Below are positions 1-64,000 of a stretch of DNA of 64,000 nucleotides, piece after piece. How positions within the stretch are numbered: the first letter of the stretch is position 1; every line of letters starts with the position of its first letter. Source of the stretch: Bacteroidota bacterium (GTDB lineage Bacteria; Bacteroidota; Bacteroidia; B-17B0; Aurantibacillaceae); NCBI GenBank assembly GCA_030692515.1, contig JAUXZS010000015.1, forward strand, positions 372,001 through 436,000. Reading direction: 5' to 3'. A program made the position numbers and the translations under genes. The notes under the pieces were generated by a model. That model ran no database searches. It saw only the letters and a list, made by a program, of their open reading frames with translations, and had not been told where the DNA came from.

Positions 1-281
1 TCTTATTCTACATCCCAAACACATTTACACCAAACGATGATAATTTAAACGATTTTTTCTATCCTGTTATACATGGTTACAAGGATGATAACTACAACTT
101 TATGATTTTTGATCGTTGGGGTGCGCAGATTTTCAGCACCACCGACCCGCGCTCAAAAGGCTGGGATGGTTTTTACAAAAGCGAAATGTGCAAAGATGAT
201 GTGTATATCTGGAAAATCAATGTAACTACAAATAAAGGTATTGCCAAAGCATTTACAGGTCACGTAACCTTAATGAAGTAA
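1..281 (+). CDS. Gliding-type secreted protein, C-terminal sorting domain (partial)
   Basis: The reading frame is open from the left edge (first full codon at base 3) to TAA at 279-281, so only the last 92 residues are visible. They read as the 'gliding motility-associated C-terminal domain': the start YIPNTFTPNDDNLNDFF, then FMIFDRWGAQIF, GWDG and DVYIWKI, ending in GHVTLMK. This domain is the type B signal that directs proteins through the type IX secretion system to the cell surface of Bacteroidota. The functional part of the protein lies outside the window. The family assignment is firm; the role of the whole protein cannot be judged. Confidence 0.9.
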   Translation, partial: LFYIPNTFTPNDDNLNDFFYPVIHGYKDDNYNFMIFDRWGAQIFSTTDPRSKGWDGFYKSEMCKDDVYIWKINVTTNKGIAKAFTGHVTLMK

Positions 282-298
282 ATGGGTTTAAACTAAAA

Positions 299-343
299 TA
301 AAACATTGTCCAATTGGTTTTTAACCAAAGGAACAAGGTTTTA
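299..343. terminator. Imperfect inverted repeat after the gliding-type gene
   Basis: Arms of about 21 bases (299-319 and 323-343) with four or so mismatches pair around a 3-base loop, running from TAAAAC to GTTTTA. It lies 17 bases after the stop codon and is AT-rich at its base, so it could stop transcription in either direction. Confidence 0.45.
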
Positions 344-414
344 TTATTTAATAAGAATGTTGATAAATAAAATGCTGTTTAATAAATTTATAATGGCTCT
401 GCACCGTTCAAATA

Positions 415-648
415 ATGAGCCTCTCAGATAAACCAAAAGAAATTCATCATTGTCCTGTTTGTCATAGCTCCTGTAATCAAATAACAGAACTATTTACAAC
501 AATAACTGGCGCCTCTCTAAAAAAGATCAATGGTTTTATCCTCACCATATGTTCCAATTGCGGATTTTGTGAAATAAATAATACAAAAAAAAAGACCCCT
601 GTAAATAATTTAAATCCATCAGTTAAAAATAAAAATTCATTACAATAA
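415..648 (+). CDS. Small zinc-ribbon-like hypothetical protein
   Basis: A 77-residue ORF with two paired-cysteine knuckles, CPVCHSSC near residue 13 and CSNCGFC near residue 46, spaced as in a zinc ribbon, followed by a polar lysine/asparagine-rich tail. No enzyme motif is visible. It stands alone between non-coding stretches. The cysteine spacing argues that it is a real small zinc-binding protein rather than chance. Function is unknown; nucleic-acid or protein binding would be typical of such ribbons. Confidence 0.5.
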   Translation: MSLSDKPKEIHHCPVCHSSCNQITELFTTITGASLKKINGFILTICSNCGFCEINNTKKKTPVNNLNPSVKNKNSLQ

Positions 649-721
649 CAAAAATAACAGAAGCAATTCTTCTAGTTAATTATTTTATGAAAAAAAATTC
701 AAAGTAAACCAAATCTGTAAA

Positions 722-925
722 ATGAAACTCTTAATGAAAAATGGCCCTGGAAATTGTCTGAATGTTTACTCTAATTTTGATGGGACCATTACATTAAGTA
801 ATAACCTTACAAAGGAGAAGATGGATATAAAAATCGATTTTGGGAAAAATTTAGTACGGTATAAATGGGATACAATCGCAATGGGTGAAATGTCATATAA
901 GGTAATTAATCTCAGCAAATTTTAA
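722..925 (+). CDS. Small hypothetical protein
   Basis: A 67-residue ORF with mixed polar and hydrophobic composition (start MKLLMKNGPGNCLNVYSNF). It has no signal peptide, membrane segment or motif I recognise. It could be a short beta-rich protein, judging by alternating hydrophobics such as ITLSNNL and MDIKIDF. Coding status is uncertain because it rests only on length and composition. Confidence 0.35.
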   Translation: MKLLMKNGPGNCLNVYSNFDGTITLSNNLTKEKMDIKIDFGKNLVRYKWDTIAMGEMSYKVINLSKF

Positions 926-1055
926 TTGAAAACACTAGGCTACCTAAACAAAATTTTGAAGATGTGTAAGCTCCCCTAGAAACGGTACCAATTGTAATTT
1001 AGTAACTTTAAAAACAATGGATGAAAAACCTATAATGCAGATAATAAACCTTATC

Positions 1056-1086
1056 AAAAGCCTCCGAAAATTCGGGGGCTTTTTTA
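1056..1086 (+). terminator. Intrinsic terminator
   Basis: A stem pairing AAAGCCTCCGAA with TTCGGGGGCTTT (one G-T pair) is followed directly by a run of T. This is a textbook Rho-independent terminator for plus-strand transcription, just before the regulator starting at 1165. A short frame runs through it but is not credible as a gene. Confidence 0.8.
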
Positions 1087-1164
1087 TTTGTGGTCATACC
1101 ATATCCACAACACATATCATCAAGCGAAGGTTAACGTCTGCTTCATGGCTTAAAAACCTGTTCT

Positions 1165-1395
1165 TTGAGTAGTTCTAAAATAATAATAGGTCAGATGTTA
1201 AAACATCAGCGTACTAAATGTGGTTTAACCTTAGAGGAGTTGGCCAAAAAATTAGGCACCGACAGGCATTATGTATGGAAACTCGAAAACGGCAAAATAA
1301 ACATGTCCCTCAATTACCTCGATATGGCATTAAAAAAGTTAAATATTAATCCGGAAAATTTCTTTTTAGAATTCATTAGCAATAACAAACAATAA
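1165..1395 (+). CDS. XRE-family HTH transcriptional regulator
   Basis: A 76-residue single-domain Cro/C1-type helix-turn-helix protein. The core IGQMLKHQRTKCGLTLEELAKKLG, followed by YVWKLENGKINMSLNYL, matches the five-helix XRE fold; the recognition helix is around residues 36-46. The start used is TTG at 1165. The next in-frame ATG, at 1195, would cut into helix 1, which favours the upstream TTG. It sits just upstream of the RteC gene in the same direction, as small regulators do in Bacteroidota conjugative elements. The target operator is not known. Confidence 0.8.
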   Translation: MSSSKIIIGQMLKHQRTKCGLTLEELAKKLGTDRHYVWKLENGKINMSLNYLDMALKKLNINPENFFLEFISNNKQ

Positions 1396-1465
1396 TTAAA
1401 TCATAAGATACCTCTTCTTCCTCTCTCCGAATACTGAGGGGGTAAGGCTAATCCGATACTTATTT

Positions 1466-2308
1466 ATGGAACAATATGAAAAAATAAATTCCGAGCTCGA
1501 GGAGCAATTATTATTCATCACACAAGAAACCCAATGTTTTATAAAACAATCTGAACTTTCAGTGCCCATTTGTATCAATGCTCTTGATAAAATTAAAAAA
1601 AGAGTGAAAAGCACGCCTTTTAAATCACTCAAAGATGAAATTTTATTCTTTAAGCATCTCAAGCCAAAAATCTCATCCAAATTGATCTATTACGTTCAAA
1701 TATTTAATATCGAAACACGTAAACCATTAGGTACAAATGAGCAGCAAAAGAAATACCTTTCCCGTCAATTAAAAAAACTCAATCACTTTGTTGAAGAAAA
1801 TTTAGAATTTCACCAGTATTATCGAAGCGCTAGTGTTTTTTTAGACGAAAAATATTTTATTCGCGGTAAAGCAGATTTACACTTAATACTAAACAATGGC
1901 TTCTATAATTATGATTCTAATTTCAACACCTCTCACGATCACATGGTTGCTCTCATTATGGCCAATGATAGATTAACAATTTACATTCGTGATGAAATAA
2001 ATAAAATAGAAAACCAAAACAATTCCCCTAATCATGAACAGCGCAATAGTCCAAAATGTTCTTGGACAGATTCTAAAACCTACCTCGTAGAGCTCATATA
2101 CGCCCTTCACGCCATAGGTGCTTTTGAAAACGGCAAAGCAGACATAAAGGAAATTGCAACTACTTTCCAAAAGGTCTTTAATATCGATTTAGGCAATTAC
2201 TATCACGCTTACATTGAAATTCGCAACCGTAAATCTGGTCGTACAAAATTTCTATCCTTACTCCAGGAAGCCCTCACCAAAAAAATGGACGAACAGGACG
2301 GTCGTTAA
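1466..2308 (+). CDS. rteC: RteC-family regulator
   Basis: A 280-residue protein with the layout of RteC: a helical N-terminal half (LEEQLLFITQETQ, IKKRVKSTPF, EILFFKHLKPKISSKLIYY), the central YRSASVFLDEKYFIRG segment, and a winged-helix-like C-terminal part (LVELIYALHAIGAFENGKADIKEIATTFQKVFNIDLGNYYHAYIEIRNRKSGRTKFL). In CTnDOT-type elements RteC is a DNA-binding activator of the excision operon. Here the next gene is an excisionase-like HTH protein, which fits that role. No RteA/RteB two-component genes or tetracycline resistance gene are seen nearby, so the input signal is unclear. Confidence 0.85.
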   Translation: MEQYEKINSELEEQLLFITQETQCFIKQSELSVPICINALDKIKKRVKSTPFKSLKDEILFFKHLKPKISSKLIYYVQIFNIETRKPLGTNEQQKKYLSRQLKKLNHFVEENLEFHQYYRSASVFLDEKYFIRGKADLHLILNNGFYNYDSNFNTSHDHMVALIMANDRLTIYIRDEINKIENQNNSPNHEQRNSPKCSWTDSKTYLVELIYALHAIGAFENGKADIKEIATTFQKVFNIDLGNYYHAYIEIRNRKSGRTKFLSLLQEALTKKMDEQDGR

Positions 2309-2329
2309 TCCAAAGGCGGCCTCTAAAAG

Positions 2330-2372
2330 TCCTTCTCGGAGTTTATCCTGAGCTTGTCAAAGGAGAGAAGGA
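2330..2372. repeat. Intergenic palindromic repeat (REP-like)
   Basis: Arms TCCTTCTC (2330-2337) and GAGAAGGA (2365-2372) flank an inner TCCTGAGCTTGTCAAAGGA. The inner string resembles a palindromic unit found in many bacterial genomes. It lies between the RteC gene and the next HTH gene. Confidence 0.55.
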
Positions 2373-2410
2373 TTTAGGGTGAGGCTAAATCTTTCCCAAC
2401 TAGGATAATA

Positions 2411-2438
2411 GTACGAAACAAAATAAATCATTCTGTAC
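2411..2438 (+). promoter_or_regulatory. Candidate RteC-type inverted half-sites
   Basis: GTACGAAA (2411-2418) and TTCTGTAC (2431-2438) form inverted half-sites (consensus GTACNNAA) separated by 12 bases, 25-50 bases before the ATG of the excisionase-like gene. The right half leads into TACATTTTTG, a near match to the TAnnTTTG -7 box. The place is where an RteC-like activator would be expected to bind, but the link is inferred. Confidence 0.35.
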
Positions 2439-2462
2439 ATTTTTGCCGAATAAACATTTATT

Positions 2463-2759
2463 ATGGCAGTAGACATCCTAACAAAAGACGATCTCAACAG
2501 TTTCAAAAACGAACTATTTGAAGAATTAAAAACGCTTATCAGAGCTAAGCCCAACCTGCAACAAAAAGAATGGCTCAAGTCCTACGAAGTCCGTAAAATG
2601 CTTGGCATCTCACCAGGCACTTTACAACAAATGCGTATCAATGGCACTATTGCTTTTAGCCAGGTAGGGGGCCTTATGTTTTACAAGTACGATGATATTG
2701 TAAAACTAATGGAGAAAAACCGTTACAAAAATCCATTAACGGCGCGCAACTCTAAATGA
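2463..2759 (+). CDS. Excisionase-like HTH protein
   Basis: A 98-residue protein. The first about 35 residues are a charged helix; residues about 40-85 hold a MerR/Xis-type winged helix (EWLKSYEVRKMLGISPGTLQ, then MRINGTIAFSQVGGLMFYKYDDIVKLM). Proteins of this type in Bacteroidota elements act as excision factors or small regulators. It overlaps the next gene by 4 bases, so translation is probably coupled. A close paralogue is encoded at 15110-15397, sharing MLGISPGTLQ and RINGTI. Confidence 0.75.
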   Translation: MAVDILTKDDLNSFKNELFEELKTLIRAKPNLQQKEWLKSYEVRKMLGISPGTLQQMRINGTIAFSQVGGLMFYKYDDIVKLMEKNRYKNPLTARNSK

Positions 2760-3568
2760 ATTATATTATTCATTTAAACAAAACCTTCAGCAAATTTTGT
2801 GCTGATGATAGGCTTACGCCGTATCACATCAGTTTGTATTTCGGTTTATTTCAATATTGGAACCTTGCAAAATTTCGCAATCCAATTTCAATAAGCCGTA
2901 GCGAATTGATGCGCGCCTCAAAGATCGGTTCAGTAAACACTTATATCCGGTGTTTAAAAGAATTGGATACGTGGCAATACATCCAATACATACCCTCTTA
3001 CGATCCCCAAAAAGGTTCACAGGTTCACCTGTACAATTTTGATAATGCTAACGATAAAACTAAAAATAATGCTACTGATATATCTAATGATAAAGGCACT
3101 GGTAAAGGTGTTAAGAAAACTACTGGTAAAGCTAATAAAAAACCGGTGATACCTTCTATAAACAATTCAAACAAAACAAATAAACTAAACAGTAAAAACA
3201 AGTATGGACACACGCGAAAAAAAAGTTCTAAGAAATCTCTTTCTTCAGATATTGCAAGCACTACTTCAGGAAGAGGAGAACAAAGAAAAAAAGTTGCGAC
3301 AAAAAAAGAAAGTTTCACCGCGCCAACTCTCAAAGAGATCGAATTACACTTCGTTGAAAACAAATGGCCACTCCTTGAAGCTGAAAAGTTCTTCAATCAC
3401 TATGAGAGTAACGGTTGGTTGGTTGCCGGAAAAACTCCAATGAAAAACTGGAAAGCATCCTCAGCGAACTGGATGCTCAACTCACAAAAATTCAGTTGGA
3501 ACAAATCAACACCTGCTCCAGGAAATCTTCATACCTCAACAGATAAAAACTATGCAGAGCCATTATAA
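2756..3568 (+). CDS. DnaD-like replication/primosome protein
   Basis: A 270-residue protein with a winged-helix N-terminal part (residues 1-100: MNYIIHLNKTFSKFCADDRL, SRSELMRASKIGSVNTYIRCLKELDTWQYIQY). A long low-complexity K/N/S/T linker follows (about 105-185), and then a small C-terminal module (TLKEIELHFVENKWPLLEAEKFFNHYESNGWLVAGKTPMKNWKASSANWM) like that of phage replisome organisers. It overlaps the ATPase gene that follows by 17 bases. The pair is read as origin-binding protein plus helicase loader of a mobile element. No origin was identified near it. Confidence 0.7.
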   Translation: MNYIIHLNKTFSKFCADDRLTPYHISLYFGLFQYWNLAKFRNPISISRSELMRASKIGSVNTYIRCLKELDTWQYIQYIPSYDPQKGSQVHLYNFDNANDKTKNNATDISNDKGTGKGVKKTTGKANKKPVIPSINNSNKTNKLNSKNKYGHTRKKSSKKSLSSDIASTTSGRGEQRKKVATKKESFTAPTLKEIELHFVENKWPLLEAEKFFNHYESNGWLVAGKTPMKNWKASSANWMLNSQKFSWNKSTPAPGNLHTSTDKNYAEPL

Positions 3569-4163
3569 CTACGAGCAAGCCGCGGCGGCTGTTGAAAATC
3601 GGGGTAAAGAACTCTATCCCGATTTTAAAATTCACGAAGAAGATAAACATATTCTGCGTGCTTTACTCTGTTATTTTTTTCAAGATGATAAAGTAGCAAC
3701 AGAATTAGGGATTAACCTCAACAAAGGAATTATTTTGAGCGGTCCTGTTGGCTGTGGTAAAACATCATTGATATCTCTTATGCGCTTCATGCAACCTCAG
3801 GAAAAACGTTTCATTGTTAAATCCTGCAGGGATATTTCCTTTGAATTTATTCAAAACGGATATGAAGTCATACACCGTTACAGCCATCGCAGTTTTTACA
3901 ACCACGAACCCCAAACATATTGTTTTGATGATCTCGGAACAGAAAATAATTTAAAATTCTTCGGTAACGAATGTAACGTAATGGCTGAAATTCTTTTAAG
4001 CCGCTATGATCTATTCGTTTCCCGCAACCTGATCACCCACTTAACCACCAATCTTTCCGCATCCGAAATCGAAGCCGTCTACGGCAACCGTGTCCGCTCA
4101 CGCATGCGTGAACTTTTCAATCTAATAGCATTCGATAAAACAACAAAAGATAAACGTAAATAA
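3552..4163 (+). CDS. DnaC/IstB-like helicase-loader ATPase
   Basis: A 203-residue AAA+ ATPase. Walker A is GPVGCGKTS (about residues 65-73), Walker B is CFDDLGTE (about 125-132), sensor-1 is THLTTNLS (about 161-168), and an arginine-rich end (GNRVRSRMREL) fits the arginine-finger region. Size and motifs match the ATPases that load replicative helicase for phages and plasmids. It follows a DnaD-like gene with overlapping ends, supporting a shared replication role for the element in 1-5 kb. Confidence 0.8.
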   Translation: MQSHYNYEQAAAAVENRGKELYPDFKIHEEDKHILRALLCYFFQDDKVATELGINLNKGIILSGPVGCGKTSLISLMRFMQPQEKRFIVKSCRDISFEFIQNGYEVIHRYSHRSFYNHEPQTYCFDDLGTENNLKFFGNECNVMAEILLSRYDLFVSRNLITHLTTNLSASEIEAVYGNRVRSRMRELFNLIAFDKTTKDKRK

Positions 4164-4176
4164 ACACGCCTCTTAT

Positions 4177-4212
4177 CTCCCTCGGGAGGGAGTACCCGAA
4201 GGGGGAGGGAGG
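4177..4212. repeat. Intergenic palindromic repeat
   Basis: CTCCCTCGGGAGGGAG followed by ACCCGAAGGGGGAGGGAGG gives several alternative hairpins of high GC content in an AT-rich setting. It lies between the ATPase and membrane-protein genes. It could act as a terminator-like or REP-like element. Confidence 0.5.
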
Positions 4213-4238
4213 AATTACTAACCAATAAAAATTAACCC

Positions 4239-5015
4239 ATGAAAACAAAAATCCAACAATTCCTCCAAAAACTAAAAGTAGTATTTGGAGGAAAAAGCCA
4301 AATCGCAACAGACGAAGGTCAACCAACTAACTATGACCAACTAGAACAAGAAAACAAATTAGTACTCTCTTACCTAACCGTTAGGAAACTCATTGGAATA
4401 TTGGGATTCTTCTTCCCATTAATTTTAGTACTCGGTTCATTCCTTCTAGGAAGTTGTAAAGAAATACAAATTTCAATCAGCAACTATTACCACACCAACA
4501 TGCGTGATGTATTTGTCGGTTACGTTTGCACCCTCTCAATATTTTTATTCTCGTATAAGGGTTACGATATTACTGATAGAATTGTTTCCGCCTTCGCAGG
4601 CATATTCGGTGTAATCGTTGCTTTAATGCCAACAAACTTAAAAATTATTCGCGGTACAATTCCGCAGTGCAATATTTGGTGCGATGTCGAACGACATTCA
4701 GTGATCGGAACAATCCACCTCATCGCCGCCGGGCTATTTATTTTAAGCATGGCATACTTCACACTATTCTTATTCACCAAAGGAGAAACAGATCCAACAC
4801 CTGAGAAAATAATCCGAAATAAAATTTACATGGCGGCAGGCCACATAATGCTTTCGTGTATTGTGATACTTATTGTCTTTTTCGCCATCCCCGACACCGT
4901 TACCCAACCACTTATCAAATACAAACCCGTCTTCTGGCTCGAAACCATCGCATTCGTAGCCTTCGGCTTCTCGTGGTTGGTTAAAGGCAGCCTTTTAATA
5001 AAAGATAAAATGTGA
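4239..5015 (+). CDS. Multi-pass membrane protein (DUF998-like)
   Basis: A 258-residue protein with a charged N-terminal 45 residues and about six hydrophobic segments: LIGILGFFFPLILVLGSFLL, VFVGYVCTLSIFLFSY, IVSAFAGIFGVIVALM, IGTIHLIAAGLFILSMAYFTLFLF, HIMLSCIVILIVFFAI and WLETIAFVAFGFSWLV. The loop SISNYYHTNMRDVF is typical of a DUF998-like bacterial family of unknown function. It stands alone between the replication genes and the ubiquitin-like operon, and nothing ties it to either. It may be an accessory membrane sensor, but that is only a guess. Confidence 0.7.
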   Translation: MKTKIQQFLQKLKVVFGGKSQIATDEGQPTNYDQLEQENKLVLSYLTVRKLIGILGFFFPLILVLGSFLLGSCKEIQISISNYYHTNMRDVFVGYVCTLSIFLFSYKGYDITDRIVSAFAGIFGVIVALMPTNLKIIRGTIPQCNIWCDVERHSVIGTIHLIAAGLFILSMAYFTLFLFTKGETDPTPEKIIRNKIYMAAGHIMLSCIVILIVFFAIPDTVTQPLIKYKPVFWLETIAFVAFGFSWLVKGSLLIKDKM

Positions 5016-5103
5016 TTAAATTATAACGTTTCTATATTACTTATTAACACATGTTAATGAATTTTATAAGTATTATAATATATTGTATATCAATCTATTA
5101 TAA

Positions 5104-5215
5104 TGTAAGTATCTACAAATAATGGTGTTAATTGCGATTACTTTCATTATTTTTAAATGTAAGTTTAGTCAATAAACAAGTAATTTGACGATACTTACAT
5201 TTGTAAGTATCGTCA
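5104..5215 (+). promoter_or_regulatory. Operator region of the ubiquitin-like operon
   Basis: A perfect 13-bp inverted repeat, TGACGATACTTAC (5186-5198) and GTAAGTATCGTCA (5203-5215), surrounds ATTT. Further direct copies of the core TGTAAGT begin at 5104 (there extended to TGTAAGTATC) and 5159. The spacing and position upstream of an AbiEi-like gene match AbiE systems, where the antitoxin binds repeats in its own promoter. Confidence 0.75.
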
Positions 5216-5231
5216 TTTTAGTCTAATTTTG
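5200..5231 (+). promoter_or_regulatory. Bacteroidota-type promoter of the ubiquitin-like operon
   Basis: A -33 box TTTG (5200-5203) and a -7 box TAATTTTG (5224-5231, matching TAnnTTTG) are 20 bases apart. The -33 box lies inside the palindrome, so a bound repressor would block it. Transcription should begin about 5237, only a few bases before the ATG at 5245. Confidence 0.7.
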
Positions 5232-5244
5232 ACTATAATTACAT

Positions 5245-6006
5245 ATGCGAACTAATTTAAAAATAGACGAATTAAAGGAACTTCTACCCAAAAGAGAACC
5301 GTTCTCAAAAGAAGAACTTCGCGGTTTTTTTTCAAAAAAGGGGATTGATTTATCCAATGAAAACTTAGATGTTCGGATCAACCGTCTCAAAGCAAAAGGC
5401 ATTATTGTAAATGTAGGAAGAGGATGGTACAGAACGAACGACAAAAAGATTTTTGAACCTGGTCTAACTCCTACATTAAAAAAAATATCTTCTCTTCTTA
5501 AAAAGGAATTTCCTTATCTTAATTATGCGCTTTGGTCAACAAACTGGTTAAATGAATTAACTACTCTACAACTCTTCCGCAATATTTATATAATAGAAGT
5601 GGAAGCAGGTTCAGAAGATGCGGTCTTTAGAACAATAAAAGAAAGTTTTCCGCACACAACTTTTTTAGATCCAAAAGAAACTGAATGGGAAAACTACAAA
5701 ACAGAGCGTTCAGAAAATATAATTATTAAAACAATGATCTCTGAGTCTCCTAAAGTAAAGTATCGTACAATGAGCATTACAAAGCTTGAGAAGATCATGG
5801 TCGATTTATACTGCGACAAATTATTGCGTACAATATTTTCTGGTGAGCTCGCTAATATTTATATGGAAGTCTGCAAAAACTATGTTTTGAATTTTACAAC
5901 ATTGTTAAGTTATGCAGGCCGTAGAGGAAAAAAAACAGAGATATGGGAGTACATTAAATCTCTCGATATTCTTGAAGAACCCACAATTCAAATGATAGAA
6001 ATATGA
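5245..6006 (+). CDS. AbiEi-like antitoxin/transcriptional repressor
   Basis: A 253-residue protein. Residues about 17-65 form a winged helix (FSKEELRGFFSKKGIDL, VRINRLKAKGIIVNVGRGWYRT) as in AbiEi-type antitoxins; the wing ends in the usual 'G-W-Y' turn. The rest is an alpha/beta domain (LNYALWSTNWLNELTTLQLFRNIYIIEVEA, ITKLEKIMVDLYCDKLL) like the family sometimes labelled DUF6577. Its stop overlaps the next start by 4 bases. The next gene is an AbiEii-type nucleotidyltransferase, so this is probably antitoxin plus autorepressor, binding the palindrome at 5186-5215. Antitoxin activity is inferred from context. Confidence 0.75.
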   Translation: MRTNLKIDELKELLPKREPFSKEELRGFFSKKGIDLSNENLDVRINRLKAKGIIVNVGRGWYRTNDKKIFEPGLTPTLKKISSLLKKEFPYLNYALWSTNWLNELTTLQLFRNIYIIEVEAGSEDAVFRTIKESFPHTTFLDPKETEWENYKTERSENIIIKTMISESPKVKYRTMSITKLEKIMVDLYCDKLLRTIFSGELANIYMEVCKNYVLNFTTLLSYAGRRGKKTEIWEYIKSLDILEEPTIQMIEI

Positions 6007-7439
6007 TAAAAGAAAACTCGTACACAACAGAATGGCTCGACTCCAAAGTAAAAGAATACGAAGCAAACAGTTATGACTTAGCTGAAAAAATGACTTATGC
6101 GTTTACGCTTTTAGAGCATTTAAAAATGAAAGGTCTTGATTTCATTTTTAAAGGTGGCACCTCTCTCGTATTGATGGTGGATGAGTTTCACCGCTTTTCA
6201 AAAGACATCGATATAATTGTTCACGTGAAACCCGATAATCTAACCGAAATTTTTGACGCGATTGTAACGGATTCGCCATTTATAAAATGGGAAGTTAGTG
6301 AACGGAAAAATGATGAATTCAATGTGCCAAAAGAACATTACAAATTTATTTACAAAGAGAGCAAGCCTTCTAAGTTTCCTGAAAAACCAATATTATTGGA
6401 TATAATTTATGTAGAAAATACTTATCCGGAAACACAGTCTGTAAAGATCACACATTCGTTGCTGCACACAGAAGAACCATATTCTGATATTATAATTCCA
6501 ACTTTCAATTCGATCACTGGGGATAAATTAACCGCCTTTGCTCCAAAAACAATAGGTATTCCTTTGGGAAAAGGTAAGGCCGTAGAAATTGCTAAACAAT
6601 TATTTGACTTAAACATGTTGTTTGATAGAGTTAGTTCTTACGAAATGGTAGGACAAAGCTTTGAGAATACAGCAGCAATGTGTATAAGGTCTTATCAAAA
6701 GAATTACACCATTGATCAGGTTTATGAAGATGTTGTAGAAACAGCATATGCTATGGCAATGATGGATAAGTACGACGCTGAATTATATCAGGAAATAAAA
6801 GGTGGGGTTACAGCCCTTAGCCAATATTTAAACAAGAAAGCAAGCTTCGGTTATAATAAAGCGATTACAGCAGCAGCAAGAATATCTTATATGGCGGCAT
6901 GTTTAATGAAAGGTATTGAACCTCGTAAGTTGGATTGGCAATCGGTAAACCCGGAGGAATTCAAAAGCAAAAAGATTGAACATGATAAATACGGTTTATT
7001 AAATAAAGCACTTAAAGCAGGATATCCCGAGGCATGGTTCTATTGGTTAAATACAGTTGGTGTTTTGGCTTTGGCAAAAAAAGAAAAAGTTGGAGAAGTT
7101 GTCGCTGCGGCAGTAGCGGTCGAAACTGAACCTGAAAAAGTTGAGGCAAGTAAGCCCGCAACAAAACCCAACAAACCAACTCCTAATAGCACTCAATTAG
7201 TTTTTATTGTTAATGGAAAAGAAGCTTTTGTAGACGGACTTAGTCCTTCTCAGCTTCTCAGAGAAGCTGTAGAAAAGGCCTTACTTATTACAGGACAAGC
7301 GGGTCGTCCTGTTGAAGATTGGTCAGTCAAATTAAATAATCACGATTTGGATGTTAATAGAAAGATTGAGGACTTTCGCTTCCCGGCTGGTGCGAAAATA
7401 TTTTTAAGTTTAAAATCCGGGGTAGGCGGAAATAGTTAA
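6003..7439 (+). CDS. AbiEii-type nucleotidyltransferase fused to a ubiquitin-like domain
   Basis: A 478-residue fusion. Residues 1 to about 215 are an AbiEii/AbiGii nucleotidyltransferase with intact motifs: FKGGTSL (49-55), SKDID (D68, D70), LLDI (D133), GDK (173-175) and the later LFDLNMLFD. A helical part (about 230-355) and a K/E/P/A-rich linker (about 359-396) follow. Residues 397-478 are a beta-grasp ubiquitin-like domain of the type first named DUF2604 (LVFIVNGKEAF, LREAVEKALLITGQAGRPVEDW, FPAGAKIFLSLKSG). The C-terminus is VGGNS, so two residues follow the Gly-Gly. Related toxins transfer nucleotides to tRNA or proteins. E2, JAB and E1 genes follow at once. The fusion implies that the toxin itself may be the conjugated modifier; this is inference. 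Confidence 0.85.
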   Translation: MIKENSYTTEWLDSKVKEYEANSYDLAEKMTYAFTLLEHLKMKGLDFIFKGGTSLVLMVDEFHRFSKDIDIIVHVKPDNLTEIFDAIVTDSPFIKWEVSERKNDEFNVPKEHYKFIYKESKPSKFPEKPILLDIIYVENTYPETQSVKITHSLLHTEEPYSDIIIPTFNSITGDKLTAFAPKTIGIPLGKGKAVEIAKQLFDLNMLFDRVSSYEMVGQSFENTAAMCIRSYQKNYTIDQVYEDVVETAYAMAMMDKYDAELYQEIKGGVTALSQYLNKKASFGYNKAITAAARISYMAACLMKGIEPRKLDWQSVNPEEFKSKKIEHDKYGLLNKALKAGYPEAWFYWLNTVGVLALAKKEKVGEVVAAAVAVETEPEKVEASKPATKPNKPTPNSTQLVFIVNGKEAFVDGLSPSQLLREAVEKALLITGQAGRPVEDWSVKLNNHDLDVNRKIEDFRFPAGAKIFLSLKSGVGGNS

Positions 7440-7440
7440 T

Positions 7441-8016
7441 ATGCAAGTTGTACAACCGGAAATTAGCCGCAAAAAATTCGATAACGAAATTGCGGAGTTT
7501 ATAAAGATCGAAAGTGATTGGCGAAAAAAAGGCGTCATTTGCCTTAATTCAGAATTTCCTGCTGTACAATTTCTTTTTATAGCCACTCATACAAAACCGC
7601 AAGCCGTCGCTTTTGCTGTGTCAATAGACTTTACTAACTACGACATTGAACCGCCTTCTGTTGTGTTTATTAACCCTTTTACTTTAGAGCCTCTAGCGAT
7701 AAAAGATATGCCACCTATTAATTTTTATCAAATTCCGCAATTACCACAATTAGCAGGATTGCAACAAGGCATTCAACAAATACAGATCCAGCCTACTCCA
7801 ATCTTGATGCATGGATTAAATGACAAAGCTTTTTTGTGTATTCCTGGAATACGGGAATATCATAACCATCCAGCGCATACTGATAATCCTTGGTTAAATC
7901 ATAGAACTCGTGGTGAAGGTAAATTGTCATTCATTTTAGATCAGCTTTTTAATCATTGCATACCATACATCTCCGGATTCAATATGCAAGTCACTTTTAA
8001 TTTAAAACAATTTTAA
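7441..8016 (+). CDS. E2-like ubiquitin-conjugating-fold protein
   Basis: A 191-residue protein that starts one base after the toxin-UBL gene. The segment DFTNYDIEPPSVVFINPFTLEPL (63-85) matches the beta-meander of prokaryotic E2-like proteins. Cys133 in AFLCIPGIREYHNHPAHTDNPW is the expected acceptor cysteine, and it is followed by a histidine cluster (H141, H143, H146, H154) typical of this branch. It should take the ubiquitin-like protein from E1 as a thioester. A Q/P-rich insert (about 98-120) is unusual. Its stop shares one base with the next start. The E2 assignment rests on motif and neighbours and would benefit from a structure comparison. Confidence 0.8.
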   Translation: MQVVQPEISRKKFDNEIAEFIKIESDWRKKGVICLNSEFPAVQFLFIATHTKPQAVAFAVSIDFTNYDIEPPSVVFINPFTLEPLAIKDMPPINFYQIPQLPQLAGLQQGIQQIQIQPTPILMHGLNDKAFLCIPGIREYHNHPAHTDNPWLNHRTRGEGKLSFILDQLFNHCIPYISGFNMQVTFNLKQF

Positions 8017-8510
8017 TGGAATCTAACGGATACCTGAGTATTGAGAAAATAAAAATGCCCTACAAATGTATAGTGGGTGCATATGAGCACATGCGGCAAG
8101 CAGGTCAGCGTGGCCTTGAAGGAGTTGCATTATTCGCTGGTAAGGAAGAAGGAAGTGTATTTACAATTGATACAACAATTGTTCCAAAGCAAAAGGCAAT
8201 GAGTTTAGAAGATGGATTGTTATATGCGGTAGACGGTGAAGAGCTGCATCGTGTCAACGTATGGCTTTACGAAAATAAAATGAGCCTAATGGCTCAAATC
8301 CATAGTCATCCTTCTGAAGCGTACCATTCCCAAACGGATGATGCTTATCCAATAGTCGCAACTGTAGGCGGTATTTCAATTGTTGTGCCTGATTTTGCCT
8401 CGCGGTCAATTGATATTTCAACATGGGCAGTTTATCGTTTATCAACAAAGGGTGAATGGATAGAATTAAAGGAGGAAGAAAAAAATAATTTATTTGAAAT
8501 AATAAAGTAA
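8016..8510 (+). CDS. JAB/JAMM-family deubiquitinase-like metallopeptidase
   Basis: A 164-residue single-domain JAMM protein. The catalytic glutamate is E35 in LEGVALFAG. The zinc site is HSHP (H96, H98) with S105 and D108 in HSHPSEAYHSQTDD, giving five residues between the proline and the serine, one fewer than in the classical motif. The fold ends with GGISIVVPDFA. Expected jobs are trimming the two residues after Gly-Gly of the ubiquitin-like domain and removing it from targets. Start and stop each share one base with the neighbouring genes, so the three proteins are probably made together. Confidence 0.9.
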   Translation: MESNGYLSIEKIKMPYKCIVGAYEHMRQAGQRGLEGVALFAGKEEGSVFTIDTTIVPKQKAMSLEDGLLYAVDGEELHRVNVWLYENKMSLMAQIHSHPSEAYHSQTDDAYPIVATVGGISIVVPDFASRSIDISTWAVYRLSTKGEWIELKEEEKNNLFEIIK

Positions 8511-10057
8511 TGGCGCTGGCAAAATATTTTTCGAAAAATCTTCTGGCGCTTTCTCAGGTGCTCAAAAATGCGAACAGTAATCAGTTCCAAAGCATTCTTG
8601 ATAATACTGTCATCGGAATTGCTTTTAACGAAGAAATAAAAAAGCATGAAGGTGCTGCCGCACTTGATTTATCAGTCAGGCTAATTGCTCGGCTTTACCC
8701 TAAAATTAATTTTATCAATCTTGACTCTTCTAACAAGGATGTTATTGTTGAATTAAAAAAATTAGCCGCTTCTATTAATTCTAAAATAGAATTTGTAACT
8801 GAACAACCTTCGGTTGTTCTTGTAATTGGCAATTGTGCGATTGAAAGATCTATCACAAACGGTCCTGTTTACTTCATTGGCTCGAACGGTTGGGTTACAA
8901 AATTCTCTTCTGAAAATCCGGTACGGGTTGGCAATACTAACAATCCTTTAGCTGCAGGTGTTGCGGCTTGTATTGGTGCTTCAAATATTTTTAGATATGT
9001 GTTTTCGGATTTTCTTTCATCACCTGAATTTGATGAGGATTTTTCCCTTTCGCTTATTACACTCGATACTGTCGATAATGTTCCTGATGCAAAAAACAAA
9101 ACGGTTGATATCGGCCATGCACATCTTGTTGGATTCGGTGCTATTGGCAACGGGTTTTTATGGGCTTTAAAAAATTCTCCTTTTCTTAAAGGAACGCTAA
9201 CACTTGTAGAACCGGAAAAACTTGATCTGTCAAATCTGCAACGCTATATATTAGCAGAAGAGAGACACATAGAGAAACCAAAAATCGAATTAGCAAAGGA
9301 ATCAATGCAAGGTAGTAAAGTTGACTTGCGTCCTTTCGCGGAAGATTGGGCGGGTTATTTAAATAAAAAAGGTTGGAATAATCAAACCGTAATTGTAGCG
9401 ATAGATAATGCACAAGACAGAATTAATATTCAAGCATCCTTACCGGAAAGTATAATTAATAGTTATACCGAAAATAACGTGATAGGTATATCTAGACATT
9501 TTGATTTTATAAATGAAACCTGTTTGGCCTGTATTTATATGCCGTCAGGCAAACAAAAAAGTCATTCGCAACAAGTGGCAGACAATTTAAACTTATCACA
9601 ACACGAGAGATTCATTAGGGATTATATTTTCTACAATAAAAATGCCGATGATCAATTATTAAATTTAGTTGCTCAAGCTAATAATATTGAACCCGAAAAA
9701 TTACAGGCTTATAATGGTCTCCCAGTTCAACAATTTTATTCTAGCATTGTTTGTGGTGGAACGTTAATGGAACTCAGAAATGATCATACAGTTGTGGAGC
9801 ACGTTGAAGCTCCTTTAGCATTTCAATCAGCCATGGCCGGTATTCTTGAGTTGTCTGAACTTATTATTACTAAAGCGGGTCTTCGTAAAGAAAAAATGAA
9901 TATTAAAACACAGTTCTATCCTTTATCACCTATTAAATCGGGCGTTAATCCATATAATCATGATTTTGCTAAAGACAATTCTGGTAGGTGTATGTGTGCC
10001 GATCAGGATTTCCAAGGACTTTATATGAGTAAATGGAAGACTAATAAGAACTCTTAA
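8510..10057 (+). CDS. E1-like ThiF-family activating enzyme
   Basis: A 515-residue protein with an N-terminal alpha/beta region (1-195, no catalytic motifs seen) and a ThiF adenylation domain. Visible motifs are VGFGAIGN (207-214) for ATP, D239-L-S-N242-L-Q-R245, and AIDN (D299). C338 and C341 (CLAC) with C494 and C496 (CMC) probably bind zinc. C415 in SSIVCGGTLM is a good candidate for the catalytic thioester cysteine. It should adenylate the C-terminal glycine of the ubiquitin-like domain and pass it to the E2-like protein. It is the fifth gene of the operon, with a 22-base gap to the next. Confidence 0.9.
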   Translation: MALAKYFSKNLLALSQVLKNANSNQFQSILDNTVIGIAFNEEIKKHEGAAALDLSVRLIARLYPKINFINLDSSNKDVIVELKKLAASINSKIEFVTEQPSVVLVIGNCAIERSITNGPVYFIGSNGWVTKFSSENPVRVGNTNNPLAAGVAACIGASNIFRYVFSDFLSSPEFDEDFSLSLITLDTVDNVPDAKNKTVDIGHAHLVGFGAIGNGFLWALKNSPFLKGTLTLVEPEKLDLSNLQRYILAEERHIEKPKIELAKESMQGSKVDLRPFAEDWAGYLNKKGWNNQTVIVAIDNAQDRINIQASLPESIINSYTENNVIGISRHFDFINETCLACIYMPSGKQKSHSQQVADNLNLSQHERFIRDYIFYNKNADDQLLNLVAQANNIEPEKLQAYNGLPVQQFYSSIVCGGTLMELRNDHTVVEHVEAPLAFQSAMAGILELSELIITKAGLRKEKMNIKTQFYPLSPIKSGVNPYNHDFAKDNSGRCMCADQDFQGLYMSKWKTNKNS

Positions 10058-10079
10058 ACTAATCAATAAAACAAAGCAA

Positions 10080-12734
10080 ATGGCTATAGGAGCAAAATTT
10101 TTACGTGCAGATCTTCATATCCATTCGTTTGGTGAGTTCGGCTCATTTGATGTTACTGATAATACAATGACACCGCAAGCCATTGTGGATACAGCCATAG
10201 CAAATGGTTTAAGTATAATTAGTATAACAGATCATAATGAGATACAAAATTCTAATGCAGCCATAAGTTACTCTGCAGGCAAAAATATTTTAGTTATTCC
10301 CGGCATTGAAGTTAGTACCACTCAAGGTCACTTACTTTTATATTTTGATACTTTCGCAAACCTTAGGGCTTTTTATGGAAAACTGACAATTAATAATGAT
10401 AAAACTTTATGTCAGCAGGGCATTACTCAATGTTTAGATTTTGCCGAGCAACATAATGGTATTGGAATACTGGCCCACATTGAATTAAGTTCTGGATTTG
10501 AGAAGACCATCGCCAAATTCAATCCACAAATGGATGAAATTTTCAAACACAAAAATTTATATGGCTTAGAGATTACAAATAAAGCAGGTGCAATTTTATA
10601 TACAGATTCCGATGAGGATGTAAATAGAAAACGATTAATAAATTTAAGGAGGACTACTCTCAATTTAGACGAGGATTATAATTTGCCTAAACTTATGTCA
10701 TCTGATTCGCATACATTAAGCAAATTGGGTTTAAATGCTGAAGGAGAAAAAAAATTAACTCGGATTAAAGTAGATGAATTGAATTATCACGCTTTCAAAA
10801 TTGCTCTATTAAGTCAAGAATCACGGATAAGGTTAGAAGAGTTTATACCAGACCAAAGGCCATTAATAAAATCAATTACTATTGAAGGTGGATTATTAGA
10901 TAAGATAACAGTTAATTTAAGCCCGAACTTAACTTGTATTATAGGAAGTCGTGGCGCCGGAAAATCGACATTATTAGAGACAATTAGAGAAACATCTGGA
11001 AATAAGTCAGTTTCTAAAGTTGTAAATTCAGATGTTTGGCCGCAAAAAATATCTTTGGTTTACGAAGATGAGGCTGGACAAATAATTCACTTTTCCAGAG
11101 AAAAAAACAGCAATACACAAAACTTAACAGATCCAATTAATGGCATCTCAAAAGTTGAAATTAAAAATTATGGGCAAGGAGAAACAGCTGAAACTTTACA
11201 GCATAGTGATACAAATCCATTGGTACTAGTAAATTTTCTCGATACCTTTTTGGACTTAAATACATTAAGATTTGAAGAATCAGATTTGATAAATAAACTT
11301 CGCGATAATCAAAGTGAATCAAGGAAGTTAAGGTTAGAATTATTAAGTTTAGATGAAACCAAAAAAGCCCTTTTAAATGAGCAAAAAAAATTAGCAAATC
11401 TGGAAAAAGAGAAAGCTGGTGAGCTCGTGAAATATCAAAATGCTTTAATTAAGGAACGCCAAATAAGAAACACTCTTATTGAGGATTTGAAGAAATTAAT
11501 TAGTACTTATCGAGAAATTCTGAGCAACAATGAAACTTTTGAGAATTTCGAAAAATTAAAAGATGATGAGATCATTGTTGGTAAAGATTATTTTAAAAAG
11601 GTAAAAAATATTGTAGCTGAGTTCTCGAAAATTGTTAGTAGCAAGTCTGGGGAATTAAATGAGTCTTTAAATAAAAAGGTTGAAGAATTGAATAGTGAAT
11701 TTAAAAACTGGACGGATAAAGAGAAAGGCATTCAAGAAAAAATTGATACAAAGAAGAAAGAATTAGAAGCATTAGGCATTCCGTTTGATCTTGGAAAGAT
11801 AAACCAAATTTCAAAAGATATTATTGACCTGTGCGCGAGACTAAGAAAATTGGAAAATAGTCAAAAATTATTGAAAGAATTCGAGACTCTTAGATTGGAT
11901 CTGATCACTAAAAGAGATGAAATAAAACGTAAAATATTTTCGTTACGCTATTCATTTGCGGAAACGATTAATAAAAATCTTACAAATTCAATGGATGGGC
12001 TTTTTATTAATGTTAAATACGATCAGGGTAAATTATCAGACTCATTTGAAAAGCTATTGAAATCTGTTATGGATTGGCGTACTTCGCAGGTTTCGAAAGC
12101 ATACTTAATATCTCTTCAATTAACCCCCTTAGAGTTTGTATCTATATGCAAAAGGAATAATGCTGAGGGACTCAAAGTATTAGTAGATGAAAATAACAAT
12201 AGGCTCTTTTCGGATGCCGAAATTTCAGTTATAATTGCTCGAATTATGAAAGAACACTGTTACGAAGATTTTGAAGCGATAGAATTTGAAGATAGACCAA
12301 CCATTACCGTTACTAAAATATTTAAGGACGAAGCAGGGCAAACGCAAAGAAATTCGAAATTAATCTCACAATTATCCCTTGGGCAACAGCAATCAGTATT
12401 ACTCGGAATTTTGATGCTTTCGAAAAGTAGAAAACCACTTATAATTGACCAGCCTGAAGATAATCTGGATAGTGAATTTATTTTTAAAACAATTGTAAAA
12501 AATTTACGAAAAATAAAGGAATCCCGTCAAGTAATTATTGTTACACATAATCCTAATATAGCTGTTTTAGGCGATGCAGAATTAATTATTCCGTTAAAAA
12601 GTACAAGCATAAAATCTCATGTATTAAGTTCCGGCTCTATTGATAGAAAGGAAACAAGAGAAATATGTTGTGAAATTCTAGAGGGCGGTAAAAGTGCTTT
12701 CAAGCAAAGGTTGGATATATATGGAATTAAATAA
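10080..12734 (+). CDS. PHP-domain/SMC-like ATPase (TrlF family)
   Basis: An 884-residue protein. Residues 1 to about 265 are a PHP phosphoesterase with ligands H13, H15 (DLHIHS), D51, H52 (TDHNE), PGIEVS, ILAHIE and SDSHT. An SMC/RecN-like ATPase follows: Walker A GSRGAGKST (about 290-298), a long coiled coil (about 400-650), signature LSLGQQQS (about 764), Walker B LIIDQPEDNLDS (about 786) and the H-loop IIVTHNP. The architecture is that of TrlF-like proteins found in defence islands, with a nuclease or phosphatase driven by an ATPase sensing DNA. Here it probably acts as an effector or sensor of the ubiquitin-like operon. Confidence 0.85.
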   Translation: MAIGAKFLRADLHIHSFGEFGSFDVTDNTMTPQAIVDTAIANGLSIISITDHNEIQNSNAAISYSAGKNILVIPGIEVSTTQGHLLLYFDTFANLRAFYGKLTINNDKTLCQQGITQCLDFAEQHNGIGILAHIELSSGFEKTIAKFNPQMDEIFKHKNLYGLEITNKAGAILYTDSDEDVNRKRLINLRRTTLNLDEDYNLPKLMSSDSHTLSKLGLNAEGEKKLTRIKVDELNYHAFKIALLSQESRIRLEEFIPDQRPLIKSITIEGGLLDKITVNLSPNLTCIIGSRGAGKSTLLETIRETSGNKSVSKVVNSDVWPQKISLVYEDEAGQIIHFSREKNSNTQNLTDPINGISKVEIKNYGQGETAETLQHSDTNPLVLVNFLDTFLDLNTLRFEESDLINKLRDNQSESRKLRLELLSLDETKKALLNEQKKLANLEKEKAGELVKYQNALIKERQIRNTLIEDLKKLISTYREILSNNETFENFEKLKDDEIIVGKDYFKKVKNIVAEFSKIVSSKSGELNESLNKKVEELNSEFKNWTDKEKGIQEKIDTKKKELEALGIPFDLGKINQISKDIIDLCARLRKLENSQKLLKEFETLRLDLITKRDEIKRKIFSLRYSFAETINKNLTNSMDGLFINVKYDQGKLSDSFEKLLKSVMDWRTSQVSKAYLISLQLTPLEFVSICKRNNAEGLKVLVDENNNRLFSDAEISVIIARIMKEHCYEDFEAIEFEDRPTITVTKIFKDEAGQTQRNSKLISQLSLGQQQSVLLGILMLSKSRKPLIIDQPEDNLDSEFIFKTIVKNLRKIKESRQVIIVTHNPNIAVLGDAELIIPLKSTSIKSHVLSSGSIDRKETREICCEILEGGKSAFKQRLDIYGIK

Positions 12735-12795
12735 ATTCAACATGATTTATAATATGAAGTGAAAAGTACAGTAATTATTTTAAAATAGGATAGAA

Positions 12796-13722
12796 ATGGA
12801 AAGAACAAGAATAGATACATACCCAGGTATTGTAAAACTCACTCAAGATAAGCTAGATTCTCTTTCAAGGTCAATTGAAAAAAGATTCTCTTCTGATGTA
12901 ATCTATTTTAATTCACAAATTGATAAAGCTTCGATTGATGTATTAACTGATGTGGTTTTACAGCACCAAAAAAAATCAGGCCTTAAAACACTGACTTTTT
13001 TAATAGATACTCCAGGAGGTAATGCGAATCTCATTATCAATTTTATTGAATTATTGAGGAGTCTATATGAAAAAATAAATTTCGTTGTTCCCAAATATGC
13101 CATTTCTGCGGGTACTTTTCTTTGCCTTTCTGGAAATGAAATATACTTGAATAGCAGATCGGCTCTAGGACCTATAGATTTGCAATTAGAAACTGACAGG
13201 AAGTATGCTTTCAATCTTATAAGAAAGCAAGTAGCCGAATTGGAAGAATCAATTAAGATGGATTCAGCAAATCCAAACAATGGAAATCTCTATCATAAGC
13301 TCACAAACCTGCGTTGGAGTTATAATTTTACCGAGCAATTAGATTATCAAGAAAATATTAATCATTTAACGGAAAAGTATCTGAAATTATATCTCTTGAA
13401 AGATAATGGTGTTTCGAATATTGATGAAGTGGCAAAACAGATCCCAAATAGACTTTCTGATTATAAAGACATGATTGAGTATGGAATTTATGACCATGAT
13501 AGCAAGATTCTATTTGAAAAGGCGAAGCGAATCGGAATACCGGTAAAGAACTACGAAGTAACTTTTCCGGAAATTACGGATGCAATAGAACAATTTGTAA
13601 CACTTTGTAATGATTATTCAGCTTTCACTGGCCATAAGAATTTTACTCTTTATTCACGCATTACAGATTACATTCCTAATGTAACGGAAATACCGAAGCA
13701 AGAAAACACTACCGGTAAATAA
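12796..13722 (+). CDS. ClpP-fold serine protease (SDH/SppA-like)
   Basis: A 308-residue protein like the serine dehydrogenase proteinase (SDH_sah) family. LTFLIDTPGGN (66-76) is the oxyanion strand, S104 in YAISAGTFL is the nucleophile, and GPIDLQ (125-130) follows as in ClpP-fold enzymes. No signal peptide or membrane segment is seen, so it should be cytoplasmic. It lies 61 bases after the PHP-SMC gene in the same direction and is the last gene before a large non-coding block. A plausible role is degrading tagged proteins, but no unfoldase ATPase of the AAA+ type is encoded nearby. Confidence 0.8.
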   Translation: MERTRIDTYPGIVKLTQDKLDSLSRSIEKRFSSDVIYFNSQIDKASIDVLTDVVLQHQKKSGLKTLTFLIDTPGGNANLIINFIELLRSLYEKINFVVPKYAISAGTFLCLSGNEIYLNSRSALGPIDLQLETDRKYAFNLIRKQVAELEESIKMDSANPNNGNLYHKLTNLRWSYNFTEQLDYQENINHLTEKYLKLYLLKDNGVSNIDEVAKQIPNRLSDYKDMIEYGIYDHDSKILFEKAKRIGIPVKNYEVTFPEITDAIEQFVTLCNDYSAFTGHKNFTLYSRITDYIPNVTEIPKQENTTGK

Positions 13723-14429
13723 ATTATACGAACAGGTAAAAAGGTGTTCGTCAGCTTATGCAAAGCAAAATGATGCGCCAAACCAAAACAGCATTTGCTT
13801 TTCGTGTAAGTTTTTTAAGGCATAAGCAAAAACTGTTTTGCCGAAGGTTGCTAAAGCAAGTTTGTCACACATTTTGCAATTTGCACAAGCTTCCTCACGG
13901 CAGCCTTTTCCGTCCTTAAAGCCACTTCGTCTCTCTCCGTCTCCATTGCACCCGTGCCTTTCGCTTCGCTCAAGATCACTGGGTTCCATTACGCCTCGTT
14001 CGCCTCAGTCGCTTTAAGTCCGCCGGCTGCCAATTTTATGCTCGCCTGCTGGTCGCTCGGGCATCGGTTAAGGCAGCGCAAACCTCTTGGCGGCAGATAA
14101 TTTATTTTATGTTTGCGCTTTGCCTTAACCTCGTTTTGCTATCGCGTGGCATAAATCAATGCCCCTGCGGGTTCTTTATTTAATTTGCCACGCTTGCAAA
14201 ATAGGTCGCAACCGCCCTGGGATAAACCACAGGGCTCCTTTGCTTCCCACCCTCGCTCCACTCGCAAGCCGGCTCGCGCGCACGTGTCCGCAAACCGTTG
14301 CATTTCGTTCGCCGCACCTTTCAGGATGCACCTCTCCTCATTTCACTATTTGCAGCCACTTTTCCTCCGCAGCTCAAGGCTGTTTTACCTGTCTTTGGAA
14401 TTCTTATCTTTACTGTAGAAACAATTAAC
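13723..14429. other. GC-rich structured non-coding block
   Basis: About 700 bases without a credible gene, clearly richer in GC than the flanks. It contains several inverted repeats: CTTATGC/GCATAAG and CAAAACAG/CTGTTTTG in 13750-13850, the strong pair at 14066-14130, GCGTGGCA (from about 14144) with TGCCACGC (from about 14187), and CCCTG/CAGGG at about 14217-14235. Short frames in it have odd compositions and no motifs. It may be a structured RNA, a mobile-element end or a recombination region. Confidence 0.6.
14066..14130. repeat. Strong inverted repeat inside the GC-rich block
   Basis: The left arm GGTTAAGGCAGCGCAAAC (14066-14083) and the right arm GTTTGCGCTTTGCCTTAACC (14111-14130) pair over 18 bases with a 2-base bulge. 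The loop is 27 bases. Both arms are GC-rich and there is no T run, so it is not a simple terminator. Confidence 0.75.
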
Positions 14430-15062
14430 ATGAAAAAATTACTCTTACTATTATTCCTTTTTCAAATTCAGTTAAACTATTCTCAGGATGTTATTAAAAT
14501 TCAAGGTAAGAATTGTCCAATGGAAGGTGATGCTCAGCAAGAACAGGAAATAAAACAAAACCCTTTTAAAAACAGATATAAATTTCCGAAGAAAAAAGAT
14601 ATTGATGAATCAATCACCATAAATTACCTTTTGAAAGCTAAAGGAGATGATCCAAAGTTATCTCAAGACATGGCCGTTATGATTACAGGGTATGTTCGCT
14701 TTGTAAAAGGTGGCTCTAAAGAAACATGCAATTGCCACGCTTCTAAAGTTGCTTTCACAGATGCGCACATCGAAATAACACCAACTAAAAAAATAAAAGG
14801 TATTAAAAACACTTTAATTCTCGAAGTAACACCACGCATCCGTAAATTAATGTTTGAGGACGGTGAAGATTGGTCTACTTCAGAATTAAAAGATGCACTT
14901 GAAGGGAAAGTGGTAACGTTTACAGGATGGTTATTTTATGATGGCTCTCACGAAGATGAAGCTTTTGCCAACGACACGAAAAACAAAATTGGTAAAAAGA
15001 ATTGGCGAGGTACTTGCTGGGAGGTTCATCCTGTTACAAACATTGAAATAGTAAACCCTTAA
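14430..15062 (+). CDS. Secreted hypothetical protein, possible OB-like fold
   Basis: The start chosen is ATG at 14430 because it opens a clear signal peptide (MKKLLLLLFLFQIQLNYSQ); an upstream in-frame start at 14298 would add a spurious extension read from the GC-rich block. The 210-residue product has beta-rich stretches (MAVMITGYVRFVKGG, ALEGKVVTFTGWLFYDG) and ends in WRGTCWEVHPVTNIEI, an ending I have seen in bacterial proteins of unknown function. A single-domain beta-barrel is possible. No catalytic residues are clear. It has no obvious functional link to its neighbours. Confidence 0.7.
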   Translation: MKKLLLLLFLFQIQLNYSQDVIKIQGKNCPMEGDAQQEQEIKQNPFKNRYKFPKKKDIDESITINYLLKAKGDDPKLSQDMAVMITGYVRFVKGGSKETCNCHASKVAFTDAHIEITPTKKIKGIKNTLILEVTPRIRKLMFEDGEDWSTSELKDALEGKVVTFTGWLFYDGSHEDEAFANDTKNKIGKKNWRGTCWEVHPVTNIEIVNP

Positions 15063-15109
15063 TTTTTCATGATTATCTTAATTGGCTTAACCAATTAAAA
15101 TCAATAATC

Positions 15110-15397
15110 ATGAGTGTAGAAATCGCAACAAAGCAAGATCTTCAAAATTTCAAAACAGAAATTCTTGAACAAATTAAAGTACTGATCGCAGAACCCAAGT
15201 CTGTCCAATCAGAAACTCCAAAGAAATGGATCAAATCACATCAGGTTCAACGTATGCTTGGGATTTCACCTGGCACTTTACAAAATCTAAGAATTAACGG
15301 AACAATTCCTTACACAAAGATCGGTGGAGTCATTTTTTATTCTCCTGATGATATTAATCAGTTGATGCAAAGAAACAAGCGCAATAGTTTCAAGTAA
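15110..15397 (+). CDS. Excisionase-like HTH protein, second copy
   Basis: A 95-residue paralogue of the protein at 2463-2759: a helical N-terminal part (LQNFKTEILEQIKVLIAE) followed by a winged helix (KWIKSHQVQRMLGISPGTLQ, RINGTIPYTKIGGVIFYSPDDINQLM). It probably binds DNA as an excision or control factor. It is placed just before a 134-base imperfect palindrome. Two such paralogues 12 kb apart suggest two stacked elements or a duplication. Confidence 0.75.
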   Translation: MSVEIATKQDLQNFKTEILEQIKVLIAEPKSVQSETPKKWIKSHQVQRMLGISPGTLQNLRINGTIPYTKIGGVIFYSPDDINQLMQRNKRNSFK

Positions 15398-15467
15398 AAA
15401 TCAAAAAAGCAAGCAAATCGAAGATTCGCGACTGCCATCAAGTAAAATAAAAAAGAGTCGCAAAGGT

Positions 15468-15601
15468 AAGGTTGCCCCCTGGCGGATTGTCAAGGTCAAG
15501 ATGAATTTTGCAAAAAAAATCTCCACCCGCCATAAGGTAAATTTATTTGGCGGGTAGTATTTTTTATTGCAAAAACCTTGTCAACCGCCGTTGCCAACCT
15601 T
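15468..15601. repeat. 134-base imperfect palindrome
   Basis: The two halves pair from AAGGTTG...CAACCTT inward through GGCGG/CCGCC, TTGTCAAGGT/ACCTTGTCAA, TTTTGCAA/TTGCAAAA and ACCCGCCA/TGGCGGGT near the centre. The stretch 15398-15745 holds no gene. It could be a folded RNA, a single-strand origin or a recombination substrate. Confidence 0.75.
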
Positions 15602-15745
15602 CTAAAAATGCTTTCTTTTTTAATTTTTTTACCGGGTTTTTCGCTCGGTTTTTTTGTGTTTTTTCTTTGTTTTCAATTTGGGTTTTTAGGGTAAGCAAGT
15701 AAGCACAGGTTAAGAAAGGAAAGCAAACCTTATAAAAATTTCAAT

Positions 15746-16168
15746 ATGCTTAAACACAAAATCAAAACACACAAATTGGGCGCAACGTATGATTGCCCAC
15801 ATTTTTTTATTCTCAACAAAGGAAACCACTCTGGAAAACCCGAACACAAGTATTGGGCTAACTGCTTTGTTTTTATAGCCGACACTTCAGCGGAAAAAGA
15901 ATTTTACTACTTCGTTTTTCTCGGTCTGTGGGAGCTTGGCTTTTTCCGTAAAGCATTAATTGGTTCGGTTATTCCTTTCATTCGTTTAGGTGATTTAACG
16001 GATATCGCAGAAGAAGCAATCAATAACATCAACACCGGTAATCGCGAGTGGAGCGATGTTAGCGGCACTATAACGCAGTTAGAACAACACAAAAACAATT
16101 TAATGATACAAATCGATTACATCATTAAAATACGTCGTGTAATGCTTTACAACTTCATTAAAAAGTAA
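15746..16168 (+). CDS. Conserved Bacteroidota element protein (DUF6943-like)
   Basis: A 140-residue protein with the pattern HFFILNKGNHSGKP, YWANCFVFI, FYYFVFLGLWELGFFRKALIGSVIPFIRLGDL and a helical tail. This resembles a small family seen in Bacteroidota mobile elements, which I believe is catalogued as DUF6943. No enzyme motif is visible; the NKG-x-x-SGKP stretch is not a proper P-loop. It lies between two long palindromes, which hints at a role tied to element DNA, but function is unknown. Confidence 0.65.
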   Translation: MLKHKIKTHKLGATYDCPHFFILNKGNHSGKPEHKYWANCFVFIADTSAEKEFYYFVFLGLWELGFFRKALIGSVIPFIRLGDLTDIAEEAINNINTGNREWSDVSGTITQLEQHKNNLMIQIDYIIKIRRVMLYNFIKK

Positions 16169-16240
16169 ATCTTAAAGCCTGGGCAATTTGTTCGGGCTGT
16201 TTAAGGATATTAAATTTTAAGCGCAAAGATAGCATGCCGT

Positions 16241-16342
16241 CAGGACAAAAAACCAAAAGACTACGGCATAAAGCCGCCACTGGTAGAATTTCAAATGTGG
16301 CTATTTATTCCGTTTCCTTTTGGTTTTTTGCCTTCCGTCCTG
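16241..16342. repeat. About 100-base imperfect palindrome
   Basis: CAGGAC (16241-16246) pairs with GTCCTG (16337-16342), and AAAAACCAAAAG pairs with CTTTTGGTTTTT inside, continuing with ACGG/CCGT. The layout resembles the longer palindrome at 15468-15601, and the DUF6943-like gene lies between the two. Confidence 0.65.
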
Positions 16343-16370
16343 CAGAGAAAAGCGCATAAAATTTAATACT

Positions 16371-16604
16371 ATGCTTAAACATCCAAAAATCAAATCAGTT
16401 CAGCCGGCAGGTCCGTGTTCATTTTCAAATCAGCTAATTGTTAATCCGCAGCAGCTTTCCCCTTATGCATTTCAGCGGCATCTTCGCAAAGCTTCTTTGT
16501 ATCTTAAGCCAAATCCAAGCTTAAAAATTTATCAGTTGCCGTGCTGCTGTTATGTTTGGGTTTATGCTTCGGGCATTCGTCAGCTTTCGGCCTTGCCTTT
16601 TTAG
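16371..16604 (+). CDS. Small hypothetical protein
   Basis: A 77-residue frame from ATG at 16371. Its start MLKHPKIKSVQPAG resembles that of the preceding gene (MLKHKIKTH), while the end LPCCCYVWVYASGIRQLSALPF is cysteine-rich and hydrophobic. Longer versions start inside the palindrome and are unlikely. No motif is recognised. Real coding status is doubtful, though the position after an element-type palindrome repeats the layout of the gene at 15746. Confidence 0.35.
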   Translation: MLKHPKIKSVQPAGPCSFSNQLIVNPQQLSPYAFQRHLRKASLYLKPNPSLKIYQLPCCCYVWVYASGIRQLSALPF

Positions 16605-16676
16605 GCTTTACTGTCGCTAATCACTGTTACTACCATTAGCGGGCACACGGGTTTTATCGGTGTCCGCTTACCAAAG

Positions 16677-17057
16677 TCAAATTTCTTTTTTTTGATAAGC
16701 CTTAAGCCATTCAATTGCTTCATTAACCTCAGTGAAGAACTTGGTCGGGATTGAGTTGGAATTATATTTGAGAAAGAAATTAAAAACCACTTTTTTGATA
16801 CTGCTACCAGTAAGAATGGCGCGAGCAATTGTTTTCTTTTGTGTATCAGCCTTGTTAATGAGAACTTTTGCTTTTCTCTCTATCTTAAAACCTGCTCTGA
16901 TGTCTATGAGTTTAACACAAGGTTTGTTTTTAGTGAAATGTCGTACTACAAGAAGATTATCAACTGCATCTTCAATGTCCATTTTAACGTCGGGTAGCAG
17001 AACAATATGTAAGATATTGTTATCATCTAAATCGATGTCTGCTGTGCGGGTCTGCAT
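16677..17057 (-). CDS. STAS/SpoIIAA-like small protein
   Basis: A 126-residue protein encoded on the minus strand. Composition and order of elements (ADIDLDDNNILHIVLLPDVKMDIEDA, NKPCVKLIDIRAG, AIARAILTGSSIKKVVFNFFLKY, PTKFFTEVNEAIEWLKAYQKK) match the SpoIIAA/STAS-like fold; the 'F-T-x-x-x-E-A-I-x-W-L' ending is typical. Related Bacteroidota proteins have unknown roles. It is a single gene between the palindrome region and the minus-strand operon. Confidence 0.65.
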   Translation of the reverse strand: MQTRTADIDLDDNNILHIVLLPDVKMDIEDAVDNLLVVRHFTKNKPCVKLIDIRAGFKIERKAKVLINKADTQKKTIARAILTGSSIKKVVFNFFLKYNSNSIPTKFFTEVNEAIEWLKAYQKKEI

Positions 17058-17263
17058 ATAAAAGGATTAAAACCAATGAAAGTAAGAAAAGCGAAATTAT
17101 TAGGAGTGTCAAACCTATAACTGGTAGGAATAGTCTAATAACTGGTAAAAGATAGAAAATGGCTTAGTCAAATACCGAAATGTCTGTCCGATTACTTGCG
17201 AATAAATTGTAGAAAGCTGCCATCTATCCATTCTTAATACTTGTATTCCGTTCCGATTATAAA

Positions 17264-17293
17264 AATAAAAAAACCGCCTTGTTAGGGCGGCTT
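17264..17293 (-). terminator. Terminator of the minus-strand HU-like operon
   Basis: Read on the minus strand, AGCCGCC pairs with GGCGGTT around CTAACAA, followed by a run of T. It lies 19 bases after the last gene of the operon (17312). The flanking 17058-17263 holds no credible gene. Confidence 0.75.
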
Positions 17294-17311
17294 TACTACT
17301 TGCCATTAAAA

Positions 17312-17497
17312 TCACTTTCGCGGTTTGAATAACCATTTCAGTAACACAGAGACGGAAAAACTTACCACAGCTCCAATAGCTGCTAGGATTGCTGTTTTAA
17401 TAATATCTGATGAACCTATGTTCATCAATACGGTTAAGGCCGTTCCTGAAACAGTACCCATGATAGTTCCTCCGCCTATGTGATGATGATTACTCAC
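17312..17497 (-). CDS. Small two-segment membrane protein (holin-like size)
   Basis: A 61-residue protein with a histidine-rich start (MSNHHHIGGG) and two hydrophobic segments (TALTVLMNIGSSDIIKTAILAAIGAVVSFSVSVLLKWLF) ending in KPRK. Size and charged tail are like small holins or phage/plasmid membrane proteins, but no family is recognised. Its start shares one base with the stop of the upstream gene, so it is co-translated. It is the last gene of the five-gene minus-strand operon. Confidence 0.6.
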   Translation of the reverse strand: MSNHHHIGGGTIMGTVSGTALTVLMNIGSSDIIKTAILAAIGAVVSFSVSVLLKWLFKPRK

Positions 17498-17946
17498 TAC
17501 TCGGCGATCTCGTGGGTTTTAGTTGTGTAGGTAGTTTCTACGTTAGCGCAACCGGAGTCACATGCTCTTTCTGCTTTTAATACAAGCAAATCTTCAATCG
17601 CTTTGTCCAATTCACGTCCGGCATCAGCTTTTGTGAGCTTTGCACTGGCAGCGATAGCGTCAATCAATCCGCCTTTAGCATCCGCAGTTTTACCATTCAG
17701 TTCAAGCTCAATGTTGGTTTTCACTTCGCCTTTTCCTATGGACACAGATTGATAGTCAGCTTCCATTTTTGGAGTTCCGCAATCACTGGTGCGGATAATC
17801 ACAGTGTCTTCATCGTTTTGCTCCGTGCGGCCGTCATCTTCTTTGGTGATTTGCGCTTTACCGCCAAAAACATTTTTTAATTTGCCGTTCTCGTAGTTCG
17901 AAGCTTTTACTTCAAGCACTACATTTAAGTTTTCTTTTTTTTCCAT
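17497..17946 (-). CDS. HU-helical-hairpin protein A
   Basis: A 149-residue protein. The N-terminal 90 residues are polar and probably beta-rich (LNVVLEVKASNYENGKLKNVFGG, VKTNIELELNG). Residues about 92-118 (LIDAIAASAKLTKADAGREL) match the first two helices of HU/IHF proteins, including the LTKADA turn. The DNA-binding beta arms of HU are absent; instead a short cysteine-containing tail follows (ACDSGCANVETTYTTKTHEIAE). A smaller paralogue is encoded next to it. HU helices normally dimerise, so the module may be used here for assembly rather than DNA binding. That is inference. Confidence 0.65.
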   Translation of the reverse strand: MEKKENLNVVLEVKASNYENGKLKNVFGGKAQITKEDDGRTEQNDEDTVIIRTSDCGTPKMEADYQSVSIGKGEVKTNIELELNGKTADAKGGLIDAIAASAKLTKADAGRELDKAIEDLLVLKAERACDSGCANVETTYTTKTHEIAE

Positions 17947-18003
17947 TTTCTTTTTTTTGAACCATGAAGCGTACTTGCTTCTGCTTCATGGATGATTAAT
18001 AAT

Positions 18004-18261
18004 TTATTTGTTTACCATTGGAAGTACTTTGGTACTGTACTCAACATCAACTTTCGGGCAACCGCATCCGCCTTCCGGCGTTAAGGTTGGCTCTATGCTG
18101 ATTTTGAATACATCCTTTATTGTTGCATCAAGCGCTCGTCCTGCATCAGCTTTGGTAAGCTTTGAGCCGGATGCTATTGCATCAATAAGTTCTTTCTTAT
18201 TCATGTCGTAGATTTGTACTTTTACTTCCACTTCAATGGTGGTTGTTTTTTCTTTTTCCAC
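18004..18261 (-). CDS. HU-helical-hairpin protein B
   Basis: An 85-residue protein. After a beta-like stretch (TTTIEVEVKVQIYD) comes MNKKELIDAIASGSKLTKAD, then AGRALDATIKDVFKI, nearly identical to the N-terminal 35 residues of a bacterial HU protein. The rest of HU is missing and is replaced by a tail (TPEGGCGCPKVDVEYSTKV) that matches the tail of protein A in layout (a cysteine pair, then V-x-x-x-Y-x-T-K). The pair looks like a family built on a borrowed HU half. Function is unknown. Confidence 0.7.
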   Translation of the reverse strand: MEKEKTTTIEVEVKVQIYDMNKKELIDAIASGSKLTKADAGRALDATIKDVFKISIEPTLTPEGGCGCPKVDVEYSTKVLPMVNK

Positions 18262-18284
18262 TTTAATGATGATTTTAATTGTGA

Positions 18285-18536
18285 TTACTTTTTTTTAAAC
18301 GGTCCGCATTCTTCAACCGCTGCCTGGCTTACTGCCGTCGCTACGCTTCCGGCTACAATTACGTAGCCTGCTGCAGTAACAATCGCAATTGGCAACGCTA
18401 CTGGCGCGGCTATAATAGCCGTACCCGCAGCTGCCAATATTAAACCAACAGTTCGCAGTTTTTTGAAAAACTTGGGTGTTGGAGCGCAACAACGTTCAAC
18501 GATGTTCATCTCCTCCGGTGTTTTTTCTCTGTCCAT
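18285..18536 (-). CDS. Small hydrophobic membrane protein
   Basis: An 83-residue protein with a charged start (MDREKTPEEMNIVERCCAPTP), a strongly hydrophobic middle (VGLILAAAGTAIIAAPVALPIAIVTAAGYVIVAGSVATAVS) likely to form two membrane helices, and a short basic end (GPFKKK). No family is recognised. It sits 12 bases after the 250-residue protein in the same operon, which suggests the two act together at a membrane. Confidence 0.6.
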   Translation of the reverse strand: MDREKTPEEMNIVERCCAPTPKFFKKLRTVGLILAAAGTAIIAAPVALPIAIVTAAGYVIVAGSVATAVSQAAVEECGPFKKK

Positions 18537-18548
18537 TGTTGTTCCTCC

Positions 18549-19301
18549 TTACGATATTTCAACAGCGCACAACGTGTTGTGAGCGCCATCTTTTAATGAA
18601 TACTGTACAAGGTTCACCATTTGAAAAAACTCTATCTGTAAAAGATAAATGTTCGTTGCGCCTGCGCCAACAGGCACACCAACTGGTGTTAGCACTACGT
18701 TAGATGAAACTGCATTGATAGGAAGATTCACAGCATTTGTTGGCTGTATATCATACACACCTGTCGCAAAGTTCAACTTTAACCAAGCTCCCTTCAGAGT
18801 TACGTGAGTAGCTCCCGAAGGAAAGTTAATGTGATTGATTGGTATAAGGTTGTTGATGGTGATCACACCGGTTCCAGTATTTACTGCGTAGGGTTTAAAC
18901 AATACACTTGCTAAAAGCGCACGTTTATTGAAGTTGAAATTCTTCAACAGCGCTTTTGCCGCTGGCAAAGCGATAGCAACACCAACATTTCTTAAACCTC
19001 TTGCGCTTGTCGCGTCAAGGTTTTTAATGTCGGTCATTACTTTTGTTAAACGAGAAACTACACGATTATCAGAAGCGGTGGATAGCATTGCGAACAATGC
19101 TACTCTCAGGCCTTTGCCTGAGCTTGCAGAAGAACCGAATTCAGCACCGTTCTCACGGGTGCGAATAAAAGCCGGATCAGTATTGATGCGTTCCGCATCA
19201 ACGCCGCCTTTTTCGCGTGCTAAATGGCCATCTTGCGTTTTGTAAAAGGAAATATCTCCGATTTTCCCTTTTAGCTTTATGATACCTTTTTGTCTTGCCA
19301 T
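18549..19301 (-). CDS. Conserved Bacteroidota protein of unknown function, MARQKG type
   Basis: A 250-residue protein. The N-terminal 55 residues carry a highly patterned signature (MARQKGIIKLKGKIGDISFY, KTQDGHLAREKGG, DPAFIRTRENGAEFG). This resembles in layout the DUF6266 family (G-K-x-G near the start, then an R-T-x-x-N-x-x-F stretch). The rest is helical (residues 60-130) and then beta-rich with many T/V/N residues. No signal peptide or enzyme motif is seen. It heads the minus-strand operon. Homologues are, to my knowledge, common but uncharacterised. Confidence 0.7.
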   Translation of the reverse strand: MARQKGIIKLKGKIGDISFYKTQDGHLAREKGGVDAERINTDPAFIRTRENGAEFGSSASSGKGLRVALFAMLSTASDNRVVSRLTKVMTDIKNLDATSARGLRNVGVAIALPAAKALLKNFNFNKRALLASVLFKPYAVNTGTGVITINNLIPINHINFPSGATHVTLKGAWLKLNFATGVYDIQPTNAVNLPINAVSSNVVLTPVGVPVGAGATNIYLLQIEFFQMVNLVQYSLKDGAHNTLCAVEIS

Positions 19302-19338
19302 TTTATAATGGTTTTAAGATTAATAATTGATTGGATTT

Positions 19339-19352
19339 TGTGTTGCAACACA
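19339..19352. repeat. Perfect palindrome TGTGTTGCAACACA
   Basis: A 14-bp perfect palindrome lies in the leader of the minus-strand operon, between its promoter and first start codon. Its core GTTGCAAC recurs in non-coding parts of the element at 51-63 kb. Confidence 0.6.
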
Positions 19353-19393
19353 TCAACTTTGATTTTATCGCGAATAAATTTCCATTGACAAAA

Positions 19394-19425
19394 CAAAATT
19401 AGTTTGGAAAAATTCATCATTCAAT
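19394..19425 (-). promoter_or_regulatory. Promoter of the HU-like operon
   Basis: On the minus strand, TAATTTTG (19394-19401) matches TAnnTTTG, with ATTG (19422-19425) 20 bases upstream as a near -33 box. Transcription would start about 19388, leaving a leader of about 86 bases to the ATG at 19301. Confidence 0.5.
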
Positions 19426-19498
19426 AGTTGAGGTCCGATCGATACCGTTTATGCCGATTTGGTATTCTTTGCCTGTTTCTATTTTAAAATTGTAGATA

Positions 19499-19506
19499 TA
19501 CCTTTG
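19499..19506 (+). promoter_or_regulatory. -7 promoter box for the 66-residue HTH gene
   Basis: TACCTTTG matches TAnnTTTG and is followed by CAACG, a common context in Bacteroidota promoters. It lies 37 bases before the ATG at 19544. The -33 box is weak (TTTC near 19476). Confidence 0.5.
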
Positions 19507-19543
19507 CAACGTACCATAAGTATAGATAAAGCATAGATAATGT

Positions 19544-19744
19544 ATGAACGTGTCACAAAGAGTATGTATTTACCCAAAAGATGTCATGCGTATAACCGGC
19601 AAGAGCGAAAGATACTCCAGGAGGCTTTTAACCAAGATCAAAAAGCAGCTTAATAAGTCCAGCCACCAGTTCGTCACCGTTAGTGAATTCTCAGATTATA
19701 CCGGGATCGATAAACCAACAATTGTCGAAAATCTTGTTGATTAA
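19544..19744 (+). CDS. Small HTH-like element protein
   Basis: A 66-residue protein (MNVSQRVCIYPKDVMRITGK, RYSRRLLTKIKKQLNKSSHQ, FVTVSEFSDYTGIDKPTIVENLVD). The pattern of 'I-Y-P-K-D-V-x-R-I-T-G-K' then 'V-S-E-F-x-x-Y-T-G-I' is one I associate with a small Bacteroidota family found near mobile elements, probably a helix-turn-helix. It is transcribed away from the HU-like operon, across a shared 242-base intergenic region with promoters on both sides, and may control it. Function is otherwise unknown. Confidence 0.6.
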   Translation: MNVSQRVCIYPKDVMRITGKSERYSRRLLTKIKKQLNKSSHQFVTVSEFSDYTGIDKPTIVENLVD

Positions 19745-19792
19745 TTTCAATTTATTTTGGCTTACACTATTGCATTTTGAATTGGCAAATAG

Positions 19793-19985
19793 TATCTTTG
19801 AAAAACAGAATGTTCATTGATTTACTGTCAAACCATTTCATATACATTTGAAATAAAGGTGTCCAAATCGGTTACCAAGTGGTTTACAGAATTTTGATTA
19901 TATTGATTATCAGATATATTAGGGATTAAGGCAGCGTTTGGCCACCCCGACAAAAGACCAACGTAATTGTTGGTCTTTTTTGTTT
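19793..19985 (+). ncRNA. Candidate small RNA between a promoter box and a terminator
   Basis: TATCTTTG (19793-19800), a full TAnnTTTG match, is followed about 150 bases later by an intrinsic terminator. In between there is only a 13-codon frame starting at 19811. The stretch 19745-20118 holds no credible gene. The transcript is inferred, and the -33 box is not clear. Confidence 0.4.
19952..19985 (+). terminator. Intrinsic terminator
   Basis: AAGACCAAC pairs exactly with GTTGGTCTT around GTAATT, followed by a T run. No protein gene ends close upstream, apart from the 66-residue HTH gene 200 bases away. Confidence 0.85.
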
Positions 19986-20118
19986 AATAAAGGTCAAAGT
20001 TTGCTTAATTTTAAAGCGAAATAAACATAAACCCCCGTCTTTATAATTTTTTGAGGTGGGAAATCATCGCGCTTATTTTCAAAAAATACTGTAATTTTCT
20101 ACTTCACTAATCATAATT

Positions 20119-20805
20119 ATGGAAACAATTATACTTACGCATGGCGCTATTGGATCAAAAGCAGATTTAAATAAATTAGAAGAAGCGCTTTTAAAAGAAA
20201 ATAATAAAGTTTTAAGTTTTTCTTTTTCAGGGCATGGTAATACTGATTTTGAAACTAATTTTGACATCGAACAATTTACTCTAGAGTTTGAGCAATTTAT
20301 TTTTAAGAACAATCTCATTCAGCCCTCTGTTATAGGTTATAGCATGGGTGGTTATGTTGCCTTAAATTTGGCTAGGCGCTCCCCATCCAACATCAATAAA
20401 ATTGTTACCCTAGGCACTAAATTTAATTGGAATAAAGAAGTTGTTGATAAGGAAATAAAAATGTTAGACCCAGAGGTGATGCAAAATAAAGTGCCGGCCT
20501 TTGCAAAAGCACTGGAAGTTATGCATGGCAAAAACTGGAAGGAGCTTTTAAGTAAAACCGCAGAGTTGATGAAGGATATAAGTTTAAAAAACTATTTAAA
20601 TTCGGAGTCTTTAAGAACTATTCAGAATAAAACTTTAGTTTGTGTTGGCGATAGAGATCAAATGGTAACCTTCGAAGAAACTGTGGGTGTTTATAAAATA
20701 TTACCAAATGCAAATATGTGTATGCTTCCAAACACAAAACATCCAATACAGCAATTAAATGTAGATTTGTTTGCGCAAATAGTTAGGAGTTTTTTAGAAT
20801 CTTGA
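20119..20805 (+). CDS. Alpha/beta hydrolase
   Basis: A 228-residue alpha/beta-hydrolase-fold protein. The opening LTHGAIGSKADL is the oxyanion loop, GYSMGGY (about residues 74-80) carries the nucleophile serine, GDRDQMV holds the acid residue and NTKHPIQQ the histidine. All three catalytic residues are present. It has no signal peptide, so it is cytoplasmic. Substrate cannot be told; related enzymes are esterases or cofactor-side hydrolases. It marks the start of ordinary chromosome after the accessory region. Confidence 0.8.
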   Translation: METIILTHGAIGSKADLNKLEEALLKENNKVLSFSFSGHGNTDFETNFDIEQFTLEFEQFIFKNNLIQPSVIGYSMGGYVALNLARRSPSNINKIVTLGTKFNWNKEVVDKEIKMLDPEVMQNKVPAFAKALEVMHGKNWKELLSKTAELMKDISLKNYLNSESLRTIQNKTLVCVGDRDQMVTFEETVGVYKILPNANMCMLPNTKHPIQQLNVDLFAQIVRSFLES

Positions 20806-20881
20806 AACATCAGCCTTTAAATTGCAGAGCAAAATACAGGAACAATACCATAAACTGGCGTTTCCACTAAAACAATAAAAC

Positions 20882-23863
20882 ATGCCTTACCGCCATTTTT
20901 TCATTAATTTTATTACTATTAAAAATTACGGAAAATATTTTTTGGCATTTGCCCTGATAACTTTTGGGTTTACTAATTGTTTATTTAGCCAAGAGCGCGT
21001 TTTTAAGCAATTTACAACTAAGGATGGTTTACCAAGCAATCAAGTTTACTTTGTGCTTTCAGACTCAAAAGGATATGTTTGGATGTGCACCGATGCAGGC
21101 ATTGCTAAATATAACGCCAACAATTTTAAAGTATTTAGTACTGTAAATGGAATGCCCGATAACACAGTTTTTGAGGCTAAGGAAGACCATTTAGGTAGAG
21201 TTTGGTTTAGAACTCTTGCAAATAAAATAGGCTATATTTTTAATGATTCTGTTTTTAATATTGGTGCCAATTCACTAATTAATTCTTTTGTTTTAGAGGG
21301 AAAAATAATTTCGTTTAATATCGATAAAGATGGTTTGCTTTTAATTGGCAAACAATCCTCTTCAATTTGCAGTTTTTTAAAAATTTTACCCCCATATAGA
21401 TCATCTGACGCTGAAGTGGTAAAAAGCAAAATTAAAAATGTATGCGGAACAGATGTTTTAGTTTTAAAAAATAAGAGTGTTGTTTTTACTGAAGCCCGTA
21501 ATAGTTCCTTTGGCGCTTATTATAAAATAAATATTTTTAATGATTCGTTAAATTTGATCCAAACAGATAGTGTTTTGCATATTAACACTCATCCTATTTC
21601 TCATTTTTGCTTGGTTAATAATAACCTGTTTTATAGTAGTAAACATTCATTGATTAAATATAACCTCAGAAAAAAGGCAAAACAGGTAATTAAGGAGCCT
21701 TTTATGATGATTTCACTCACTGTTTATAGAGATTCTATATTATTGGTTGGCACATTCAATAATGGAGTATATCAATACAATACTGATAATTTTGGAGTTG
21801 CTTCAGATAATTTTTTAAATAACAAATCTGTTACGTTTATTACTGAGGATTTCCAAAATGGAATTTGGATTTCAACTTTAGAATCCGGCGTTTATTATTA
21901 TGGCAGTGGTGATATGGTTAAGTATAAACTATTTATTGAGAATGGGAATTCGATTGCGAGTTTAATTAATGTTGGTAAAAATAATTTATGGCTAGGTTTA
22001 AATAATGGAGCTGTTTGCGAATTAAATTTTTCTGACAATCAAAAAATGGCGTACCGAATAGTACACGGGAAAAACAAAAACGAATTAAAAAATTCAGATG
22101 GTATAAATTCGCTAATACCTATTACTAAAAATAAAATTTTAGTTTCCACCCGGCATTCAAATTTAATTTATAACAAAAACGGAAACAAAGAAAGCTTTGT
22201 GATTTCAAATTTTCATAAGAGTGTTAAATGCGGCATAAAATATGGAGATAAATTAATTATTTGCGGAATCTCAGATGTTTACCTGGCAGATACTATTTTA
22301 TCGGAAATTACACATTTGGGGAGTATAAGCGATAGACTTTCTGCAATTGCGGTTAACGGAAAAGATGTTTTAGTTGCTGGCTTAAAAGGTTTGTATAAAT
22401 ACAATTCCAAAAAAAATAGTTTTGAGGGGGACATTAGATTTAATACACGTATCGAAGATATTGGCGTAAACAGCGGAACAATTTATCTTGCTACAAAAGC
22501 TAATGGGTTGTTTATTGTAAGGGGAAATAAAATAGACACTGTTTCTGAAAAACAAGGTTTGATAAGTAATATTTGCAATTCTGTATTACTAAAGGAGAAT
22601 CAAATTTGGGTTGTTACAAATCGCGGAATTAGTAAAATAACAGATTTTAAAAATGGAAAGTATAATGTAATTAATTATTCTTTAGATTATTTTGTTGATC
22701 CGGTTGACGTTAAAAACCTTTGCCTAATAGATGATTTTTTATTTTTTCATTCAGACAATTTTATTTATTCTTTTAATACAAAGGCCAGAGAATTACACGA
22801 AAAATGCCTCATTACTGAGGTTGTTGCGAATGGCAAGAGTAAAAATCTACAATCCAAAATTGTTTTAAAATATAACTCGTCTGATATTAAAATAGCTTTT
22901 GAAGCACTATTTTATAATTTAAAAGGTAAAATTAATTATAGATATAATTATGGTAGGGGATGGGTTTACACCGGCGAGCCTTCTGCTAATTTAGTAGCCC
23001 TATCCCATGGAACTTATACATTTCAGGTTGAGGCTTTAAATTTGAATAATGATTGGGTTAAATCAAACAATAACATAATCATACAGGTAGAAAAACCTTT
23101 TTGGCAAACCGCAGGATTTATTATTTTATTAATTGTAATTACAACACTTGTATTGAGCGGCATTTTATTTGCATTAAACAGGCGTCAGCTTTTACAAGAA
23201 AAAAAGAAAAATCAAATAAATATAAAAATGATTGAGTTAGAGTCTAAAGCCTTACGTTCATTAATGAATCCACATTTTATTTTTAACTCGCTAAATGCGT
23301 TACTAAAATTGATATTGGAATCGGATTTAGAAAATGCCGAAAAATATTTGATAAAATTTTCTAAACTAATGCGAAAATTACTAGAGAGCGGAGCAATTGA
23401 TAAAATTTTGTTAGAAGATGAATTAGATATTTTAAATAAGTATTTGGAAATTGAAAAATTACGTTTTGATAATTCATTTGAATTTAAGATAGAATCAGAA
23501 ATTGAAAATGCTCAAAATATTTATATTCCGTTTATGTTAATACAGCCTTTTGTTGAAAATGCAATTTGGCATGGTTTAGCATCAAAAAATGGCAGTAAGC
23601 ACCTTAATGTTAGGTTTTTGCAGTTTGATGAAAATAGATTGATGTGCGTGATTGATGATGATGGTGTTGGGCGCACTATGGATTTGCCTAGTAATAACCC
23701 ACTTAAAAGTAAATCACTGGCACTTGATATTATTAGGCAGCGTTTAGAATTAATTACCAAATCTGCTGGAATAAATTGTTTTTTTAAAATAATTGATAAA
23801 GAAGATGACGAATTAAATAGCTTGGGTACTAGAGTTGAAGTTTTAATACCAATTCTTAAATAG
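20882..23863 (+). CDS. Beta-propeller sensor with LytS-type histidine kinase
   Basis: A 993-residue protein. After a signal/anchor sequence (FLAFALITFGFTNCLFSQ), repeated propeller units occur, such as FTTKDGLPSNQVYFVLSDSK and VWMCTDAGIAKYN. A Y_Y_Y-type domain follows (about residues 645-735), then one membrane helix (TAGFIILLIVITTLVLSGIL). The C-terminal part is a LytS-family kinase with SLMNPHFIFNSLNAL (phospho-acceptor H798) and the ATP-binding motifs ENAIWHG and DDDGVGR. This is a membrane sensor of the two-component type. The usual partner, a LytTR response regulator, is not encoded next to it. The ligand is unknown. Confidence 0.85.
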   Translation: MPYRHFFINFITIKNYGKYFLAFALITFGFTNCLFSQERVFKQFTTKDGLPSNQVYFVLSDSKGYVWMCTDAGIAKYNANNFKVFSTVNGMPDNTVFEAKEDHLGRVWFRTLANKIGYIFNDSVFNIGANSLINSFVLEGKIISFNIDKDGLLLIGKQSSSICSFLKILPPYRSSDAEVVKSKIKNVCGTDVLVLKNKSVVFTEARNSSFGAYYKINIFNDSLNLIQTDSVLHINTHPISHFCLVNNNLFYSSKHSLIKYNLRKKAKQVIKEPFMMISLTVYRDSILLVGTFNNGVYQYNTDNFGVASDNFLNNKSVTFITEDFQNGIWISTLESGVYYYGSGDMVKYKLFIENGNSIASLINVGKNNLWLGLNNGAVCELNFSDNQKMAYRIVHGKNKNELKNSDGINSLIPITKNKILVSTRHSNLIYNKNGNKESFVISNFHKSVKCGIKYGDKLIICGISDVYLADTILSEITHLGSISDRLSAIAVNGKDVLVAGLKGLYKYNSKKNSFEGDIRFNTRIEDIGVNSGTIYLATKANGLFIVRGNKIDTVSEKQGLISNICNSVLLKENQIWVVTNRGISKITDFKNGKYNVINYSLDYFVDPVDVKNLCLIDDFLFFHSDNFIYSFNTKARELHEKCLITEVVANGKSKNLQSKIVLKYNSSDIKIAFEALFYNLKGKINYRYNYGRGWVYTGEPSANLVALSHGTYTFQVEALNLNNDWVKSNNNIIIQVEKPFWQTAGFIILLIVITTLVLSGILFALNRRQLLQEKKKNQINIKMIELESKALRSLMNPHFIFNSLNALLKLILESDLENAEKYLIKFSKLMRKLLESGAIDKILLEDELDILNKYLEIEKLRFDNSFEFKIESEIENAQNIYIPFMLIQPFVENAIWHGLASKNGSKHLNVRFLQFDENRLMCVIDDDGVGRTMDLPSNNPLKSKSLALDIIRQRLELITKSAGINCFFKIIDKEDDELNSLGTRVEVLIPILK

Positions 23864-24000
23864 TATTACCCTGACTTAGGATCAAGATAACAGAACAGGA
23901 CACACGACAGATCCGGAACTTTTTAACTTCTAAAACTTCAGTAAAAAAATATTTGCAAATAACTATAATTAATAGTAATTTTAAACTATAAATTATAGCA

Positions 24001-24774
24001 ATGAGTAAAATATCATCTAATATCCGTTTTCTGCGCCAATTAAAAGGCTTATCGCAAGAGCAATTGGCCGACGATTTAAAAGTTACACGTTCTCGCATTG
24101 GCGGTTATGAAGAAGCCAGAAACGAACCTCCTATTGATTTGTTAATTCGAATTTCTGAATATTTTCATATAGCGATAGATGCCTTGGTTAGAGGTGATCT
24201 TAAAAAAACTAATTTAGATGGTTTAATGAAAATTGGAAAAAATCGTATTTTATTCCCTATTTTAATAGATAGCGATGGGAATGACATGGTAGAATTAATT
24301 CCATTAAAAGCATCTGCGGGATATACGCGAGGATATGCTGATCCGGATTATATTGAAAAATTACCCCAAATGAAATTGCCTTTTTTACCTTCGGGCAAAC
24401 ACCGCGCTTTTCCTATTAAGGGCGATAGTATGCCTCCTATTAGAGAAGGGTCTTTTGTAATTGCAAAATATTTAGAAAAATTTGATGAAGTTAAGTTTGG
24501 ACAGACATATATTATTGTAACCAAAGATGATGGTTTATCCTATAAACGTATTATGAGTTTCCATAAAAAAGAAGGCGCTTATGAATTACACTCAGATAAT
24601 AAATTATATCAACCTTTTAAAGTTAAGGCAAGCGAAATTTTAGAAATTTGGGAATACACCTGTTGTTTAAATATGAACCAATATCAAAACGATGAGCTTA
24701 ACTTAGATAGCATTATGAATATGCTAAAAGGTTTAAAGGTTGAAATTTCTGAAATTAAGAAGGACAAACGATAG
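24001..24774 (+). CDS. XRE/S24 LexA-like repressor
   Basis: A 257-residue protein. Residues 5-65 form an XRE helix-turn-helix (IRFLRQLKGLSQEQLADDLKVTRSRIGGYE). Residues about 130-225 form an S24 peptidase-like domain with S143 in KGDSMPP and K182 in SYKRIM, the serine-lysine pair used for self-cleavage. A final helix (LNLDSIMNMLKGLKVEISEIKK) is coiled-coil-like. Such proteins are CI/LexA-type repressors relieved by damage or a signal. It stands alone; its operator was not identified. Confidence 0.85.
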   Translation: MSKISSNIRFLRQLKGLSQEQLADDLKVTRSRIGGYEEARNEPPIDLLIRISEYFHIAIDALVRGDLKKTNLDGLMKIGKNRILFPILIDSDGNDMVELIPLKASAGYTRGYADPDYIEKLPQMKLPFLPSGKHRAFPIKGDSMPPIREGSFVIAKYLEKFDEVKFGQTYIIVTKDDGLSYKRIMSFHKKEGAYELHSDNKLYQPFKVKASEILEIWEYTCCLNMNQYQNDELNLDSIMNMLKGLKVEISEIKKDKR

Positions 24775-24852
24775 TAAAATTTAACACAAATAGAACGTTT
24801 TTGTGCTTTTTATGACCCTATATATTTTATATTTGTCTGTAATTTAATTAAC

Positions 24853-25521
24853 ATGACAAGTAAACGTTTATTATTACCTCTATTAGCGCTCATTATTATT
24901 GCATCTTCTTGCTCATCAAAGTTTTCGGTGAGTAAAAGACGATACATGAAAGGCTATCATGTAGATTTTGCAAAAAACAAAACCCTTAAAAATAATCAAT
25001 CGCCCGAAAAAGAACTGAAAGAAGTAAAGGCTTCTGCTTTGGTAAAAGAAAACAATAACAAAGAAGAAAATGTTTTTGCGAGTGCCGTTAAAAAACCGAA
25101 TGAGAATGTTGATGCAGCAAGTAATTCTATTATTAAAACAAAAATAAAATCTCTAAATCAAAAAACAAATTTAGATTTGTTATTAGCAAATAGGTCATCA
25201 TCAAAGAAAAATATTTTTCTTCCGCAAATTCAAAATAAAAACATTAATCAATCCAACTCATTTACTAATAAAAATGTTAGCAACAAACCATTTGATTTTT
25301 GGGGTGGGGGCGGCAGTATCGGTTCCGCATTTGTTTATGCGTTTGTGGGATTAATTGCCTCACTTTTGTTTGCTTTCTTGATTTTTGGTTTTTTCGCTTT
25401 AGTTTTAAGTGGAGGAGGAGCTGGTGTTGTATTTCCTATATGGCTTTCTGGTGCATTAATAGTAATTGGCCTATTAATTTTACTGGCAATAATTGTTGTA
25501 GTTGTCATAAATGGTGATTAA
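24853..25521 (+). CDS. Lipoprotein with C-terminal membrane helices
   Basis: A 222-residue protein with a lipoprotein signal (LLLPLLALIIIASSC, lipobox cysteine at about residue 20). A polar K/N/S-rich region runs to about residue 145, and two hydrophobic helices at the end (FVYAFVGLIASLLFAFLIFGFFALVL, IWLSGALIVIGLLILLAIIVVVVI) are separated by a glycine-rich turn. This layout is seen in many Bacteroidota proteins of unknown function. It may be an inner-membrane-anchored lipoprotein. No catalytic motif is visible. Confidence 0.7.
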   Translation: MTSKRLLLPLLALIIIASSCSSKFSVSKRRYMKGYHVDFAKNKTLKNNQSPEKELKEVKASALVKENNNKEENVFASAVKKPNENVDAASNSIIKTKIKSLNQKTNLDLLLANRSSSKKNIFLPQIQNKNINQSNSFTNKNVSNKPFDFWGGGGSIGSAFVYAFVGLIASLLFAFLIFGFFALVLSGGGAGVVFPIWLSGALIVIGLLILLAIIVVVVINGD

Positions 25522-25530
25522 TTTTTTTTT

Positions 25531-25989
25531 ATGAAACCAATTTTAATTTTCTTTTTTTCAATATTATTAAATCTTGTGTTTTCGCAAGAAATTAGACGTA
25601 TTTCAAAAGCAACTGATGATATTCAATCAAAAAGTAAAGAATATGTTAATGCAATAAAGTCAAGCAATAATTTATTAAATAAAGAAATTGCCTACGAAAA
25701 CAAAGACTCCTTAATTTTTTTAAAGGAACTGGATGCTTTTTTCGTTGCTTTCGAAAAAAATTTGATAACAGATAACAATTACATAGGTTTTAACGGGAAA
25801 AACCGAAAAATGAATTATGTATTGTTGGTGGGGAACAATGGATATATTGATGCATTTTATTACGACTTTGAAGATGGAAAATTAAAATTATCGTTTGTTG
25901 GCGCTTTAAACACCTTTATTGCCAATTATAAATGGGAAAATCCAAAAAAAGCAAGAGTAATACATAAAAGTAGCTATACTTTTAAGTAA
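25531..25989 (+). CDS. Secreted hypothetical protein
   Basis: A 152-residue protein with a signal peptide (MKPILIFFFSILLNLVFSQ). The mature part is helical at first (RRISKATDDIQSKSKEYVNAIKSSNNLL) and beta-like later (MNYVLLVGNNGYIDAFYYDF). It starts 9 bases after the lipoprotein gene, so the two are likely one transcript. No family is recognised. Confidence 0.65.
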   Translation: MKPILIFFFSILLNLVFSQEIRRISKATDDIQSKSKEYVNAIKSSNNLLNKEIAYENKDSLIFLKELDAFFVAFEKNLITDNNYIGFNGKNRKMNYVLLVGNNGYIDAFYYDFEDGKLKLSFVGALNTFIANYKWENPKKARVIHKSSYTFK

Positions 25990-26066
25990 ATTTCACAAAT
26001 AAGGAGCTTATTTAATTGGTTCTTAAGTGAATTTTAATTTTCTTTGATGAAATATAATTTTAAAAT

Positions 26067-26696
26067 ATGAAAAAGTTAGTATTTCTATGTTTGTTCTCAA
26101 TAGTTTCTTTTTTTGTGAAAGCACAAGACATGATTGTAAAAAAGGACGGGTCAATTGTAAAAGTAAAGGTAATTGAGATAGGAGAAGAAACCATAAAGTA
26201 TAAAAAAAGCGATAATCCAGATGGGCCAACCTATTCAGTTTCTAAATCAAGTCTTACTTCAATAAATTATGAAAACGGTGAAGTAGAGAAATTTGAAAGC
26301 TCTGAAAAAGTAGCTAAAAAAAATGAAGATGAGGATGAAGATTCTGAGAAAGAGGAAAAACCTAAAAAAAATCCTGTTTTAGAGGATGAAAATCTCAAAA
26401 AAACAATTGAAGGTGTGGCAAAAGATTGTGGCGAACAATTAATACGTAATTGCGCCAACGGCAAAGTTGATAATTCAACTACCGAAGTTTTTTGGGACGG
26501 AGTTTATAAGGATGCTATCACAAATGAAATAATAGTACCAATTCGCGCAAGTTGGAAGCCTAAGTGGACGGATGGAGCTGGTAAATGGGTTAAGGGTAAA
26601 GTTCTTATAGGTACAGATGGAAAAAAGAAATGGGTTTATCAGAATGATAACGGTTTAGCTTTTTCAAGCTGCGCAAAAGGATTTAAATTTAAATAG
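26067..26696 (+). CDS. Secreted protein with the CHAT-associated N-terminal module
   Basis: A 209-residue protein with a signal peptide ending KAQ. Residues 21-75 form a small beta-rich module (DMIVKKDGSIVKVKVIEIGE, IKYKKSDNPDGPTYSVSKSS, INYENGEVEKF). An acidic lysine/glutamate linker and a domain with GVAKDCGEQLIRNCANGKVDN and IRASWKPKWTDGAGKWV follow. The first module is nearly identical to that of the CHAT protein at 42282-45293, including the K-N-E-D-E-D stretch. The module probably acts in periplasmic targeting or assembly. Function is unknown. Confidence 0.7.
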   Translation: MKKLVFLCLFSIVSFFVKAQDMIVKKDGSIVKVKVIEIGEETIKYKKSDNPDGPTYSVSKSSLTSINYENGEVEKFESSEKVAKKNEDEDEDSEKEEKPKKNPVLEDENLKKTIEGVAKDCGEQLIRNCANGKVDNSTTEVFWDGVYKDAITNEIIVPIRASWKPKWTDGAGKWVKGKVLIGTDGKKKWVYQNDNGLAFSSCAKGFKFK

Positions 26697-26891
26697 TATT
26701 TATCTACTGCTATTTTTCTGTTTGAGCACAAATTTATTTTCTCAAACAGATACATTTTTTATTTAAAGGGTGATAAATATAAATCCCCATTTATAGAACT
26801 CATTATTGATGTTTTAGACCTTAAGAAAAAAATTTGCATATATTGTCATTTTTACTTTTCTTTATGTCAAATTTAAAAAAAAACACAAAAA

Positions 26892-27227
26892 ATGAAAAAA
26901 TTAATTATCCCAATTGCTGCTGTAGTAGCATTAACTCTTTCAAGCTGTAACACACGTTTGATCGATTTTACAATTATTAGCTCTAAAAACGTTACTTTAC
27001 GTTTACCAGATGATGCTAAAGGACCTCGTTCTACTGGAAAAGAAATGAAAATGTGTACTCAACCACAATTAAAAGGTGCAGTTGATAAAGCAATTGAAAA
27101 TGCTGGTCCAGGTTATGATGCTTTAATTGATGGTGTTGTATTTAGCAGAAATGAATTTATGAGAACTGGTTGGGTAGTAGAAGGTACTCCAATTAAAACT
27201 GGAAAATTAAAAGCTTCAAATAACTAA
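26892..27227 (+). CDS. Small lipoprotein (TRL-like)
   Basis: A 111-residue lipoprotein: MKKLIIPIAAVVALTLSSC gives the lipobox. The mature part (TRLIDFTIISSKNVTLRL, GYDALIDGVVFSRNEFM, GWVVEGTPIKTGKL) resembles the small TRL/DUF6567-type proteins predicted to lie at the periplasm. The 'G-x-D-A-L-x-D-G' stretch is typical of that group. Role unknown. Its own terminator follows at 27245. Confidence 0.65.
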   Translation: MKKLIIPIAAVVALTLSSCNTRLIDFTIISSKNVTLRLPDDAKGPRSTGKEMKMCTQPQLKGAVDKAIENAGPGYDALIDGVVFSRNEFMRTGWVVEGTPIKTGKLKASNN

Positions 27228-27244
27228 TAGTTTTTGAAAAACAT

Positions 27245-27282
27245 AAAAAACCATCTTGTTAAAGCAAGGTGGTTTTTTTTTT
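27245..27282 (+). terminator. Intrinsic terminator
   Basis: AAAAACCATCTTG pairs with CAAGGTGGTTTTT (one G-T pair) and is followed by more T. It ends the lipoprotein transcript 18 bases after its stop codon. Confidence 0.85.
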
Positions 27283-27340
27283 GTGAAAAAATTAAGAGGT
27301 TCAGGTGTTATATCAAATACAAATATTTTATAGTTCCACA

Positions 27341-27399
27341 TGTCATTTCGACGAAAGGAGAAATCTCTTTGTAAAGATCCTTCCTCCGTCAGGATGACA
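27341..27399. repeat. Imperfect palindromic repeat (TGTCATTTCGACGAAAGGAG type)
   Basis: TGTCAT at 27341 pairs with ATGACA near 27398, with further matches CGACG/CGTC and GGAG/TTCC inside. This is a dispersed type known from Bacteroidota intergenic DNA, possibly a miniature inverted-repeat element. It separates convergent genes. Confidence 0.65.
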
Positions 27400-27434
27400 A
27401 ATATTAATTCGGAAGATTTATAAATGTAATTGGG

Positions 27435-28394
27435 CTAATTACTTGGCAAATTTAATTTCCAAACTTTAATTGTTTTATCCATAGATGCAGAATAAAGTGT
27501 GTTTGAATCTTTCCCGAATTTTATATCCATGATAGTTTGATCATGAGCAGGAAATTTTTTAGCAATTGTTTTAGAACTTAAATCCCAAATAATAATTTCT
27601 TTATCTATACCCGCAGAAGCAAGGTATTTTCCATCTTTGCAGAGGTCGATACAAATAATTCCGTCAGTGTGGCCTTTTAATGTTGTAATTTGTTTACCAC
27701 TTGCGATATCCCAAATTTTTATTGTTTTATCAAGACTCCCACTATAAATGTATTTTTCATCAGTTGATAAACAAATGTCATACACCCAATCTTCGTGCCC
27801 CGCAAACTGTTTTATTAAGCCGCCGGTAGCAACATCCCAAATCTTAATCATATCATTATGACCACCGCTAATAATTAAATTAGAGGCTTTATTAAATATA
27901 ACGTTGTCTACCCAAGTAACTTCGGGGGTTTCTGATTGTTTTTTTAAGGAAGAGGCTTTCCAAATTACTAAAGTTTTATCGCGCCAACTAGAGGTGACAA
28001 TAAATTCATCGTTAGGAGAATATGAACAGTTTTCAAGAAAAGTTGTGTGCGCTTTTTTCTTAGTGCGAATTTTTTTGAGTTTAGCAAAATCAAATTCTGA
28101 AAAAATTTCGTAGGTAGCCACTAAAAATTTATCTCCCTTGGAATTAAAGTTGACTCTTTTTACAGAATAACCAAAATTTGAAATGGTTTTAGTGTTCGAA
28201 AAGTTTTCTAAATTCCATAATCTCAATGTCTCATCTTTACTCCCCGAAATTAGCCATTTATTATCTAGCGAAATATCAAATGAATTAATTGGGCCACTGT
28301 GTCCTAATAAAGTTGCAACTAAAGAATCTTGAGCTTTAAATAAAATTGAATTCAAAATTAAAACAGACAGGAATATTAATTTATTTTTTTTCAT
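27435..28394 (-). CDS. Secreted WD40 beta-propeller protein
   Basis: A 319-residue protein with a signal peptide (MKKNKLIFLSVLILNSILFKAQ) and about seven WD40 repeats, for example LLGHSGPINSFDISLDNKWL, SGSKDETLRLWNL, SGSLDKTIKIWDIASGKQI and SASMDKTIKVWKL. These should form one complete propeller, probably in the periplasm, serving as a binding platform. It overlaps the upstream TPR gene by 4 bases and ends a minus-strand operon with YidD and DedA. Confidence 0.85.
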   Translation of the reverse strand: MKKNKLIFLSVLILNSILFKAQDSLVATLLGHSGPINSFDISLDNKWLISGSKDETLRLWNLENFSNTKTISNFGYSVKRVNFNSKGDKFLVATYEIFSEFDFAKLKKIRTKKKAHTTFLENCSYSPNDEFIVTSSWRDKTLVIWKASSLKKQSETPEVTWVDNVIFNKASNLIISGGHNDMIKIWDVATGGLIKQFAGHEDWVYDICLSTDEKYIYSGSLDKTIKIWDIASGKQITTLKGHTDGIICIDLCKDGKYLASAGIDKEIIIWDLSSKTIAKKFPAHDQTIMDIKFGKDSNTLYSASMDKTIKVWKLNLPSN

Positions 28395-29269
28395 TGTTTT
28401 AATTCTTTAAGAAAAGTATTTTTAAAATTGTCGTTAAATTTTCTACTTCTATTATAATTCTGTAAAGGTACTATTTCGTTTAATTGATTTACGCCGCCCG
28501 TATAAAATAATCTAATTAAGTGCACACCGGCAGTTGCAGATGTAAAGTAATTTCCAATGTAAACATTGAGTCCTGTATATCCTACTGCCAGTAACTGAAG
28601 AGAAATATTTGTTAAAGCTTTACCTGGTTTGCCGGCATAAAACAAGCCGGCGCCAGGCAGTATTTTAGATAATTTTCTTGCTTTTTTTAATGATTTTAAT
28701 TTTGGATAATTTTCTTTTTTATAATTAGAAGCAACAATTTTTTTCAAGCTATCTTTTTTAGAAACTTCAATGTCTGATAGATTTATAAAATCTATGAGTT
28801 TGTAGTTAGCTTGAAAGTAATCGTTTTTTTCATTTAAAATTAAGCCGTGTAATAAATTAGCGTTAATAGAATATTTATTAGTTACTGGCAAGCTTGCAAT
28901 TTTTAAACAATAAGTTTCTGCATCATTAAAATACTTTGATAGGTATAAATTTAATGCGCATTCATACCAAATCTGAGCGCGGGTTGAATCCGTTAAAAGA
29001 TCATTAGACAATAATCTAAATAAATTTTTGTATGCCTCAAAATAATCACCGTTCGCCTTAAAACAATTGGCACGTTTAACAACCATGTTAAAACGAGAAG
29101 TATCGTTATTTATAAAAAAATAACAACGCTCGTATTCTGTGGCAGCCAATGTATAAGCCTTACTTTCAAATAAACTATCTGCTTTTTTAACTGAAAAAAG
29201 CTGGGCTTTACTGAAAAAACTTATTAATAGGAATTTTAATACTAACCAATATATTGTGTTTGTTCTCAA
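28391..29269 (-). CDS. Secreted TPR-like protein with a C-terminal membrane-type motif
   Basis: A 292-residue protein with a signal peptide (MRTNTIYWLVLKFLLISFFSKAQ), TPR-like helical pairs (LAATEYERCYFFI, YEAYKNLFRLLSND-type repeats) and a C-terminal segment KILPGAGLFYAGKPGKALTN, then a hydrophobic region. The 'L-P-G-x-G-x-x-Y-A-G-K-x-x-K-A-L' motif recurs in Bacteroidota membrane proteins near YidD. It overlaps the upstream gene by 62 bases, which is unusual, but both signal and stop support the frame. Confidence 0.7.
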   Translation of the reverse strand: MRTNTIYWLVLKFLLISFFSKAQLFSVKKADSLFESKAYTLAATEYERCYFFINNDTSRFNMVVKRANCFKANGDYFEAYKNLFRLLSNDLLTDSTRAQIWYECALNLYLSKYFNDAETYCLKIASLPVTNKYSINANLLHGLILNEKNDYFQANYKLIDFINLSDIEVSKKDSLKKIVASNYKKENYPKLKSLKKARKLSKILPGAGLFYAGKPGKALTNISLQLLAVGYTGLNVYIGNYFTSATAGVHLIRLFYTGGVNQLNEIVPLQNYNRSRKFNDNFKNTFLKELKQ

Positions 29270-30089
29270 GTTGTTTTTCGATTTTTACTAATTGTACAGA
29301 AACGGCGCTACCCCAAATATTACCAATATAAAATAAACTAAACACTCCGCCAAAAAAAATAGTTTGGGGATGTTTAATTCCCAAGCGTAAATAATTTTCT
29401 ACTGTAACCACACCCATTAAGCCACATGTTAAAAAAGAGGCGAGCGCTTGTCCGTTATTACCTGCATATACTTTACCTAAGCCGGGAACAATGGCAGATA
29501 ATGTTCCTGCAACAAAAGGTGATTTGCGTTTTATTTTTTTTTCGACAATGCTGTATTTTTTTAAATTTTGTAATTCCTCTTGTATAACTGGATTTTTGAA
29601 ATTATAGTTTTGTGAAAGCGAATCAAAGAGTTTATAGTTTCTGTTTAACAGATATAATCCAGATAGCTCAAATTGTTTTAGTTCATTTAATATTTCGTTA
29701 GAGCTTTCGTCAATAGCATTATAATTAACAAGGGCAGAGTCTGTCATATTATTTTCAGCATCAATATTTCCAGCTAAGTAATGGGCTTTGTAATAGAAAA
29801 AAACCTGGTCAGATACGGCAACAAAATGTTTTCTGGCTTCCGAAAACTTTTTTTCGTTATAATACTCAATTCCTAAAAAGTAATTGATAGAGTCTTTGTA
29901 GAGTGAAGGCAGTCCGGTTTTGGTAAATAATTTTTCGGTTTCTTTTTCAGCTTCGGTAAACAGTTTGTTTTTTGAAAGATGTATTATGAAATTAAAATCA
30001 TTAAAATAATTTATGCTGTCGTTTTTTGTTTGAGCATTAAAATCAAAAGTTGAAAGAATCAAAAGAAATAATATTAATCTTATTTTCAT
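29208..30089 (-). CDS. Secreted TPR-like protein, paralogue
   Basis: A 293-residue protein with a signal peptide (MKIRLILFLLILSTFDFNAQ), TPR-type helices (FFYYKAHYLAGNIDAENNMTDS and similar), and near residue 195 the motif AIVPGLGKVYAGNNGQALAS followed by membrane-like segments. Layout matches the neighbour at 28391. It abuts the YidD gene (4-base overlap), which suggests envelope assembly, but function is unknown. Confidence 0.7.
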   Translation of the reverse strand: MKIRLILFLLILSTFDFNAQTKNDSINYFNDFNFIIHLSKNKLFTEAEKETEKLFTKTGLPSLYKDSINYFLGIEYYNEKKFSEARKHFVAVSDQVFFYYKAHYLAGNIDAENNMTDSALVNYNAIDESSNEILNELKQFELSGLYLLNRNYKLFDSLSQNYNFKNPVIQEELQNLKKYSIVEKKIKRKSPFVAGTLSAIVPGLGKVYAGNNGQALASFLTCGLMGVVTVENYLRLGIKHPQTIFFGGVFSLFYIGNIWGSAVSVQLVKIEKQLENKHNILVSIKIPINKFFQ

Positions 30090-30529
30090 TTTTTTTCTCG
30101 CAAGCGGTAATAAATTGGCAAATCGTTTACTTTTCCGTTTTCGTTAATTAAAACAGGATGAAAATCAATACTAGAGAGTAAGGTGCATCGCGTTAATCTA
30201 TCAGCAGAAAGCGCAACTCCTTTTGGCATACCGTACAATTTTATACATTGTTTACTGAAATTTGAACAACTAGGATCAAAAGCGCAACCGGCCATAATTT
30301 GTGGCGAAATAAATTTTTGATAAAAGAGGAGGGAGCCGCCAAATACTAAACTTAAAGGATTGTATTTTGTAAACCAGTTTTTATCTTTAAAAACATAATT
30401 TACTTGACGCGTTTTTAAATAAGTTGAATCCTCAATTTTAGTATTTAAAAGCAAATCGAAATCGCTTTTTACCTGAGAAAAAATTGTATGGCTTGCAACA
30501 TAAAATATAAAAAGCCAAACTAATCTCAT
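30086..30529 (-). CDS. yidD: YidD-like membrane-protein-insertion factor
   Basis: Start chosen at 30529 (MRLVWLFIFYVASHTIFSQ), which gives a signal peptide and a 4-base overlap with the DedA gene; an upstream start would extend into it. The 147-residue product holds the YidD pattern: FYQKFISPQIMAGCAFDPSC, SNFSKQCIKLYGMPKG, and ADRLTRC. YidD helps insert proteins into the inner membrane beside YidC. The added signal-like segment and C-terminal tail are longer than in typical short YidD proteins. Confidence 0.8.
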   Translation of the reverse strand: MRLVWLFIFYVASHTIFSQVKSDFDLLLNTKIEDSTYLKTRQVNYVFKDKNWFTKYNPLSLVFGGSLLFYQKFISPQIMAGCAFDPSCSNFSKQCIKLYGMPKGVALSADRLTRCTLLSSIDFHPVLINENGKVNDLPIYYRLREKK

Positions 30530-31155
30530 TTCTTCATTCTTGATTTTAGGTAGCCAAAAATGATTGGTAATACTGATAGTAAAATTATACCTAAGCAAAC
30601 TAAGTCGATATGTTTTCTGATAAATTCAACTTCACCTAATAAATAACCCGCAATAGTTAAACTGCCAATCCATAAAGCTCCACCTAAAATATCGAAGGTT
30701 ACAAATTTTTTATAATTCATTTCGGCAACACCGGCTGCAAATGGCGAAAAAGTACGAACTATAGGAACAAAGCGCGCCATGATAATTGCCTTAGTGCCAT
30801 GCTTTTCAAAAAAGATATGTGTCTTATCTAAATATTCTTTTTTAACGATAAGCTTACCGTTTATTTTTAGTGTAAATATTTTTAAACCTATTTTTCTACC
30901 AACCCAATAATTACAATTATCGCCAAGTACTGCTGCAATAAATAACAGAATAAGTAAGTACGATAAATTTAAATGGCCAGAGCGTGCAAATAAACCTGCG
31001 GTAAATAATAAAGAATCGCCGGGTAACAATGGCATTGCAACTAAGCCGGTTTCTATAAATATTACTAAAAATAAAACAATGTAAATAACAGTTCCGTAAT
31101 TGGCAAATAACCAATCAAAATCTAAATGTAAAATGTGTTTAAAAAGTTCAATCAT
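30526..31155 (-). CDS. DedA-family membrane protein
   Basis: A 209-residue multi-pass protein of the DedA family. Features seen: an N-terminal helix (GTVIYIVLFLVIFIETGLVAMPLLPGDSLLF), the re-entrant stretch with NYWVGRKIG, and the arginine/glycine motif ARFVPIVRTFSPFAAGVAEM, then two C-terminal helices. DedA proteins scramble or transport polyprenyl-phosphate lipids across the inner membrane. It is the first gene of the minus-strand set with YidD, TPR and WD40 genes. Confidence 0.85.
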   Translation of the reverse strand: MIELFKHILHLDFDWLFANYGTVIYIVLFLVIFIETGLVAMPLLPGDSLLFTAGLFARSGHLNLSYLLILLFIAAVLGDNCNYWVGRKIGLKIFTLKINGKLIVKKEYLDKTHIFFEKHGTKAIIMARFVPIVRTFSPFAAGVAEMNYKKFVTFDILGGALWIGSLTIAGYLLGEVEFIRKHIDLVCLGIILLSVLPIIFGYLKSRMKK

Positions 31156-31251
31156 AAATAGTTTTTAGTTTTTAGTTTTTAATAAGAAAGATTAGTTTAA
31201 AATTGTTTAGAAATAGCTTTAATAATAACTAAACATTTAAAACTAAAAACT

Positions 31252-31554
31252 CTATAGTCCAATTTCTTCAATATAAGCAAGTATACCGCCTTTTAAATTA
31301 TATAGGTTAGTGTAACCTTGTTGGCTTTCTAAAGCATTAATTACAGTAGCGCTACGTTTACCGCTTCTGCAATGAATAACAACTTGTTTGTCTTTTGAAA
31401 TTTCTGCTGATCTATCTAAAGCTTCACCCATGGGAATTAAAATTCCATTAAGGTTTGCTTCATCAAATTCATGCTCTTCTCTAACGTCAATTAATTGAAA
31501 ATCTGCTTTTGAATCTATTAATTGTTTTAATTCTTGTACTGTTACTTCTTTCAT
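31252..31554 (-). CDS. Rhodanese-like sulfurtransferase
   Basis: A 100-residue single rhodanese domain: VTVQELKQLIDSKADFQLIDVREEHEF at the start and the active-site loop VIHCRSGKRSA (cysteine at about residue 67), ending in the glycine-rich GGILAYIEEIGL. It is a GlpE-size cytoplasmic enzyme that moves sulfane sulfur. It follows the phosphosulfolactate-synthase-like gene 11 bases downstream, which may hint at sulfur metabolism shared by the two. Confidence 0.85.
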   Translation of the reverse strand: MKEVTVQELKQLIDSKADFQLIDVREEHEFDEANLNGILIPMGEALDRSAEISKDKQVVIHCRSGKRSATVINALESQQGYTNLYNLKGGILAYIEEIGL

Positions 31555-31565
31555 TGTAATTTATT

Positions 31566-32357
31566 TTAAGTTGTTTGTTTCATTTCTTCGGGTAAAAATG
31601 TAAAAAATGTATCACCACGTAAACCTAATCGTAAAGTTTCTAAAGGAATTACATCGTCAACGCCAATGTTACCTACGTTAACATTACAGCCAAACATTTT
31701 TATAAAGTATACTTGCTGACTTTTTTGTGGTGTTTCCCAAATAATATTTTCAATTTTTACTTTATTTACAATTCTGTTAATTAACATTGTGTGAGCGCTT
31801 CCGTTTTTATGAAAAATGCCAACATTGCCACTTTCTCTAGCTTCTGCGATTACTTTAAAGGCACCGGCTTTTAATTCATTTTCCATCATTTTTATCCATC
31901 TTGCAGGATGAATAATTACGCCTTCTTCTTTACTTCCTACCTCGCTTAACACAGTATAATTTTTAGCAAGTTTTGAAATATACTCGCATTTTACATCATG
32001 CTCTAATTCTATGCTTCCATCGCTTACTTCAGCGCAATCTAATCCAAAATCAGAAATGTATTTTAAATAATCATCAAACTTATTTCTAATTACAAATGCT
32101 TCAAATAATGTTCCGCCAACATAGACTTTAATGCCTGCTTGTTTATAGAGTTTTACTTTTTCTTTTACATTTTTTGATACAATTGAAGTTCCAAAGCCAA
32201 GTTTAACAAAGTCTACATAATCTGATGATGAACTTAAAAAATCCTCCGCTTCTCTTAAACTAATGCCTTTATCCATTACCATTGTTACACCGTTTTTGCG
32301 AGGACTGAAAGTTCGTTCTGGTAAATTTGTTAAGTTGAAATTATAATTTGTGGCCAT
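31566..32357 (-). CDS. Phosphosulfolactate synthase-like protein (ComA family)
   Basis: A 263-residue TIM-barrel protein. Motifs match ComA: RTFSPRKNGVTMVMDKGISL, DFVKLGFGTSI, KVYVGGTLFEAFVI, CAEVSDGSIEL and LSEVGSKEEG. In archaea the enzyme adds sulfite to phosphoenolpyruvate for coenzyme M. In Bacteroidota a related step has been linked to sulfonolipid (capnine) synthesis from cysteate. That use fits a gliding bacterium but is an inference here. It lies between the TPR and rhodanese genes, 2 bases after the former. Confidence 0.8.
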   Translation of the reverse strand: MATNYNFNLTNLPERTFSPRKNGVTMVMDKGISLREAEDFLSSSSDYVDFVKLGFGTSIVSKNVKEKVKLYKQAGIKVYVGGTLFEAFVIRNKFDDYLKYISDFGLDCAEVSDGSIELEHDVKCEYISKLAKNYTVLSEVGSKEEGVIIHPARWIKMMENELKAGAFKVIAEARESGNVGIFHKNGSAHTMLINRIVNKVKIENIIWETPQKSQQVYFIKMFGCNVNVGNIGVDDVIPLETLRLGLRGDTFFTFLPEEMKQTT

Positions 32358-32359
32358 AT

Positions 32360-33772
32360 TTATTTTTTGTAATTGGATATTAAGTTTAAAATTTCTTTGT
32401 CGTTTTGTAACACAGGTGCGTATTCAAAAATTTCGTTATGTTTTGAATAGTCCAATACTAATGCTTTTTCAAAATATTCTAAAGATTCTTTTCTATTTTC
32501 TTTATCTAATAAAATAATGCCTAACAGATAATACAATTCTGCAACATCCGGAAAACGTTTAATGCCTTCCATTAGCGTTTCGATAGCATTTGTAATGTAA
32601 CTGTTTTGATGAAGTAGTTTACTATAATCTAACCACACATCAAAGTCGGGATAATCTAATTCAATAACACGCTGAAAAGCCATTGCAGCCTCTTCCATAA
32701 ATCCAAGTTTTTCTTGTACTTCGGCAAAAACATACCAGTACTCTGCATCGTTAGGATTTATTTCAATTGCTTTTTTAATATAATGTACGCCTTCTGTTAT
32801 TCTATTTAAAGCATCTAGCACAACTCCAATACCTAACCATGCATCGGCATTTGCGGGATCTAGCTTAACGCATTTGTTATAATTCACCAAGGCTTCCTCA
32901 AAACGGTTTAAGTTCTCATAGCATTCGGCTATGTAAAAATAAGTTGTAGGTTCTTTTTCTTCGTACTTAAAAGTTTCTTTATAAACAAGAATTGCCTCTT
33001 CGTATTTTTCTAATTGGGCCAACGAGTTGGCTTTATTAAAATAAGCAGAACTAAAATTTTCATTAATGGCAATTGAATAATCATAGGCTTCTATTGCTTT
33101 TTCAAATAAACCCATTCTGCTATATCCAAGTCCTAAATTAAACCAGGCAAAATAACTGTAAGGATGGTTATCTATATAACTTTCATAGAAGGCAATTGCC
33201 TCGCTAGATTTTCCGGTAAGGTCAAAACAAAGTGAGAGCTCATTTAGGGCCACTTCGTTTTTTGGATTTAACTTAATTGCTTTTTTTAGATAATAAAGTG
33301 CATCGTCTGGTTTATCTTCATTTAAAAATTCTACACCTAGCGCTACATAAACTTCATCTTTACTTTCGGCGAGAGGGATGGCTTTTTTAAAATTTTCTAT
33401 GGCTTGTTCTCCAAGTCCCATTTGGCTATAGATATAACCACGAGCCATGTATAAATCAAAATTATTTTGTTCTATTTGTTCAACCTCATTTAAGATGGTT
33501 AAAGCTTCGTGTGTAAAATGTTGAGAGGATAAATATTGTGCCTGACGTATTTTTAAAATGCTCGAAAAAGGGAATCTTTCAATGCCATAATCAATGGCCT
33601 TTTTAGCCATTTCATAATTAAGCCATTGTAAATAATAATCAATTATTTCTTCTATATCATCTGCATCAAAAAACTGTGGTTGACCAGAAATTAACATGTC
33701 TTCAAAAAGTTTTAAATTCTCTTCAAATTCATTCTCATGTTGTCCGTCTGCATCGTCTTCAAAAGCACTCAT
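32360..33772 (-). CDS. TPR repeat protein
   Basis: A 470-residue cytoplasmic protein with about ten tetratricopeptide repeats, such as VYVALGVEFLNEDKPDDALY, WFNLGLGYSRMGLFEKAIEA, and ADAWLGIGVVLDALNRITEG. The N-terminus is acidic (MSAFEDDADGQHENEFEEN), with no signal peptide. It is a protein-protein interaction scaffold of a type common and conserved in Bacteroidota; partner unknown. The stop is 2 bases before the phosphosulfolactate-synthase-like start. Confidence 0.85.
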   Translation of the reverse strand: MSAFEDDADGQHENEFEENLKLFEDMLISGQPQFFDADDIEEIIDYYLQWLNYEMAKKAIDYGIERFPFSSILKIRQAQYLSSQHFTHEALTILNEVEQIEQNNFDLYMARGYIYSQMGLGEQAIENFKKAIPLAESKDEVYVALGVEFLNEDKPDDALYYLKKAIKLNPKNEVALNELSLCFDLTGKSSEAIAFYESYIDNHPYSYFAWFNLGLGYSRMGLFEKAIEAYDYSIAINENFSSAYFNKANSLAQLEKYEEAILVYKETFKYEEKEPTTYFYIAECYENLNRFEEALVNYNKCVKLDPANADAWLGIGVVLDALNRITEGVHYIKKAIEINPNDAEYWYVFAEVQEKLGFMEEAAMAFQRVIELDYPDFDVWLDYSKLLHQNSYITNAIETLMEGIKRFPDVAELYYLLGIILLDKENRKESLEYFEKALVLDYSKHNEIFEYAPVLQNDKEILNLISNYKK

Positions 33773-33879
33773 ATTGTATTCTAATAATTATTAAAATTAC
33801 GAGAATTATTTGGCAAAAAAAGGTTGATTATTTCAAAAAAAGGTGTATAAATAATAAGGCAAGTAGTTTTAGCTCACTA

Positions 33880-36096
33880 TTAAAGCTTGACTTGGAGCGT
33901 AAAGTAGGCATTTATGGGGTCTGCGGGAATAATTCCGGGGCCAGGATAGCCCTCTGCGCGACGGGTAAAATAGACACTATTTGAGAGATTATTTATACCG
34001 GTATAAAAGCTCAAAAAGCGCCACGAATAGCCTGCAGACAGATCCATAACCGAATAGGCAGGTATTAAGCCGAAAATAGCGGAAGCTGAAGTTGTTGAAT
34101 TTGTAGCATCTGAAAACTGCTCACTTGTGTAGGCATATTGATAAGTGACACTAAATTTTTTGTAGCCATAAGTTATACCTGTTCTTATAATTACTGTTGG
34201 TACAAACTCAACCTTTTTATTTTCGTATGCCGGCTGCTTGCTGTTAATATAAGTGGCTTGAATGTATGAAGTATTTAAAAATGTAGAAAGCTTGTGTTTA
34301 GATTTATTGTTAATGAGTTTAATCCAATCAAGCTCTGCAAATGCCTCCAATCCTACGTTGCGGCTATCACTTACATTAGTTCTGTATCGGATAATTTGAT
34401 AAGATAGAGAGTCAACATTTAATACCGTTCCAATTCTATTATTGTATTTTAATAAAAAACAACTTATATCAAAATACAAGAGATTTTTAATACTGCCGCG
34501 CAGTCCACCATCTGTAGTATAACCATTTTCATCTTTTAAATTTGGATCCACCTGAAAATTCGGATTAACTACTCGCATATCATTAAAGTTAATTGAGCGA
34601 TAATTTTGACTGAAATTGGCGTAAACCTCTACATTATTGTTTATTTTTAATTGTGTACCAAAGCCTGCGAGTAAAAAGCTTCTAACGCTTTGTCTAGACT
34701 CATTAATTTTAATATCTAAAAGTGTATTTCCGGCTCCATCTTTATTTATTAAACGAAAATAGCCGTCAGAACGCGTATCAATATACTCGAAACGTAAGCC
34801 TGGAGTAATGTTCCATTTTTTAGTTAGTTGAAATATATTTTCTGTAAAAAAAGCATAATTTTTAGAAGGAAATAGATACATAGAGTTTTCTAAATTATCA
34901 GGATTTAAAAATTTAAAATTTGCATCTGAAAATTTACTTGCGTCGCCTTGTTTACGATTTGTTTTTCCATTATAATAACGTGCGCCAATTAAAAAATTAC
35001 TTTGCTGGTTAAGAAATGTATATCTGTGTAATAATCTTATCTCAGCGCCATAGTTTTTATATATGTCACTCAATAACGATCTATTTGTAGTAGTATCATC
35101 AGGTCTATCAGCACGTCCTAAATAGCCTAAGGCATCGCGACCAGCCAATAATGCGAAGCTCAAAAAATTAATTTTTGTCCTGTCATTTATTTTATAGTCG
35201 CTGCTTAACGAAGCTAAATTCCAATTTACTTTAAACCAGTTTCTGTTTCTAAAACTTTGGCTTGCATCTGTTATAAATTGTTTATCTGTTAAACCCCCTG
35301 CTTGTTTGGAAGTATAGGTTAAAAATGTGTATTCACCTTTAATTGAAAAGCGCTCGTTAAATTTATAAGTAAAAGAAGTAAATGCATTGTGGTGATTTAA
35401 ATTTGAGTTAGGTCGCCAACCCTCGTATTGTTTGTATTGATAAAATGTGTTGTACGAAAGTTTAGATTTTGTTCCTGACAACTGATTAAAAGAATTTAAA
35501 AATCCAAAAGAGCCGATAGTTTGGCGACTGTTTAAAGATATTTTTTTTGTTTTGTTGGCATCATAAAATTTGTAATTTATCATTCCTCCAAACTGTGTTC
35601 CGTATTGTAAACTTGCAGCACCTCGTAAAATTTCAATACGCTCAATCGCTTCTGCAGGAGGTGAATAATAACTTTCGGGATAACCTAATGCATCTGCCGA
35701 GATATCATAGCCGTTTTGTCTTGTATTAAAATTTGAGATGCGATTCGGGTTTAAGCCTCTTCCGCCAATGCTAATTTGTGAGCCGGAGCCATCGCTTTCA
35801 AAAATATTTATACCTGCAATTTTGGCGTAAATTTGCCTGCTATTATTGGAGGCTAAATTGGCATTAAGGTCATTTAAATAAATTACTTCGGTTTTTTTTC
35901 CTGCATAAATAGCTGTACCCTCAATATTATTTAAACTAGAAATGCCAAATGAATTTTCTTTTTCTGTAACAACTTCTACTTCGTTTAGGATAATATTTTT
36001 GTTTTTTTTAAATAACGAATCTTTATTAAGTGTATCATTTTGTGAGAACAAAATGCAACTAAAAAAAATAGATATTGTTAATAGATTAAATTTCAT
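33880..36096 (-). CDS. TonB-dependent outer-membrane receptor
   Basis: Start chosen at 36096 (MKFNLLTISIFFSCILFSQ), which shares one base with the upstream stop. The 738-residue product has a plug domain (GTAIYAGKKTEVIYLNDLNA, RQIYAKIAGINIFESDGSGSQISIGGRGLNPNR, ERIEILRGAASLQYGTQFGG) and a long beta-barrel ending in AYFTLQVKL with a terminal aromatic-type strand. It resembles FecA-like receptors for iron complexes. Gene order after HTTM, imelysin and DUF4856 genes supports iron or metal uptake. Substrate is not proved. Confidence 0.85.
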   Translation of the reverse strand: MKFNLLTISIFFSCILFSQNDTLNKDSLFKKNKNIILNEVEVVTEKENSFGISSLNNIEGTAIYAGKKTEVIYLNDLNANLASNNSRQIYAKIAGINIFESDGSGSQISIGGRGLNPNRISNFNTRQNGYDISADALGYPESYYSPPAEAIERIEILRGAASLQYGTQFGGMINYKFYDANKTKKISLNSRQTIGSFGFLNSFNQLSGTKSKLSYNTFYQYKQYEGWRPNSNLNHHNAFTSFTYKFNERFSIKGEYTFLTYTSKQAGGLTDKQFITDASQSFRNRNWFKVNWNLASLSSDYKINDRTKINFLSFALLAGRDALGYLGRADRPDDTTTNRSLLSDIYKNYGAEIRLLHRYTFLNQQSNFLIGARYYNGKTNRKQGDASKFSDANFKFLNPDNLENSMYLFPSKNYAFFTENIFQLTKKWNITPGLRFEYIDTRSDGYFRLINKDGAGNTLLDIKINESRQSVRSFLLAGFGTQLKINNNVEVYANFSQNYRSINFNDMRVVNPNFQVDPNLKDENGYTTDGGLRGSIKNLLYFDISCFLLKYNNRIGTVLNVDSLSYQIIRYRTNVSDSRNVGLEAFAELDWIKLINNKSKHKLSTFLNTSYIQATYINSKQPAYENKKVEFVPTVIIRTGITYGYKKFSVTYQYAYTSEQFSDATNSTTSASAIFGLIPAYSVMDLSAGYSWRFLSFYTGINNLSNSVYFTRRAEGYPGPGIIPADPINAYFTLQVKL

Positions 36097-37442
36097 TAAT
36101 AGCTTTTTACCCAATTTTTATTTTTTAGGAATGAATTACTTTCTAAACTTAAATCTACACTCGAATCAATAAAGGTTCTTGAGCCACTACCATTAAGTGT
36201 TACGTAACTTTGAACTCGTACACTTGGTTCTTCAAATCCCTTTAGCTTAAATTCATTTTTTAAAAATTTAGCATAGTCAACCATGAGGTCCGGTTGTGTT
36301 GCCATCATTTTTTCCTGCATGTAAGTGAGGTAATTTTTATTATCAATTTCAACTTCTCTTCCTGATTTTTTATCTCTCACAAAAAAGAAAGCGGCGCCAG
36401 CTTTTTCCATGAGCATTACGCGCCACGAAAAACGATATCCTTGCTCTGTCCAAAATAAATTGCCAGAATAAAAAACATATCGAAATGGTAATACTAATTG
36501 TATGAAAAAATGAATGGCAAAAAGGCCAATTAAAATATTTTTTAGTTTAATTGCATTTGTTTTGGGTAAAATAATTGCATTTGAGTAATGAATTATTTTT
36601 TTGAGTTTTGCTAGAAGTGATATGTGAAATTCTTGTTTGAAAAAAATAATTGTGATTGTCATCATGATGTATGGAAACATGCCGATGTTAAAAAACAAAG
36701 CGGTTGCAGTGTGAAATACAATTACAAATACATAGGCCACATTTACGGTTTTTTTATTGAATAAAAAGAAACCAATAAGTAAATCGTAAATACAAGCAAA
36801 CCAACAAAACACGAAAGCTATCCAGCTTGTCTCCATAAATTGTCCAATTAATGGGAAATGCGAAAAGGCCGGAAGCCAAGTTTTTAAAGGTTGTGCTTCA
36901 AATAACCATTGATAATTAATTTTTGCAATTCCGGCGAAAAAGTAAACAAGAAACATTTGAAATTGAATGACTAAAATAAAAAAACGAGGGATTAATTCTT
37001 GTTCAGATTTTTTTTGAATTTTATTGTCTATAGAAAAATTGTTGCCTGCAGGAAGGAAAATTAAGATAAATGATACTATACTTACAAAATAGTAATGATT
37101 TAAATAATTTGTTTTATCAATCAGTTCAACATAAGTAAAAAGTATAAAGAACATAATTGTACAGATTCTGTAAAAAGCGCCAAGTATAATTCCTGCACTT
37201 GCAATTAAAAGCAAGATAAAAGTAACATACATCAAATCAGCAGGTAATGGTTTTATCCATTCAAAACCGAAAAATGGAAAATACACTTTTGGTAAAATAT
37301 ACATGTTGTAAACCCAGCCCTTTATTATAAAGCGCGATATTGATAAAAACATTAATGCTCCAAACGCTATTCTGAAAATAACTAGTGGAGCAATACTAAT
37401 GGGCTGTTTAATGTATTTTAGGAATTTGTCAATCACCGTCAC
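36096..37442 (-). CDS. HTTM-domain membrane protein
   Basis: A 448-residue multi-pass protein with the horizontally transferred transmembrane (HTTM) domain related to vitamin-K-dependent gamma-carboxylase: many hydrophobic helices, NYLNHYYFVSIVSFILIFLP, and a soluble end (LFWTEQGYRFSWRVMLMEKAG, YMQEKMMATQPDLMVDYAKF). The start is GTG and overlaps the imelysin gene by 14 bases, so both are co-translated. In many Bacteroidota HTTM, imelysin and a TonB receptor form one iron-related operon. Chemistry is unknown. Confidence 0.8.
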   Translation of the reverse strand: MTVIDKFLKYIKQPISIAPLVIFRIAFGALMFLSISRFIIKGWVYNMYILPKVYFPFFGFEWIKPLPADLMYVTFILLLIASAGIILGAFYRICTIMFFILFTYVELIDKTNYLNHYYFVSIVSFILIFLPAGNNFSIDNKIQKKSEQELIPRFFILVIQFQMFLVYFFAGIAKINYQWLFEAQPLKTWLPAFSHFPLIGQFMETSWIAFVFCWFACIYDLLIGFFLFNKKTVNVAYVFVIVFHTATALFFNIGMFPYIMMTITIIFFKQEFHISLLAKLKKIIHYSNAIILPKTNAIKLKNILIGLFAIHFFIQLVLPFRYVFYSGNLFWTEQGYRFSWRVMLMEKAGAAFFFVRDKKSGREVEIDNKNYLTYMQEKMMATQPDLMVDYAKFLKNEFKLKGFEEPSVRVQSYVTLNGSGSRTFIDSSVDLSLESNSFLKNKNWVKSY

Positions 37443-38529
37443 CGTCCTGATAAGTAATGATTACTCCTAGGCTGGAGGGCATATCTGTTTTTAATAACAC
37501 TAATAATTTTAATAGTTCTAAATATGCCGCATCTACAACAGCAACGTTAGAAATTACCTGAGAAGATAAGGGATTTTGAATTGCCGCTAGTTTTGTTTTT
37601 GCTATTGAAAATTGATTATTAATAGCAACGTTAAGTGATTGCCCATTGTATTGAGATTTTAAATGTTCTAAATAATCATCAAAGCCTTTACCATCATTAC
37701 CGCTTTGGCTTCTCCCCAGGTATACATTTTCAATTGCGTGTAATGTTTCAACTGCATATTGTACAGATTGTTCTCCGTAATAGGCTTCGCACTTTGTTGG
37801 TTCAGGAATACCTAAGGTTTTTTTACCAAGTGGAATACCGATTTTATTATTTTTTAAAAAGTCTAATTCAAAATTTAATTGATTAACTAAAAAACCAATA
37901 GAACTTCCAATATCTGTATTTAAAGAATTTATAAATTGAGAGCGATAGGTTCCGTTCCAAGAGCCCACTATTGAATTTACTTTAACGGACATATCATTGA
38001 TAAGGTCAGTTACATATTGTTTGCGATTTGGTGTTGTTGAAAATGATTGAACGATTACAACTTCATTTTGATTTTTGCCATAGAACAAATAATCTAATGC
38101 AGGCAATCCTTTAGCGTCAAAGTTTATGGCTGATGATAAGTCGTAAGAGCCATTGGCAACATTTGATTTTATTTGAACACTATCTGTCGGAAAAACATTT
38201 AAATTCATTCGTAATATGTTTGTTTCTGCCGGACCAAATTCAAATAAGCTAATACGTTGATAATTTAAATAAACTACATTAAACTTTGATTTAACTTTTT
38301 GAAAATCAATTAAAGAATTACTACTATTAAATGTATTAAAAGCTAACGATAAACTATCTAAAGAAATTTTAAAAACAGTATAGCTTGGAATAATAACATT
38401 GTCTGCTATGTTTGTTAGCATGCCTTGTTTGTCGAAGGACTCGGCGGGGTCTTCATCTACAGTTTTTGGTTTCTTTTTGCAAAAAACCAAAGTAAATACG
38501 AGGAAAGTAAGTAATAGTTTTTTAAGCAT
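37429..38529 (-). CDS. Imelysin-family lipoprotein
   Basis: Start set at 38529, giving MLKKLLLTFLVFTLVFCKKK with the lipobox cysteine; an upstream start would only add residues read from the leader. The 366-residue protein has the imelysin/insulin-cleaving-metalloprotease-like layout: ADNVIIPSYTVFKISLDSLS, FEFGPAE, GLPALDYLFYG and a later ETLHAIENVYLGRSQSGN. Family members act in iron-linked uptake in the periplasm. A palindromic site lies 48-68 bases upstream and recurs before the DUF4856 gene. Confidence 0.85.
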   Translation of the reverse strand: MLKKLLLTFLVFTLVFCKKKPKTVDEDPAESFDKQGMLTNIADNVIIPSYTVFKISLDSLSLAFNTFNSSNSLIDFQKVKSKFNVVYLNYQRISLFEFGPAETNILRMNLNVFPTDSVQIKSNVANGSYDLSSAINFDAKGLPALDYLFYGKNQNEVVIVQSFSTTPNRKQYVTDLINDMSVKVNSIVGSWNGTYRSQFINSLNTDIGSSIGFLVNQLNFELDFLKNNKIGIPLGKKTLGIPEPTKCEAYYGEQSVQYAVETLHAIENVYLGRSQSGNDGKGFDDYLEHLKSQYNGQSLNVAINNQFSIAKTKLAAIQNPLSSQVISNVAVVDAAYLELLKLLVLLKTDMPSSLGVIITYQDGDGD

Positions 38530-38576
38530 TTTTTTATTTTGTAGATTGTAAAGATGCAATCAGATGACTTAACTTA

Positions 38577-38597
38577 CAATACCTAAAAAAAGGTAGT
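38577..38597. promoter_or_regulatory. Palindromic operator, copy 2 (imelysin gene)
   Basis: ATACCT and AGGTAG flank AAAAAA in the frame CAATACCT-A6-AGGTAGT. Eighteen of 21 positions match the site at 39813-39833. It lies 48-68 bases before the imelysin start. Confidence 0.6.
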
Positions 38598-38600
38598 AAA

Positions 38601-38631
38601 CAGAGCAACAAAAAAGTGTTTTGCTGCTCTG
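38601..38631 (-). terminator. Hairpin after the DUF4856 gene
   Basis: CAGAGCA...TGCTCTG with inner CAAAA/TTTTG pair around a short loop, 10 bases after the DUF4856 stop. There is no strong T run on the minus strand, so it may be an attenuating hairpin rather than a full terminator. Confidence 0.45.
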
Positions 38632-38640
38632 TAATTACAG

Positions 38641-39750
38641 TTAAAGTGTGTTTGGATCTAAATTAAAAATAGTTGCCATTTTAGTAATTGCATTATCTAA
38701 ATTGGTTGTAGTAACAGTGTATAAATTTGTACCAAAATAACTTAATAAAGTAGTGATATCTGCATCAGAAATTGTTTTTGAAGGATTATATCTAAATGCA
38801 AGAACAAAACCAACACTTTCTGATAAATTATGATTGCGAATTGCATCGTCTGCAATGTTTGTTTTTGCTGCTTTTACATAAGTAATAAAGCGAGCGGCAG
38901 CAATTTTTTCCCAAGTTGATACAACCGCATCTCTTGCGGCATCTCTCGATGTATTATCTTTATTACTGATGGCAGCTCTACCTTTTAACCAGGCATTCAT
39001 TATTGTTGCATTAGAGCCAATTGCTACATTCACATTATTACAGTAAGTACCCCAGTTTTTAAGGTTTGTAGTATTTGTTGGAAAATCTATTGGTACACCA
39101 AAGTAACCAAAAGCTTCATCCCAGGCATTTTCCATTGCAGAAATTGTTGCTGTTCCCGCAGTTGAATTATCATAGGTGGCAATGTTTTTTAAAATAGTGG
39201 TTGCCTGACTGTAAAATGCCGCACCCATAACACCCTTTTCTAGAGTTTCTTTATACTCGAAACCATTGGCATCAAAAATGTAGGCTTTAACTCCAGAAGT
39301 TACTTTTCCCGCCACTCCATTAGAGCCAACTGGTGTTGTTTGAGTTAAATTACTAAGGTCGGTAAATTTTGTATCTAAATCTGTTTGAAAATTAAAAGCG
39401 TTTGATGTTTTATCTTTTAATTGTATGCCACTCGTGTTTAATGATGGATCTGTAAATTGAGCATTAATATTTGCAAACATATCCTTTAATTTTTGATCAC
39501 TTAATATTGGAGTTGCGGTTGTAGTATGTGCAGTTTTAATGTATGTTGTCATTTCGCTTAACATTGATAAACGTTGCGCAGATATTGTAAACGTAGCATT
39601 ACTAAAACTATAAGTAGTAGGAATTGTATAGCTTGGAGTAATAGGTGTAGGTGTTGGCTCTGGAGTTGGTTCTTTAGTGTCTTTTTTACAACTACTAAAA
39701 GATAAAATTCCTGATAATGCTAGTGCACTGAAGTATGTAATTTTTTTCAT
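38641..39750 (-). CDS. DUF4856-family lipoprotein
   Basis: A 369-residue lipoprotein (ALSGILSFSSC lipobox), then a proline/threonine linker (EPTPEPTPTPITPSY) and the DUF4856 domain: TYSFSNATFTISAQRLSMLSEM, LKDMFANINAQF, ENAWDEAFGYFGVPIDFP and a late SESVGFVLAFRYNPSKTISD. The family is imelysin-like in content and is usually encoded next to imelysin, HTTM and TonB receptor genes, as here. It probably works in metal acquisition on the periplasmic face. It is the first gene of the operon. Confidence 0.85.
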   Translation of the reverse strand: MKKITYFSALALSGILSFSSCKKDTKEPTPEPTPTPITPSYTIPTTYSFSNATFTISAQRLSMLSEMTTYIKTAHTTTATPILSDQKLKDMFANINAQFTDPSLNTSGIQLKDKTSNAFNFQTDLDTKFTDLSNLTQTTPVGSNGVAGKVTSGVKAYIFDANGFEYKETLEKGVMGAAFYSQATTILKNIATYDNSTAGTATISAMENAWDEAFGYFGVPIDFPTNTTNLKNWGTYCNNVNVAIGSNATIMNAWLKGRAAISNKDNTSRDAARDAVVSTWEKIAAARFITYVKAAKTNIADDAIRNHNLSESVGFVLAFRYNPSKTISDADITTLLSYFGTNLYTVTTTNLDNAITKMATIFNLDPNTL

Positions 39751-39812
39751 AAATATATTTTTGTTGAGTTTTAAGTATCTGGTACAAATGTCTTATTTAG
39801 ACTGATTCTTAA

Positions 39813-39833
39813 CAATACCCAAAAAAGGGTATT
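39813..39833. promoter_or_regulatory. Palindromic operator, copy 1 (DUF4856 gene)
   Basis: A perfect inverted repeat, AATACCC and GGGTATT, flanks AAAAAA, 63-83 bases before the DUF4856 start. A near copy precedes the imelysin gene, suggesting one regulator controls both. Confidence 0.65.
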
Positions 39834-39852
39834 TTGTCAATTGACATAAAAT

Positions 39853-39883
39853 AAAAAACCTCTTTAAATAAATAAAGAGGTTT
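39853..39883 (-). terminator. Terminator of the acyl-CoA dehydrogenase gene
   Basis: AAACCTCTTT and AAAGAGGTTT pair around AAATAAAT; on the minus strand a T run follows. It lies 26 bases after the stop of the gene at 39909. Confidence 0.8.
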
Positions 39884-39908
39884 AAATAAATTAGAATATA
39901 GTTTAGGA

Positions 39909-41048
39909 TTATGCTAACACTTGGCGTGATATTACAATACGCTGTACTTCGCTTGTACCTTCATAAATTTGTGTAATTTTTGCATCGCGCATTAAACGTT
40001 CAACATGATATTCTTTTACAAATCCATATCCTCCATGAATTTGAACTGCTTCTGTTGTAACCCACATGGCTGTTTCGCTTGCAAAAACTTTAGCCATAGC
40101 ACTTTCTTTATCTAAAGGTAAGTGTTGGTCTTTTAACCAAGCCGATCTGAAAATTAATAAACGTGCAGCTTCAATTTTAGTAGCCATATCTGCCAATTTA
40201 AATTGAATTATTTGATGGTTACAAATTTCTTTACCAAATGCTTTACGTTCCTTAGAATAGGCTAAAGCTAATTCATATGCACCACTTGCAATTCCCAATG
40301 CCTGAGAAGCAATACCAATACGGCCACCACTTAATGTTTTCATTGCAAACTTAAAACCAAATCCATCTTCACCAATACGATTTGCTTTTGGAATTTTTAC
40401 ATCATCAAACATTAATGAATGAGTATCGCTTCCGCGAATTCCCATTTTATTTTCTTTTGGTCCAACTGTAAAACCAGGCATTCCTTTTTCTACAATTAAA
40501 GCATTAATACCACGGTGACCAGCTTCGACATTTGTTTGTGCAATCACAATATAAGTAGATGCAGTACTTCCGTTAGTTATCCAGTTTTTTGTGCCGTTTA
40601 ATAAATAATGGTCACCCATATCTATTGCAGTAGTTCTTTGCGAAGTAGCATCACTACCAGCTTCTGGCTCAGATAAACAGAAGGCACCAATTTTTTCTCC
40701 TTTTGCTAAAGGCACTAAATATTTTTGTTTTTGCTCTTCGTTTCCAAAAGTTTCTAAACCCCAACAAACTAAAGAGTTATTTACACTCATTACAACACTT
40801 GCAGAGGCATCAATTTTTGAAATCTCTTCCATTGCTAAAACATAAGAGATAGCATCCATTCCGCCACCACCGTATTTTGGATCAACCATCATTCCCATAA
40901 AACCAAGTTCACCCATTTTTTTAATTTGCTCAGCAGGAAATTTTTGAAGCTCATCACGCTCAATCACACCCGGTTTTAATTCAGTTTGTGCAAATTCACG
41001 TGCCGCTTTTTGTATCATTAAGTGCTCTTCAGATAAATCAAAATGCAT
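39909..41048 (-). CDS. Acyl-CoA dehydrogenase
   Basis: A 379-residue enzyme of the short-chain acyl-CoA dehydrogenase type. Motifs seen: GKIGAFCLSEPEAGSDA-type FAD/substrate stretch (GAFCLSEPEAGSDATS), KNWITNGSTAS, the C-terminal catalytic-base region QIHGGYGFVKEYHVERLMRDAKITQIYEGTSEVQRIVISR with E in YEGTSE. It oxidises acyl-CoA to enoyl-CoA using FAD in fatty-acid or branched-chain amino-acid breakdown. It is a single gene with its own terminator. The exact chain length is not inferable. Confidence 0.9.
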   Translation of the reverse strand: MHFDLSEEHLMIQKAAREFAQTELKPGVIERDELQKFPAEQIKKMGELGFMGMMVDPKYGGGGMDAISYVLAMEEISKIDASASVVMSVNNSLVCWGLETFGNEEQKQKYLVPLAKGEKIGAFCLSEPEAGSDATSQRTTAIDMGDHYLLNGTKNWITNGSTASTYIVIAQTNVEAGHRGINALIVEKGMPGFTVGPKENKMGIRGSDTHSLMFDDVKIPKANRIGEDGFGFKFAMKTLSGGRIGIASQALGIASGAYELALAYSKERKAFGKEICNHQIIQFKLADMATKIEAARLLIFRSAWLKDQHLPLDKESAMAKVFASETAMWVTTEAVQIHGGYGFVKEYHVERLMRDAKITQIYEGTSEVQRIVISRQVLA

Positions 41049-41227
41049 TATATTTATGTTTTAAGGTTTATACTATTTTTTGTAACCTTGCAAATATAAA
41101 GGATAAAAGCAATAAAAAAATGAATAGTGAACAATTTTTGACCGTTTTTTAAATCCTTTATTTATTTAGAATAACAAACAGAAAAAATAAAAGTTCGAAT
41201 AGTTTGCAGAAAAATGTAAATAATAAA

Positions 41228-42280
41228 ATGCACGTAATTGGTATAATGAGCGGAACATCGCTTGATGGCCTTGATATTGCTCTGTGCCAGTTTGATATTA
41301 ACAACGATTCTTATAATTATTCAATAAAAAAAGCGGTAACAATAAATTACTCTCAAGAATGGGCTAAATTGCTAAAGGACATTAAAAACGCTTCTGCAGA
41401 AGACTATTTTAAACTAAATAGCCTTTACGGCAAATTTATAGGAGAAAAAATAAATGAATTTTTAAAAGGAACAGATTTAATTCCAGACGCAATTGCCTCT
41501 CACGGACACACCATTTTTCATCAACCGAAATTAGGTTTTAGTACTCAAATTGGCTGCGGTGCAACAATTGCAGCTACAACAAGAATAACTACAGTTTGTG
41601 ACTTTAGAAGTTTGGATGTTGCAAATGGCGGACAAGGCGCGCCTTTAGTGCCAATTGGTGATAAATTATTATTTTCGGAATATGAGGCTTGTTTGAATAT
41701 TGGTGGCATTGCTAATATTTCGTTTAACGATAAAGGTGGAAACAGAATTGCTTATGATATTTGTGAAGCAAACATGTTGCTAAATTATTTATCAGAAAAA
41801 CTAGGACAAGCTTATGATAGAGGAGGAGAGTTAGCTAAAACAGGAAAAATAAATAATGAACTCTTAAATAAATTAAATTCTCAAAAGTATTATTCCCAAA
41901 AAGGTGCAAAATCTATTGGTCGAGAATGGTTTGAACAAATAATTTTACCATTAATAGAAAATAGCGGAATTGAAATTAAAGATTTATTAGCAACAACAAC
42001 AGAACATGTTGCGCAGATAATTGCAAACGATTTAGTTAATAAAAAAAATGTATTGGTTACAGGTGGGGGTGCATTTAATTCTTTTTTAATTGAAAGTATA
42101 AAATCAAAAACTAGTTGCGAAATTATTATTCCAGATGCTGAAACAATAAATTTTAAAGAGGCTTTAATTTTTGCTTTTTTAGGTTATTTACGTTTGAATA
42201 AAAAAATAAACACGTTAAGTTCTGTAACTGGCGCTAAAAGCGATAGTATTGGCGGTGCGGTTTATTTAAGCGACCTATAA
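41228..42280 (+). CDS. anmK: Anhydro-N-acetylmuramic acid kinase
   Basis: Start chosen at ATG 41228 (MHVIGIMSGTSLDGLDIALC); the TTG 24 bases earlier would only add polar residues. The 350-residue product shows the AnmK pattern: GTSLDGLD for ATP phosphates, SHGHTIFHQP, the catalytic region FRSLDVANGGQGAPLVPIGD, CLNIGGIANIS and LVTGGGAFNSFL. The enzyme recycles cell-wall anhydro-MurNAc to MurNAc-6-phosphate. It is convergent with the CHAT protein gene, separated by 1 base. Confidence 0.9.
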   Translation: MHVIGIMSGTSLDGLDIALCQFDINNDSYNYSIKKAVTINYSQEWAKLLKDIKNASAEDYFKLNSLYGKFIGEKINEFLKGTDLIPDAIASHGHTIFHQPKLGFSTQIGCGATIAATTRITTVCDFRSLDVANGGQGAPLVPIGDKLLFSEYEACLNIGGIANISFNDKGGNRIAYDICEANMLLNYLSEKLGQAYDRGGELAKTGKINNELLNKLNSQKYYSQKGAKSIGREWFEQIILPLIENSGIEIKDLLATTTEHVAQIIANDLVNKKNVLVTGGGAFNSFLIESIKSKTSCEIIIPDAETINFKEALIFAFLGYLRLNKKINTLSSVTGAKSDSIGGAVYLSDL

Positions 42281-42281
42281 T

Positions 42282-45200
42282 TTATTCAAATCCTGTTAAT
42301 ACAAATGCACCCCAATAATATGGATGTGGATATATTTTTCTTGTTTCTTTCATTGCTGTTAGATAGGATAATTTTATAGACAATTTGTTGTAATACGCCT
42401 TGTAGAAAGATGTCATGAAAATTGCAGTTGCATCATCACTAATTGCCCAAAGAGAACTAAGCACATTTCTTGCGCCTGCAACCTGAAAGGCTCTTTGAAG
42501 TCCCCAAACGCCTTCTCCACTTTGTACATCACCTAAGCCCGTTTCGCAAGCGGATAATACCACAAGTTTTGTTGTAGCTAAATTCATTTGAGTTACTTCA
42601 TAGGCCGTTAAATAGCCATCCTCGTATTGAGCATAATCTTCTATTGTAAAAGGTTCTGCATCGCCTGCGCCTGATAGCAGTAATTTTGATTTAAGATAAC
42701 TGTCGCCACTTCCGGTTGCATCAAAAGCACCATGAGTAGCAAGATGAAGGATTTCAGGATTATTGATTTTTTTTACGTTTACTTCTGAGGCATTATCTCC
42801 TTGCAACAAGGTTAATTCAATTCCTTTTGTTTTTGCATAGGTTGATATGGCATTTATTTCTCTTTCAGTGCCCGGTAATGCCGAATAACCTGAACGTTTT
42901 GCGCTAACCATCCCAAGATTAACAGGTCTGGTTTGTATTTTTGCATTAATACTTTTACGACTCATATTAAAATTTGGGTTTCCAACTAAAACACTTTTAT
43001 TTATTTCACCTGCAGGACTTTTTGTATTAAATAAATCTCGTCCGGTGGCAACTCTAACTAATTCAATATCATCAAACACATATTTTTTTGTTTGAGGATT
43101 TTTTAAGGTTAGCGGATTAATTAACTGAAAGATGCCATCGCTACAAAGAAAAATTTTGGTTTTCCCGTTTAATTGTTGTGCAATTTTTTTCCAGTATAGG
43201 TCATAGCTCAGCGAATCTTCTTTTTCTGACCAGATTTGATTTTGATAGGTTTGCATTCCATATTCAAATTCTTTGCCTTCTCCTAATAATAATGTGATTG
43301 GAGTTCCGGTATCTTTAATAATAAAAACCCAGTATTGGTCAATAGGTTGAGCGAATTGAAAATAGTCTCTTTGAATTTTTATTATTTCTACAAACGTTTC
43401 AGTTGGCTTTAATTTCTGCTGAATGCTTTTCCAATTTAGGGGTTTAAAAATGTTTGTAGGAGCGCCCAGTTTAGCGTTGATTTTTTTTTGAGTTAAATTA
43501 ATTGACAATGAATATTTTGCAATTGAATCGTCTAAAGAAAGGTTTGAATCCCCAGAATTTAATTGAGTAAACGCATTTAGTTTTTCACGAAATTCTTTAA
43601 TAGCATCAATATCATTTAAAAGATCTTTGTCGGTAATATTTTTAAATCTATTTTCTTGTTCGTTTGTAGCATCCATTACCAAGCCTTTTGTTTGTATTGA
43701 TTTATCTAAAATATCTAAATAAGAAGGTGGGTTCTTTTCTGCATAGGAAAGAAGAAGAGAATAATATCTGTTTAGTTTTGTATTATACTGTTTAAAATAT
43801 TCTTTCTTTTCATTTTCCGAGAAATAGGCAAAATCTTCTTGTATAGCTTTATCATCTTTTTCTAATTCTTTTTTAAACTCTGGAATTGCAAAATCATAAT
43901 TTTGTTTTGCGCATTGTAGGGTTAAGTATCCCGGTTTTAACAAATTAGTCCAATGCGGTTCAGCCCATTTATAAGCGGTGGTATTATTAAACTTTGATGC
44001 TTTTGCAAGCATTTCCTTATAAATGATTTCACTTTTTTCAAATTCACTATTTAACTGGTAGTAAAGTGCTTTGTCTTTTAGGCCTTTGGCATAGGTTAAT
44101 GCTTCTTGCTTCTTTCCGGTAAAATAAGATGCAGTAACTAATCCTAAATAAGATCCCCCCATTTCTTCACTAAATTTATGATACTGAATATTTTCTCTTC
44201 CTAAAGCGCTATTAGATTGATTGGCCACATTTTTTTTGTTTTGTGCTACAAATTTCTCAGAAATCTCTATTCCTTTTTTCATGTATGGAAGCGCACTATC
44301 ATATTGTTGACGGAAATAATACACATTGCCCATTGAAAGGGCGTAGTTCATTTCTATAGTCTCTCTAAAAATTGATTCTAATTTTATATTCATATCCTGT
44401 TTCCATTTAGGGTCCGTTTTGTTTACATGAATCATAGGTTCTCCACTATCTAAATTTCTTCTCATATAAGAATACTGCAATATTGCTTTAGAATATTCTT
44501 CGTTGGACGAATAGAGATCCCCTAGAGTATAATAAAAAACACAACGAGTATGGTTTGAGAATTTTTTTATGAATTCCTTATTCGACTCTAAAACTTCAAT
44601 AGCCGTGCTAATTAGGCCAAGCATACGGTAAGCACTTGTAATTGGAAGAAGACAATTAGTTAAACCTGCATCTGTTGATAGGTTTGGGTAACCGGTATAA
44701 TTTTTTTTATAAGCATCAACTGCTACCTCGAGGTATTTTATTGATTCTCTGGGGTTTTTATAACTACAGATTCCAGCCGTATAATACCCGTCATAATATT
44801 CTTGGTCTTTTGGCGTAAACGCTTTTTCGGTTAATTCAACAAGATCTTTGGCTACAGTTAATTTATCTGGTGCTGTATAAATATATTGCTGTAAGTAACG
44901 TTGCTGCGCTTTTAGGTCACCTCCTTGTGCGGTAACTTTTGTGTTATTTACTGGAGCGGTAATTTTTAGATTGCTAAACTCTGAAGCAGGTTTTGGAATA
45001 GTTTGTTTTTCTTCTTTTTCAACATCCTCATCCTCATTTTTTTTAATTGTTTTTGCCGAACTTTCAAACTTTTCGACTTGTCCATTTGCATAATTTATAG
45101 AGATTAAATTTGATTTTGAAATTGTATAAATTGGTCCGTCTAGATTAGTGACCTTTTTATATTTTATGTCATCATCATTTACTTCTAAAACTTTTGCTTT

Positions 45201-45293
45201 TACAATTGAGCCATCCTTTTTTACAATCATATCTTGTGCTTTTGTAAAATAAGAAACACAGGTTAATAAAAACAACAACAAGAATTTTTTCAT
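42282..45293 (-). CDS. Secreted CHAT-domain protein with TPR-like region
   Basis: Start chosen at 45293 (MKKFLLLFLLTCVSYFTKAQ) for a clean signal peptide. The 1003-residue product has the beta module DMIVKKDGSIVKAKVLEVND (residues about 21-75, shared with 26067-26696). A TPR-like helical region (about 120-540) follows, and then a C-terminal CHAT peptidase domain with LHLATHGAFDA (catalytic histidine) and VVLSACETGLGDVQSGEGVWG (catalytic cysteine). CHAT domains are caspase-like proteases. Here it is exported, unlike the cytoplasmic effectors of some defence systems. Target unknown. Confidence 0.85.
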   Translation of the reverse strand: MKKFLLLFLLTCVSYFTKAQDMIVKKDGSIVKAKVLEVNDDDIKYKKVTNLDGPIYTISKSNLISINYANGQVEKFESSAKTIKKNEDEDVEKEEKQTIPKPASEFSNLKITAPVNNTKVTAQGGDLKAQQRYLQQYIYTAPDKLTVAKDLVELTEKAFTPKDQEYYDGYYTAGICSYKNPRESIKYLEVAVDAYKKNYTGYPNLSTDAGLTNCLLPITSAYRMLGLISTAIEVLESNKEFIKKFSNHTRCVFYYTLGDLYSSNEEYSKAILQYSYMRRNLDSGEPMIHVNKTDPKWKQDMNIKLESIFRETIEMNYALSMGNVYYFRQQYDSALPYMKKGIEISEKFVAQNKKNVANQSNSALGRENIQYHKFSEEMGGSYLGLVTASYFTGKKQEALTYAKGLKDKALYYQLNSEFEKSEIIYKEMLAKASKFNNTTAYKWAEPHWTNLLKPGYLTLQCAKQNYDFAIPEFKKELEKDDKAIQEDFAYFSENEKKEYFKQYNTKLNRYYSLLLSYAEKNPPSYLDILDKSIQTKGLVMDATNEQENRFKNITDKDLLNDIDAIKEFREKLNAFTQLNSGDSNLSLDDSIAKYSLSINLTQKKINAKLGAPTNIFKPLNWKSIQQKLKPTETFVEIIKIQRDYFQFAQPIDQYWVFIIKDTGTPITLLLGEGKEFEYGMQTYQNQIWSEKEDSLSYDLYWKKIAQQLNGKTKIFLCSDGIFQLINPLTLKNPQTKKYVFDDIELVRVATGRDLFNTKSPAGEINKSVLVGNPNFNMSRKSINAKIQTRPVNLGMVSAKRSGYSALPGTEREINAISTYAKTKGIELTLLQGDNASEVNVKKINNPEILHLATHGAFDATGSGDSYLKSKLLLSGAGDAEPFTIEDYAQYEDGYLTAYEVTQMNLATTKLVVLSACETGLGDVQSGEGVWGLQRAFQVAGARNVLSSLWAISDDATAIFMTSFYKAYYNKLSIKLSYLTAMKETRKIYPHPYYWGAFVLTGFE

Positions 45294-45461
45294 ATACATT
45301 TTCAGCAAAGAAGATTATAATTCGTTTAGCAAACAAGTTTAATTGCCAAATGTTATCGCCGCTTATTTTGATAATGAAATTAGAGCTGTTTATTATAAAG
45401 TCAGTAGTTGTTAGTTGGCAGTCTTTGGTAGTGTGTCTTGAATCTTTAATCCAATTTTGAG

Positions 45462-45797
45462 TTACATCTTTAATTCCTCAGTAGGATCCCAATACAATTT
45501 TTTAAAATCAACAATTTTATCATCAAGCACTTTAATTTTTTCCTTTGCTAATAATTCCTGCATTTGAAAAGGCGTTTCGAAATGATGCTTACCGGTTAAT
45601 AAACCATTTTTGTTAACTACTCTGTGTGCAGGAACTTTTGGTTTTACAGCATGCGCTCCGTTCATAGCGTAACCAACAACACGTGAAGAAGATTTAGCTC
45701 CCAAATAGGCGGCAATTGCTCCATAGCTGGTTACCCTTCCCTTTGGTATTAAACGCACAACCTGGTAAACCATTTGAAAAAAATCTTTCTCTGCCAT
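45462..45797 (-). CDS. Alkyltransferase-like protein (ATL, MGMT-fold, no catalytic cysteine)
   Basis: A 111-residue protein of the O6-methylguanine-DNA methyltransferase fold. The DNA-binding helix region is present (IPKGRVTSYGAIAAYLG, SSRVVGYAMN). The active-site PCHRV is PAHRVV here, so the alkyl-accepting cysteine is alanine. Alkyltransferase-like proteins with this change bind alkylated guanine and hand it to nucleotide excision repair. No repair gene lies next to it. The sequence is otherwise standard in length and order. Confidence 0.85.
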   Translation of the reverse strand: MAEKDFFQMVYQVVRLIPKGRVTSYGAIAAYLGAKSSSRVVGYAMNGAHAVKPKVPAHRVVNKNGLLTGKHHFETPFQMQELLAKEKIKVLDDKIVDFKKLYWDPTEELKM

Positions 45798-45857
45798 ATT
45801 TTAAAACTAACATTTTTGGATTATTAAAACAACAAAAAAACTTATCTTTACAGCCTT

Positions 45858-47372
45858 ATGGAAAAACGTGTTAGAGTTAGATTTGCGCCAAGCCCAACTG
45901 GTGGCTTGCACATGGGTGGTGTGCGTACCGCTTTGTTTAATTATTTATTTGCAAAAAAGCATGGTGGCGATTTTATTTTACGTATTGAAGATACAGACCA
46001 GACCCGCTTTGTAGAAGGGGCAGAAGAATATATTGTTGCTGCTTTAAAATGGTGTGGTATTGAGCCCAACGAAGGAGTTGGTTTTGGTGATGGCCCACAT
46101 AAACCTTACCGTCAAAGCGAAAGAAAAGAATTAGGGATTTATAAAAAGTACGCCGATAAATTAATTGCAAGCGGACATGCCTACTACGCATTTGATACTG
46201 AAGAAGAATTAAATGATATGCGTAAACGTTTAGAAGCCGCTAAAGTGGTTGCTCCTCAATACAATGCTGTTACTCGTCAAAACATGCGCAACTCGACTAC
46301 TTTGGGCGAAGATGAAGTAAAAAAATTATTAGCCGAAGGCGTAAAATATGTAGTACGTTTAAAAGTTCCACGTAACGAAGAAATTCGTTTTAATGATATT
46401 ATTCGTGGATGGGTAACTGTAAACTCTGCTCAAGTAGACGATAAAGTGTTGTTAAAAAGCGATGGCATGCCAACGTACCATTTAGCCCATATTGTAGATG
46501 ATATTGAAATGGAAATTTCTCATGCAGTGCGTGGTGAAGAATGGTTACCAAGTGCGCCGGCACACATTTTAATTTACCGTTATTTAGGTTTGGAAGAACA
46601 AATGCCCATGTTAGCTCACTTACCATTAATACTTAACCCTGATGGCAATGGAAAAATTTCTAAGCGTGAAGCACGCTTCCCAGTATTTCCGTTAAGTTGG
46701 AAAGATCCTCGCGAAGTCATGCCATACATTGGTTATAAAGAGTCGGGTTATTACCCCGAAGCTTTTGTAAATATTTTAGCATTGCTTGGATGGAATCCGG
46801 GTAACAACGAAGAAATTTTTAGTGTTGCTGAGTTAGCTGAATTATTTTCGTTTGAACGCGTACATAAATCGGGTGCAAAATTTGATCCTGAAAAAGCAAA
46901 ATGGTTTAATCAACAATATTTACGTAAGCAATCTGACGAGGATTTAGCAAAAGCATTTAAGCCAATCTTAAAAGAAAAAGGCTACGAAAAAGAAGATGCT
47001 TTTATGATTGAGTTTTGTAAACTAGTTAAAGAAAAAGTACAATTTGTGCATGAGTTTTGGGATCATGGTAAATATATTTTTGAAGCCCCAACAACTTACG
47101 ACGAAAAAGTAATTACTAAAAAATGGAATGATACCAGTAAAGCACTGTTTACTTCTGTTTTGGAAAATTTTAAATCAATAACTGATTGGAAAATGCAAAC
47201 TATTCACGATTCGTTTGAAGAGTTAGTGAAACAAGTTGGTAAAATTGATATGCAATTATTGCGTGTGTTAATTACAGGTGTAGCTGGCGGACCCCAATTG
47301 TTTGATATGATTGCATTGATTGAAAAAGATGAGGTTATAAAACGTTTAGAGACCGCTTTAAATAAACTTTAA
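45858..47372 (+). CDS. gltX: Glutamyl-tRNA synthetase
   Basis: A 504-residue class I aminoacyl-tRNA synthetase. The HIGH-equivalent is PSPTGGLHMGGV (about 11-22) and the KMSKS-equivalent is GNGKISKREARF (about 258-269). It follows the usual order: FILRIEDTDQTRFVEGAEEY, the stem-contact region, then the anticodon-binding helices. It charges tRNA-Glu with glutamate in the cytoplasm. It is divergent from the ATL gene and convergent with the membrane protein gene at 47378. Confidence 0.95.
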   Translation: MEKRVRVRFAPSPTGGLHMGGVRTALFNYLFAKKHGGDFILRIEDTDQTRFVEGAEEYIVAALKWCGIEPNEGVGFGDGPHKPYRQSERKELGIYKKYADKLIASGHAYYAFDTEEELNDMRKRLEAAKVVAPQYNAVTRQNMRNSTTLGEDEVKKLLAEGVKYVVRLKVPRNEEIRFNDIIRGWVTVNSAQVDDKVLLKSDGMPTYHLAHIVDDIEMEISHAVRGEEWLPSAPAHILIYRYLGLEEQMPMLAHLPLILNPDGNGKISKREARFPVFPLSWKDPREVMPYIGYKESGYYPEAFVNILALLGWNPGNNEEIFSVAELAELFSFERVHKSGAKFDPEKAKWFNQQYLRKQSDEDLAKAFKPILKEKGYEKEDAFMIEFCKLVKEKVQFVHEFWDHGKYIFEAPTTYDEKVITKKWNDTSKALFTSVLENFKSITDWKMQTIHDSFEELVKQVGKIDMQLLRVLITGVAGGPQLFDMIALIEKDEVIKRLETALNKL

Positions 47373-47377
47373 CTCTT

Positions 47378-48364
47378 TTAAATTAAATCAAACTCGCCTA
47401 AAAAAACTACTAGCAGGCATAGTAGGAAGAAGGTAAGTAATGTGTTGGCAATTTTTGTTTGTTTCATGCCAAACAAAAAGTCGCCTATAAAAAACGACAA
47501 CGGAAAAGCATAAGTTAAAATAATGCTTGAACTGTTTGCTCCGCTTGCAAAAAAGCCAAATGTAGAAAAGAACAAAAACCAAAATAAAATAGTTTTTGTT
47601 TTTTGTTTTTTCACTGTGTTACCAAAACCTCTTGATAGACTTTGAAAAATTGAAATCAATAAAGTAATTACAAGAAAACAAACAAGCGGCAAAAAGTATT
47701 CGCTAAACGAAGGTGATTTTAAAAATTGTAAGAATAAACCAATAGATTTAAAAAGATACCATTGACTAAAATCGCTTAGGTAAGCAATGCTTTCGCAAAT
47801 TAAAATTGGCGCTAAAAATCCTAAAATGGCAATTGCCCAATCGCGCCAATAAAAAGGACGTAACACCAAAAGAATAATAAAAAAAAGTGGGAAACTAATT
47901 ACACTTGATATTGTAATGTAAGCTGAGATACTAAGCCAAAATGCTGCTTCAAATAATTGACTCAAAACATTTTCTTTTCGGTAAGTATCTAATAATTTAT
48001 AAATAGAATAGAGAACAAATACATTGGTAATAATTTGTGGCGTTAATTGATTTGGATTAACGCAAACAATACTCAACAGTAAGAAAATAAAAACAGGGAA
48101 ATAATTTAGTTTATCAACCACTTCTTGTTTGACTGAAATTAAACTAACAAGAACTACCCCTAAACCAACAAATAAAAAATTTAAAAGCAAGATAAAAGCA
48201 CGATTTGTTATTTTTTGGGAAAAATAGTTGTAAAAAACGTTGGGGTAATTATTAAACTCCAGGCTTTTTGGAGCAAAATATAAGGCAATTGCCGATATCA
48301 CAAAAACAACTGATAAAAGTACTAAACTCCCCCGAACTCCTTTATTTAATAGGCCTGCAAACAC
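47378..48364 (-). CDS. Multi-pass membrane protein (DUF6427-like)
   Basis: A 328-residue hydrophobic protein with about nine membrane segments (GSLVLLSVVFVISAIALYFA, FILLLNFLFVGLGVVLVSLI and so on) and motifs such as YFPVFIFLLLSIVCVNPNQLTPQIITNVFVL and LVLRPFYWRDW. The pattern resembles a Bacteroidota family I believe is DUF6427, often near the small protein encoded divergently at 48425. Function unknown; a lipid or glycan enzyme of the membrane is possible. Confidence 0.65.
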   Translation of the reverse strand: MFAGLLNKGVRGSLVLLSVVFVISAIALYFAPKSLEFNNYPNVFYNYFSQKITNRAFILLLNFLFVGLGVVLVSLISVKQEVVDKLNYFPVFIFLLLSIVCVNPNQLTPQIITNVFVLYSIYKLLDTYRKENVLSQLFEAAFWLSISAYITISSVISFPLFFIILLVLRPFYWRDWAIAILGFLAPILICESIAYLSDFSQWYLFKSIGLFLQFLKSPSFSEYFLPLVCFLVITLLISIFQSLSRGFGNTVKKQKTKTILFWFLFFSTFGFFASGANSSSIILTYAFPLSFFIGDFLFGMKQTKIANTLLTFFLLCLLVVFLGEFDLI

Positions 48365-48424
48365 AATTTTTTTATTTATAAATTATTCTTATTTTTGTTG
48401 TGTAAACTTACAAATTAAAAAGAT

Positions 48425-48625
48425 ATGATAAGCCTAATGGTTACCTGGACAGACATTTTTGAAGGAATCGGAAAATTCTCTTATTGGGTATTTTCTGGGA
48501 TGAGATCCTTAGGTCAAGGTCCAAATATTTTCATTTCATTATTTATTATTGGTATGTTGTCTTATTGGACAATGCGTTTAATAAAATACAAGAACAAAGC
48601 AAAACGCGAAAATATCGCGGATTAA
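48425..48625 (+). CDS. Small membrane protein (DUF6341-like)
   Basis: A 66-residue protein with an amphipathic start (DIFEGIGKFSYWVFSGMRSLG), one hydrophobic helix (FISLFIIGMLSYWTMRLI) and a basic tail. It resembles a small Bacteroidota family I believe is DUF6341, which tends to be encoded divergently from the DUF6427-like gene, exactly as here. The start could be either of two in-frame ATGs (48425 or 48437). Confidence 0.6.
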   Translation: MISLMVTWTDIFEGIGKFSYWVFSGMRSLGQGPNIFISLFIIGMLSYWTMRLIKYKNKAKRENIAD

Positions 48626-48771
48626 TTTTTTCTATTTTACTTCCTCCTTTTCATCAAAGTTCTTGTCTTTGATTTATTTTTCATTTTCTATTTTAAATTT
48701 TCTGTTAATTAATATTAATCGTGTTTTATTACGGTGTTTATTTTTTTTATATTGTTCTCTAAAAAATAAAT

Positions 48772-50040
48772 ATGCGTTTATTATTTTCATTTCTTTTTTT
48801 GTCTGGTTTTGTTTTTTCTCAGAACATTATTCTTAAAAATGTTACTATTATTCCTGTAAATCAAGAAGTAATTATTTCTGATTGTAATGTATATATTAGA
48901 GCGGGTGTAATTCAAAAAATAGAACCTTCTCACACAAAACAATTAATGAAAGGTTATACTATTATTGATTGTAAGAATAAATTTTTAATGCCAGGATTGG
49001 CAGATATGCATGCGCACTTCCCAGATAAAAAAAGCCCTATAAAATTACAGGAATATTTAAAATTAAATTTAGCGGCTGGTGTAACTACTTTAAGAAGTAT
49101 GCGTGGAGAATTTAATCAATTGGCATTAAGAGATAGTATTAATTCAAGTAAAAAAGTAGCATCAGAAATTTATGTTTCTTATGTTTTTCCGGAAAAAGAT
49201 TCTTTGCTGACAAAAGATAGTATTGAAAAAATTGTGCTACACGCTAAAAATAATAAATATGATTTTATTAAATATTTAGGAGGCATAAATGAAACTAATT
49301 TTAATTATTTAATTGAGAGTGCTAACAGAAATGAAATTTCTATTGCCGGCCATGCTTATGATAGAAGTCTTACTAAATCAATAAATGCGGGCTTTGCCTC
49401 CGTTGAACATTATCAACCGTTATTAGCTGCTTATAATAAAGATTCGTTAAACTTTAAAGAGGTTTTACAAAATATGAAATCAAAAAATGTGGCCTTTTGC
49501 CCAACTTTATCTTTTTATCATATTTTTTCTTTTGAATTTTCTGAAAAAACTTTGCTTGAGCGTAATGGAATGAATTATGTTTCAGCAAAAGTAAAAAGCG
49601 CTTGGCTAAAAGAGTATAAAGATGCATTAAAGGATACTAAGGATAGGCTTAAAAAAGATTTCGAAAGCAAATATGCAAATGTTTACAAGCAGCAATTTTT
49701 AAAATTTAATAAAATTTTTAATCAAGCAGTTAACTCTGGAGTAAATGTTTTGTTGAGTCCCGATGATGGAATTTTTAATGTGCCTGGCTTTGCCATGTAT
49801 GAAGAAATGAAATTGTATAAAGCCGCGGGTTTAACAAATTATCAAATTTTAAAATGCGCAACTTACAATGCCGCAGTTTATTTTCATCAAGAAAAAAATT
49901 GGGGTAGTGTGCAGGTAGGAAGAAAGGCAAATTTATTATTGTTAAATGCTAACCCTTTAGAAGATATTGAAAATATTAAGCAAGTAGAAGCTACGCTTTT
50001 AAATGGTAAATATTATTCGCAAAAGGAATTATTAAAGTAG
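48772..50040 (+). CDS. Secreted amidohydrolase
   Basis: A 422-residue protein with a signal peptide (MRLLFSFLFLSGFVFSQ). The TIM-barrel amidohydrolase pattern is intact: FLMPGLADMHAHFPD (HxH), KYLGG with the bridging lysine position near residue 165, AGHAYDRS, ASVEHYQ, and LLSPDDGIF with the catalytic aspartate. It is like imidazolonepropionase-type or prolidase-type hydrolases exported to the periplasm. Substrate is unknown. Confidence 0.8.
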   Translation: MRLLFSFLFLSGFVFSQNIILKNVTIIPVNQEVIISDCNVYIRAGVIQKIEPSHTKQLMKGYTIIDCKNKFLMPGLADMHAHFPDKKSPIKLQEYLKLNLAAGVTTLRSMRGEFNQLALRDSINSSKKVASEIYVSYVFPEKDSLLTKDSIEKIVLHAKNNKYDFIKYLGGINETNFNYLIESANRNEISIAGHAYDRSLTKSINAGFASVEHYQPLLAAYNKDSLNFKEVLQNMKSKNVAFCPTLSFYHIFSFEFSEKTLLERNGMNYVSAKVKSAWLKEYKDALKDTKDRLKKDFESKYANVYKQQFLKFNKIFNQAVNSGVNVLLSPDDGIFNVPGFAMYEEMKLYKAAGLTNYQILKCATYNAAVYFHQEKNWGSVQVGRKANLLLLNANPLEDIENIKQVEATLLNGKYYSQKELLK

Positions 50041-50064
50041 ACGCTCTTTCAAAAATATATTTAA

Positions 50065-51207
50065 TTAAAGTTTATTAATAATCTCCGCAGCCTTCTCTAA
50101 GGTTTCAACTTTTTTTGCGAAACAAAATCTTAAAATTTTATTATCGTATTTATTGGTGTAAAAAACTGATAGTGGAATTGTAGCCAATTTATTTTCTTTT
50201 GTAAGTTTAATAGCAAAATCAGTATCACTCTCATTACTTATTTCTTTATAAGACATTAACTGAAAATAAGTGCCAGCAGTTTTTAACGCCTTTAAACGAG
50301 AAGTTTGGGTTAGTTTTAAAAATAAATCGCGTTTAGCTTGGTAAAAATTCTTAAGCTCTAAATAATTATTTTTATCAGATAAAAAATCTGCCAGTGCTAA
50401 CTGAAAAGGATGATTAACTGCAAACACTAAAAACTGATGGACTTTTCTAAACTCTGTCATTAATTCCTTGGGTGCGGCAACATAACCAATTTTCCAGCCG
50501 GTAGTGTGCACCGTTTTACCAAACGAAGAGACAATAATGGATTGTTGCGCCAGTGTTTTATTTCTGGCAACACTTTGGTGTTGTTGTCCATCAAAAACCA
50601 TGTGTTCGTATACTTCGTCGCTAAGCACAATAATATTTTTGCTAGCTACTATTTTTTCGAGTTCAAAAAGATCATTTGCATTAATAATTGTGCCACTTGG
50701 ATTGTGTGGCGAATTTATTAAAATCATTTTTGTTTTAGAAGTCACTTTTGATTTTACATCGTCCCAGTTGATTGAAAAATCTTTTGGATTTAATTGAGAC
50801 GAAACAGCTTTTGCACCGTGTAATTCAATACTAGGAATATAACAATCGTAAGCAGGTTCAAAAACAATTACCTCATCACCAGCATTAATAAAAGCGGCAA
50901 TAGCAGTATAAATAGCCTGCGTTGCTCCGGCGGTTACAGTTATTTCAGAATCCGGACTATAACTTTTACCATAACAATTACTTAGTATTTGTGCTATACA
51001 TTCGCGAAGTTGAATGACTCCTGTCATTGGAGCATATTGGTTTAAGCCCGCATCCATATGTTTTTTTGCAAATTCTAGTAGTTTTGGATTACATTCAAAA
51101 TCCGGGAAGCCCTGCGAAAGGTTAATAGCGTTATGTTCTTTAGCAAGCGCACTCATGGTTGTAAAAATGGTGGTGCCTATATTTGGTAGTTTCGATGAAA
51201 TCTGCAT
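50065..51207 (-). CDS. PLP-dependent aminotransferase (class I/II)
   Basis: A 380-residue fold-type I aminotransferase, like methionine aminotransferases of the YbdL group. Motifs are AINLSQGFPDFE, TAGATQAIYTAI, NSPHNPSGTI, LSDEVYEHM and SSFGKTVHTTGWKIGY, where the lysine of SFGKT binds PLP. The end carries RFCFAK, equivalent to the substrate-carboxylate arginine stretch. It lies next to the tRNA-Cys gene but on the opposite strand. Confidence 0.85.
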   Translation of the reverse strand: MQISSKLPNIGTTIFTTMSALAKEHNAINLSQGFPDFECNPKLLEFAKKHMDAGLNQYAPMTGVIQLRECIAQILSNCYGKSYSPDSEITVTAGATQAIYTAIAAFINAGDEVIVFEPAYDCYIPSIELHGAKAVSSQLNPKDFSINWDDVKSKVTSKTKMILINSPHNPSGTIINANDLFELEKIVASKNIIVLSDEVYEHMVFDGQQHQSVARNKTLAQQSIIVSSFGKTVHTTGWKIGYVAAPKELMTEFRKVHQFLVFAVNHPFQLALADFLSDKNNYLELKNFYQAKRDLFLKLTQTSRLKALKTAGTYFQLMSYKEISNESDTDFAIKLTKENKLATIPLSVFYTNKYDNKILRFCFAKKVETLEKAAEIINKL

Positions 51208-51322
51208 TTTTTTATAATAATTCCACCAAATTGCTAAAAAAATCTTATTTTTGCCCAGTGTAATTTTTAATTTAACATTTAGATTTATCTAAAATTTATA
51301 ATTTAAAATTCATCATTTCTAA

Positions 51323-51362
51323 GGTCCTGTGGCCGTCCCGATAGCTATCGGGAGGCTAGGCT
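51323..51362 (+). pseudogene. tRNA-Cys 5' fragment interrupted by a palindrome
   Basis: GGTCCTGTGGCCG (51323-51335) equals the first 13 bases of the tRNA-Cys gene. Then comes the palindrome TCCCGATAGCTATCGGGA (51336-51353), then GGCTAGGCT matching the tRNA again (51354-51362). The palindrome replaces AGT of the tRNA. The rest of the tRNA is absent. Confidence 0.75.
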
Positions 51363-51387
51363 GAGAAAAAACTCATAAAAATAAAAA

Positions 51388-51461
51388 GGTCCTGTGGCCG
51401 AGTGGCTAGGCTCAGCTCTGCAAAAGCTGCTACAGCGGTTCGAATCCGCTCGGGACCTCCA
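51388..51461 (+). tRNA. tRNA-Cys (anticodon GCA)
   Basis: A complete 74-base cloverleaf with encoded CCA: the acceptor stem GGTCCTG pairs with CGGGACC, the D-arm GCC...GGC is present, the anticodon stem CAGCT/AGCTG has loop CTGCAAA, and the T-arm AGCGG-TTCGAAT-CCGCT follows. The anticodon is GCA and the base before CCA is T, as expected for cysteine. The last 15 bases before the end form the left attachment site of the integrated element. Confidence 0.95.
51445..51459. repeat. attL (15-bp direct repeat)
   Basis: TCCGCTCGGGACCTC at the 3' end of tRNA-Cys. It is identical to 63670-63684. The element supplies the following CA that completes the encoded CCA. Confidence 0.9.
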
Positions 51462-51592
51462 CGTTACTTAAGTGTAACAAACGTTTGCCTCGGAACGTTA
51501 GTAAAATAAGGGTTTTTACCGAAACCCTTATTTTACAACTTCCAAATTTTAGTGTGTTTTTAGGCTTTTGCTTCACTATTTATTCACTAAAT

Positions 51593-52774
51593 ATGAAGCA
51601 GACATCAATCAATCTACCGAAAGTAATTTACCGGACAGATCAACCAAAAAAGGACGGATCTAATTCATTCTACCTTCAATTGCATCACAACAAAGTGAAA
51701 AAATTTATTTCACTCAAAGTGTCGTGCACTAAGGATTTTTACGATGAGAAAAACAATCGCATCAAAAAATCTCATCCCTTCAGTGAGCAATACAATTTGA
51801 TAATTGAAACCCAACTTTTTAAAGCTTCAAAAATTATTCTCGATGCAAGAATAAAAGATGAACCGATCACTATTAATCAGTTTCTAGAAAAATACCTAGG
51901 CAAAGCTTCAGATAATAACAAGATGAATTTTTACTCCTTTGTAGAAAGCGAAATTGAGGTTGAAAAAAAAAGAGCAAACAAGGCGCCACTCACAATAAAA
52001 AAATACACCTATCAACTCAATAAATTGAAAGAGTTCAGGAGTAAATTGGAGTTTAACGACATCACTCCTTCATTCTTAGCTGATTTTGAAGAACACATGA
52101 GGGTTACGCTAGGAAACGAAAAAGGAGGGTCTAACAACACTTTAAAAATGATCAGGAAGTTTGTTTACGTTGCAATCAAAAAAGACTTGACAAGTAATAA
52201 CGCCTTTAAAGATTTTCAAATAAAAGAGGATTCAACTGGTGATATAAAATTCTTAACGCTAGTTGAGTTTCAGAAGATAAAGGAGTATTATAAAACACTC
52301 TTGTCTGGACACAAACACCATCTTACCTTAAAGTCTTTCATATTTTCTTGTTGCACCGGGTTGAGATATGGAGACGGGAAAAAATTTAAGTTGAATGACA
52401 TAAATAGTAATTGCATTCTTATAAAAACTCAAAAGACAAAAAAAGCGGTGTCTATTCCTTTAATACCCCTGGCTAAGGAAATGCTTAACTATGATCTAGA
52501 TGCTGGTTTACCGAACCTAAAAACACCATGTGTCCAAACATGTAATACAGCATTGAAGGAGATTGCTGCGGTTTGCAAAATTGATAAACCAATTACAACA
52601 CACTATGCAAGACACACTTTTGGTTGTATTGCTTTAAACAATGGTATATCAAGGGAAACCGTACAAGCAATTTATGGGCATTCAACAAGCAAACAAACGG
52701 ATCATTACGCTATTTTAAATAACGATACCAAAGTCGCTGAAATGGAAAAGTTGGCCGCAGTGATGACACTCTAA
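51593..52774 (+). CDS. Tyrosine integrase of the tRNA-Cys element
   Basis: Start set at 51593 (MKQTSINLPKVIYRTDQPKK); the longer frame from 51485 begins in the attachment region and has no sense there. The 393-residue product has an arm-binding-type start, a SAM-like core-binding domain (NKMNFYSFVESEIE, LTIKKYTYQLNKLKEF) and a catalytic domain: R in TGLRYGD, K in IKTQKTKKAVSIPL, HYARHTF and GHSTSKQTDHYA with the tyrosine. All catalytic residues are visible. It lies right beside attL, as expected for the site-specific integrase. Confidence 0.9.
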   Translation: MKQTSINLPKVIYRTDQPKKDGSNSFYLQLHHNKVKKFISLKVSCTKDFYDEKNNRIKKSHPFSEQYNLIIETQLFKASKIILDARIKDEPITINQFLEKYLGKASDNNKMNFYSFVESEIEVEKKRANKAPLTIKKYTYQLNKLKEFRSKLEFNDITPSFLADFEEHMRVTLGNEKGGSNNTLKMIRKFVYVAIKKDLTSNNAFKDFQIKEDSTGDIKFLTLVEFQKIKEYYKTLLSGHKHHLTLKSFIFSCCTGLRYGDGKKFKLNDINSNCILIKTQKTKKAVSIPLIPLAKEMLNYDLDAGLPNLKTPCVQTCNTALKEIAAVCKIDKPITTHYARHTFGCIALNNGISRETVQAIYGHSTSKQTDHYAILNNDTKVAEMEKLAAVMTL

Positions 52775-53077
52775 CGTAAGTCAGATTAAATGAAAATTGA
52801 ATTTAGTAGTTTGAGCAACGTTGATGTTTAATTATTTGCAACGCTCCCTGCAACGGTTCAGCAACTATAACGTTGCAATGGGTAAAACTACCATTGCAAT
52901 AAAACACAAAACATTGATTTTACTGGTTTTTTTGATGTACAACGGTTAAAAATCGTTACATTTTCACTGGTTTCAAAACACAAACATAACCTTATTTAAA
53001 TAAGCAGCAACGTGAAAATTGCCGTGAAACTTTGCAATGAACAATGCTTAAATTAAACTTAACGAGAATAAGTAAAA
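52775..53077. other. Repeat-rich non-coding region after the integrase
   Basis: About 300 bases with no gene. It has many copies of GCAACG or its complement (52815, 52839, 52850 and others). A perfect inverted pair, TTGCAATGG (52873-52881) and CCATTGCAA (52891-52899), is also present. These may be integrase arm sites or a terminator region between convergent genes. Confidence 0.55.
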
Positions 53078-53644
53078 TTATTTCTTCTTGAGGTGTTTTT
53101 CGATGCCGGGATAGCTTATCTTTTTGCCATTTACCTTCATGAAGCTTTCGATTTCATCCTTTGGAACATATTTTAAAATTGTTTCTCTAAGCTTTTGATC
53201 ATCGGAAATAGAATTTACTTTTTCTATTAATAACTCGTGTTTGAATCTTAATTCATCAATTATGTCTGATATTTTATCTTCAGCTTCGCGATAATTCTTC
53301 AGAGCAAAAGTTTTATTGTGTACAGCATTAAAGAACCTCCATGTTTCGGTGCCATTTGCAATAGCGCAATTAACAAGCCCTAAATATGAAGCCATTATTC
53401 TCGCCATCCGATTATATTCCTCAATACTCACACTGTTCTTTAACTCTTCGTCTGATTTTAGAAAGTAGGACGGAGTAGTTCCCAAGTTTTTTGCAATCAA
53501 TTCGATTGTTTCAAGCTTGGTTGAATTGTTTTTTAAGGCATTATGTAGTCCGATCTCAGAAAGTCCAATCATTTTGGCAAAATCCTTTATGGAAACATCC
53601 TTTTCCTTTAAAATTTCTTTTAGTCTTTTTGAAAAATATATCAT
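53078..53644 (-). CDS. XRE-family repressor (CI-like)
   Basis: A 188-residue protein: residues 5-65 are an XRE helix-turn-helix (LKEILKEKDVSIKDFAKMIGLSEIGLHNALKNNSTKLETIELIAK). A helical C-terminal part (KISDIIDELRFKHELLIEKVNSIS) probably mediates oligomerisation. It is divergent from the small Cro-like gene at 53777 across 132 bases that include an AATTATG/CATAATT inverted repeat, which is the layout of a lysogeny switch. Confidence 0.8.
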   Translation of the reverse strand: MIYFSKRLKEILKEKDVSIKDFAKMIGLSEIGLHNALKNNSTKLETIELIAKNLGTTPSYFLKSDEELKNSVSIEEYNRMARIMASYLGLVNCAIANGTETWRFFNAVHNKTFALKNYREAEDKISDIIDELRFKHELLIEKVNSISDDQKLRETILKYVPKDEIESFMKVNGKKISYPGIEKHLKKK

Positions 53645-53700
53645 TTGAAAATCAGATTGTTAGGTTAAAATGGTTTTTATCGGTGTTAAAAACGAATTTT

Positions 53701-53721
53701 AATTATGTTTAAATCATAATT
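53701..53721. promoter_or_regulatory. Candidate operator between divergent CI/Cro-like genes
   Basis: AATTATG (53701-53707) and CATAATT (53715-53721) are a perfect inverted repeat around TTTAAAT. A further related half-site, TTATGAT, follows at about 53724. The position between divergent regulator genes is typical of an operator. Confidence 0.6.
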
Positions 53722-53776
53722 AGTTATGATATTTGTATAATTAAAACCTCTAAACGATACAAATATAATCAAAATT

Positions 53777-53989
53777 ATGGAAAATGTAAACACCCAAAAC
53801 CCAGTAAAAAAAATCATTGAAACCCATGCAAAATATGGCTTTGTCCCTTCAAAGGAGTTTTATCAAAAAGTTCAAATTAATAGCAAAAGGTGGTCCCTTT
53901 TATTGCATGGTAAAAAACCTGTAACAGTTGTAGAATTAAAAGCAATCTGTTTGTTTTTTAATGCCAACATAAACGAATATACATCCTAG
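53777..53989 (+). CDS. Small Cro-like HTH protein
   Basis: A 70-residue protein (VKKIIETHAKYGFVPSKEFYQKVQI, RWSLLLHGKKPVTVVELKAICLFFNANINEYT) that fits a short HTH domain with a recognition helix around residues 33-50. It is divergent from the CI-like gene, hence the Cro-like reading. Role inferred from position. Confidence 0.65.
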   Translation: MENVNTQNPVKKIIETHAKYGFVPSKEFYQKVQINSKRWSLLLHGKKPVTVVELKAICLFFNANINEYTS

Positions 53990-54011
53990 TCAATCTAAAA
54001 CTCTTAGTTAA

Positions 54012-54287
54012 ATGGAAACACACGAACAAGTAGAACAGCTTCAGCAAGATGTTGCAGCGTTGAAAACAGAAGTAAACGAGCTTAAAGAAATCGTAAAAGG
54101 TAGTGTATCTGAGAAAATGTTTACGGTTGCGCAAGCTGCTGTAAAACTTGGCTTAAAGCCTTCCGGTGTTAATTGGCACATTAGGAAAAACGCTCTGAAA
54201 GCTTCAGGTAAGCGATACAAGAAAATTAAAGAAAGTGACCTTAACCAATTTATAGAATTAAATCGCAAACCCGAAGCAAGAGCTTAA
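54012..54287 (+). CDS. Coiled-coil/HTH excisionase candidate
   Basis: A 91-residue protein. A coiled coil (VEQLQQDVAALKTEVNELKEIV) precedes a winged helix (KMFTVAQAAVKLGLKPSGVNWHIRKNALKASGKRYKKIKESDLNQFI). Small HTH proteins of this layout next to recombinases act as excision factors. It lies 22 bases after the Cro-like gene. Direct evidence for excision is lacking. Confidence 0.65.
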   Translation: METHEQVEQLQQDVAALKTEVNELKEIVKGSVSEKMFTVAQAAVKLGLKPSGVNWHIRKNALKASGKRYKKIKESDLNQFIELNRKPEARA

Positions 54288-54350
54288 ATGACACACACAA
54301 AAGGCAAACAAAGTATTTCAAATCCTATCGGTAAATAGGTAAACGAAAAA

Positions 54351-54373
54351 CGCCAACGGTTGCAACGTTGGCG
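54351..54373. repeat. Perfect inverted repeat CGCCAACG/CGTTGGCG
   Basis: Eight-base arms at 54351-54358 and 54366-54373 surround GTTGCAA. The stretch has no T run and lies 32 bases before the recombinase start, so a protein-binding site is more likely than a terminator. Confidence 0.6.
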
Positions 54374-54405
54374 CTAATTAGTAACAGTAATAAAAATTAA
54401 TTGAC

Positions 54406-55767
54406 ATGACAAAGATAACAAAAAACCACATTACCTATTCATTCATTTTTTACCACTCATTAAAAAAAATGAGATTCGATGGCAAGGCTCCTATTTATGG
54501 AAGGCTTACCGTATTTGGGATAAGAAACGAATTTTCAACTTCAATATATCTAGAACCCTGCTCATACAAAGGGAAAGAAATCATCTCACATAACGATACT
54601 GATTTGAACTTTATTATTCAATTATTTGAAGTGCTAAAAACAGATTGCAACATTGTACTTGAAAAGTATGCTTCTGAATGCAAAGAGCCTGGGGATTTCA
54701 TTAATAAGGCAGTTCCTGAACTAAAAGAAATTGCGACAAGGTGTTTTGATGCACAAAAAGAACAGCAAAGCAAGGTCATGAAAACCATTCACGAAAAGAA
54801 AAAACTTAATCGTAGGGCTGAAAAAATGAGATCATTAGGAAGTTTTAGAGAAATTTCTGAAGAATATCTCGAAAAGAAAAAACACATGATTGATATTGAT
54901 TTTTGTTTTAAAACGTGGAAACGAAAAGAGAAGGCGATAAACATTGTTCTTGAATTCATTAAAGCAAAATTTAAACGAAATGATTTTTTTGTTTCAGATA
55001 TAAAAGAATCCTTCTTAAATGATTTTCAACAATATTGTAAAGCTAATCTAAAATGGGGGCAGTCTCATTACAGACGAACAGTTATAATCTTAAAGGCTAT
55101 TATTAATTACGCAGTAGTTTCAGATTATTCAGCGAAAAATTATTTGGCTTTTGTAAAAATAAAACGTGGCGATAAAAAAGGTGATATAAAGCACTTAAGT
55201 GTTGAACAGCTTCGCATATTACTGAATATTAAATTGAGTAGTCACAGTCATAACTTTGTTCGAGATGTTTTTTTGTTTCAGGTATTTACCGGATTGAGTT
55301 ATATAGATCTATACAACTTTTCAATAGATAATATTCATTGCAAATTGGATGGAACAAAATATATAGTTGTGGCACGACAAAAAACCGGTGTAAATTCAAT
55401 ATTGCCTTTGCTTCCCGAAGCCGAAAAAATCATTCAAAAGTATTCAGATCTAAATCATAGGGTTGATAATGGAATAAAAAACCCGGGCGTTCTTCCTGTA
55501 TATACAAATCAAGTTATGAATAGAATTCTGAAGGAGATAGCAGTAGTATCTAATTTGCCAAGAGAACTACTTACTACACACACTGCTCGTAAAACATTTG
55601 CCACTCTAATAATATCAAACACAAATATTAGTATGGAAACAGTTAGTCGCATGATTGGTCATTCAGAACAACGCACGACTGCTAAGTTTTATGCTCAGGT
55701 AAATTCAGGACGAATTTTCAATGAAATGAAAGGCTTCTCATTTGATAACCTTTTAAACCAAAATTAG
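54406..55767 (+). CDS. IntDOT-like tyrosine recombinase
   Basis: A 453-residue protein with an N-terminal arm-binding-like domain (FYHSLKKMRFDGKAPIYGRL), a SAM-like core-binding part (FKTWKRKEKAINIVLEFIK) and a C-terminal catalytic domain. HTARKTFAT gives the HxxR, GHSEQRTTAKFYAQV the second histidine and tyrosine. The usual first arginine in TGLR is serine here (FTGLSYIDLYNF), as in IntDOT of CTnDOT, where that position is also a serine. It is distinct from the element's integrase and is followed 2 bases later by a degenerate recombinase. Confidence 0.85.
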   Translation: MTKITKNHITYSFIFYHSLKKMRFDGKAPIYGRLTVFGIRNEFSTSIYLEPCSYKGKEIISHNDTDLNFIIQLFEVLKTDCNIVLEKYASECKEPGDFINKAVPELKEIATRCFDAQKEQQSKVMKTIHEKKKLNRRAEKMRSLGSFREISEEYLEKKKHMIDIDFCFKTWKRKEKAINIVLEFIKAKFKRNDFFVSDIKESFLNDFQQYCKANLKWGQSHYRRTVIILKAIINYAVVSDYSAKNYLAFVKIKRGDKKGDIKHLSVEQLRILLNIKLSSHSHNFVRDVFLFQVFTGLSYIDLYNFSIDNIHCKLDGTKYIVVARQKTGVNSILPLLPEAEKIIQKYSDLNHRVDNGIKNPGVLPVYTNQVMNRILKEIAVVSNLPRELLTTHTARKTFATLIISNTNISMETVSRMIGHSEQRTTAKFYAQVNSGRIFNEMKGFSFDNLLNQN

Positions 55768-55769
55768 CT

Positions 55770-56324
55770 ATGAGTGGTTTAACCGAAAATGAACTGGATA
55801 GATTTTTACTAAAATGTAAAAACACCAAAGGCCAAGATAAAAAAAACGCTCTGAAGGCGTTCATTATACGCTGCTATACTGGGCTAACACTTAAACAGGT
55901 GTTGTCGCTTACATACGGTGATATCCAAGATAATCATATATTAAAAATAGAGCGTAGCAACTTGGAATTAATTTGTAAAGAAATAAGCAATGAGCTAAAA
56001 GAATTAATTGGATCCGGCCCGAGTGAATCCAAAATAATATATCCTATTAGCGAAAAAACAATTAATGGGGCCATTTTGGAAATTCGATCTGAAATAGGTA
56101 TACAAAGGTATATTACTAACTACCACGCTAAACCCACCTACATTAATTTTGCAACAAACTTAAATGATGATTTTTCATTACCTATTTATCAGCCTTCAGA
56201 TAACTTGATACTAACGTGTAGGCGTTGTGAGATATTAACGCCACACACATTGAAGAACATTAATAAAAACATCGAAAAAATAGAATACCGTTGTAATTAT
56301 TGCGATGAACATCGGTCATTATAA
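55770..56324 (+). CDS. Degenerate tyrosine recombinase with C-terminal zinc ribbon
   Basis: A 184-residue protein. Residues 25-55 (FIIRCYTGLTLKQVLSLTYGDI) copy the first conserved block of the tyrosine recombinase catalytic domain but lack the arginine. The HxxR box is HAKP (NYHAKPTYINFATNL) and no tyrosine nucleophile follows. A CRRC...CNYC pair (LTCRRCEI, YRCNYCDE) forms a zinc ribbon at the end. It starts 2 bases after the IntDOT-like gene. It may be a non-catalytic partner of that recombinase; the partner role is inference. Confidence 0.7.
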   Translation: MSGLTENELDRFLLKCKNTKGQDKKNALKAFIIRCYTGLTLKQVLSLTYGDIQDNHILKIERSNLELICKEISNELKELIGSGPSESKIIYPISEKTINGAILEIRSEIGIQRYITNYHAKPTYINFATNLNDDFSLPIYQPSDNLILTCRRCEILTPHTLKNINKNIEKIEYRCNYCDEHRSL

Positions 56325-56345
56325 ATTCAAATAAAAACTAAAACC

Positions 56346-56678
56346 ATGAAAACAACAGAAACAACAAACAAAATTAGCAACGTGTTAAATGCAGTAGTTA
56401 ATATGAATGATTTAGCTGGCAATGAATTTTTAAAGTCTGATATCGACGCTTTATTCTTATCATTCCAAATGAGTAAATATTGTAATGAGATTACTCCTGG
56501 CGATCGTGAAAGAATAACCCTCATGTATTTAAACATTAAAAAGCTTGCTGAAGCTTCAAGCGGTTTGAAGTCTGAGGATTTTGACAAGTCATTTCCTTTA
56601 AACATTAGCAAGTATTTAATTGAAAAGGATCTGTTGGATGATTACATGATTTATTGTAAATCAGACCAGGATTCCTAA
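56346..56678 (+). CDS. Hypothetical helical protein
   Basis: A 110-residue, mostly helical protein (ISNVLNAVVNMNDLAGNEFLKSDIDALFLSFQMSKY, ITLMYLNIKKLAEASSG). No motif is recognised. It starts 21 bases after the degenerate recombinase and precedes the primase-helicase gene, so it probably belongs to the same transcript. Function unknown. Confidence 0.55.
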   Translation: MKTTETTNKISNVLNAVVNMNDLAGNEFLKSDIDALFLSFQMSKYCNEITPGDRERITLMYLNIKKLAEASSGLKSEDFDKSFPLNISKYLIEKDLLDDYMIYCKSDQDS

Positions 56679-56757
56679 TAATTAATAATTGTTTTTAACC
56701 GGACATGCCACCAAGCGAAGGTGAATAAATGATTTAAGCACTCAAATACCCTTAATA

Positions 56758-59346
56758 ATGATAAAATATACTTTTGAAAAAAGCCCAAAACCTAAAGGCA
56801 AGTGTCCAAAATGCAATCAACATAAGAAGTTTCGATATTATGAGGGTTTACCTCGTGAGTTTGGAAAGTGTGATCGTGAAAGTGAATGCCAATACCATAA
56901 TAAACCAGATGCTGAAGCGTTAAAAAATTTAGGTGTAGATACAAACCTAGGGTTAACAAGTCAAGTAAAAATTGAATTGAAAACGGTTTTTCCTAGTGAT
57001 AATGATTTGAAATGCTTGAATAATTTAAATTCACCTTTCCATACATTTTGTTTTGATAAACTGAAAATTACAAAAGAACACTTACAAAAATGGAAAGTTG
57101 GATCTGAAGGACAGGTAACGAAATTTATTTATTCATTGCCAAGTGGTAAAAATATCAACGTTATAACAATTCATTATCAAATAAGTAGTGATGAAAAAAA
57201 TTGTAAGCGTATTAAAGCGAAACCTCCATATTCTTTAAAACCGAATAAAGGCGAGAAATACGAGTTGTGTTTGTTTGGTGAACATCTATTGTCAAACAAA
57301 ATAATTTGTCTTGTAGAGAGCGAAAAAACAGCCGTTATTGCAAGTTTTGTTTACCCTGAATTTGATTGGATAGCTACTGGTGGGGCAAATAAGCTTACAG
57401 ACGATAAAATTTCTGCGCTTTTCAACAAAGAAGTTTATTATTTAAATGATGCAGATAAGGCAGGAAAAGAAAACAGCACCATTAAAAAGTTAATCGCATA
57501 TAAACTTAACTATAAAATTATTGATTTGTTTCCAGATCGTAACGATGGTTATGATTTAGCGGATGCAATTATTGATGGAAATAAGCCGGAAATTAAACCG
57601 GTCGAAAAGATAAAAAGCGAAAATGAAATTGAAACAGAATGTTTTGATAAATATGGTTTTTTTGTAAGGAATAATGAGTATTATATTAAGCAACAAATCA
57701 AACATTATACTAAGGATCTAAAAATTTCAAATTTTACAATGAAGTGGATTTATAGGCTAAATGATGAAAGCGATAATATTCCAATGTTATTTGAGTTAAT
57801 TAAGGAGGATAAATCAACTATGTTACTTGAAATTACAAGTAAGGATTTATTAACGTCAACAAATTTCAGTGCGATTGTTTTGAAGGGTGGTTTTAATTAC
57901 AACGGAACAACTTTTGTCTTTAAAAATATTATTGAAAGCCTTTATGATGAGAGTAAAGAAGCAATTTACTTAAGTACATTAGGACAAAACCTTGAGAATG
58001 ATTTTTATTCTTTTTTTAATGGCGTTTTAAAAATCAATGGTGAATATAAAATCTGTGATGAACATGGTGTTGTTGAACTCGATAATAAATATTTTTATTT
58101 ACCAAGTGGTAAAAAGGGAAATGAAAATAACGTAGATTTTGTTGATGATAGAAAATTCAAGTTTACGCCCGGGACACTTACTTTAAGTTTGTTCGTCGAA
58201 AAAATTTATAATATATATGAGATCAATGGCTTAATTGGCTTATGTTATACAATAGCAACAATACACAGAGATATTATTTTTTCTGAAACAAAGTTTTTTC
58301 CTTTTTTGTTTTTATACGGTGGAAAAGGATCCGGTAAGTCGACTTATATTAATTTCTTTATGAATTTTTTCGGAGATCCTCAACCGGAAACTACTGAAAA
58401 TAGTACAGATAAAGCAATTGAAAGAAAATTTGCTCAAATCAACAATAACTTGCAATACATTAAAGAGTTTAATCCAACCTTTGAAGATAAAATAAAAGAT
58501 ATTTTAAAAAATGCTTACGATGGTGTAGGTTATTCCCGGGCGCAAGTTTCACAAAACAATAAAACTAAAACATCAATTGTTCGTTCAGGTTTAGCTATTG
58601 ATGGAAATTACTTTCCTACAAAAGATGATGCTTTATTTTCGAGATTAATATTTATGCTTTGGCAACCAACATTTTCTGACAAAACAAAGGAAGATACACA
58701 AGATCTTCAGGACCTTTTTAAAGCAGGTAATGGTTTAATATTCTCCGATATATACAAACAAAGAGAGGTATATAAAGATGGATTTAGCAAGCTTTACAGG
58801 CAAACAATAATTGAGCTAAAAACTTTGTGCCGGAATAAAAAGATAAATTTCAGTGAGCGTGAAATAAGCCATATTGCTTTGATGGCTGTTGTTTTTAAAT
58901 TATCATTGAAAGAGATCCTTCCAAGTGATCTTGCTTATACAATGTTTGTTGATTTTTTAATAAAGGGCGCTCAAAAACAAACTCAAATAACGCAAAGTAT
59001 TGACGATGTAAACAAGTTTCTTGAAGCTTTGAATACTTTACACCAAAGATCTATTTTAATGGAGCAAAAACACTTTGTGAGAGAGCAGAGCGTAGGATTT
59101 GATTATTTGTATATCAATTTTAATTTATGCCAATTGGAGTATGCCAAGTATATTAAGGAAACGGGTGATGCATTTAATATTTCAAAAGAAGGATTAAAGC
59201 AAAAATTAGAGTTTAGTGCTTCTAAAAACTATCCTTATACCAAACCTAACGAGTTATATTTTCAAAAGAAATTTATGGGTGTAAACCAACGCTGTTTTGT
59301 CCTAGAAGTTGAACCGTGGACTTTTGATTTACTTGGTTTACAATAG
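56758..59346 (+). CDS. Element primase-helicase (Zn finger, TOPRIM, P-loop ATPase)
   Basis: An 862-residue protein. The start holds a zinc-binding finger (GKCPKCNQHKKF, GKCDRESECQYH). A TOPRIM domain comes next (ICLVESEKTAVIASF with the glutamate; YLNDADKAG with the aspartate pair). A C-terminal ATPase domain has Walker A FLYGGKGSGKST (about residues 520-531) followed by a superfamily-3-like region. This is the layout of plasmid/phage primase-helicases, and N-terminal parts resemble Bacteroidota DUF6371. It sits directly before the GGTAACA repeat array, consistent with origin-linked replication. Confidence 0.8.
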   Translation: MIKYTFEKSPKPKGKCPKCNQHKKFRYYEGLPREFGKCDRESECQYHNKPDAEALKNLGVDTNLGLTSQVKIELKTVFPSDNDLKCLNNLNSPFHTFCFDKLKITKEHLQKWKVGSEGQVTKFIYSLPSGKNINVITIHYQISSDEKNCKRIKAKPPYSLKPNKGEKYELCLFGEHLLSNKIICLVESEKTAVIASFVYPEFDWIATGGANKLTDDKISALFNKEVYYLNDADKAGKENSTIKKLIAYKLNYKIIDLFPDRNDGYDLADAIIDGNKPEIKPVEKIKSENEIETECFDKYGFFVRNNEYYIKQQIKHYTKDLKISNFTMKWIYRLNDESDNIPMLFELIKEDKSTMLLEITSKDLLTSTNFSAIVLKGGFNYNGTTFVFKNIIESLYDESKEAIYLSTLGQNLENDFYSFFNGVLKINGEYKICDEHGVVELDNKYFYLPSGKKGNENNVDFVDDRKFKFTPGTLTLSLFVEKIYNIYEINGLIGLCYTIATIHRDIIFSETKFFPFLFLYGGKGSGKSTYINFFMNFFGDPQPETTENSTDKAIERKFAQINNNLQYIKEFNPTFEDKIKDILKNAYDGVGYSRAQVSQNNKTKTSIVRSGLAIDGNYFPTKDDALFSRLIFMLWQPTFSDKTKEDTQDLQDLFKAGNGLIFSDIYKQREVYKDGFSKLYRQTIIELKTLCRNKKINFSEREISHIALMAVVFKLSLKEILPSDLAYTMFVDFLIKGAQKQTQITQSIDDVNKFLEALNTLHQRSILMEQKHFVREQSVGFDYLYINFNLCQLEYAKYIKETGDAFNISKEGLKQKLEFSASKNYPYTKPNELYFQKKFMGVNQRCFVLEVEPWTFDLLGLQ

Positions 59347-59392
59347 TTTTTAAAAATGATTTTCAACTGTACTTTATTTTTTGTTTTTTCTC

Positions 59393-59724
59393 TGTTACTT
59401 TGTTACTTTTTTTATTTTTTCCTTTATTTACGGCACATTAAAGCTTTTTTTGCGGTAACAAACGGTAACAAAATGCTTAAAAAGGTAACAAAAAGGTTAA
59501 AAAAGTAACAGAAAATTGAAAATTTCAAAAAATCGATAAAAAAAGTCGTTTTCTGTTACCATAGTGAGAGTAGTAACGCAGCTAATTTTTAAAAAACTTT
59601 CCTTTATTCATGGCGGTAACAGCATTTGTTAAAATTAGACCTTCTGTTACCGTGTTTGTTACCGTTCAATGTCTTTAAAATCAAATATTTAAGCCTTAAA
59701 AATCGATTCGGTAACAAGGTAACA
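59393..59724. repeat. Iteron-like GGTAACA array, candidate replication origin
   Basis: Nine exact copies of GGTAACA or its complement occur in 330 bases. The direct copies begin at 59454, 59464, 59484, 59615, 59710 and 59718, and the inverted ones at 59554, 59645 and 59657. Near copies begin at 59393, 59401 and 59504. Four start 10 or 20 bases apart (59454, 59464, 59484, 59504), so they lie on one face of the helix. The stretch 59347-59785 is otherwise AT-rich and gene-free, right after the primase-helicase gene. Confidence 0.75.
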
Positions 59725-59785
59725 GGAAAAAAATGGGTTTTCAGTATAGAAATGAAAATACGATCTATTTAATTAAATTTACTCT

Positions 59786-60106
59786 ATGGGATTATATGAC
59801 TTCAGATCAATTTATTTGCCTTATTGCTTACAGAAGCAAAAAGATGGTGGTTATCTTGTTTTAAACAGAAACTACAAGCCAGTTGGCTTTAATACGCAAG
59901 AACATATAAAATATGAAGACTTCCCCGTTGCAACAAAATTCCCCGGCATAAATAAAAAAACCGCAACACTATTATCTATTAATGCTTCAGATGACGTTAA
60001 AGAAATATTCTTATATGATGATGCCACAAACCCAATACGAAACAAAAAGAACATGGATTCATACCTGGAGAAAGTAGAAAGGTTGGCAAAGCTTAAAACA
60101 AAATAA
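59786..60106 (+). CDS. Small conserved element protein
   Basis: A 106-residue protein (MGLYDFRSIYLPYCLQKQKD, YLVLNRNYKPVGFNTQEHIKYEDFPVATKF) with an SH3-like pattern in its first 60 residues and a helical end. Short proteins of this 'L-P-Y-C-L-x-x-x-x-x-G-x-Y-x-x-x-N-R-x-Y-K-P' type occur in many bacterial mobile elements and have unknown function. It follows the iteron array and precedes a 270-base gene-free stretch. Confidence 0.6.
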   Translation: MGLYDFRSIYLPYCLQKQKDGGYLVLNRNYKPVGFNTQEHIKYEDFPVATKFPGINKKTATLLSINASDDVKEIFLYDDATNPIRNKKNMDSYLEKVERLAKLKTK

Positions 60107-60336
60107 GGATAACAAGATGTTCAACAAAAGTTAATTTTAATTTCAACGTTTGTTGCAACGAATATGTTGATTTCAATAATAGTTTTGTTGCAATAACTGA
60201 AACTCAAAATAAATTCAAATTTGATTTTTAATGATTTATTTGAACTGAAAATAAATGTAATTCTATTCAACTTAGGCTCAAACCCTTGTAAACACAAGCC
60301 CTTCATAATCATTCAGTACACTATTTTGTGATAGTA

Positions 60337-60362
60337 AATTTGATTTATATATAAATCAAATT
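60337..60362 (+). promoter_or_regulatory. 26-bp perfect palindrome at the promoter of the late-type gene
   Basis: Two halves AATTTGATTTATA and TATAAATCAAATT meet without a spacer. The TAnnTTTG box TAAATTTG (60335-60342) overlaps its left end. The ATG of the next gene is 14 bases after it. A dimeric repressor here would block transcription; a strong hairpin in the leader is another option. Confidence 0.7.
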
Positions 60363-60376
60363 AAAAAAAACAAAAA

Positions 60377-61630
60377 ATGGAAGGTATCCCTTTACAATTC
60401 TTAAACGGTGTAAATACCGGAGCGGCCGGACTCGGAAAAGAGTTCGACACACTCGAAACAACATTAAGTGGAATAAACGACATGGAAGGCTTAGGCTTCA
60501 CACATTTTAGAAGAGCGTTACATCAACATGTTAGAAACACTCGCAACAAAATTCAATCAACGCCTAATTCAGTTGAGGCCGTTTATGATCCAATTGAACT
60601 TGGAAGAATGTACGATGAATTGGATCAAGCCTTTGCCGGTGATGATGAATTATTAATGGGCGTATTAGAAAAACTTGCTGTTAGGGAACATTCTGCTTTA
60701 AGAAAAAGGTTTCCAAACTGTGAGAACGCAATACACAGACATGACGATCATTTGTATGGCGCTGTTTTTGGCGATCTTGACGATAAAATGCTAGATGCAT
60801 ATAGCGGCCTTGGTAAGAAAGATCGATCAGCTAAAAAGAGAGCAAGGTCCGAAAAGAAAGGTAAGTCAGGCCCAATGACAAAAATAAAAAATGCAGTTAT
60901 TAAGGCTAAAAGCGCCACGAAAAACGCTGGTGCTTCAACAAAAAAAGTATTGAAGAAAATAGGTAAAGCTGTTGTTAAACATAATCCGGTTGCTATTTCT
61001 GCTCGTTTAAGTTTTTTAGCAGCAATGCGCACAAACTTCGGTAAGATCGCTGAAAAAATGTACTGGGTTTACATGGGTAAAGAATTTGCATTGAGTAAAG
61101 GTATTTCTCTTGAATTTTACAACAATTGTGTAAAGCTTCACGAAAAGGCTTCACATATTTTTTTAAGTGTTTTAAAAGGTGATGAGAGTGCATTAAAAAA
61201 AGCCGTGTTAAATGGAAGGGCAGCAAAGAAAATAAAATCACAACTTGAAAAACGCGGAATGAGTGGCGTTGAATTATTAATGGGTTTATCCGGTGACGGG
61301 TTGGGCGTAACGGCTGCTGAAGTAAATGCGGCTTCATCTCTTTTAAAGCCCCTAGTAGAGATGGTAGCAAAATTTTTTAAAGAAAAACGTAAACGAGCTG
61401 AGGAAGAAGCCGAAGAAGAAAATGATGATTCAGTCGAAGCAGCAAACAATGTGAATGATGAAGAAGAAAGTTCAGGTGACAGCGAAACCACTACTTCAAA
61501 GAAATCTGGTTCTTCAAAGAAGTCCGGTTCGGGTGGTAAAACCGTAATGGTTGTAGGAGGAATTGGAATACTCGCTACAGCTTTGATCGTAATGAGCAGA
61601 AATAATAAAAAATCTGAAGTAGCTAAGTAA
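60377..61630 (+). CDS. Large late-type element protein with C-terminal membrane helix
   Basis: A 417-residue protein. Residues 1-150 are helical (IPLQFLNGVNTGAAGLGKEFDTLETTL and onwards). Residues about 155-200 are very rich in K and A. Residues about 200-330 hold the segment KHNPVAISARLSFLAAMRTNFG and more helices. An acidic/serine low-complexity linker follows, and one final membrane helix (VMVVGGIGILATALIVM). A family of this layout is common in Bacteroidota elements with no known role; the K/A-rich part and terminal membrane anchor suggest a surface or particle protein. It has its own promoter and terminator. Confidence 0.65.
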   Translation: MEGIPLQFLNGVNTGAAGLGKEFDTLETTLSGINDMEGLGFTHFRRALHQHVRNTRNKIQSTPNSVEAVYDPIELGRMYDELDQAFAGDDELLMGVLEKLAVREHSALRKRFPNCENAIHRHDDHLYGAVFGDLDDKMLDAYSGLGKKDRSAKKRARSEKKGKSGPMTKIKNAVIKAKSATKNAGASTKKVLKKIGKAVVKHNPVAISARLSFLAAMRTNFGKIAEKMYWVYMGKEFALSKGISLEFYNNCVKLHEKASHIFLSVLKGDESALKKAVLNGRAAKKIKSQLEKRGMSGVELLMGLSGDGLGVTAAEVNAASSLLKPLVEMVAKFFKEKRKRAEEEAEEENDDSVEAANNVNDEEESSGDSETTTSKKSGSSKKSGSGGKTVMVVGGIGILATALIVMSRNNKKSEVAK

Positions 61631-61650
61631 TTTGCCTTACTTAGTGCATG

Positions 61651-61686
61651 AAAAGCGTCTAAACTCATGGTTTTAGGCGCTTTTTT
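61651..61686 (+). terminator. Terminator of the late-type gene
   Basis: AAAAGCGTCTAAA pairs with TTTAGGCGCTTTT (one G-T pair) and is followed by T. It lies 21 bases after the stop at 61630. The 370 bases that follow hold no gene but several GTTGCAAC-like strings. Confidence 0.85.
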
Positions 61687-62056
61687 GTTTACATAGGCCG
61701 TTGCAGCGTATTTGTTGATCCAATAGCAACGGTGTTGTTTTAAAGCAGTTGCAACAACAAAAACTACATGTTTTAATTGTCATTTACCCAAGGTCAATGA
61801 CTCATTAATCCAATGAATAAAAAAGCCCAGATGGTTCTAGGCTCTAATTTCATTGAAGTGTTACCTACCAGGCGATAGACTATCTATCATTTGCTTTGTT
61901 TTTTTTAAATCTAGGGTTTTCCTTTAATTTTACTTTATTAACACTTTATTAACAAAATTACAAACTTTGGGATTTTAAAAACAAATAAGAAATTACTGAT
62001 AATCAATTACTTAAAATCATTTTTATAAAGTTAGGGATGTTGGAAGCAAATAAGAT

Positions 62057-63508
62057 TTAAGCCCAATACGGAACGTATGAGGCAAATTTTTTGGAACTAT
62101 TTTCCGGATCAGATGATTTAATCAAACCAGACTCAATGGTATCCGCAATGATTTTTGAGGCGGAAGAAACATTGTTCTTTGAAATATTAAATCTTTTCCT
62201 GACCGATTGATTATTAACCGGCTGATTACTTATATAATTAAGCGCAGTATGTTGATAGCAAGCGCGGACCCTATCTTCAAGAGTCATTCTAGATAAAGGA
62301 ATTGGTGCGTACATAATTACTCTAGTATAATTATCCCCTTTGATAAACTTTGGGGCCGGCAATTGATATGTTTCAATTGCATGAATAGCCCTATCAATAC
62401 CACTACCTCGCTCTTCACAAATTTTAAGCCTGCGCATTAAAGAAGCAAGTTTCTCGTTACGAGATTTAGGAGCAGTATCAATAAATCTATTTGTTTCAAC
62501 TAAAGGCACACCTGGGTTTGTTATTTCAATTCTATCTGTAAAAATTTCAATAAGAACACCAGTACCGGTTTCTGAAAAATCTTGATGAATTAAGGCATTA
62601 GCAACAAATTCGCGAATGGCTACTTCCGGATAAACTTTTACCTGTTTTCTTAACGCGTTTTCAATTACCTCATTCGAAGAAAGTTGATCCATAATATAAA
62701 CAACCAATCCCTCGAACCCTGAAGCATAACCACGTTTTCCGACTTGTTCTTTTAAAGCATTAATTCTACTTGTTTCTTTATAGACAATTACCCTAATAGT
62801 TTTTCGTTTGAGGTCTATAAAACTATCTATATCGCGTGTAAATAAAATGGCACCAAGATTTGTAACATTCCAAAATTCATTTGACTTGACAATTAATCCT
62901 TCTGAAGCAAGTGCGAGAAGTATATTCACTTTGGTATCTGGGAGCCTTAATTCAAGCATCCTAAAATAACTATCGTAGTCAAGCAACTTAACAACATCGT
63001 CTGAAGAAATATTGAACGCAGTAATTTGCGATTCAAAATCGATTCCTGATGAAATTGAAATAAGAAATTTAATTTCTTGGGCAGATAGTTTCACGGTTTG
63101 GCCGGCACTTCTTTTATAACTATAATGAAGATCTTTTCCTCTTAAATGTACAGGCTTATCATTTACCTCATGAATATAAATAATGAGAACTGGATTACCT
63201 CTAAATTCAATAACAGTATGATCAATAGAAAGCGCGGTGGATAAATTATTACGTGCAATATTACCTAGTTTTTGGACGATAACATCAATAGCGTTTTTTT
63301 CTAACGGTGCTGGAGACCCATCATTATTAATTCCATACGCGAGATAACCACCTTCCTGATGATTAGCAAATGCGCAAAGATGCTGTGCTAATCTATCTGT
63401 ATTGTCAGATAAGTCACTTTTCCAATCGATTTCATTCAATTCCTGAGGAATTGGATCCATGCTCTTAGAAAGCCATAGTTTAGCATTATCAATCCAACTA
63501 GTTAACAT
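62057..63508 (-). CDS. Schlafen AlbA_2-type ATP/nucleic-acid-binding regulator
   Basis: A 483-residue protein. The N-terminal third is the Schlafen AlbA_2 domain (ELNEIDWKSDLSDNTDRLAQHLCAFANHQEGGYLAYGIN, DKPVHLRGKDLHYSYKRSAGQTVKLS). A helical middle and a HATPase-like stretch follow (AIREFVANALIHQDFSETGTGVLIEIF, GSGIDRAIHAIETYQLP), and a winged-helix end (VRKRFNISKNNVSSASKIIADTIESG). Such proteins are often labelled RecG-like or transcriptional regulators and recur in element cargo and defence sets. It is the last gene before attR, with the opposite strand to the rest of the element. Confidence 0.8.
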   Translation of the reverse strand: MLTSWIDNAKLWLSKSMDPIPQELNEIDWKSDLSDNTDRLAQHLCAFANHQEGGYLAYGINNDGSPAPLEKNAIDVIVQKLGNIARNNLSTALSIDHTVIEFRGNPVLIIYIHEVNDKPVHLRGKDLHYSYKRSAGQTVKLSAQEIKFLISISSGIDFESQITAFNISSDDVVKLLDYDSYFRMLELRLPDTKVNILLALASEGLIVKSNEFWNVTNLGAILFTRDIDSFIDLKRKTIRVIVYKETSRINALKEQVGKRGYASGFEGLVVYIMDQLSSNEVIENALRKQVKVYPEVAIREFVANALIHQDFSETGTGVLIEIFTDRIEITNPGVPLVETNRFIDTAPKSRNEKLASLMRRLKICEERGSGIDRAIHAIETYQLPAPKFIKGDNYTRVIMYAPIPLSRMTLEDRVRACYQHTALNYISNQPVNNQSVRKRFNISKNNVSSASKIIADTIESGLIKSSDPENSSKKFASYVPYWA

Positions 63509-63669
63509 GATTCAAAATTACTAAAATTAGGATGAAATTGTTAGAGGAATATGTTTAGTCTAAAATGAGTATATTTGTTTAGAGAAGTAAAGGTGATAAA
63601 ACTTCACTATTATTTAAGCAAATCAGTAAAAACACTGTAATAACGAGTCTTGTAGAGGGTTTAAAAAAG

Positions 63670-63684
63670 TCCGCTCGGGACCTC
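63670..63684. repeat. attR (15-bp direct repeat)
   Basis: TCCGCTCGGGACCTC, identical to the end of tRNA-Cys at 51445-51459. It is followed by TG rather than CA, so the ancestral tRNA gene probably lacked an encoded CCA. The rest of 63509-63813 holds no gene. Confidence 0.9.
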
Positions 63685-63686
63685 TG

Positions 63687-63719
63687 AAAACCCTTTGTGT
63701 TTTGCGCAAAGGGTTTTTT
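63687..63719 (+). terminator. Displaced terminator of tRNA-Cys
   Basis: AAAACCCTTTG pairs with CAAAGGGTTTT and is followed by more T. It begins 3 bases after attR, where the terminator of the tRNA gene would have lain before integration. Confidence 0.85.
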
Positions 63720-63813
63720 GTTTATAGACTTTTAAATATAGTCTCTGGATAGATTTGAACTTTAAGACTAACATCACTCTAATTTAGTCAATAATTTATC
63801 CTTAAATTTATTT

Positions 63814-64000
63814 ATGGTTTCAAAACAACTACTGGTAATTATTCTTTTTGTTTTATTTTTCGCGAATATTCATGCTCAAAGTATTTTTGAGGCAGACTCT
63901 ATTCGCAAACTAATTAAAGCCGACAAAGAAGATACAAATAAAGTAAACCATTTAAATACACTCGTTGATGATTTGCAATTTGTTTGGGCAGTTAGTGAGC
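63814..64000 (+). CDS. Secreted protein (partial)
   Basis: The frame opens with ATG at 63814 and runs off the window. The first 62 residues show a signal peptide (MVSKQLLVIILFVLFFANIHAQ), then SIFEADSIRKLIKADKEDTNKVNHLNTLV, which resembles the start of tetratricopeptide sensor proteins (kinases or cyclases) of Bacteroidota. Only the export signal can be taken as certain. Confidence 0.6.
   Translation, partial: MVSKQLLVIILFVLFFANIHAQSIFEADSIRKLIKADKEDTNKVNHLNTLVDDLQFVWAVSE

Follow-up and report, generated by a model that had tools for sequence, protein, structure and literature searches.

The window analysed here is a 64-kb stretch of a draft Bacteroidota genome assembly (68 contigs), and it carries a 12-kb element inserted in a tRNA-Cys gene. 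The 15-bp sequence TCCGCTCGGGACCTC, which forms the 3′ end of this gene, occurs in two exact copies in the window, so that the inserted unit measures 12,225 bp, and a strong hairpin of 15 pairs stands immediately past the right repeat. A preliminary description had defined the element by exact 15-bp direct repeats, an adjacent integrase and a displaced terminator, all of which we recovered. When the joined flanks were used as query against 40 congeneric genomes, an empty site was found in G026, with an unbroken match over the junction (query 1-107, 94% identity), tRNA-Cys and terminator adjacent to each other, and an upstream flank resembling that of the window. The junction was also bridged by matches in G041, G005 and G034 (85-88% identity), whereas in the window's own genome the same query split into two pieces lying 12.2 kb apart. 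The element is thus confirmed as real and its ends are exactly defined. Its GC content (32.4%) equals that of the flank, so composition gives no sign of a foreign origin. The element has 11 genes, all intact, and is 83% coding; its features, with their basis in brackets, are as follows.

51388-51461, plus strand: tRNA-Cys (gca), the target site, whose 3′ end is the left repeat (ARAGORN, Rfam)
51445-51459, plus strand: attL core TCCGCTCGGGACCTC (exact repeat)
51593-52774, plus strand: tyrosine integrase with Arm-DNA-bind_5, SAM_5 and Phage_integrase (Pfam, motifs; 43% identity to the integrase of the sister element in G010)
53078-53644, minus strand: Cro/C1-type repressor-like protein (Pfam HTH_26/HTH_3)
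53777-53989, plus strand: small HTH protein, divergent from the repressor (HTH_26 at E 9e-4, below cut-off; counterpart in the sister element)
54012-54287, plus strand: HTH_17 protein of AlpA/excisionase type (Pfam PF12728, above cut-off; 54% identity in the sister element)
54406-55767, plus strand: second tyrosine recombinase, with TGLSY replacing TGLR (Pfam, motif)
55770-56324, plus strand: 184-aa protein, weakly recombinase-like, with C-terminal CxxC pairs (PHROG 216 at E 0.13 only, sequence)
56346-56678, plus strand: 110-aa protein (no family match in Pfam or PHROGs)
56758-59346, plus strand: primase-helicase of 862 aa with Zn_ribbon_16, DUF6371 toprim and D5/DUF927-like helicase (Pfam, PHROGs, motifs)
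59390-59730, no strand: cluster of nine iterons, GGTAACA/TGTTACC (counts, simulation)
59786-60106, plus strand: 106-aa protein of a plasmid-borne family (tblastn)
60377-61630, plus strand: ORF10, 417 aa, helical, with a C-terminal TM-like helix (homology, alignment, tree, model)
62057-63508, minus strand: protein with SLFN_AlbA_2 and HATPase_c_4 (Pfam)
63670-63684, plus strand: attR core TCCGCTCGGGACCTC (exact repeat)
63686-63718, plus strand: displaced terminator of the tRNA-Cys unit (hairpin; directly 3′ of the tRNA in the G026 empty site)

Gene content and a sister element

The tRNA-proximal integrase keeps Arg, HxxR and GH...Y, and its catalytic motifs are intact. By sequence, the element has a repressor/activator switch that includes the AlpA-type HTH_17 protein. 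The 184-aa protein could be a degraded recombinase domain with decayed catalytic motifs, an assignment in which we have low confidence. The primase-helicase, which the preliminary description had already credited to the element, has a Zn ribbon, an intact toprim (with E188/DAD) and an intact Walker A motif (GGKGSGKST). The likely origin proposed there is likewise supported, as the iteron motif has nine copies in 341 bp, against 0.03 expected and two at most in 2000 simulations; the array is placed between the primase-helicase gene and the 106-aa gene, and its arrangement points to it as the probable replication origin. Neither the sister element nor the virus-like modules considered below were enriched in this motif. 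The 106-aa protein family matched 64 plasmids, 51 of them conjugative (tblastn), and the SLFN_AlbA_2/HATPase_c_4 protein is probably cargo.

No gene of the element matched a relaxase family in Pfam or PHROGs, and by the relaxase criterion the element is therefore not an ICE or IME. Matches to terminase, portal or capsid families were also absent, for the tested genes in Pfam and PHROGs and for the genes scanned there in NCBIfam as well. These results agree with the earlier statement that no relaxase, terminase or capsid gene is recognisable; in these searches none of the unassigned genes proved to be a relaxase or capsid gene of any known family, the discovery that would have refuted that description. 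A scan of viral contigs with the primase gave no match.

A sister element of 9.0 kb, flanked by a 20-bp repeat, occupies tRNA-Cys in G010 (locus L160), a genome of the same genus. Besides the integrase and the HTH_17 protein, the second recombinase is similar (35% identity), while the primase is similar in its N-terminal third alone (46% identity). The two elements share the site and the order integrase, repressor, HTH proteins, second recombinase and primase, and this common backbone indicates that the tRNA-Cys replicons form a family. In contrast to the 12-kb element, the sister has neither ORF10 nor the SLFN gene, and ORF10 is therefore an accessory gene of one family member. Further close integrases were not found among 87 genomes of the bacterial family.

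ORF10 and its relatives

ORF10 matched no family in Pfam, PHROGs, NCBIfam or PADLOC, and its model matched no fold. Pattern scans of viral and genome contigs gave no match either, but the whole-genome search did, with relatives in 30 of the 87 genomes of the bacterial family and a best E of 1e-49, reached by proteins of G049 and G009. These relatives are mostly 500-900 aa long and begin with a transglutaminase-like cysteine protease domain (weak DUF553 match; DCDC, H and D conserved in the alignment), which is followed by the region matching ORF10. The start of ORF10 coincides in the alignment with that of the post-protease region, and no relic of the protease domain was found upstream. The frame is long and intact, and residues conserved across the family are retained in it, which suggests selection.

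In the tree, ORF10 clusters with the proteins of G049, G009 and G020, a provirus clade (support 99/96), on a long branch of 1.24. This clade, which contains its nearest viral relatives, is absent from the window's genome, and the proteins of the modules resident there are distant kin (E 1e-6 to 1e-7). Among the 87 family genomes and 395 class genomes, ORF10 is the sole protease-less copy found outside a module; other seemingly solitary relatives (G057 C319 and C73, G034 C79 and C61) were rejected as protease-bearing genes cut by contig ends. The ORF10 model, with a mean pLDDT of only 65, is all-helical and includes a coiled coil as well as a TM-like helix at the C-terminus. Since the same features are predicted for the C-terminal part of the viral relatives, ORF10 could co-assemble or compete with them. 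By sequence, ORF10 is a protease-less homologue of a core protein encoded by a conserved virus-like module.

A conserved virus-like module in Bacteroidota

In nearly all other cases, members of the ORF10 family sit inside one conserved gene module. Its order is LEA_2-like membrane protein, protease/ORF10-type protein, glycine-rich membrane protein, 239-aa protein and four small proteins (three apparently beta-rich from their sequence, one with a coiled coil), then annexin-like membrane protein, peptidoglycan-binding protein, lysins, holin and spanin-like protein. Every one of the 51 loci that exceed 20 kb and encode the 239-aa protein also has the LEA_2-like, protease, membrane, coiled-coil and spanin-like genes. 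Family matches in the module comprise Phage_holin_4_1, a GH19 lysin, Amidase_2 and an S24 repressor. A profile search found 57 copies of the 239-aa protein in 32 of the 87 family genomes, including four in the window's own genome, and the protein also occurs in 38 of the 395 genomes sampled from the class. It was found at no fewer than 98 loci in Bacteroidota, Chitinophagaceae isolates included, and in none of 50,697 phage or 72,556 plasmid records. Cultured carriers of the module include Flavisolibacter nicotianae X7X, Puia dinghuensis CGMCC 1.15448, Longitalea luteola SYSU D00799 and Flaviaesturariibacter aridisoli 17J68-15. For the 239-aa protein, a pattern-limited scan of IMG/VR caught only two contigs. 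Within a partial coverage of the literature, with most subscription papers outside it, no description of the module was found, and the lineage is apparently undescribed.

The 239-aa protein was modelled with a pLDDT of ~90 or higher across most of residues 80-239 and with barrel-like strands. Viral jelly-roll capsid proteins rank on top in the Foldseek/VIA comparison, headed by the capsid of the archaeal virus SPV1 (VIA: Z 9.1, 146 aligned, rmsd 3.5) and including EhV-201 (Z 7.8) as well as SH1, HHIV-2, HCIV-1, P23-77 and PRD1 (Z 6.5-6.9). The cellular enzyme PHM (Z 7.4) and unrelated models (7-8) score little below SPV1, and the match is suggestive only, pointing to a possible single jelly-roll, capsid-like fold.

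Genomic context argues more strongly than this fold match for a viral module. G049 carries the module in an element of 32 kb, whose limits are a 14-bp repeat of the end of a tRNA-Pro; this tRNA was assigned by reading the sequence itself. A tyrosine integrase adjoins the tRNA-Pro, and a displaced terminator and an S24-type repressor stand at the opposite end; the element, which contains the closest relative of ORF10, also encodes a Phage_holin_4_1 protein, a GH19 lysin and polyvalent-type proteins (ddrB-ParB, LPD29). It is a complete, provirus-like unit with the anatomy of a temperate virus. The window's genome has three larger module units of about 18-21 kb with no integrase inside the unit, and these may therefore be domesticated or mobilised otherwise. 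Terminase, portal and a clear packaging ATPase were not recognised in the module. At its downstream end, a RecA-like P-loop protein is a candidate for the ATPase. As a terminase marker, phrog_2 was useless because it matched in 13 of 14 control genomes.

Portogloboviridae (PMC8459092) and Simuloviridae (PMC12642351) are tailless viruses with single jelly-roll capsid proteins, and the module shares with them a predicted jelly-roll protein, membrane proteins and a comparable unit size of about 18-32 kb. Unlike these viruses, to which no sequence similarity was found, the module has bacterial hosts, lysis genes, a transglutaminase-like protease and polyvalent-type proteins, and its packaging ATPase was not identified. 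Charybdis elements (PMC12324425) were considered as an identity for the module and rejected, being small, circular and marine, with probable archaeal hosts and another predicted fold.

Likeness to satellites and possible modes of spread

The search model for the PICMI satellites of Vibrionaceae has three element-borne gene markers, PF00589, PF12728 and a primase with DUF5906; PICMI are integrated at fis and have no capsid genes (PMC10803314). The 12-kb element has an integrase above the PF00589 cut-off (E 8e-14) and an AlpA-type PF12728 domain (30.6 bits, cut-off 27), and like PICMI it has no capsid genes, while DUF5906 (PF19263) in its primase stays below the cut-off (E 0.0098, 17 bits against 27.6). 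With two of the three element-borne markers above cut-off, its core appears PICMI-like. The element sits in tRNA-Cys, however, and not beside fis, and is therefore not a PICMI; it also differs in phylum, in its 12-kb length, in its DUF6371 toprim primase and in carrying a virus-module gene. Phage satellites generally are characterized as units of 7-20 kb with att repeats, integrase, regulation and replication genes and no structural genes (PMC13376191). The element is alike in size, ends and gene classes, but neither a terminase subunit nor a capsid-remodelling gene was recognised in it. ORF10 is its only module gene, and none of the four 239-aa copies lies there; given that this jelly-roll gene is missing, the element is not a provirus of the module lineage.

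The explanation that we place first, although tentatively, is that the element is an integrative, self-replicating and satellite-like replicon with a PICMI-like core, whose ORF10 was captured from candidate tailless viruses. A signal from a module virus would cause the HTH_17 protein to turn on excision, the excised circle would replicate from the iterons by its own primase-helicase, and ORF10 would replace or compete with the homologous viral protein in particle assembly, with the outcome that element DNA would be exported by the virus or that virus output would be lowered. The preliminary description had overlooked the conserved virus-like module to which ORF10 belongs, in the same genome and across Bacteroidota, and this module points to a possible carrier. 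It had offered three options for spread, among which a satellite or a plasmid-like element fits our results. The third, that the element builds a new type of particle, does not fit: nothing it encodes is a candidate major capsid protein, and the prediction for ORF10 is all-helical.

Lower in probability, but a real possibility, is an integrative replicon of a plasmid-like kind. It would be mobilised in trans, taken up by transformation or transduced by chance, and ORF10 would be a provirus-derived passenger with no role in spread. The iterons and the primase-helicase are plasmid-like, the 106-aa protein belongs to a type characteristic of conjugative plasmids and the G010 sister manages without ORF10, whereas the missing relaxase match (Pfam, PHROGs) weighs against such a replicon, and the long intact frame with conserved residues against a passenger. 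We consider it unlikely that the element is specifically a satellite of undescribed temperate tailless jelly-roll viruses of Bacteroidota, with the protease-stripped ORF10 as its means of entering or subverting helper particles, in which case, to our knowledge, no satellite of such viruses would have been known before it. In favor of the satellite-like reading placed first we count the ends, empty site and integrase, the backbone shared with the G010 sister, the PICMI-like core, the homology and tree position of ORF10, the module with its jelly-roll model and lysis genes, the G049 provirus-like element and the absence of a Terminase_6N match from the window's own genome. As the single protease-less, solitary copy seen, ORF10 forms no recurrent pattern, which counts against that first reading, as do the long branch, the location of the nearest viral relatives outside the window's genome and the narrow margin of the jelly-roll match over unrelated models; the plasmid-typical 106-aa gene fits a plain integrative plasmid equally well. 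Short-word BLAST for a packaging-type sequence common to the element and the modules gave only chance-level matches of 15-20 bp.

ORF10 might instead be a dominant-negative copy of the viral protein that shields host and element, with no use made of tailless virus particles. Its helical core and TM-like tail without a protease domain are what a poisoning subunit might have, and anti-virus genes are frequent in satellites (PMC10803314, PMC9122126), but four related modules are still resident in the genome, and we hold this interference improbable. A decayed provirus of the jelly-roll lineage with one structural gene left would account for the clustering of ORF10 with provirus proteins; it is very improbable, given that no protease-domain relic precedes ORF10, no further module gene was detected in the element, the backbone is that of another integrated element (G010) and not of a provirus, and the genes are intact at the coding density given above. 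The least probable reading is an autonomous virus with its own particle type: genes without a family match do remain and the size of the element suits a small tailless virus, but a jelly-roll-type gene is absent, ORF10 is modelled as all-helical, the remaining unassigned proteins are at most 184 aa long and lysis genes are absent.

Satellites are known mainly from tailed phages, and a satellite-like replicon that carries part of a candidate tailless virus would widen helper parasitism to a different type of particle. Tracing ORF10 has in addition brought to light a conserved virus-like module, present in roughly one in ten of the sampled class genomes. The phage and plasmid collections that we searched do not contain this module, and it has cultured carriers, so that its particle is directly testable.

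A complete provirus-like element

The relative's genome G049 carries a complete 32-kb provirus-like element (contig C28:65266-97342; loci L194, L039 and L190) with tRNA-Pro as its site, in which the module is accompanied by an S24 repressor, an integrase, a holin and a GH19 lysin. This element offers the best entry for describing the candidate virus lineage.

Module copies in the window's own genome and paired family genes

The predicted jelly-roll/lysis module was found at four loci in the window's own genome:

Module loci in the window's own genome (contig:positions)
L036, C68:252000-270000
L037, C25:58500-80100
L038, C58:355000-374300
L165-L166, C68:216840-235042

Three of these run on into methyltransferase, strawberry-notch-type helicase or RecA-like polyvalent genes, and these three lack an integrase within the unit. 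The membrane-anchored module protein at L038:13576-14304 and its homologues have a domain resembling those of annexins (PF00191, E 2e-7), proteins seldom found in bacteria. Longitalea luteola has two genes of the 239-aa predicted jelly-roll family side by side (L155:10001-11370), a pair that recalls viruses with two jelly-roll capsid proteins.

Minor features of the window

51323-51365, partial, degraded tRNA-Cys copy
55770-56324, 184-aa recombinase-like protein

The degraded copy, interrupted by the palindrome CCCGATAGCTATCGGG, lies immediately upstream of the real tRNA-Cys gene, and a similar stretch occurs at C68:194439. The 184-aa protein, encoded directly downstream of the second recombinase, has lost its catalytic motifs, carries C-terminal CxxC pairs and is possibly a regulatory partner.

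Follow-up and report, generated by a model that had tools for sequence, protein, structure and literature searches.

We have identified, in an integrated element of a Bacteroidota genome, a 184-codon gene whose product is predicted to be a catalytically dead tyrosine recombinase domain with a four-cysteine tail, lying directly downstream of a gene (rec1) for a tyrosine recombinase with an active-type set of residues. Our preferred reading, to which we give even odds, is that the 184-aa gene is a real, lineage-specific, non-catalytic accessory made from a tyrosine-recombinase catalytic domain. The locus displays a conserved two-recombinase plan (int1 and rec1) and allows otherwise matching elements to be compared in which the active-type recombinase has, or does not have, a dead partner. 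Several recombinases per operon are already known in mobile elements, where the role of a degenerate partner is usually open.

The element lies within the window, the whole 64,000-nt stretch of DNA analyzed, which belongs to a genome of 4.33 Mb in 68 contigs. Its integration target is a tRNA-Cys gene (gca; 51388..51461, + strand), the 3' part of which serves as the 15-bp attL core (51445..51459, +). This core recurs as an exact direct repeat, attR, at 63670..63684 (+), giving a core-to-core distance of 12225 bp and hence an element of about 12.2 kb. The first gene is the element integrase int1 (51593..52774, +), which has Arm-DNA-bind_5, SAM_5 and Phage_integrase domains and Arg I present; together with the att repeats, it supports an earlier, sequence-only reading that the element has a normal integrase of its own. 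Family searches assigned the next two genes to a Cro/CI-type HTH regulator on the minus strand (53078..53644) and an excisionase-like HTH_17 protein (54012..54287, +). These are followed by rec1 (54406..55767, +; 453 aa), the 184-aa gene (55770..56324, +), which starts 2 nt behind the rec1 stop, a small ORF of 110 aa (56346..56678, +) and a primase-helicase (56758..59346, +) composed of Zn_ribbon_16, DUF6371 and a helicase-like part. On its 3' side are a 106-aa ORF, a 417-aa ORF and a minus-strand gene for a 483-aa protein that matches a PHROG named DNA helicase. No capsid or relaxase gene was found among the element genes identified. Relatives of both parts of the DUF6371 primase-helicase occur on seven IMG/VR viral contigs (L108-L114), a hint that this may be a phage- or satellite-like element. 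Positions 51321-51375, immediately ahead of the intact tRNA, hold a partial duplicate of the tRNA-Cys 5' part, split by the palindrome TCCCGATAGCTATCGGGA.

Judging by its residues, rec1 is an active-type tyrosine recombinase. It matches Phage_integrase and Phage_int_SAM_5 of Pfam above cut-off, and an arm-binding domain, Arm-DNA-bind_5, at 16.9 bits, below the cut-off of 22.6. Its catalytic set consists of S298 at Arg I, R324, K326, H392 and R395 (HxxR), H419 and Y429, in agreement with the earlier description of an IntDOT-like recombinase, at exactly these coordinates, that has serine in place of the first arginine and keeps HxxR and the tyrosine. In the IntCTnDOT subgroup, as set out in the part of the source drawn on here, Arg I is replaced by Ser or Ala and the catalytic Arg is relocated downstream (PMC8138268). 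We compared these positions in 68 aligned recombinases, comprising rec1, int1 and 66 homologues, some of them near-duplicates. Every sequence with Ala or Ser at Arg I (54/54) has an Arg two residues ahead of the beta-hairpin Lys, and in all 14 with Arg at Arg I this relocated Arg is absent. On this pattern the serine of rec1 need not cripple the enzyme, R324 taking the place of Arg I.

The 184-aa protein starts at the catalytic-domain boundary and is without the N-terminal domains that clamp DNA. It keeps CYTGL, and the alignment leaves H118 as its sole remaining catalytic residue. T40 stands at Arg I and P121 at Arg II (HAKP for HxxR), and there is neither a second His/Trp nor a Tyr; the Lys column holds S63, with Arg62 adjacent, the exact column being alignment-dependent. 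With all of these positions lost, the beta-hairpin Lys included, the protein cannot cut DNA, and the earlier description of a dead second gene that retains CYTGL was correct. We regard its kinship with tyrosine recombinases as genuine, even though none of the recombinase models of Pfam, PHROG and NCBIfam matches it; its tblastn and phmmer matches are ordinary integrases. Against a profile built from 26 recombinases, from which the dead protein itself was omitted, it scores 56-59 bits in frame, and the remaining frames score close to zero. Many of the 26 rows came from searches that used it as query, so the score is biased in its favour and not fully independent. AlphaFold2 predicted most of residues 1-131 with pLDDT above 90, and values for 134-184 fell below 50. 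With the predicted structure as query, the 50 PDB matches listed of 165 were all tyrosine recombinases or the related telomere resolvase, the best being XerA (E 2.1e-4), XerH and HP1 integrase, and 2 of the 165 reached E 0.001. The alignment supplied to AlphaFold2 contained recombinases, so the prediction is not independent of sequence homology; residues 1-131 are nevertheless predicted to fold as a tyrosine-recombinase catalytic domain. A sequence search of solved structures returned nothing meaningful for the 184-aa protein, only hexokinase at E 0.11, and no description of it was recognized in open-access titles and abstracts on dead recombinase partners or DUF6371.

A protein that represents the catalytic part only could also have arisen if a full recombinase had been split, by programming or by accident, with the rest supplied from another frame or through recombination. 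We regard this as very improbable: none of the frames of 55700-56800 contains a trace of the lost C-terminal part, and the complete rec1 takes up the space on the N-terminal side.

The tail carries cysteines at 150, 153, 175 and 178 in the arrangement CxxC-x21-CxxC, a motif that probably binds zinc. The sequence-only reading had proposed a gained zinc ribbon; the Cys4 motif is there, and the ribbon fold is a motif-based suggestion, given the pLDDT below 50 throughout 134-184. A family search of the tail returned no match. As a control, 200,000 random sequences matching the tail in length were generated from the dinucleotide steps of the element; 4873 of them gave open frames, and the Cys4 pattern appeared in none of these.

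In order to collect related elements, the primase was used as a marker, which yielded 5 of 86 other family genomes, 14 genome_contigs loci, several of which coincide with the former, and 7 viral contigs. The plan of int1, regulator, HTH_17, rec1 and primase was found, with the order unchanged, in two siblings, G014 and L096. The G014 element (L018/L102) sits at a tRNA-Cys and shares 43% identity in int1, 54% in HTH_17 and 34% in rec1, and the L096 element sits at a tRNA-Arg with 34% in int1, 40% in HTH_17, 34% in rec1 and 54% over the whole length of the primase. Past its catalytic domain, the G014 rec1 (L018 9358-10719) has about 70 residues with no counterpart in the window rec1. Neither full sibling (0/2) contains the dead gene, contrary to the conserved pairing of both recombinases that had been anticipated. 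The gap between rec1 and primase is 183 nt in G014, and in L096 it holds one ORF that is unlike the dead protein and weakly like the 110-aa ORF (22% identity over 55 aa, E 2e-4 in a single comparison). Because the siblings keep rec1 without the dead gene, rec1 belongs to the plan of the element family, and the dead gene is present in one of three elements. Likewise, a set of adjacent recombinase genes of the GInt/RIT/Tn554 operon type is not conserved across the sibling elements.

Wider searches with the dead protein recovered only ordinary integrases of full length. Across the 21 loci L094-L114, the only phmmer match was the int1-like integrase of L096. Non-self matches were found in 2 of 99 genomes of relatives, 14 of 394 of the class and 14 of 394 of the phylum (overlapping sets), and all of these sit in open frames of 303-459 aa, against 191 aa for the dead protein's own frame. 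Around rec1 homologues, 48 loci gave matches only in frames of 248-465 aa, which are recombinases, and no short gene behind them. Peptide-pattern scans of genome_contigs and viral_contigs returned no relative of the dead protein; a single phage record matched, with a 362-aa integrase, and among plasmids there was one weak match (E 0.2), also an integrase.

This distribution bears on the main competing explanation, that a piece of a catalytic domain landed behind rec1 through illegitimate recombination, the downstream frame by chance staying open into a Cys-rich stretch. Such a captured, non-functional integrase fragment is a serious contender, which we hold to be somewhat improbable. It would account for the absence of the gene from both full siblings and all genomes searched, for the low identity of the protein to the 26 aligned recombinases (13-23%), and for a tail without coding signal: codon statistics for aa 144-184 show nothing that stands out. 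For aa 1-143, in contrast, the statistics are +0.15 in frame versus -0.31 and -0.39 in the other frames, and resemble the element's coding genes. Against capture stand the predicted intact fold, the improbability of a chance Cys4 motif in the random control, and the rarity of an open frame after neutral decay. In a simulation that started from two ordinary catalytic domains and allowed random substitutions only, an open frame of 150 codons persisted in 10 of 1380 snapshots scoring 46-66 bits; indels would reduce this share further, and a very divergent ancestor would increase it, making the test too strict if the captured domain was already of that kind. The decay simulation and Cys4 control make a random decayed fragment unlikely. 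The earlier reading had linked such a fragment to absence from every other genome; the gene indeed turned up in none of the other genomes searched, yet frame, fold and Cys4 are better kept than neutral expectation. Taken together with the codon statistics, these controls favour, without proving, a maintained gene, here represented by a single copy.

The dead protein is not a duplicate of rec1. In blastp comparisons the 184-aa protein matched int1 at E 0.010 and rec1 not at all, and a sister copy of rec1 was accordingly rejected as its origin, int1 being nearer. In a tree of 72 recombinases, the window rec1 and the L096 rec1 group together (99/90), two recombinases of G459 and G367 join this group (96/85), and the G014 rec1 and L080 join it with weaker support (98/71). 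The G459 relative is intact and precedes what appear, by eye, to be replication genes, so that rec1 may have arrived with a replication module; no second recombinase lies in the 19.5 kb around it. The G367 rec1-like gene (L116 9593-10851) is broken into frames of 118, 63 and 156 aa, with one TGA noted, and another recombinase lies approximately 6 kb away. That all three elements have retained two recombinases points to a task in addition to tRNA integration, for which multimer resolution is our guess.

Given the 2-nt spacing, the 184-aa protein is probably co-translated with rec1, and its most likely role is that of a non-catalytic accessory. Recombinase subunits exchange C-terminal segments, and the retained recombinase fold could contact rec1, for example by accepting an exchanged C-terminal segment, or could contact DNA; it could thereby damp or bias rec1 activity. 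The analysis shows the sequence and its homology, the lost residues, the genomic position and the absence from siblings, whereas expression, zinc binding, contact with rec1 and any effect on recombination are inferred. A more specific proposal is that the dead domain with its zinc-binding tail was recently recruited by one element as a built-in subunit or brake of rec1 that determines in which direction or at which site a second reaction proceeds, such as multimer resolution, separate from tRNA integration; this we consider unlikely. Still less probable, in our view, is a DNA-binding regulator unrelated to recombination, whose domain and Cys4 tail would bind the element's DNA, for instance to control replication or transcription beside the primase, with rec1 a mere neighbour. 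The 184-aa gene does lie in a same-strand run, preceded by rec1 and followed by the small ORF and primase, and recombinase catalytic domains bind DNA, a family trait on which this proposal draws. However, no site for such binding was identified, affinity may be low for this domain alone with the core-binding domain missing, and the sibling elements manage without the dead gene.

The sequence-only reading had further suggested that the recombinase pair may act on a different site, such as an invertible segment; no long inverted repeat was found in 51300-63900. A search of this region for direct and inverted repeats gave only imperfect inverted arms, the longest being 37 nt at 70%. A short inverted repeat with 10-nt arms, one mismatch and a 7-nt spacer (54349..54375, +) lies 30 nt before rec1 and has no second copy in the genome. 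The G014 sibling also has an inverted repeat, of different sequence, about 30 nt before the rec1 start (L102 7387-7406). Other repeats were observed in and around the element. All three siblings, the window element included, share a 36-bp inverted repeat, GTAAAAT.AGG...CCT.ATTTTAC (window 51501-51536, L096 4077-4112, L102 4107-4142), which begins about 40 nt past the tRNA, leaves 55-58 nt to the integrase ATG and shows changes among the three elements that are matched on both arms. Allowing at most one mismatch, this pattern occurs among 395 class genomes only in the genome of the window and in G014, and it was not found in viral_contigs. TTCACTA-type repeats adjoin both att sites (51571-51592 and 63602-63623) and are possible arm-type sites of int1; the left TTCAC repeat pair is also present in both siblings. 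The window contains 6 copies of GTTGCAAC, where 0.81 would be expected, and four of them lie inside the element.

Several known systems resemble parts of this arrangement, as far as the portions of the sources drawn on here describe them. Like IntCTnDOT, rec1 has the relocated Arg, with R324 two residues before K326, and the same catalytic and SAM-like Pfam domains (PMC8138268). The element differs in that rec1 is a second recombinase beside another integrase and its arm-binding domain is sub-cut-off, and in that the 184-aa protein is without most of the catalytic set. Strand-biased circularizing elements have the order intA-CDS2-intB-CDS4 and thus share two recombinases with small uncharacterized proteins between or after them, but both of their recombinases keep R-H-R-Y, and the gene set and hosts are others (PMC9345347). 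Tn554 and RIT elements likewise have tandem recombinases, and in Tn554 (TnpA/TnpB/TnpC) the small accessory TnpC influences orientation; theirs, however, are conserved recombinase sets, and TnpC is not presented as a recombinase domain in the part of the source used (PMC3414803). The family assignments made for the present element did not point to a TnpC-like gene. GInts carry a ginABCD operon of three recombinases and GinD, conserved as a set, in which GinC is degenerate, is missing the first arginine and is often annotated as hypothetical (PMC5385486). Unlike GinC, the degenerate gene of the window is not conserved with its partner and bears a Cys4 tail. The likeness lies in an operon that groups several recombinase genes and includes a degenerate one, and GinC without its first arginine provides a precedent for a degenerate recombinase in a recombinase operon (PMC5385486).
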